A stretch of DNA of 18,395 bases from Pseudomonadota bacterium (GTDB lineage Bacteria; CALINM01), in contig JAOAGA010000027.1 of the NCBI GenBank assembly GCA_026415985.1, forward strand, positions 1-18,395. The letters are read 5' to 3'. Under the pieces are notes generated by a model, which had not been told where the DNA came from, did not search any database, and saw only the letters and a list, made by a program, of their open reading frames with translations. Positions within the stretch are counted from its first letter, which is position 1. Every line of letters begins with the position of its first letter. The position numbers and the translations under genes were made by a program. Below are positions 1 through 18,395 of this stretch, in pieces.

Positions 1-135
1 GATGAGATTAAAGAAATGTATGATCTGCATGCTTTGCCAGAGCGATGGTACGAAATGGAGTACCATGAATTCCTTAAGGAAAGGCGAAAAAGAATTGCGG
101 ACGTTATCCGTCAAGGCTTTGAAAAAATTAGATAA
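1..135 (+). CDS. C-terminal end of a protein, possibly DUF262/GmrSD-like (partial at window edge)
   Basis: The reading frame is open from base 1 to a TAA at 133-135, giving the last 44 residues of a protein that starts outside the window. The tail is charged and helical, with LPERWYEMEYHEFLKERRK followed by an IADVI-x-QGFEKI ending. The W...Y.EFL..RRK.IA.VI..GFEK pattern resembles the C-termini of DUF262/GmrSD-type proteins, which are often found beside restriction-modification genes. This is recall-based family resemblance, not proof. The adjacent methylase-like fragment at 311-418 fits a restriction or defence locus. Base composition looks less AT-rich than the rest of the window, by eye only. 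The function is not established. Confidence 0.55.
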   Translation, partial: DEIKEMYDLHALPERWYEMEYHEFLKERRKRIADVIRQGFEKIR

Positions 136-310
136 AAGATAAAGATGCAACAAGGGCCACAGTAAATGGTACAGTTGAAAACTAATCTGTCCTGTTCAGT
201 CAGCTTACCATACCATCTATTAAAGTTCAGTACAAGCGAGTTCTGCTGAAAGATTATAGGATTACCGAGGGTAGTGTTGAATTTAATTGATTCAATATTA
301 GTATTTAATA
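136..310. other. Unassigned 175-bp stretch between two coding fragments
   Basis: No convincing gene, transposase fragment or terminal inverted repeat was seen here. A 68-codon minus-strand open frame crosses it (317-111) but resembles no family I recognise. The methylase-like frame downstream is blocked by a TAG at 299-301. This sequence may therefore be what interrupted or replaced the body of that gene. Its origin (insertion remnant, deletion scar or non-coding DNA) cannot be told from sequence alone. Confidence 0.3.
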
Positions 311-418
311 TTAGCACGTATCGAAACTGAGCGGAAGGTGGTTGAGGGTTGCCGTGAGCTTATTAAAACTTACGAAGAAAAAATCAAGCGGGTGATTGAT
401 AAGGTGTGGGAGGGGTGA
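311..418 (+). pseudogene. C-terminal remnant of an N6-adenine DNA methylase (HsdM-like)
   Basis: The frame from 311 to the TGA at 416-418 encodes about 35 residues: ARIETERKVV, then EGCRELIKTY, then EEKIKRVIDKVWEG. The E..R.LV...RELI..YE.KI...I..VW pattern is the usual C-terminal helix of type I/IIG restriction-modification methylase subunits (HsdM and related N-6 DNA methylases). There is an in-frame TAG at 299-301 and no start codon, and the catalytic NPPY motif and SAM-binding domain are absent. This is therefore a non-functional tail. It is followed by a strong terminator, consistent with the true 3' end of a former operon. Confidence 0.6.
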
Positions 419-490
419 TAAAGATTAAGATGAAAATTAGGTTTTTCATTAAAAATTAAAAAAATTCTCAAAGTAAGAATAATGTTTTAA

Positions 491-526
491 AAGGGGGTAT
501 TTTTGGTTTTTACCCCCCTTTTTTTA
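491..526 (+). terminator. Strong intrinsic terminator, partly bidirectional
   Basis: Arms AAGGGGGTA (491-499) and TACCCCCCTT (511-520) form a G/C-rich stem with one bulged C and a T/G loop. An uninterrupted T tract runs through 519-526. On the plus strand it ends transcription from the left-edge fragments. On the minus strand it lies directly after the stop codon of the hydrolase gene and could also end that transcript, though its T run there is only four. Confidence 0.8.
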
Positions 527-530
527 TTCA

Positions 531-1331
531 CTAAAATTTATAGACCTCGCCGATATTCATTTTTAGGAGTTGTGTCTTGATTTTCTGGCTTTTTAACTCT
601 TTTTCAAAGTCTTCCAATTTTCCTGTCAGGACGGGAAATGTGCCAAAATGCATTGGAACTACAATGCGGGGATTTATCCACTTTGTTGCGATACCTGCCC
701 TTTTGGGTCCCATTGTAAACTTATCGCCGATACAGATAAGCATTATATCTATTTTGTAAAGTGAGCCTAATATTTTCATATCTTCAAAGAGGTCTGTATC
801 GCCTGTGTGATAGATTGTAGGCCCGTTTTTTATTGAGATCAGAAAACCACCGGGATTACCGCCATAGATTAGAGACTTAGGGGTGCCTTGTATCTCAAAG
901 GCAGAGCTGTGAAGTGCAGGAACAAACAATACTTTTACTTCTCCATCAAGAAGGGTAATCTCCCCGCCAAAGTTGCCCGTTGTCTCATAGCCAAACTGTT
1001 TTTCAGGAAAGCCGTTATGTAATACCATTGCCTTGCCTAAATCAAAGGTCGCAACAAGCTTTGCACCGGTCTTTTTTGCAATATCAACGGTATTTCCGAT
1101 GTGGTCGCCGTGGGCGTGGGTTAGAAGTATCAGATCTACTTTGTTTAGTTCTTCAAGATGTTTTTTTCCGTCTTTGTTGGCAGGATTATCTATCCAGGGG
1201 TCTATAAGCAGGATCTTGCCCTGTGAGGTCTGAACCTTGAAGCTTGAATGGCCATACCAGGTGATTTCTGTTGCTGAGTAAGCAAAGGAAGGGATGATAA
1301 GTATCAATAATAAAAAAACAGTTTTTTTCAT
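531..1331 (-). CDS. Secreted UPF0173-type metallo-beta-lactamase-fold hydrolase
   Basis: This 266-residue protein has a signal peptide: MKK, a hydrophobic core and a likely SYSA-type cleavage near residue 20, with mature sequence beginning about TEITWYGHSS. It is therefore probably periplasmic. The metallo-beta-lactamase fold is shown by THAHGDHIG (H72, H74, D76, H77), H141 in the PALHSS segment, D178 in YHTGDTD and H228 in VPMHFGT, a complete two-metal ligand set. The TWYGHSSF opening and HTGDTDLF motif match the UPF0173/YtkL L-ascorbate-lactonase-like group of metal-dependent hydrolases. The physiological substrate is unknown. The start is supported by a strong GGAGGAG ribosome site about 5 nt upstream. 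Most UPF0173 members that I know are cytoplasmic and shorter, so the signal peptide is notable. It is divergent from the sirtuin gene. Confidence 0.88.
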   Translation of the reverse strand: MKKTVFLLLILIIPSFAYSATEITWYGHSSFKVQTSQGKILLIDPWIDNPANKDGKKHLEELNKVDLILLTHAHGDHIGNTVDIAKKTGAKLVATFDLGKAMVLHNGFPEKQFGYETTGNFGGEITLLDGEVKVLFVPALHSSAFEIQGTPKSLIYGGNPGGFLISIKNGPTIYHTGDTDLFEDMKILGSLYKIDIMLICIGDKFTMGPKRAGIATKWINPRIVVPMHFGTFPVLTGKLEDFEKELKSQKIKTQLLKMNIGEVYKF

Positions 1332-1339
1332 ACTCTCCT

Positions 1340-1411
1340 CCGGTTTTTAAAATCCTTATAAAGATAGTATAGATTAGAGAAAAGATTAAGGCAATTTTTA
1401 ATAAAAACCGG
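1340..1411. repeat. 10-bp inverted repeat spanning the divergent promoter region
   Basis: CCGGTTTTTA at 1340-1349 is the exact reverse complement of TAAAAACCGG at 1402-1411. The left arm touches the ribosome-binding region of the hydrolase gene, and the right arm lies just upstream of the sirtuin -35. The 52-nt spacing contains the minus-strand promoter. It could be a pair of operator half-sites or a relic hairpin. No regulator is encoded nearby. Confidence 0.4.
1366..1394 (-). promoter_or_regulatory. Sigma70-like promoter of the hydrolase gene
   Basis: Reading the minus strand, TTGCCT (1394-1389), a 17-nt spacer and TATACT (1371-1366) make a good sigma70-type promoter. Transcription would begin near 1359, leaving a leader of about 28 nt that contains the GGAGGAG ribosome site of the gene starting at 1331. 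Confidence 0.55.
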
Positions 1412-1417
1412 TCGGGC

Positions 1418-1445
1418 TTTACTTTTCTGATTGATAACATATAAT
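1418..1445 (+). promoter_or_regulatory. Promoter of the sirtuin gene, probably leaderless
   Basis: TTTACT (1418-1423), a 16-nt spacer and a perfect TATAAT (1440-1445) precede the ATG at 1454 by only 8 nt. The predicted transcription start therefore coincides with the start codon. No Shine-Dalgarno sequence exists between -10 and ATG. A second ATG at 1450 is in another frame. Confidence 0.55.
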
Positions 1446-1453
1446 ATCTATGT

Positions 1454-2179
1454 ATGGTTGAGCTTTTGGAGTTAATCAGAAAGTCAAGGAGTGTTATTGT
1501 CTTTACCGGTGCGGGTATATCAAAGGATAGCGGTATCCAGACCTTTAGGGATGCAGATGGCCTTTGGAAGGATTTTGATCCGAATGTTTATGCTACCTAT
1601 GAAGGTTTTATGAGTGATCCGGTAAAGGTTTGGAAATGGTATCTCTATAGATATGAAAAGATAAAGAATGCCAAACCTAATAAGGGTCATTACTTCGTTG
1701 CCACGCTGGAGAGACATATAGGCGATTTTACGGTTATCACACAGAATATTGACGGACTGCATAAAAAGGCCGGTTCAGAAAATATTATTGAGCTTCACGG
1801 AAATATCCACAGGGTTAAATGTTGTTCCTGCAGAAATAAATTCAACACAGATGATGTAAATTTTGATATTATGCCTCCACTTTGTGAGTGCGGAGGGCTT
1901 ATAAGACCGGATGTTGTATGGTTTGGTGAGAGCCTTCCGCATAGGGAGTTAAACAGAGCCTTTAACTATGCCTCCAATGCAAAACTTGTAATAGTTATAG
2001 GCACTTCCTGTCAGGTTTTCCCTGCAGGGGAAATACCTTTTATTGTCAAGAGAAACGGCGGGGCGGTAGTTGAGATAAACCCTGAAGAAACGCCTCTTAC
2101 ACCCTATGCGGACATATGCGTTAATAATATCAGTGATGAGTTTTACGATGAGCTTATGAACAGGTTAAATGCAGGATAG
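1454..2179 (+). CDS. cobB: Sir2-family NAD-dependent protein deacylase (class III, desuccinylase-like)
   Basis: This 241-residue sirtuin removes acyl groups from lysine using NAD+, giving nicotinamide and O-acyl-ADP-ribose. GAGIS (19-23) and the following GIQTFRDADGLW form the NAD-binding start. QNIDGLH (97-103) and catalytic H115 (LHGN) follow, then the zinc site C123-x2-C126 with C144-x-C146 GG. RPDVVWFGE and GTSCQVFPAG close the Rossmann core. Y63 and R66, in a WYLYR context, match the Tyr-x-x-Arg pair that binds acidic acyl groups in SIRT5 and E. coli CobB, so desuccinylase/demalonylase activity is likely as well as deacetylation. The length is normal for the short bacterial class. It is probably translated from a leaderless mRNA and lies divergent from the secreted hydrolase. 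No acyl-CoA synthetase or acetyltransferase is adjacent. Confidence 0.93.
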   Translation: MVELLELIRKSRSVIVFTGAGISKDSGIQTFRDADGLWKDFDPNVYATYEGFMSDPVKVWKWYLYRYEKIKNAKPNKGHYFVATLERHIGDFTVITQNIDGLHKKAGSENIIELHGNIHRVKCCSCRNKFNTDDVNFDIMPPLCECGGLIRPDVVWFGESLPHRELNRAFNYASNAKLVIVIGTSCQVFPAGEIPFIVKRNGGAVVEINPEETPLTPYADICVNNISDEFYDELMNRLNAG

Positions 2180-2232
2180 TAAAAACAAGTTCAATATTTT
2201 TTGTGAATTTCCATCCAGAAGGGCAACTTTTT

Positions 2233-2255
2233 CTTAAAATTCTTTTTAAGTTTTT
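2233..2255 (+). terminator. Weak AT-only hairpin with T tract after the sirtuin gene
   Basis: CTTAAAA (2233-2239) and TTTTAAG (2244-2250) can pair around a 4-5-nt loop and are followed by TTTTT. The stem has only one G-C pair, so termination would be inefficient. It separates the sirtuin gene from the next promoter. Confidence 0.25.
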
Positions 2256-2274
2256 CTAAACAGGTTTTTTAGGT

Positions 2275-2280
2275 TATAAT
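2275..2280 (+). promoter_or_regulatory. -10 element of the ABC transporter operon, near-leaderless
   Basis: A perfect TATAAT lies 9 nt before the ATG at 2290, predicting a leader of only a few nucleotides. No clear -35 hexamer is present (T-rich TTTTCT at the expected place) and no Shine-Dalgarno sequence. The geometry matches that of the sirtuin promoter. Confidence 0.45.
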
Positions 2281-2289
2281 TTTTCTGCT

Positions 2290-4002
2290 ATGAAACTTCA
2301 GATCAGTTTTCCCACAATAATTGGTTTTCGCCTTCCTGATATAATCGTCGCAATATTTCTGGCGGGATTTATAGGGCTTATCTTTTTTCTCGGAAGTCAA
2401 TGGAAGGGTGATTTGAGTAGTGTTGCTGAGATTAGTTTAGAATATAAATATTTGCCTCTGTATGTTGTTCAGTCTATATCAAGAATATTTATCGCCTATG
2501 TTTTTTCATTAATTTTTTCAATAACCTACGGATATTTAGCCAGAAGAAACAAGATTACTCAGGCAGTCTTGATATCGCTTCTTGATGTTTTGCAGTCTAT
2601 ACCGGTTCTTTCGTTTCTGCCGGGTGTTCTTTTGGCGATGATCTCTCTATTTCCCGACAAAAGGATAGGGGTTGAACTGGCTTCAATAATACTTATCTTT
2701 ACCGGACAGGTCTGGAATATGGCTTTTAGTTACTATAATTCAATCTCTACTATTCCGAAAGAGATTGAAGAAGTTGCAAAGATTAACAGATTCTCAAAAT
2801 TTTATAAATTTTTGAAGGTTGATCTGCCTGCCAGCTCCATCGGGCTTGTGTGGAATAGTATGATGTCTGTGGCGGGAGGCTGGTTTTTTTTAATGGCCTG
2901 TGAGATGTTTATCGTTAAGGGTAAGGATTTTCGTCTTCCGGGAATAGGCTCTTTCATTCAGCTTTCTGCCAATAACGGTGATATAAAAAGGGTTTTGGTT
3001 GGGCTGTTGGTTATGATTTTGATAATAGTTCTTCTTGATTTGCTCATATGGAAGCCCCTCGTTGCATGGTCACAGAAGTTTCGTATTGACACGTTGGTTG
3101 CCGAAGACGAGAAGGAATCTATTATTTTAGATATTTTCAGAGCTTCAAAGATTATGGAAAGACTGGCAGAAAGGATAGATAATTTTGCAGATAATCTCAA
3201 TCTTACTCTCTCTAAGAGAAGCAGAGATGAAGGAAGAAAGAAGAAAGGGGTTATCTCGTACCTTTTTTATTTTGTTTTCTCTGTCCTGACGGTATATTTT
3301 TTTGTTAAGGGCGTTCTTTTCTTTATTAAGTTTTTCTCGGAGATAAAAGGCGATGATATTTTTTATCTGCTAAAGGCAGGCTTCCTATCGTTTTTAAGAA
3401 CTACTTCTGCCATAATAATCGCTTCCCTTTGGACTATACCTTTAGGTGTAGTTATAGGTATGAAACCAAAGGTGGCTAAAATACTACAGCCGGTTATTCA
3501 GATTGCAGCGTCTGTTCCCGCTACAGCTCTTTTCCCGATAATTATATATTTTCTCATAAAGATCGGAGGTGGGTTAGGGTTTGGCTCAATCTTTCTGATG
3601 CTTTTAGGAACTCAATGGTATATTTTGTTTAATGTAATTGCAGGCGCTTCCGCAATCCCTCAGGATTTAAGAGATACCGCAAAGCTATATAATATAACAG
3701 GCTGGAGAAAATGGAAGGTTCTTATCCTGCCTGCTATTTTCCCTTATCTTGTAACCGGTCTAATTACCGCGACAGGCGGTGCGTGGAATGCCTCCATAGT
3801 CTCTGAGTATGTAGTTTTTGGTGGGGAGGTTCAGAAGACCATAGGGCTTGGCAGTCTTATAAGTGAGTCCAGTGCGTTGGGCAATTATCCAATTCTTCTT
3901 GCAAGCACGATTTTAATGTCTATAATAGTAGTATCTCTTAACCGCCTTGTTTGGAAGAGGCTTTTTACCTTAGCTGAAGAAAAATTCAGGTTAGATCAAT
4001 GA
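2290..4002 (+). CDS. NitT/TauT-type ABC transporter, fused double permease
   Basis: This 570-residue inner-membrane protein contains two binding-protein-dependent permease domains in tandem. Each ends in an EAA-type loop that contacts the ATPase: IPKEIEEVAKINRFSKFYKF near residue 155, and IPQDLRDTAKLYNITGWRKW near residue 456. About twelve hydrophobic segments are visible (for example 18-36, 55-80, 92-120, 235-252, 322-350, 370-390, 400-423 and 535-555). A charged cytoplasmic linker at 262-320 joins the halves. Fused permeases of this kind occur in nitrate/sulfonate/bicarbonate-like importers, so an anion or small organic substrate is possible but unproven. Translation is coupled to the ATPase by an ATGA overlap. 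No periplasmic binding protein is encoded in the operon. The start choice rests on the short -10 distance, because no ribosome site is seen. Confidence 0.88.
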   Translation: MKLQISFPTIIGFRLPDIIVAIFLAGFIGLIFFLGSQWKGDLSSVAEISLEYKYLPLYVVQSISRIFIAYVFSLIFSITYGYLARRNKITQAVLISLLDVLQSIPVLSFLPGVLLAMISLFPDKRIGVELASIILIFTGQVWNMAFSYYNSISTIPKEIEEVAKINRFSKFYKFLKVDLPASSIGLVWNSMMSVAGGWFFLMACEMFIVKGKDFRLPGIGSFIQLSANNGDIKRVLVGLLVMILIIVLLDLLIWKPLVAWSQKFRIDTLVAEDEKESIILDIFRASKIMERLAERIDNFADNLNLTLSKRSRDEGRKKKGVISYLFYFVFSVLTVYFFVKGVLFFIKFFSEIKGDDIFYLLKAGFLSFLRTTSAIIIASLWTIPLGVVIGMKPKVAKILQPVIQIAASVPATALFPIIIYFLIKIGGGLGFGSIFLMLLGTQWYILFNVIAGASAIPQDLRDTAKLYNITGWRKWKVLILPAIFPYLVTGLITATGGAWNASIVSEYVVFGGEVQKTIGLGSLISESSALGNYPILLASTILMSIIVVSLNRLVWKRLFTLAEEKFRLDQ

Positions 4003-5279
4003 AAGATACAATACTGGAAGTAAAAAATTTATCTAAAGCATATCCTATGAGGAAGGGGAGTTTTTTAACCGTTCTTGAGGATATTAACCTTACTGTGAAG
4101 GAAGGAGATTTTTTATCTATTCTGGGGCCTTCGGGAGCGGGAAAGTCAACACTGTTAAGGATATTGGCAGGGTTAATCGAGCCAACGTCCGGAGAAATCC
4201 TGTATTTCAATAAAAGTTTTTTTTCTGCCAATCCGAAAATCAGTATGGTCTTCCAAAACTTTGCGCTCTTTCCGTGGTTAACGGTACTGGAAAATGTTGA
4301 GGTAGGGCTTAAGGCTTTGGGGGTTATCGGTGAGTCTGCAAGGGAGAAGGCTATTAAGGTTATTGACCTTGTAGGTCTCGATGGGTTTGAAGATGCCTAC
4401 CCAAGAGAGCTTTCAGGCGGGATGAAGCAGAGAGTTGGTATTGCCAGAGCTTTGGCGGTAGAGCCGGACATACTTTTTATGGATGAGCCCTTTTCTGCCC
4501 TTGATATTCTTACCGCCGATAATTTAAGAAGTGAGTTGTCAAGGTTGTGGCTTGAGGGTAAACTGCCTATTAAATCGGTCATTTTTGTTACCCATAATAT
4601 AGAGGAAGCGGTGTTTTTGTCAGACAGGGCGATAATTTTAAGCCATAACCCTGCCACAATAAGGGCAGAGATTTATATTAATATCCCCCGTATCAGAAAT
4701 AAGAACTCAAAAGAGTTTAAGTTTCTGGTTGATGATATTTATACGGTTCTCACCAAACCAAAAAAAGATGTTCCGTTTATGCTCAGGAAGGAAAGGTATC
4801 AGTTTTTGCCTCACGCAAAGGTTGGTGCAATTGCAGGTCTTATCGAGCTTGCCCATTCAAAGGAGGAAGCCATTGATATATCAGATCTTACTTCTGATCT
4901 GGGTCTGGAGGTTGATGATCTGTTTCCGTTAATTGAGGCCAGTGTTTTTCTTGGCTTTGCAGAGGTGAAAGAGGGTGAGATAAGACTTACCGAAGAGGGT
5001 AAGAAGTTTTCACGTTCCGATGTTCTTGAAAAAAAGGTTTTGTTCAGGGATATGGCTTTAAAAAATATTCAGCTTATAAAACAGATATATCAGGTTCTCT
5101 CAACAACTGAGAAAAAGAGGATGAGCGAAGACTTTTTTATTGAGATACTGGAGAATCATTTTACAAAAGATGAAGCTTGGAATCAGCTTGAGATTGCCAT
5201 TGACTGGGGAAGGTATGCTGAGCTGTTTGCCTATGACTATGACACGGGAGAGTTTTATATCGAAGATGTTCAGAGTTAA
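3999..5279 (+). CDS. NitT/TauT-type ABC ATPase with C-terminal AAA-associated domain
   Basis: This 426-residue ATPase powers the upstream permease. Walker A is GPSGAGKST (43-51), the Q-loop is at Q86 (MVFQNFALFPW), the signature is LSGGMKQR (138-145), Walker B is ILFMDEP (158-164) and the switch histidine is H199 (VTHN). Residues 1-235 are a standard NitT/TauT-like ABC domain. Residues from about 268 to 426 form a second domain that looks winged-helix-like (VGAIAGLIELAH, then DISDLTSDLGLEVDDLFPLI and a wing EGEIRLTEEG). They correspond to the C-terminal 'AAA-associated' domain seen on some NitT-type ATPases, presumed regulatory. It overlaps the permease by 4 nt at its start. Its TAA overlaps the convergent rimO stop codon by three bases. 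Confidence 0.9.
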   Translation: MKDTILEVKNLSKAYPMRKGSFLTVLEDINLTVKEGDFLSILGPSGAGKSTLLRILAGLIEPTSGEILYFNKSFFSANPKISMVFQNFALFPWLTVLENVEVGLKALGVIGESAREKAIKVIDLVGLDGFEDAYPRELSGGMKQRVGIARALAVEPDILFMDEPFSALDILTADNLRSELSRLWLEGKLPIKSVIFVTHNIEEAVFLSDRAIILSHNPATIRAEIYINIPRIRNKNSKEFKFLVDDIYTVLTKPKKDVPFMLRKERYQFLPHAKVGAIAGLIELAHSKEEAIDISDLTSDLGLEVDDLFPLIEASVFLGFAEVKEGEIRLTEEGKKFSRSDVLEKKVLFRDMALKNIQLIKQIYQVLSTTEKKRMSEDFFIEILENHFTKDEAWNQLEIAIDWGRYAELFAYDYDTGEFYIEDVQS

Positions 5280-6565
5280 AGGCAATCTGCTATCAAATCA
5301 TATTGCCTGAATGTCTTTATCTTCACATCAACAAACAGACCCTTTTTTATGTCATAATTCCTGACATAGGTTATTCCGTCCACTTCGGGTGCCTGAGAGT
5401 ATATCCGACCTTCATAGACAGCACCAAAATCATCAGCGGGTTTATCTATGATACATTTATAAATCTTGCCTTTTTTCTCTTTATTTTTCTTTATCTCAAT
5501 ATCTTTCTGGATGTTCATAAGAACTCTTTTTCTTTTCTTCTTTATTTGAGATGTAACCATTGGCTTAAGTTTAAAGGCGGGGGTGTCTTCTTCTTTGGAG
5601 TAATCAAAGACTCCTATGTGGTCAAGTTCCTTTGTCCTGATGAAATCAACAAGCTCTTCGAAGTCTTTCTCTGTTTCTGTAGGAAACCCCACTATAAAGG
5701 AGCTTCGTAAGGTTATCCCATCTACTTTTTCTCTAAGTTTATCAATGGTTTTCAGGATGTCTTTTTTTGTGTAGTCTCTGTTCATAAGTTTAAGGATCCT
5801 GTCATTTATGTGTTGAATGGGTATATCGAGGTATTTAACTATGCGACTGTCTGATTTTATAATCTCTATTAAATCGTCATCTATTCTCGTGGGGAAGAGA
5901 TAAAGCAGTCTTAGCCAAAAGTCCTTTTTAATCTTTAAAATCTCACTGATTAACTTGCTTAGTGATGGCTTTTTGTACAGGTCAATGCCATAGGAGGTAA
6001 TATCCTGTGCAATCAGGTTAATTTCCTTATAGCCACTGTCTAATCTGTCTTCTATCTCCCTCAGTATTATCTCCCTGGGAAAACTTTTCAGGGAGCCCCT
6101 TATTAAAGGGATTGCACAATAGGAACAAAAGTTTCTGCATCCTTCTGCTATCTTTACATAGGTATAGCTTGGTGGTGTGAATAATATTTTTTTTCTTTCT
6201 TCTTTTCCTACCTTTTTTACAGGGCAGATTTTTGAAATCTCTTCGGCGAGTTTCTCATAGGGAAGTATTGGAAAAAAGGCTGAAATTTCGGGGATTGTCT
6301 TTTCAAGCTCTTCTTTGTATCTCTGAACCAAACATCCGTAAACAATAACTTTTGCCTTTTTGGGCTTGTCTGAGATTACAGAAAGAATGGTGTCAACGGA
6401 TTCTTCCTTCGCTGATTTAATAAAACCACAGGTATTTATTATTATAAGCTCTGATTTGTTTATGTCATCGGTTAAAAAGTACCCCTTTTTTTCTAACTCA
6501 TTTGTCAGTTTCTCACTGTCAACAAGGTTTTTGGCACAACCAAGACTAATAAGATAAAAGTTCAT
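5276..6565 (-). CDS. rimO: Ribosomal protein S12 methylthiotransferase RimO
   Basis: This 429-residue radical-SAM enzyme adds a methylthio group to the conserved aspartate of ribosomal protein S12. The N-terminal UPF0004 domain carries the auxiliary 4Fe-4S ligands C10 (SLGCAKN), C46 (INTCGF) and C78 (VYGCL). The radical-SAM cluster ligands are C143, C147 and C150 in EGCRNFCSYC, followed by AIPLIRGSLKS, which is diagnostic of RimO rather than MiaB. A TRAM domain occupies the last ~65 residues (from KGKIYKCIID). The length is typical. It is the last gene of the minus-strand cluster, 23 nt after lolA, with only a weak ribosome site. Its stop codon overlaps that of the convergent transporter ATPase. 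Confidence 0.96.
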   Translation of the reverse strand: MNFYLISLGCAKNLVDSEKLTNELEKKGYFLTDDINKSELIIINTCGFIKSAKEESVDTILSVISDKPKKAKVIVYGCLVQRYKEELEKTIPEISAFFPILPYEKLAEEISKICPVKKVGKEERKKILFTPPSYTYVKIAEGCRNFCSYCAIPLIRGSLKSFPREIILREIEDRLDSGYKEINLIAQDITSYGIDLYKKPSLSKLISEILKIKKDFWLRLLYLFPTRIDDDLIEIIKSDSRIVKYLDIPIQHINDRILKLMNRDYTKKDILKTIDKLREKVDGITLRSSFIVGFPTETEKDFEELVDFIRTKELDHIGVFDYSKEEDTPAFKLKPMVTSQIKKKRKRVLMNIQKDIEIKKNKEKKGKIYKCIIDKPADDFGAVYEGRIYSQAPEVDGITYVRNYDIKKGLFVDVKIKTFRQYDLIADCL

Positions 6566-6588
6566 TATCCATTACCTAAACCTTTCAT

Positions 6589-7305
6589 CTATTGTGCCCT
6601 GAGGGTTGCTGGAGGTTCGATTATCTTAACTCCCGCAGGTGGTGTAAACTCAAAATGGTTATCACTAATTGCAAATGCCTGATTTTTATCGTAAACACTT
6701 ATGTTGTAAAAGCTGATTTTATTGAGGTTGCCAAACTTGTCATAAATGGTTGTCTGGATAATCTGATAGAGATTTTGTCCCTGATAAAAGATTGGCTTGG
6801 CGGTAGCAAATATCTTTGTAAAGCTCTGCTGGGGGTTTCTCGGTATTAACTCAAGTAAGACATTCTTTTCTGTGTCAAATATAGGTGGCACAAAATTGAC
6901 GGTAAAATCTCTTTTAATATTTCCAAGGCCGGAAAGAAAGTTTTGCGGGGTATCGGTCAGGAAGGCCTGGTTTGTCCTGTTTTTAATAACCTGGTTGTTT
7001 TCAGGAAAATACATCCATAAGGTGAGACCATCGGAAATAATTTTTTGTTTTGTCGGCTCTTCATAAATCCAGGCCATCTTGCCGGGTTTTTTAAAATAGA
7101 CCTTTCCTTTTGATGTCTGAGCCTTGTTTACGCTTTTAATTGTTGCTTCCTGAACGAAAATTGCTTCAATGCCATAGGCTATATCGTAAAACTTCTGTAT
7201 CCCTTCTATTACCGAGTTAACAGAAATCTTTTGCTGAGGTTGTTGAGAAAAGACATTTTGAGAAAATAATAAAGTTAAAAGGATAAGTAAGGCTATTTTT
7301 TTCAT
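6589..7305 (-). CDS. lolA: Outer-membrane lipoprotein carrier protein LolA
   Basis: This 238-residue periplasmic chaperone receives lipoproteins from the Lol transporter and carries them to the outer membrane. A signal peptide (MKKIALLILLTLLFSQNVFS, cleavage near 20) precedes a LolA fold recognised by NSVIEGIQKFYD, then IEAIFVQEATIK, KGKVYFKKPGKMAWIYEEP, KIISDGLTLWMYFPENNQV and, near the C-terminus, NKISFYNISV followed by FEFTPPAGVKIIEPP. The length is slightly above E. coli LolA. AAGGGAG lies about 6 nt before the ATG. A TATATT at 7328-7323 in the 35-nt gap after ftsK could be a secondary -10. It sits in the classic ftsK-lolA order. Its presence supports a diderm cell. Confidence 0.93.
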   Translation of the reverse strand: MKKIALLILLTLLFSQNVFSQQPQQKISVNSVIEGIQKFYDIAYGIEAIFVQEATIKSVNKAQTSKGKVYFKKPGKMAWIYEEPTKQKIISDGLTLWMYFPENNQVIKNRTNQAFLTDTPQNFLSGLGNIKRDFTVNFVPPIFDTEKNVLLELIPRNPQQSFTKIFATAKPIFYQGQNLYQIIQTTIYDKFGNLNKISFYNISVYDKNQAFAISDNHFEFTPPAGVKIIEPPATLRAQ

Positions 7306-7340
7306 ATAAATCTCCCTTTGTTAATATAATTTTTCTGGAT

Positions 7341-9482
7341 CTATCTTAAAACTTCCCTTCCCTTTGTTCCATCGGGCGGGCTGACTATTCCTTCTCTCTC
7401 CATCCTTTCTATCATTCTTGCTGCTCTATTGTAACCTATTCTTAGTCTTCTTTGAAGATGAGAGATTGATGCCTGCCTGCTCTCTATTACAATTTTAACA
7501 GCTTCTTCATATTTTTCATCATCAAATAACTCATCTCCCTCTAAGGTCTCCTCTGCTTCTTCCGGTAGCTCAATAAATTCAGGTTTTGACTGTGATTTCC
7601 AGAAATGAACGGTCTGAATAATCTCATTTTCCGTGACAAGGGCACCGTGAAGCCTGATTAACTGGCTTGTGCCGGGTTTTAAAAAAAGCATATCTCCCTG
7701 TCCTAAGAGACTTTCGGCACCGTTAACATCGAGAATGGTTCTCGAATCTACCTTGCTTGCTACTTTGAAGGCGATACGGGCAGGGAAGTTAGCCTTGATA
7801 AGACCGGTTATAACATCTACCGAAGGTCTCTGAGTAGCAACTATGAGATGTATCCCCGCTGCCCGTGCCTTTTGGGCAAGCCTTGTAATGTAGTTTTCAA
7901 CCTCTTTTGCAGAAACCATCATTAAGTCGGCAAGTTCATCGATAATTATTATTATATAGGGGAGCTTTTTCCGTTCGGTATCTTCCTGTGAAAACAGCGA
8001 TTTCTGACCTCTCTCATCTAATTTTGCGTTGTATTGTTCAATATTTCTGACCGCGTTTCCTGCCATTAACTCGTATCTCTGATCCATCTCTCTGATTGCC
8101 CATTTTAAAACCTTTGAAGCCTCTTCCGGAGTTGTAACCACAGGATAGGCAAGGTGAGGAATATCCTGATATAGCGAAAGTTCAAGCATTTTCGGGTCAA
8201 TCATAATAAATTTAGCCTCATCGGGCTTAAGTTTAAAAAGAATGCTAAGGATCATAGCGTTTATGCAGACACTTTTTCCTGAGCCGGTGGAACCGGCGAT
8301 AAGCAAGTGGGGCATTTTGGTTAGATCTGCGATAAAGGGGTTGCCTGTGGTATCTTTGCCTATGCAGAGAGGAATTTTAAGATATTTATTTGTAAAATCT
8401 TCCGAACCGATTATCTCCCTGATATATACCGTTGCCATTTTTTTGTTTGACAGCTCTATGCCTATGGAAGATTTTCCCGGAATGGGTGCGATAATTCTTA
8501 ACGAGATTGCCTTAAGTGCCATAGATAACTCATTTTCTAAAGAAACAATCTTGTTAATTTTGGTCCCCGGCTCCGGTATAAACTCATACATGGTGATAAG
8601 AGGACCCGGATGAACTTCGGAGATCTTTCCCTTCACATCAAAATATTTAAGACAATCCTCTATAAGTGTTATGTTTTCTTTAATCTCTGCTTCTGTAGGG
8701 CCGAAGTATTTTTCTTTATTGATATTAAGTATAGAGATGGGAGGCAGATCGTATTTTGACATATCTGAAGATAGTCGAAGTTGCAACTCCTCTTCTTCGG
8801 TCTTTTCATCCTTTTTATCTTCCATACTCTTAATGGTTTTTGTAAGTTTAGGTGCCCGGACTTCCGGTTTTTCTGATCTTTCTTTTAACATCTTAACCTT
8901 AAAGACCGCTTTGAACAGGTTTACAATCAGTAGAAAAATTTTTTTGAATATATTCTTTTCCAGTGCGATGATGGTAGAAATCATAAAAATTAAAAAGAGA
9001 GTAAAAAGTCCGCCACTGATGTTTAAATATTTACTGAAGAGACTTCCTATTATAAACCCAAAAAAACCACCAGCAGGTATCTTTAGTCCGAAAACATTGG
9101 ACTCAGGAAACAGCGATGATAAAAAACCTCCGAGCGAAAGGAGGGATACCGCGAAAAAGATAATCCTTAAAAAATTCAGACTGAACTCTTTAAAAAATCT
9201 TGAATAAAAAAGTATTGATGTAAGATAAACAGGAATAAAAAGGGATGCCCATCCAAAAAACTGTATTAGCAAAGAAGCAGTATAGGAGCCGAACTTGCCG
9301 AAAAAATTATTTATTCTGTCGGGAAAGACGCTTTTTGTAAAAAAAGAGGGGTCATTGGGGGAAAAGGTAAGTATTATAAGGAAGAAAAAAACTGTAACAG
9401 CTATATAAAGAATAAGCTTAAGTTCTCTCTTGTATGGTTTGGGAGTTTGGGAAACTTCTTCCTTGTTGTTCAACTTTTCCAT
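7341..9482 (-). CDS. ftsK: DNA translocase FtsK/SpoIIIE
   Basis: This 713-residue septal DNA pump moves chromosome ends during division. Four or five membrane segments lie in residues 20-200 (22-41, 70-93, 103-125, 136-175 and 180-196). A charged linker (200-245) and the alpha/beta motor follow: Walker A GSTGSGKS (397-404), Walker B IIIIDELADL (511-520), and the LAQKARAAGIHLIVATQRP segment at 535-553. The C-terminal gamma winged helix (about 655-713; ISHLQRRLRIGYNRAARMIE) reads polar motifs and contacts XerD. The linker is very short compared with E. coli FtsK, as in the SpoIIIE-size class. The start overlaps uppP by 13 nt and has no visible ribosome site, so translation is probably coupled. 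Confidence 0.97.
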   Translation of the reverse strand: MEKLNNKEEVSQTPKPYKRELKLILYIAVTVFFFLIILTFSPNDPSFFTKSVFPDRINNFFGKFGSYTASLLIQFFGWASLFIPVYLTSILFYSRFFKEFSLNFLRIIFFAVSLLSLGGFLSSLFPESNVFGLKIPAGGFFGFIIGSLFSKYLNISGGLFTLFLIFMISTIIALEKNIFKKIFLLIVNLFKAVFKVKMLKERSEKPEVRAPKLTKTIKSMEDKKDEKTEEEELQLRLSSDMSKYDLPPISILNINKEKYFGPTEAEIKENITLIEDCLKYFDVKGKISEVHPGPLITMYEFIPEPGTKINKIVSLENELSMALKAISLRIIAPIPGKSSIGIELSNKKMATVYIREIIGSEDFTNKYLKIPLCIGKDTTGNPFIADLTKMPHLLIAGSTGSGKSVCINAMILSILFKLKPDEAKFIMIDPKMLELSLYQDIPHLAYPVVTTPEEASKVLKWAIREMDQRYELMAGNAVRNIEQYNAKLDERGQKSLFSQEDTERKKLPYIIIIIDELADLMMVSAKEVENYITRLAQKARAAGIHLIVATQRPSVDVITGLIKANFPARIAFKVASKVDSRTILDVNGAESLLGQGDMLFLKPGTSQLIRLHGALVTENEIIQTVHFWKSQSKPEFIELPEEAEETLEGDELFDDEKYEEAVKIVIESRQASISHLQRRLRIGYNRAARMIERMEREGIVSPPDGTKGREVLR

Positions 9483-10249
9483 ATATCATAGAATATCAGG
9501 AAGGCAACAAAAAATCTATAGTAGGCAAAGTAGGCAAACTTATATCTTTTTACGAATTTTACAAGTATAAAAAGAGCAACCAATCCAAACAAAAGGGAGC
9601 TTGATATACCGCCAAGGATGACGCTTGTGGGGATAATCTCAACCTGATTGACAAACAATGCCTTTTTAAGTTCATACAAAAAGGCTAAAAGTATTACAGG
9701 TATTCCTATTAAGAATGAGACAGATACCGCTTCTTCTTTTTTTAAGTTTAGGAGATATGCCGATGCTATGGTAACTCCTGACCTGCTTGTTCCGGGAATC
9801 AGCGCAAGAGATTGCATAAAACCAAGAAAGATAAAATGATAAGGCTTTAACCCACCGGTGGTTACTGTTTCCTTATTTTTTTTCTCTGCAATTAGTATGT
9901 AGATGCTGAAAATAATCATATTTATTCCGATTACAGATACTTCTCTCAGATATTTGTCTTTAAAAGGCTCTATCAGCAGGGCTATTACAAAGGTGGGGAT
10001 ACATGCAAGAATTATAAGATAGACGAGTTTCTTGTTGTTTTTCAGATTTATCAGATCTCTCCAGAAAAATAAAATTATTGCCACCAGTGAACCTCCGTGG
10101 AGAATGGCATCAAACATCGTAGAATTTAGTATGGAGCTTTCAAACCTGAAAAAATGGGGAACAAGAACAAGATGGGCAGAACTACTTATAGGTAAAAACT
10201 CCGTTAGTCCCTGAATGGCACCAAGTATTACTGACTCAATAAACATCAT
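9470..10249 (-). CDS. uppP: Undecaprenyl-diphosphatase UppP (BacA family)
   Basis: This 259-residue polytopic membrane enzyme dephosphorylates undecaprenyl diphosphate, recycling the lipid carrier for peptidoglycan and polysaccharide synthesis. Loss of this activity causes bacitracin sensitivity. Diagnostic motifs are AIQGLTEFLPISSSAHLVL (E17, S22-S24, H26) and IPGTSRSGVTIA (152-161, R156). About eight hydrophobic segments are present. The first glutamate of the E. coli EGLTEF motif is glutamine here, a common family variant. The start overlaps the RNase J stop by 4 nt (ATGA). CGGAGG lies only about 1 nt before the first ATG, so the immediately following ATG (10246-10244) may be the real start. 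Confidence 0.96.
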   Translation of the reverse strand: MMFIESVILGAIQGLTEFLPISSSAHLVLVPHFFRFESSILNSTMFDAILHGGSLVAIILFFWRDLINLKNNKKLVYLIILACIPTFVIALLIEPFKDKYLREVSVIGINMIIFSIYILIAEKKNKETVTTGGLKPYHFIFLGFMQSLALIPGTSRSGVTIASAYLLNLKKEEAVSVSFLIGIPVILLAFLYELKKALFVNQVEIIPTSVILGGISSSLLFGLVALFILVKFVKRYKFAYFAYYRFFVAFLIFYDIWKS

Positions 10250-11826
10250 GCCTCCGAAAGATTTATTACTATGTAAGGTTTTTTGTTAAACTTTTTTTTG
10301 ATGAAGCTTTTAATATCCTTTTCAATGTAATGAATGATGTCTTGGTTGGTAAAATCATTTAATTTATAACTTCGTATCTTTGAACCTGTATAGTCTTTAA
10401 GGGAGCTGAAGATTTCAGAGTCATTGTCAATAAAGCCATAGGTAGTAAAACTAATCTCTTTCCCTATGTTTACAATAATGATTCCGCTTTCAGAAAGTTT
10501 TTTTCTTTCTTTGATAACATCTATAGATATAAAATCGTTGGTGTCTTCGTCAATATAAAGTTTTTTTATATTATGTTTTTTTATTATAAACTCCCTTTTA
10601 GATTTAAAAAGATATTCATCTCCGGGGTTGGGCTTTAAAATCTCTAAATTCCTTTTTTTAGAAAAGATGAACCTCCTTGCCATGTTTAACTGTCGGTGTT
10701 CTCCGTGAATAGGAACTATGTAGTCAGGGTTAAAATGACTTAATACCTTTGACAGCTCTTTTAAGGATGCATGACCGGAAGAGTGTATATCGTCTGTTTT
10801 TGCGTAATAGACCATAGCACCTTTTTCGGAAAGCCTGTTAATCATATCGTATATATAGATCTCATTTCTTGGAATTATGCTCGAGCTGATTATTACCGTA
10901 TCGCCTTCTTTGATTTTAAATCCTTTAAAATTGCCCATAGAAATAAAGTTAAGAGAGGAATACCTTTCTCCCTGTGTGCCGGTAGTGAGTATTAAAATCT
11001 CATCTCTGTCAAATCTGTTTATTTTATTGAAATCTTCGATGTAAAATTCCTTGAATATCTTTAGCTTCTTTCCTATCTGGATAGATTTTTCCAGATTTTT
11101 ACCGGAAACAAAAATCCTTCTTTTATATTTTTTTGAGAGATTTATAATCTTTTCTATTCTTTCTAAGTTTGTGGAAAAGGTGGAAACTATAATTGCTCCC
11201 TTCGTTTCTTTAAAAAGCCTTTCTATGTTCCTGTTGACATCAAGTTCTTCCTTGTTTTCTTTAATCTCGCTGTTAGTGGCATCAAAAAAAAGGATAAAGG
11301 GGTTTTCTGGTATTTTACTCAGGTTATAGATGTCTTTAAAATCTGATGTGAAAACTATCTCACCAAGCTTAGTTTTAAAATATAAGCCATAACTCTGGGG
11401 AATGCTGTGTTTGGTTTTGAAAAAATTAATTGTTAGTTTGTCTAATTTAGCTTTTGGATTGCTACCTTCGATGAGAATATAGTCTTTAATTGTTTCTTTA
11501 TTTAACTCTTTGAGTTTTATATTTATCAGCTCCAGTGTCAGAGGTGATGCAACGACGGGAACTTTAAAAAACTCCCTGAAATAATGAAAGGCGCCTATAT
11601 GATCTTCATGTCCATGGGTAAAGATTATTGCCTTGATATTTCTGAAGAGCTCCTTCATCGACTCCACATCAGGAACAATGGTTGAGGTTGATGGCATAAA
11701 GGGAGTGGGCATAGCAATACCAAAATCAACGAGAAATTTATAATCGTTTACAGTGAACAAATAGGAGTTAAAGCCTGATTCACCAATACCACCTAAAGAT
11801 ATGAAGGAAAATAACTCAGCACTCAC
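10246..11826 (-). CDS. rnj: Ribonuclease J (metallo-beta-lactamase/beta-CASP nuclease)
   Basis: This 526-residue protein is a 5'-exo/endoribonuclease for mRNA decay and RNA maturation. The metallo-beta-lactamase core has SLGGIGESG, HGHEDHIGA (H71, H73, D75, H76), H140 in TKHSIPQS, D162 in TSDFK, and H352 in HSSGHAS. Beta-CASP motifs include DATNSEI (182-188) and AIIVSTFSTNLERI (211-224). H374 (VPIHGEHRQL) and a C-terminal segment, VIKERKKLSESGIIIV, are typical RNase J. It is slightly shorter than Bacillus RNase J (~555). The canonical NHSIPD is KHSIPQ here. It starts with GTG, overlapping the upstream TPR gene in GTGA. No ribosome site is visible, so coupled translation is likely. Confidence 0.93.
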   Translation of the reverse strand: MSAELFSFISLGGIGESGFNSYLFTVNDYKFLVDFGIAMPTPFMPSTSTIVPDVESMKELFRNIKAIIFTHGHEDHIGAFHYFREFFKVPVVASPLTLELINIKLKELNKETIKDYILIEGSNPKAKLDKLTINFFKTKHSIPQSYGLYFKTKLGEIVFTSDFKDIYNLSKIPENPFILFFDATNSEIKENKEELDVNRNIERLFKETKGAIIVSTFSTNLERIEKIINLSKKYKRRIFVSGKNLEKSIQIGKKLKIFKEFYIEDFNKINRFDRDEILILTTGTQGERYSSLNFISMGNFKGFKIKEGDTVIISSSIIPRNEIYIYDMINRLSEKGAMVYYAKTDDIHSSGHASLKELSKVLSHFNPDYIVPIHGEHRQLNMARRFIFSKKRNLEILKPNPGDEYLFKSKREFIIKKHNIKKLYIDEDTNDFISIDVIKERKKLSESGIIIVNIGKEISFTTYGFIDNDSEIFSSLKDYTGSKIRSYKLNDFTNQDIIHYIEKDIKSFIKKKFNKKPYIVINLSEA

Positions 11827-12209
11827 TTTGGTATTTTGGTCAAAAGCTCGGCAATCTTTTTGTCGCAGAGCTCCACGATATCCCTGTTAGGAAGATAAAA
11901 GCTTTGGGTTGAATAAATGGCGCTTCTCAGATTCTCGTAGGTGTTTAATGCCCAGTTATAGTTGTTTTCTTTTTCAAACTGATTAGCTATCTCTATCATC
12001 CTGCCGATAGATTTATTTATATAGGGACTAAAGGGTGTATACATATGCAAGGTAGTATCATAGTAGGTAATAGCGTCTTTATAGTTTTTTTCGTTGTATG
12101 CCTTTTCTGCCTTTTTAAACTCGCCTATCTGGTAAATAAAAACCCTGATGTAAACAGCAAGAAGAATAACAACTATTACCGCTAAAATTTTTAAGCCAAT
12201 CTTTACCAT
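11823..12209 (-). CDS. Single-pass membrane protein with TPR-like repeats, unknown function
   Basis: This is a 128-residue protein. Residues 5-26 (IGLKILAVIVVILLAVYIRV) form one N-terminal membrane anchor. The rest is helical, with two TPR-like helical hairpins: FKKAEKAYNEKNYKDAITYY (about 31-50), and IANQFEKENNYNWALNTYEN (about 73-92). The soluble part could face either side; the N-terminus has a lysine at 3 and 7 and is not an obvious cleavable signal. AAGGA lies about 7 nt before the ATG. Its stop overlaps the RNase J GTG, so the two proteins are probably made together. I do not recognise a named family. A scaffold role for RNase J or the envelope enzymes encoded downstream is a guess from context only. 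Confidence 0.72.
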   Translation of the reverse strand: MVKIGLKILAVIVVILLAVYIRVFIYQIGEFKKAEKAYNEKNYKDAITYYDTTLHMYTPFSPYINKSIGRMIEIANQFEKENNYNWALNTYENLRSAIYSTQSFYLPNRDIVELCDKKIAELLTKIPK

Positions 12210-12400
12210 ACGGGTTCCTTGAAGAAGTTTGGAAGGACCGTGAGAAGAATACCGATTACTGTGATGATAAGTCCAAGTGGCATAAGGAGAGATAAGATAT
12301 TTGAGAGCATTTGATTTTTTTTATAAACGAAGGCTCCGTAAAAACCGACCGCTATAAATGTTATCCCCAAAAAAACCAGAATCAAATATCCATATGCCAT
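12203..12400 (-). CDS. Small two-helix membrane protein, unknown function
   Basis: A 65-residue protein begins MAYGYLILVFLG and has two hydrophobic segments (about 4-24 and 36-56) separated by a short YKKNQ loop. It resembles the small two-TM proteins found at the head of envelope operons in other diderms, but I recognise no named family. The start is uncertain. An ATG two codons upstream (12406) and a TTG at 12436 are in frame. I prefer 12400 because a TAATAT -10 box ends 8 nt before it, the same leaderless geometry as the sirtuin gene. It overlaps the TPR gene by 7 nt and is the first gene of the seven-gene minus-strand cluster. Confidence 0.6.
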   Translation of the reverse strand: MAYGYLILVFLGITFIAVGFYGAFVYKKNQMLSNILSLLMPLGLIITVIGILLTVLPNFFKEPVW

Positions 12401-12408
12401 AATCATAT

Positions 12409-12436
12409 ATATTAGATAAATCCTAAAAAAAAACAA
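12409..12436 (-). promoter_or_regulatory. Candidate promoter of the seven-gene minus-strand cluster
   Basis: Reading the minus strand, TTGTTT (12436-12431), a 16-nt spacer and TAATAT (12414-12409) precede the ATG at 12400. The -35 match is poor beyond TTG. It lies back to back with the trpB2 promoter, so the two transcripts diverge from within about 80 bp. Confidence 0.35.
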
Positions 12437-12446
12437 GAAAAAACTG

Positions 12447-12475
12447 TTTAAAATGAAAAAACTTATGTGTATAAT
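12447..12475 (+). promoter_or_regulatory. Promoter of trpB2
   Basis: TTTAAA (12447-12452), a 17-nt spacer and a perfect TATAAT (12470-12475) place the transcript start near 12482. The leader of about 34 nt contains AAGGAG (12502-12507), 8 nt before the ATG at 12516. No tryptophan-rich leader peptide or attenuator hairpin is seen. Confidence 0.5.
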
Positions 12476-12515
12476 ACTGGAAAATTATGAGGCAAAAACG
12501 AAAGGAGATGTTTAT

Positions 12516-13814
12516 ATGAGAAACTTTTACTTAAACGACAGCGAGTTACCTAAGCGTTGGTATAACATTTTAGCTGATATACCGGAGCCATTGGAACCAT
12601 ATTTAGATCCTCAGACTAAAGAGCCAGTTACGCCGGATAAACTAACACCAATATTTCCTATGTCACTTATTGAACAGGAAGTATCTGATAAGAAATGGAT
12701 AGATATCCCTGAAGAAGTTTTGGATATATACAGGTTATGGAGACCAACTCCTTTAAGAAGGGCAAAAAGATTAGAGGAGTATTTGAAAACTCCTGCAAAG
12801 ATATTTTTTAAAGATGAGAGTGTTTCTCCTCCGGGAAGTCACAAGCCCAACACAGCAATCCCTCAGGCTTATTACAACAAAAAGGAAGGCATTAAAAGAT
12901 TGGCTACAGAGACTGGAGCAGGACAGTGGGGGTCATCTCTGAGTTTTGCCTGTAATCTTTTTGGACTGGAATGTACAGTTTATATGGTGAAAGTAAGTTA
13001 TAATCAAAAACCCTACAGACGAATCCTGATGGAGACATGGGGAGGTAAGGTTATAGCCAGCCCAAGTAATCTTACCAACTCTGGCAGAGAAGTTCTTAAA
13101 AAAGATCCCGACAGTCCCGGAAGTCTGGGCATTGCCATAAGCGAAGCGGTTGAAGATGCGGCAACAAATGGCGATACCCATTATGCCTTGGGTAGTGTAC
13201 TTAATCATGTTCTTCTCCATCAGACAGTCATAGGTTTGGAAGCGAAAAGACAAATGGAGGAGATTAATTTATATCCCGATGTAGTTATCGGATGCGTTGG
13301 TGGTGGCAGTAACTTTGGCGGAATAGTTTTTCCCTTTCTTATGGATTATTTTGAAGGTAAGAAAAAAGGCACAAGGTTTATTGCGGTTGAACCTGCATCT
13401 TGCCCGACACTAACAAAGGGTAAGTTTGAGTATGATTTTGGTGATGTAGCGGGTCTTACACCTCTGATTAAAATGTATACCTTAGGTCATGACTTCGTTC
13501 CACCTTCTATACACGCAGGTGGGTTGAGATATCACGGTGATTCTCCTATTGTTTCTTACCTTGCTAATAAAAATTTTATTGAAGCAGTAGCCTATGAACA
13601 GACAAAAGTTTTCGAATCTGCATTAATATTTTCAAGAACAGAAGGAATTATACCTGCTCCTGAATCTTCTCACGCAATTAAATCTGCTATAGATGAAGCG
13701 ATTAAGGCAAGAGAAGAAAAGAAGGAAAAGGTAATTCTTTTTAATCTGAGCGGTCATGGTTATTTTGATCTAACTGCCTATGATGCCTTTTTAAGAGGGG
13801 AACTAAAGGATTAA
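12516..13814 (+). CDS. trpB: TrpB2-type tryptophan synthase beta chain
   Basis: This 432-residue PLP enzyme condenses indole (or another nucleophile) with a serine derivative to make tryptophan. K110 in GSHKPNTA binds PLP, and ETGAGQWG (132-139) holds the catalytic glutamate. The glycine-rich [11 protein letters not shown] binds the cofactor phosphate. The extended N-terminus ([20 protein letters not shown]) and the [15 protein letters not shown] segment mark the TrpB2 subgroup, which is longer than TrpB1 (~400 aa) and usually works without a TrpA partner. The start is set by AAGGAG 8 nt upstream. An in-frame ATG at 12453 lies inside the promoter and is rejected. The gene stands alone: no trpA, trpC or other trp gene is in the window, which fits an indole-salvage or auxiliary role. 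Confidence 0.93.
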
Positions 13815-14014
13815 ATTTTTCTGAATAACAGAAACCCTAAAGGGAGTCAGGTTTTTAATAAATTAAAGGCCTGACATCTTGAAATTGTCTTTTATGTTTT
13901 ATTTTTTTAAATTTTTTCTTTAAAAAATAGTGTGTTTTATGTTATAAATAAAGCATAAAATTGATTTTTTGAAAATATTTTATAAAAAATAAAACAGCTT
14001 TTTAAAGGGTAAAA
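13815..14014. other. AT-rich intergenic region with small inverted repeats
   Basis: These 200 nt lie between trpB2 and the kinase gene. GTCAGG (13846-13851) and CCTGAC (13870-13875) could form a hairpin with an 18-nt loop, but no immediate T tract follows. TTTTATG (13935-13941) and CATAAAA (13954-13960) flank TATAAA (13943-13948), a possible -10 box. Long A/T runs follow. No gene is seen. Regulatory calls here are weak. Confidence 0.3.
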
Positions 14015-15307
14015 TTGGCAGAAACACTACAGACATTCATAATAGAACTGGTTGACGGCCTCTTTTCAGAAGAGGTAAGCGTATCTAATCTCAAAAACGC
14101 CCTTAAAAAGACAGTGCTTTTCTTAGATGCCGATTGTGGCTGGATTAATTTATGGAAAGATAATTTCTCTTCAGGGCTTTTTCTTGAGTATAGTCTCCCT
14201 AAGGAAATAAAAGATTTAGAGTTAAAACTTCACAGAGATTGTCAATGTCAGAGGCTTTTTTTAGAAAACAGAGACTCTGATTTTTTTTATGTCCATGATT
14301 GCAAATTAGTTAGTAAAGCAGGTCTTGAGATAAAAAATATTATCGGTCATTTTTCAATACCCATAAGAACAAAATATGAGTTTGTAGCAACAATTAATTT
14401 GGGTTTTAGAGAAAAAAAATCTATTGAAAAAGAGGCAATCAGGTTTATCGCTAAAATATTTGGTTCAGCCCTGTCAAACTATATTTTTGTGAAAAGGCTT
14501 GAGGAAAAAAGTAAGCTATTAAACCAAAAAAGTAAAGATTTAGAGACACTTGTTACTGCAATTTCCCATGATATGAAAACCCCGTTGATAACAACAAAAG
14601 GTTTTCTTAACCTCATAGAAAAAAAGTATCACAGGAAAATGACAAAGGAACACCAGGGATATCTTAACAATATTAAAAAAGGGGTATCAAGGATAGAAGA
14701 ACTGGTGAAAGATTTGTTAAACCTGCGTCAAACGGAGAAATTGCTTAAGATACGGGAACATATTGATGTCAGAGAGGCTTTGAAATCTTCTCTAAGATAT
14801 ATAAGACCTCTCATCAGACATCGTTTGCCGAAGATTAAGATAGAAGGGAATCCTCCAAAACTTATAGGTAATAATCTTGCGTTCTTTCAGATTTTTACCA
14901 ATCTTATTGCCAATTCAATTAAATATACTCCCGACGACAGAATGCCAAGGGTAAATGTAATCTTTGAAGAAGATGATTACAACCATCTGATAATAATCAA
15001 AGACAATGGTATTGGTATGACTGAAAGGGAATTAAAGGAAGCATTTAAACCATTTAATAAGGTAAAAACAATAGATAGGGAAGGAAGCGGGGTTGGTTTG
15101 TCCATTGTTAAAAGAATAGTTGAAGGATTTGGAGGACGGCTTAAGGTTGAGAGTGAAAAGAACGTCGGAACGACCTTTAAAATCTATTGGGCTAAAAAAG
15201 AGAATACTGAAGATTTATATGCCGAAGGCGAGACTCGAACTCGCACGGGTTTGACCCCACTAGACCCTGAACCTAGCGTGTCTGCCAGTTCCACCACTTC
15301 GGCATAA
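14015..15307 (+). CDS. Cytoplasmic GAF-domain sensor histidine kinase, 3' end overlapping an antisense tRNA
   Basis: This 430-residue kinase has no membrane segment. Residues ~10-155 resemble a GAF sensor domain with cysteines C41, C76, C78 (HRDCQCQRLF) and C96. A coiled linker (160-180) leads to HisKA, with phospho-acceptor H185 in ISHDMKTP. The HATPase domain shows the N-box NLIANSIKY (296-304), G1 DNGIGM (330-335) and G2 GSGVGL (357-362). The kinase fold naturally ends near GTTFKIYWAKK (395). The remaining residues have no domain character, and residues 402-430 are antisense to the tRNA-Leu gene, with the TAA (15305-15307) just beyond it. The start is TTG, preceded by AAAGGGT. No response regulator is adjacent. 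The signal is unknown; the cysteines could bind a metal or sense redox state, which is inference. Confidence 0.85.
   Translation: MAETLQTFIIELVDGLFSEEVSVSNLKNALKKTVLFLDADCGWINLWKDNFSSGLFLEYSLPKEIKDLELKLHRDCQCQRLFLENRDSDFFYVHDCKLVSKAGLEIKNIIGHFSIPIRTKYEFVATINLGFREKKSIEKEAIRFIAKIFGSALSNYIFVKRLEEKSKLLNQKSKDLETLVTAISHDMKTPLITTKGFLNLIEKKYHRKMTKEHQGYLNNIKKGVSRIEELVKDLLNLRQTEKLLKIREHIDVREALKSSLRYIRPLIRHRLPKIKIEGNPPKLIGNNLAFFQIFTNLIANSIKYTPDDRMPRVNVIFEEDDYNHLIIIKDNGIGMTERELKEAFKPFNKVKTIDREGSGVGLSIVKRIVEGFGGRLKVESEKNVGTTFKIYWAKKENTEDLYAEGETRTRTGLTPLDPEPSVSASSTTSA
15220..15303 (-). tRNA. tRNA-Leu (anticodon CAG)
   Basis: Read from 15303 to 15220, GCCGAAG pairs with CTTCGGC as the 7-bp acceptor stem, followed by discriminator A. 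The D-arm is of the TGGCAGAC type. The anticodon arm is CTAGG-TTCAGGG-TCTAG with anticodon CAG (reads CUG). A class II variable arm (GGGT-CAA-ACCC) and a T-arm GCGAG-TTCGAGT-CTCGC complete the 84-nt molecule. CCA is not encoded. The gene lies entirely within the antisense strand of the histidine-kinase reading frame and has its own strong promoter at 15339-15312. Confidence 0.96.
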
Positions 15308-15311
15308 GGTT

Positions 15312-15339
15312 ATTATAACTTTTTCGCAGTAAAAGTCAA
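15312..15339 (-). promoter_or_regulatory. Promoter of tRNA-Leu(CAG)
   Basis: Reading the minus strand, TTGACT (15339-15334), a 16-nt spacer and a perfect TATAAT (15317-15312) end 8 nt before the mature tRNA 5' end at 15303. It is close to consensus. The -35 shares its outermost base with the ATG of the plus-strand aminopeptidase gene at 15339. Confidence 0.75.
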
Positions 15340-16391
15340 TGAGACAAATGATTAAGGTTATTGAAGATATATTGCAGATATCATTGGGAGTTAATAGTAA
15401 AGAAAGAGGGGTCATTTTTCTTGATGACTTCAACGGAGATGGTAAACTTGCAGAAAGAATTGAAATTGTTGATAAATTTCTTTTGGTTTCCGGAAACCTG
15501 GGTTTTAATTTAGAAAAAATTTCAATAAAAAATTCGGGAGGTAACGGCTTAGAACCGGATAAAACTTTATGGAGGTTTATATTTGGTGAAGATTTTATAA
15601 GACTAATTGAGGAAAAATACAGCTGGAAAGAGCTTACAGAAAAGAAAATTTCTTTGGAAGATTTGGAAAATTTTATTAAAAATTCGGGAAAAACTGATAT
15701 ACCAGACTTTATTATAGCCCTTTCATATTTTTCTACAAGTCATACCTCCTTCAGAAAAATATTAAATAAGTTTGGGACAAGATATGTAAGTATGCCCCTT
15801 TTTGATTTAAAGATGTTTGAGGGACCCCTTAATATAAACTTTGATGAACTTGAAAAAGATACTCTGGAGCTATGGGATAAATTAAAAGGCAAGAAGGGTT
15901 GTGTTATTACAAATAAATCCGGAACAAACTTAAAGTTTAGCTTTGGAAACAGAGTATTTAAGGCTGATACAGGTAATTTCAGAGAAAAGGGAAGTTTTGG
16001 CAATCTCCCTGCGGGTGAGGTTTTTATCGCACCGGTTGAAGATATGACAGAAGGAAGTTTGGTCATAGAGTGGACAAATGAAGGAAAGCTAAAAAAACCT
16101 CTATTGGCTGATATAAAAAATGGCAGGGTAGTTCGTTTAGAAGGTGATGAAAAGCTTAAAGACTATCTTGGCGAGATATTTAACCGTGACGGCAGAAATA
16201 ACTGCCTTTGTGAGTTAGGTTTGGGAACAAACAAAAGGGCTAAAAGAGCAGATAATATTCTTGAGGCTGAAAAAATATACGGAACTGCCCATATAGCCTT
16301 TGGCGATAATATCACCTTTGGCGGAGTCAACAGAGCAAGCACGCATATTGATTATGTAATTTTTAGTCCAGAGATAGAGTGGTATGGTTAA
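15339..16391 (+). CDS. M29-family-like leucyl aminopeptidase (COG2309)
   Basis: This 350-residue cytoplasmic metallo-aminopeptidase homologue would trim N-terminal residues from peptides. M29-type motifs lie in the C-terminal half: NLPAGEVFIAPVED (222-235, E227), a CELGLGTNKRA segment (E292), EAEKIYGTAHIAFGD (E311, H318) and ASTHIDYV (H336, D338). Together they give a plausible two-metal site. It is shorter than thermophile M29 enzymes (~400 aa), and some motif spacings differ, so enzyme activity is less certain than family. It begins 31 nt after the kinase stop with no Shine-Dalgarno sequence. ATG codons at 15339 and 15348 are both possible starts. Its last 8 nt overlap the HD-GYP gene. Confidence 0.78.
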   Translation: MRQMIKVIEDILQISLGVNSKERGVIFLDDFNGDGKLAERIEIVDKFLLVSGNLGFNLEKISIKNSGGNGLEPDKTLWRFIFGEDFIRLIEEKYSWKELTEKKISLEDLENFIKNSGKTDIPDFIIALSYFSTSHTSFRKILNKFGTRYVSMPLFDLKMFEGPLNINFDELEKDTLELWDKLKGKKGCVITNKSGTNLKFSFGNRVFKADTGNFREKGSFGNLPAGEVFIAPVEDMTEGSLVIEWTNEGKLKKPLLADIKNGRVVRLEGDEKLKDYLGEIFNRDGRNNCLCELGLGTNKRAKRADNILEAEKIYGTAHIAFGDNITFGGVNRASTHIDYVIFSPEIEWYG

Positions 16392-17298
16392 GGATAATCT
16401 TAAGATAACAAGAGATATTCACAGTATTAATGGTAAATTATTGGTATCAAAAAATGATCAGGTCGATACTGACAGAATTGAAGAGATTAGTAAAGAGGTT
16501 ATTGTAACAAGCAGAGTTTGGGTGAAACTTAAGGAGAGCTTTCTTTTTAATGACTTCTACCTTCAAACCCAAAGTCCGCCATACAATTTTTTCTGTAAAA
16601 AGTGCGGAGAACAGTTAATACTCAATATTTTTGGAAGTGTGGCGGTTCCCGTCTCAATTCTCGAAGAGTATCATTTTATGAGAATAAAAGATGATTATAC
16701 CTACAGGCATTCCATTAACTCCGCCCTGTTAACAATATGTATGGCAACACAGTTTTATGAAGACAGACAAAAGATAAATCAGATAGCATCTTCTTCTATA
16801 ACTCATGATTTAGGAAAATCAAGAATACCAAGTAATATTCTCCATTCTTCCCAGCCACTGACCGAGAAGGATTACTCTCTTATAAAAGAGCACACGATCT
16901 ACGGAGCGGTTTTATGCAGTTATTATTACGGCAACCCCTATTCCGAAAACACAATAGTTGCGTTGCAACACCACGAAAAGCTGAACGGAAAAGGTTATCC
17001 TCTCTCAATCAGGTTGAAAGACGATGTTGTAAGTTTTGTTGCAGTGGCAGATATTTTTGACGCTCTTATCTCAAAAAGACCCTATAGAAATGAGCCCTAC
17101 GATGTAAGAGGAGCAATAGATATTCTGTGTCAGTCAGTTGAGAGAGGAGAGATTGATGAGAAATATATAAAGATGATGATACACTTAAACAGAAGAGAAC
17201 CAGAATCACTTTTGAAAATAAGTTATTCAAAGGTTTACAGAGGCTACTATCCGAGAATAAACTATTATGGAATTAGAAGAGAAATATATTGCTCTTGA
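16384..17298 (+). CDS. HD-GYP domain protein, probable cyclic-di-nucleotide phosphodiesterase
   Basis: This 304-residue protein appears cytoplasmic, with no signal or membrane segment. The N-terminal ~95 residues are unassigned and contain a lone C71-x2-C74 (FCKKCGEQ). The HD-GYP domain is complete: H109 (YRHS), H141-D142 in THDLGKSRIP, H170 (KEHTIYGA), H196-H197 followed by NGKGYP (201-206), and D223 in VADIFDALISKRPYR. This metal-ligand set is that of active c-di-GMP or c-GAMP phosphodiesterases. No receiver domain is attached. The upstream orphan histidine kinase therefore cannot act on it by the usual phospho-relay without another partner. It overlaps the aminopeptidase by 8 nt and TrmB by 32 nt. 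Confidence 0.9.
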   Translation: MVKDNLKITRDIHSINGKLLVSKNDQVDTDRIEEISKEVIVTSRVWVKLKESFLFNDFYLQTQSPPYNFFCKKCGEQLILNIFGSVAVPVSILEEYHFMRIKDDYTYRHSINSALLTICMATQFYEDRQKINQIASSSITHDLGKSRIPSNILHSSQPLTEKDYSLIKEHTIYGAVLCSYYYGNPYSENTIVALQHHEKLNGKGYPLSIRLKDDVVSFVAVADIFDALISKRPYRNEPYDVRGAIDILCQSVERGEIDEKYIKMMIHLNRREPESLLKISYSKVYRGYYPRINYYGIRREIYCS

Positions 17299-17872
17299 TA
17301 AATCACTTCTGCGTTATTATTCCTACAACATCGAGAACTTATCGAAAAAAATGGAGATAAAACATTTAGAGATAGGCTTTGGCAACGGAGAGTATATTCT
17401 GAATTTTTCATTGCAGAAAAGTGATGAGTTTTTTTTAGGCATAGAATATTCAAAAAAATATTTTGAAAAAACGGTAAGAAGAATTGAAAAATACAAACTT
17501 AAAAATGTTAAACTTTTACACGGAGAAGCTTTCGCTTTGGTTTCATTTTTATTTCCCGATAATTATTTTGATTTTGTTCATATAAACTTTCCCGACCCCT
17601 GGCCTAAAAAAAGACATAATGAAAGAAGACTTATTAATATAAATTTTTCTCTTGAACTGAGAAGGATATTGAAAGATGATGGTAAGATTTTTTTTGCATC
17701 CGATTTCGAGGAGTATTTTTTAAACAGTGTTTCTATTTTTAAAAAAAGCGGTTTTTCTTTAGAGTATCTGTCCAATAGTCCTAATCCTGAAAGACTCTCA
17801 AAAACTAAGTATGAGAATGAGTTTATCAGGGAAGGAAAAAAAATTTTTTATAGTGTTTTAAAAAAATCTTGA
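17267..17872 (+). CDS. trmB: tRNA (guanine-N7-)-methyltransferase TrmB
   Basis: This 201-residue SAM-dependent enzyme methylates G46 in the variable loop of class I tRNAs. LEIGFGNGEYIL (36-47) is the SAM-binding motif, GIEYS the acidic strand, and FPDPWPKKRHNERRL (109-123) the TrmB signature with the catalytic aspartate. A C-terminal TKYE-x-EFIREG segment completes the active site. The length is at the short end of the family. Its first 32 nt lie inside the HD-GYP gene in another frame. No ribosome site is evident, so translational coupling is likely. The TGA is embedded in the -35 box of the next promoter. Confidence 0.94.
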   Translation: MELEEKYIALDKSLLRYYSYNIENLSKKMEIKHLEIGFGNGEYILNFSLQKSDEFFLGIEYSKKYFEKTVRRIEKYKLKNVKLLHGEAFALVSFLFPDNYFDFVHINFPDPWPKKRHNERRLININFSLELRRILKDDGKIFFASDFEEYFLNSVSIFKKSGFSLEYLSNSPNPERLSKTKYENEFIREGKKIFYSVLKKS

Positions 17873-17897
17873 CAAACATAATTTGTTTTTTTAACAT
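17869..17897 (+). promoter_or_regulatory. livG: Promoter of livG
   Basis: A perfect TTGACA (17869-17874) overlaps the trmB stop codon. A 17-nt spacer leads to TAACAT (17892-17897). The transcript would start near 17904, giving a leader of about 68 nt that contains the palindrome at 17927-17946. Confidence 0.55.
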
Positions 17898-17926
17898 CTT
17901 AATCATTACATTTACCAGTTTACGTT

Positions 17927-17946
17927 AAATGATTTTTAAATCATTT
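17927..17946. repeat. 9-bp perfect palindrome in the livG leader
   Basis: AAATGATTT and AAATCATTT are perfect inverted arms separated by TT. The element lies about 25 nt downstream of the predicted transcription start and 25 nt before the GTG start codon. It could be a repressor operator or a weak leader hairpin. It is AT-rich, so chance is possible. Confidence 0.4.
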
Positions 17947-17971
17947 TAAAACATTGTTATCGGGAGGGAAT

Positions 17972-18395
17972 GTGCAAGAAACTCGTATAAAGGATGAGGT
18001 CATTTTAAAAGGTGAGAACATCACCCTTAGCTTTGGTGGTATAACCGCTCTCTTAGATGTTAGTTTTCAGGTAAAAAGAGGGGAGATATTCTCTATAATT
18101 GGTCCCAATGGTGCAGGAAAAAGCAGTCTATATAACGTTATTAACGGTTTTTATAAACCACAGAAGGGTAAGGTTATATTCAAAGACAAAGAAATAACTC
18201 ATTTAAAGCCTTTTGAAATTGCAAAATTAGGCATTGCGAGAAGCTTTCAGAATATCGAACTTTTCAAACACATGACTGTTTTGGAAAATCTTATGCTTGG
18301 AAGGCATAATCATATTAAGTATGGACTACTTGCCTCTATTTTTTATTTTGGTCCAGCAAGAAAGGAAGAAGTAAAACACAGAAAGAGGGTTGAGG
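17972..18395 (+). CDS. livG: Branched-chain amino-acid ABC transporter ATPase LivG (partial, right edge)
   Basis: The first 141 residues of an ATPase are present; the gene continues beyond the window. Walker A is GPNGAGKS (44-51), and the LivG-specific GIARSFQNIELFKHMTVLEN segment (87-106) carries the Q-loop. The NGFYKPQKGKVIFKD spacing and the insertion around 111-140 also match LivG, not LivF. LivG and LivF power import of leucine, isoleucine and valine, or other substrates in Liv-like systems. The start is GTG, set by GGGAGGG (17962-17968) about 4 nt upstream. The signature motif and Walker B lie outside the window. Confidence 0.9.
   Translation, partial: MQETRIKDEVILKGENITLSFGGITALLDVSFQVKRGEIFSIIGPNGAGKSSLYNVINGFYKPQKGKVIFKDKEITHLKPFEIAKLGIARSFQNIELFKHMTVLENLMLGRHNHIKYGLLASIFYFGPARKEEVKHRKRVE

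Follow-up and report, generated by a model that had tools for sequence, protein, structure and literature searches.

In the current analysis, we found that the reading frame of a histidine kinase runs through the whole of a tRNA-Leu(CAG) gene encoded on the other strand, and that the same nesting recurs in another genus of the phylum. Judged by the sequences of the two genera, this is a real, inherited overlap of two genes. Probably the kinase lost its stop codon long ago, and the loss was tolerated in a stop-free antisense frame of a functional tRNA together with the protein tail that results.

Results

The window (the whole stretch analyzed, 18,395 nucleotides) is one entire contig of a draft genome of 1.57 Mb, in 161 contigs and 84% complete. 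Comparison within the phylum drew on three genomes: that of the window (G000), one from another genus (G001), and G002. The kinase open reading frame (14015..15307, plus strand) has a TTG start and encodes 430 amino acids. It is a histidine kinase, with HisKA (PF00512; residues 177-239, 42 bits, cut-off 26.9) and HATPase_c (PF02518; residues 287-392, 82.5 bits, cut-off 26.4) both above their gathering scores. From the N to the C terminus, it comprises an unassigned N-terminal domain, HisKA, HATPase_c, a linker, and a tail antisense to the tRNA. In an AlphaFold model, the ATPase domain closes with a strand at residues 385-393. Between the end of this fold and the tRNA lies the unconserved linker (approximately residues 393-401; 15191..15218, plus strand), which contains a run of six A's, and the codons antisense to the tRNA (15219..15304, plus strand) encode the tail AEGETRTRTGLTPLDPEPSVSASSTTSA, which is predicted to be disordered. 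Digestion with trypsin would give TGLTPLDPEPSVSASSTTSA as the peptide diagnostic of this C-terminal end.

An earlier note on this DNA had described the frame as open across the whole tRNA with its first stop just past it, and indeed 14015-15307 is free of stops until the TAA at 15305-15307. Likewise, its description of residues 402-430 as antisense-tRNA sequence lacking domain character agrees with a fold that ends near residue 393, with the absence of any Pfam match, and with very low model confidence (pLDDT of ~35 for residues 397-430, which, with few aligned rows over the tail, is weak evidence alone). A functional domain in the tail was rejected on the lack of a Pfam match and this pLDDT, few rows being aligned there. 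Homologous kinases, paralogues from the same genome included, mostly stop within about 10 codons of the equivalent of residue 392, and few are longer; the window's kinase continues for 38 codons past this point and its G001 orthologue for 48.

The tRNA was called on the minus strand both by ARAGORN, as tRNA-Leu(cag) at 15219-15304, and by Rfam (RF00005; 15220-15303, 47.1 bits, cut-off 29). These calls agree on a complete tRNA-Leu(CAG) gene antisense within the kinase frame, as had been proposed. CCA is not encoded in this gene. As called by ARAGORN, 28 of the 111 tRNA genes in the three genomes end in CCA, and it seems that CCA is encoded for a minority of these genes at most. The narrow gap between the kinase and the peptidase that follows it holds, just ahead of the tRNA and in the minus orientation, a sigma70-type promoter-like site (15312..15339; TTGACT, 16 nt, TATAAT) whose -35 box adjoins the peptidase start codon. 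The G001 counterpart reads TTGACC, 17 nt, TATAAT, and each site matches the consensus at 11 of 12 positions. In both genera, the -10 box lies 7 to 8 nt ahead of the predicted tRNA 5′ end (15304-15317 in the window), so the leader of tRNA-Leu(CAG) would be very short; for tRNAs with a recognizable -10 box in the three genomes, the distance from box to 5′ end is mostly 9 to 16 nt. We looked on the minus strand for an intrinsic terminator 3′ of the tRNA and found none, so the tRNA precursor probably extends antisense into the kinase.

On the plus strand, an M29-type (thermophilic metalloprotease) aminopeptidase gene (15339..16391) begins some 35 nt away from the 5′ end of the tRNA. It is followed in a tight gene cluster by a gene for an HD-domain protein (16384..17298), which overlaps the peptidase gene, and by trmB, encoding tRNA (guanosine-46-N7)-methyltransferase (17267..17872). 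A search of the kinase-peptidase junction in G000 found no promoter-like site on the plus strand, and transcription of the peptidase would therefore probably come from upstream, across the tRNA. Upstream of the kinase, the window carries a TrpB-like PLP enzyme of the TIGR01415 family (12453-13814). In G001 and G002, the upstream neighbor of the kinase is not this enzyme but an unrelated minus-strand gene, so that a conserved order is known for the downstream side only.

Scanning contigs with the single kinase sequence gave no match, while a profile scan recovered two relatives along with remote kinases. In G001, the kinase is split between contigs, with its N-terminal part on C22 and its C-terminal part on C21. 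There it is followed by tRNA-Leu(CAG) on the minus strand, an M29-type peptidase, an HD-domain protein, and a TrmB-like frame, the last two being named through their similarity to the window's genes. The peptidase is thus syntenic in the two genera, with an identity of 45%; the kinase is 56% identical to that of G001 over the common C-terminal part and 47% identical to that of G002. The G002 contig ends at kinase residue 373, ahead of the junction, which makes only two lineages informative, and no peptidase was found in G002. At the end of the G001 kinase, the sequence ...FFIRIPMVAAN is followed by AEGEIRTRTGLTPLDPESSVSASSTTSA, which passes through the tRNA in the same register, and then by INTLYFDKQKRSIR and a TGA that overlaps the peptidase ATG as TGATG (L041:621-625). 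The peptidase start is homologous in G000 and G001, lying at an equal distance ahead of a shared SLGV motif. The G000 kinase stops 31 nt before the peptidase ATG, with no stop-start overlap. The earlier note had suggested asking where the stops of orthologous kinases fall and whether all of them end before the tRNA; that of G001 passes the tRNA as well.

Between the genera, the tRNA is 98% identical. One of its two differences turns a G-U pair of the anticodon stem into A-U and the other lies in the T arm; both fit the tRNA, and both alter a residue of the kinase tail (T to I, P to S). The linkers that join the ATPase fold to the tRNA in the two genera cannot be aligned, and they differ in length by a multiple of three, namely four codons. 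The sequences therefore show selection on the tRNA but none on the tail. From these sequences there is no sign of protein selection on the tail, which looks like a tolerated by-product. At 36% GC, with about 0.07 stops per codon, the expected chance that a linker is free of stops is 0.49 for 10 codons and 0.65 for 6 codons. Given that the linkers are open in both lineages, that the register is matched twice, and that G001 has its TGATG, pure neutrality needs some luck, and this leaves room for weak selection for read-through.

To judge how unusual the locus is, we took a census of tRNAs on the fetched stretches of G000, G001, and G002. Among 111 tRNAs, 143 of 333 antisense frames (43%) were free of stops. 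Chance openness was rejected as the surprising part, such frames being common. For the tRNA-Leu(CAG) considered here, each genus has exactly one open antisense frame out of three, and the kinase occupies that frame. Frames of at least 100 codons that enter a tRNA antisense were seen only at this locus and in the G001 orthologue. The unusual part is the gene arrangement and not the openness of the frame. Outside the phylum, some 107 tRNAs in three genomes were examined for antisense overlap, and a single genuine case was found, a DUF218-domain gene of G012 (L225:1501-2354, minus strand) that stops 39 nt inside an antisense tRNA-Arg(UCU) and has the tail ...REDSNLRPTD. In G023, a frame of 132 codons covers tRNA-Trp, but it matches no Pfam family and may be spurious.

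Discussion

In the reading that we favor, the kinase lost its stop long ago. The starting point would be a functional tRNA-Leu(CAG) gene with a promoter of its own, placed on the minus strand where the kinase and the M29-type peptidase meet within a tight plus-strand cluster. The kinase stop between the ATPase domain and the tRNA would have been gone before the two genera separated, and translation of the kinase would since have passed through the single stop-free antisense frame of the tRNA, ending just past it in G000 or exactly at the peptidase start in G001. Since the need for a working tRNA constrains the sequence here, a new stop would be unlikely to arise inside this segment, and the kinase would retain a tolerated, unstructured tail of 28 residues. 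Presumably, kinase and peptidase are cotranscribed across the tRNA, and the tail would be made and be neutral. This account is supported by the gene order and open register held in common with another genus, by the retention of promoter-like sites with 11 of 12 consensus positions, by a fold that ends at residue 393 ahead of a tail with a pLDDT of ~35, and by the unrelated parallel of the G012 DUF218 gene ending inside an antisense tRNA-Arg. Two options had been put forward in the earlier note. The first, a kinase left with a meaningless tail after losing its stop, is supported by homologues that stop near residue 392 and by the low model confidence of the tail. The second, that kinase transcription is put to use as antisense to the tRNA, is a far less probable reading, taken up below.

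It could also be that read-through is itself selected, in that it couples the translation of kinase and peptidase, the tail being the price of the coupling. Ribosomes would then cross the antisense tRNA and its promoter to reach the peptidase start. The TGATG overlap in G001 and the homologous position of the peptidase start in G000 would fit such coupling, as would the failure to find a plus-strand promoter-like site at the G000 junction and the overlaps among the downstream genes. However, the 31 nt between stop and ATG in G000 leave no stop-start overlap there, and that of G001 could be due to chance, at roughly 5% by an estimate from stop frequency. On balance, we regard selected coupling as unlikely. 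Still less probable, in our view, is an arrangement in which the tRNA and its promoter would lie wholly antisense within a translated kinase frame whose stop is coupled to the next gene, with transcription obligately opposed and the expression of the two genes mutually balanced.

A further possibility is antisense regulation, in which strong transcription of the tRNA against the kinase-peptidase mRNA, or the reverse, would lower kinase expression or tRNA supply, by analogy with noncontiguous operons and excludons. The nesting is conserved in two genera, and a strong promoter-like site, also conserved, faces into the kinase, which makes overlapping transcripts likely; the lack of a detected intrinsic terminator after the tRNA points the same way, as the precursor probably reaches antisense into the kinase. 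Judged from the layout, interference between the kinase and tRNA transcripts is plausible. Against regulation, several Leu tRNA genes exist and the mature tRNA is tightly folded. We consider regulation of this kind distinctly improbable as the explanation of the locus.

The overlap might instead be an artifact of sequencing or assembly, the true kinase stop preceding the tRNA. At window positions 15189-15202 (GCTAAAAAAGAG), a -1 slip would make the kinase terminate at ...WAKKREY*, short of the tRNA, and so would one extra A, as might be added in the run of six A's (near 15193-15198). The run has no counterpart in G001 between the IRIP motif and the tRNA, and yet G001, which belongs to another genus and was assembled independently, shows the read-through too, which makes an artifact very unlikely. 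A sequencing error or missed stop, named earlier as what would overturn the observation, is accordingly not what we found, and the statement that no earlier in-frame stop exists stands: the G000 frame is open to 15305, and the G001 orthologue likewise reads through. Scarcely credible is the notion that many kinase messages are cleaved or end prematurely where they meet the antisense tRNA and that the resulting nonstop messages are cleared by tmRNA tagging as a brake on kinase level, for although the stop sits behind a well-folding RNA segment (z of -2.1) and ahead of a convergent promoter, an antisense strand that folds well is trivially expected opposite a tRNA, whose structure it mirrors.

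Returning to the old loss of the kinase stop, its product can be compared with known systems. Databases repeatedly contain peptides antisense to tRNAs, which AntiFam serves to remove as spurious (PMC9710616), and Bakta filters shadow ORFs along tRNA genes (PMC8743544). Like members of the AntiFam class, the kinase tail is an antisense translation of a tRNA. Unlike them, it sits on a genuine, conserved kinase that has no earlier stop in either genus, and a nearly identical tail is present in G001, so the extent of the ORF has not been misannotated; only the tail resembles the class. A noncontiguous operon, in the definition given in PMC9239193 (after Saenz-Lahoya et al. 2019), is an operon containing a gene on the opposite strand. 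Its outer genes share a transcript that overlaps the inner gene, and in noncontiguous operons, as in excludons, the opposing transcripts regulate each other. As far as gene order goes, the row of kinase, tRNA (minus), peptidase, HD-domain protein, and TrmB has the layout of one in G000 and G001, an oppositely oriented gene being nested within a same-strand row. Relative to that definition, the present case differs in that the opposite gene is a tRNA and overlaps the preceding coding sequence, and the likeness is one of gene layout. The G012 DUF218 gene shares with the kinase a genuine 3′ end antisense within a tRNA gene, but it stops 39 nt into the tRNA, whereas the kinase spans the whole tRNA and does so in two genera. 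Our search, from which most subscription journals lay outside, returned literature on AntiFam, shadow ORFs, and noncontiguous operons, and in it no conserved coding sequence spanning a whole antisense tRNA was described. The nesting of kinase and tRNA is a conserved example of an already known kind.

A protein frame can thus cross the full length of an oppositely oriented tRNA gene and persist across genera, and pipelines that treat each overlap of a coding sequence with a tRNA as an error could shorten or discard genuine genes. Should the transcripts of kinase and tRNA interfere with each other, a signaling operon would be linked to tRNA supply.
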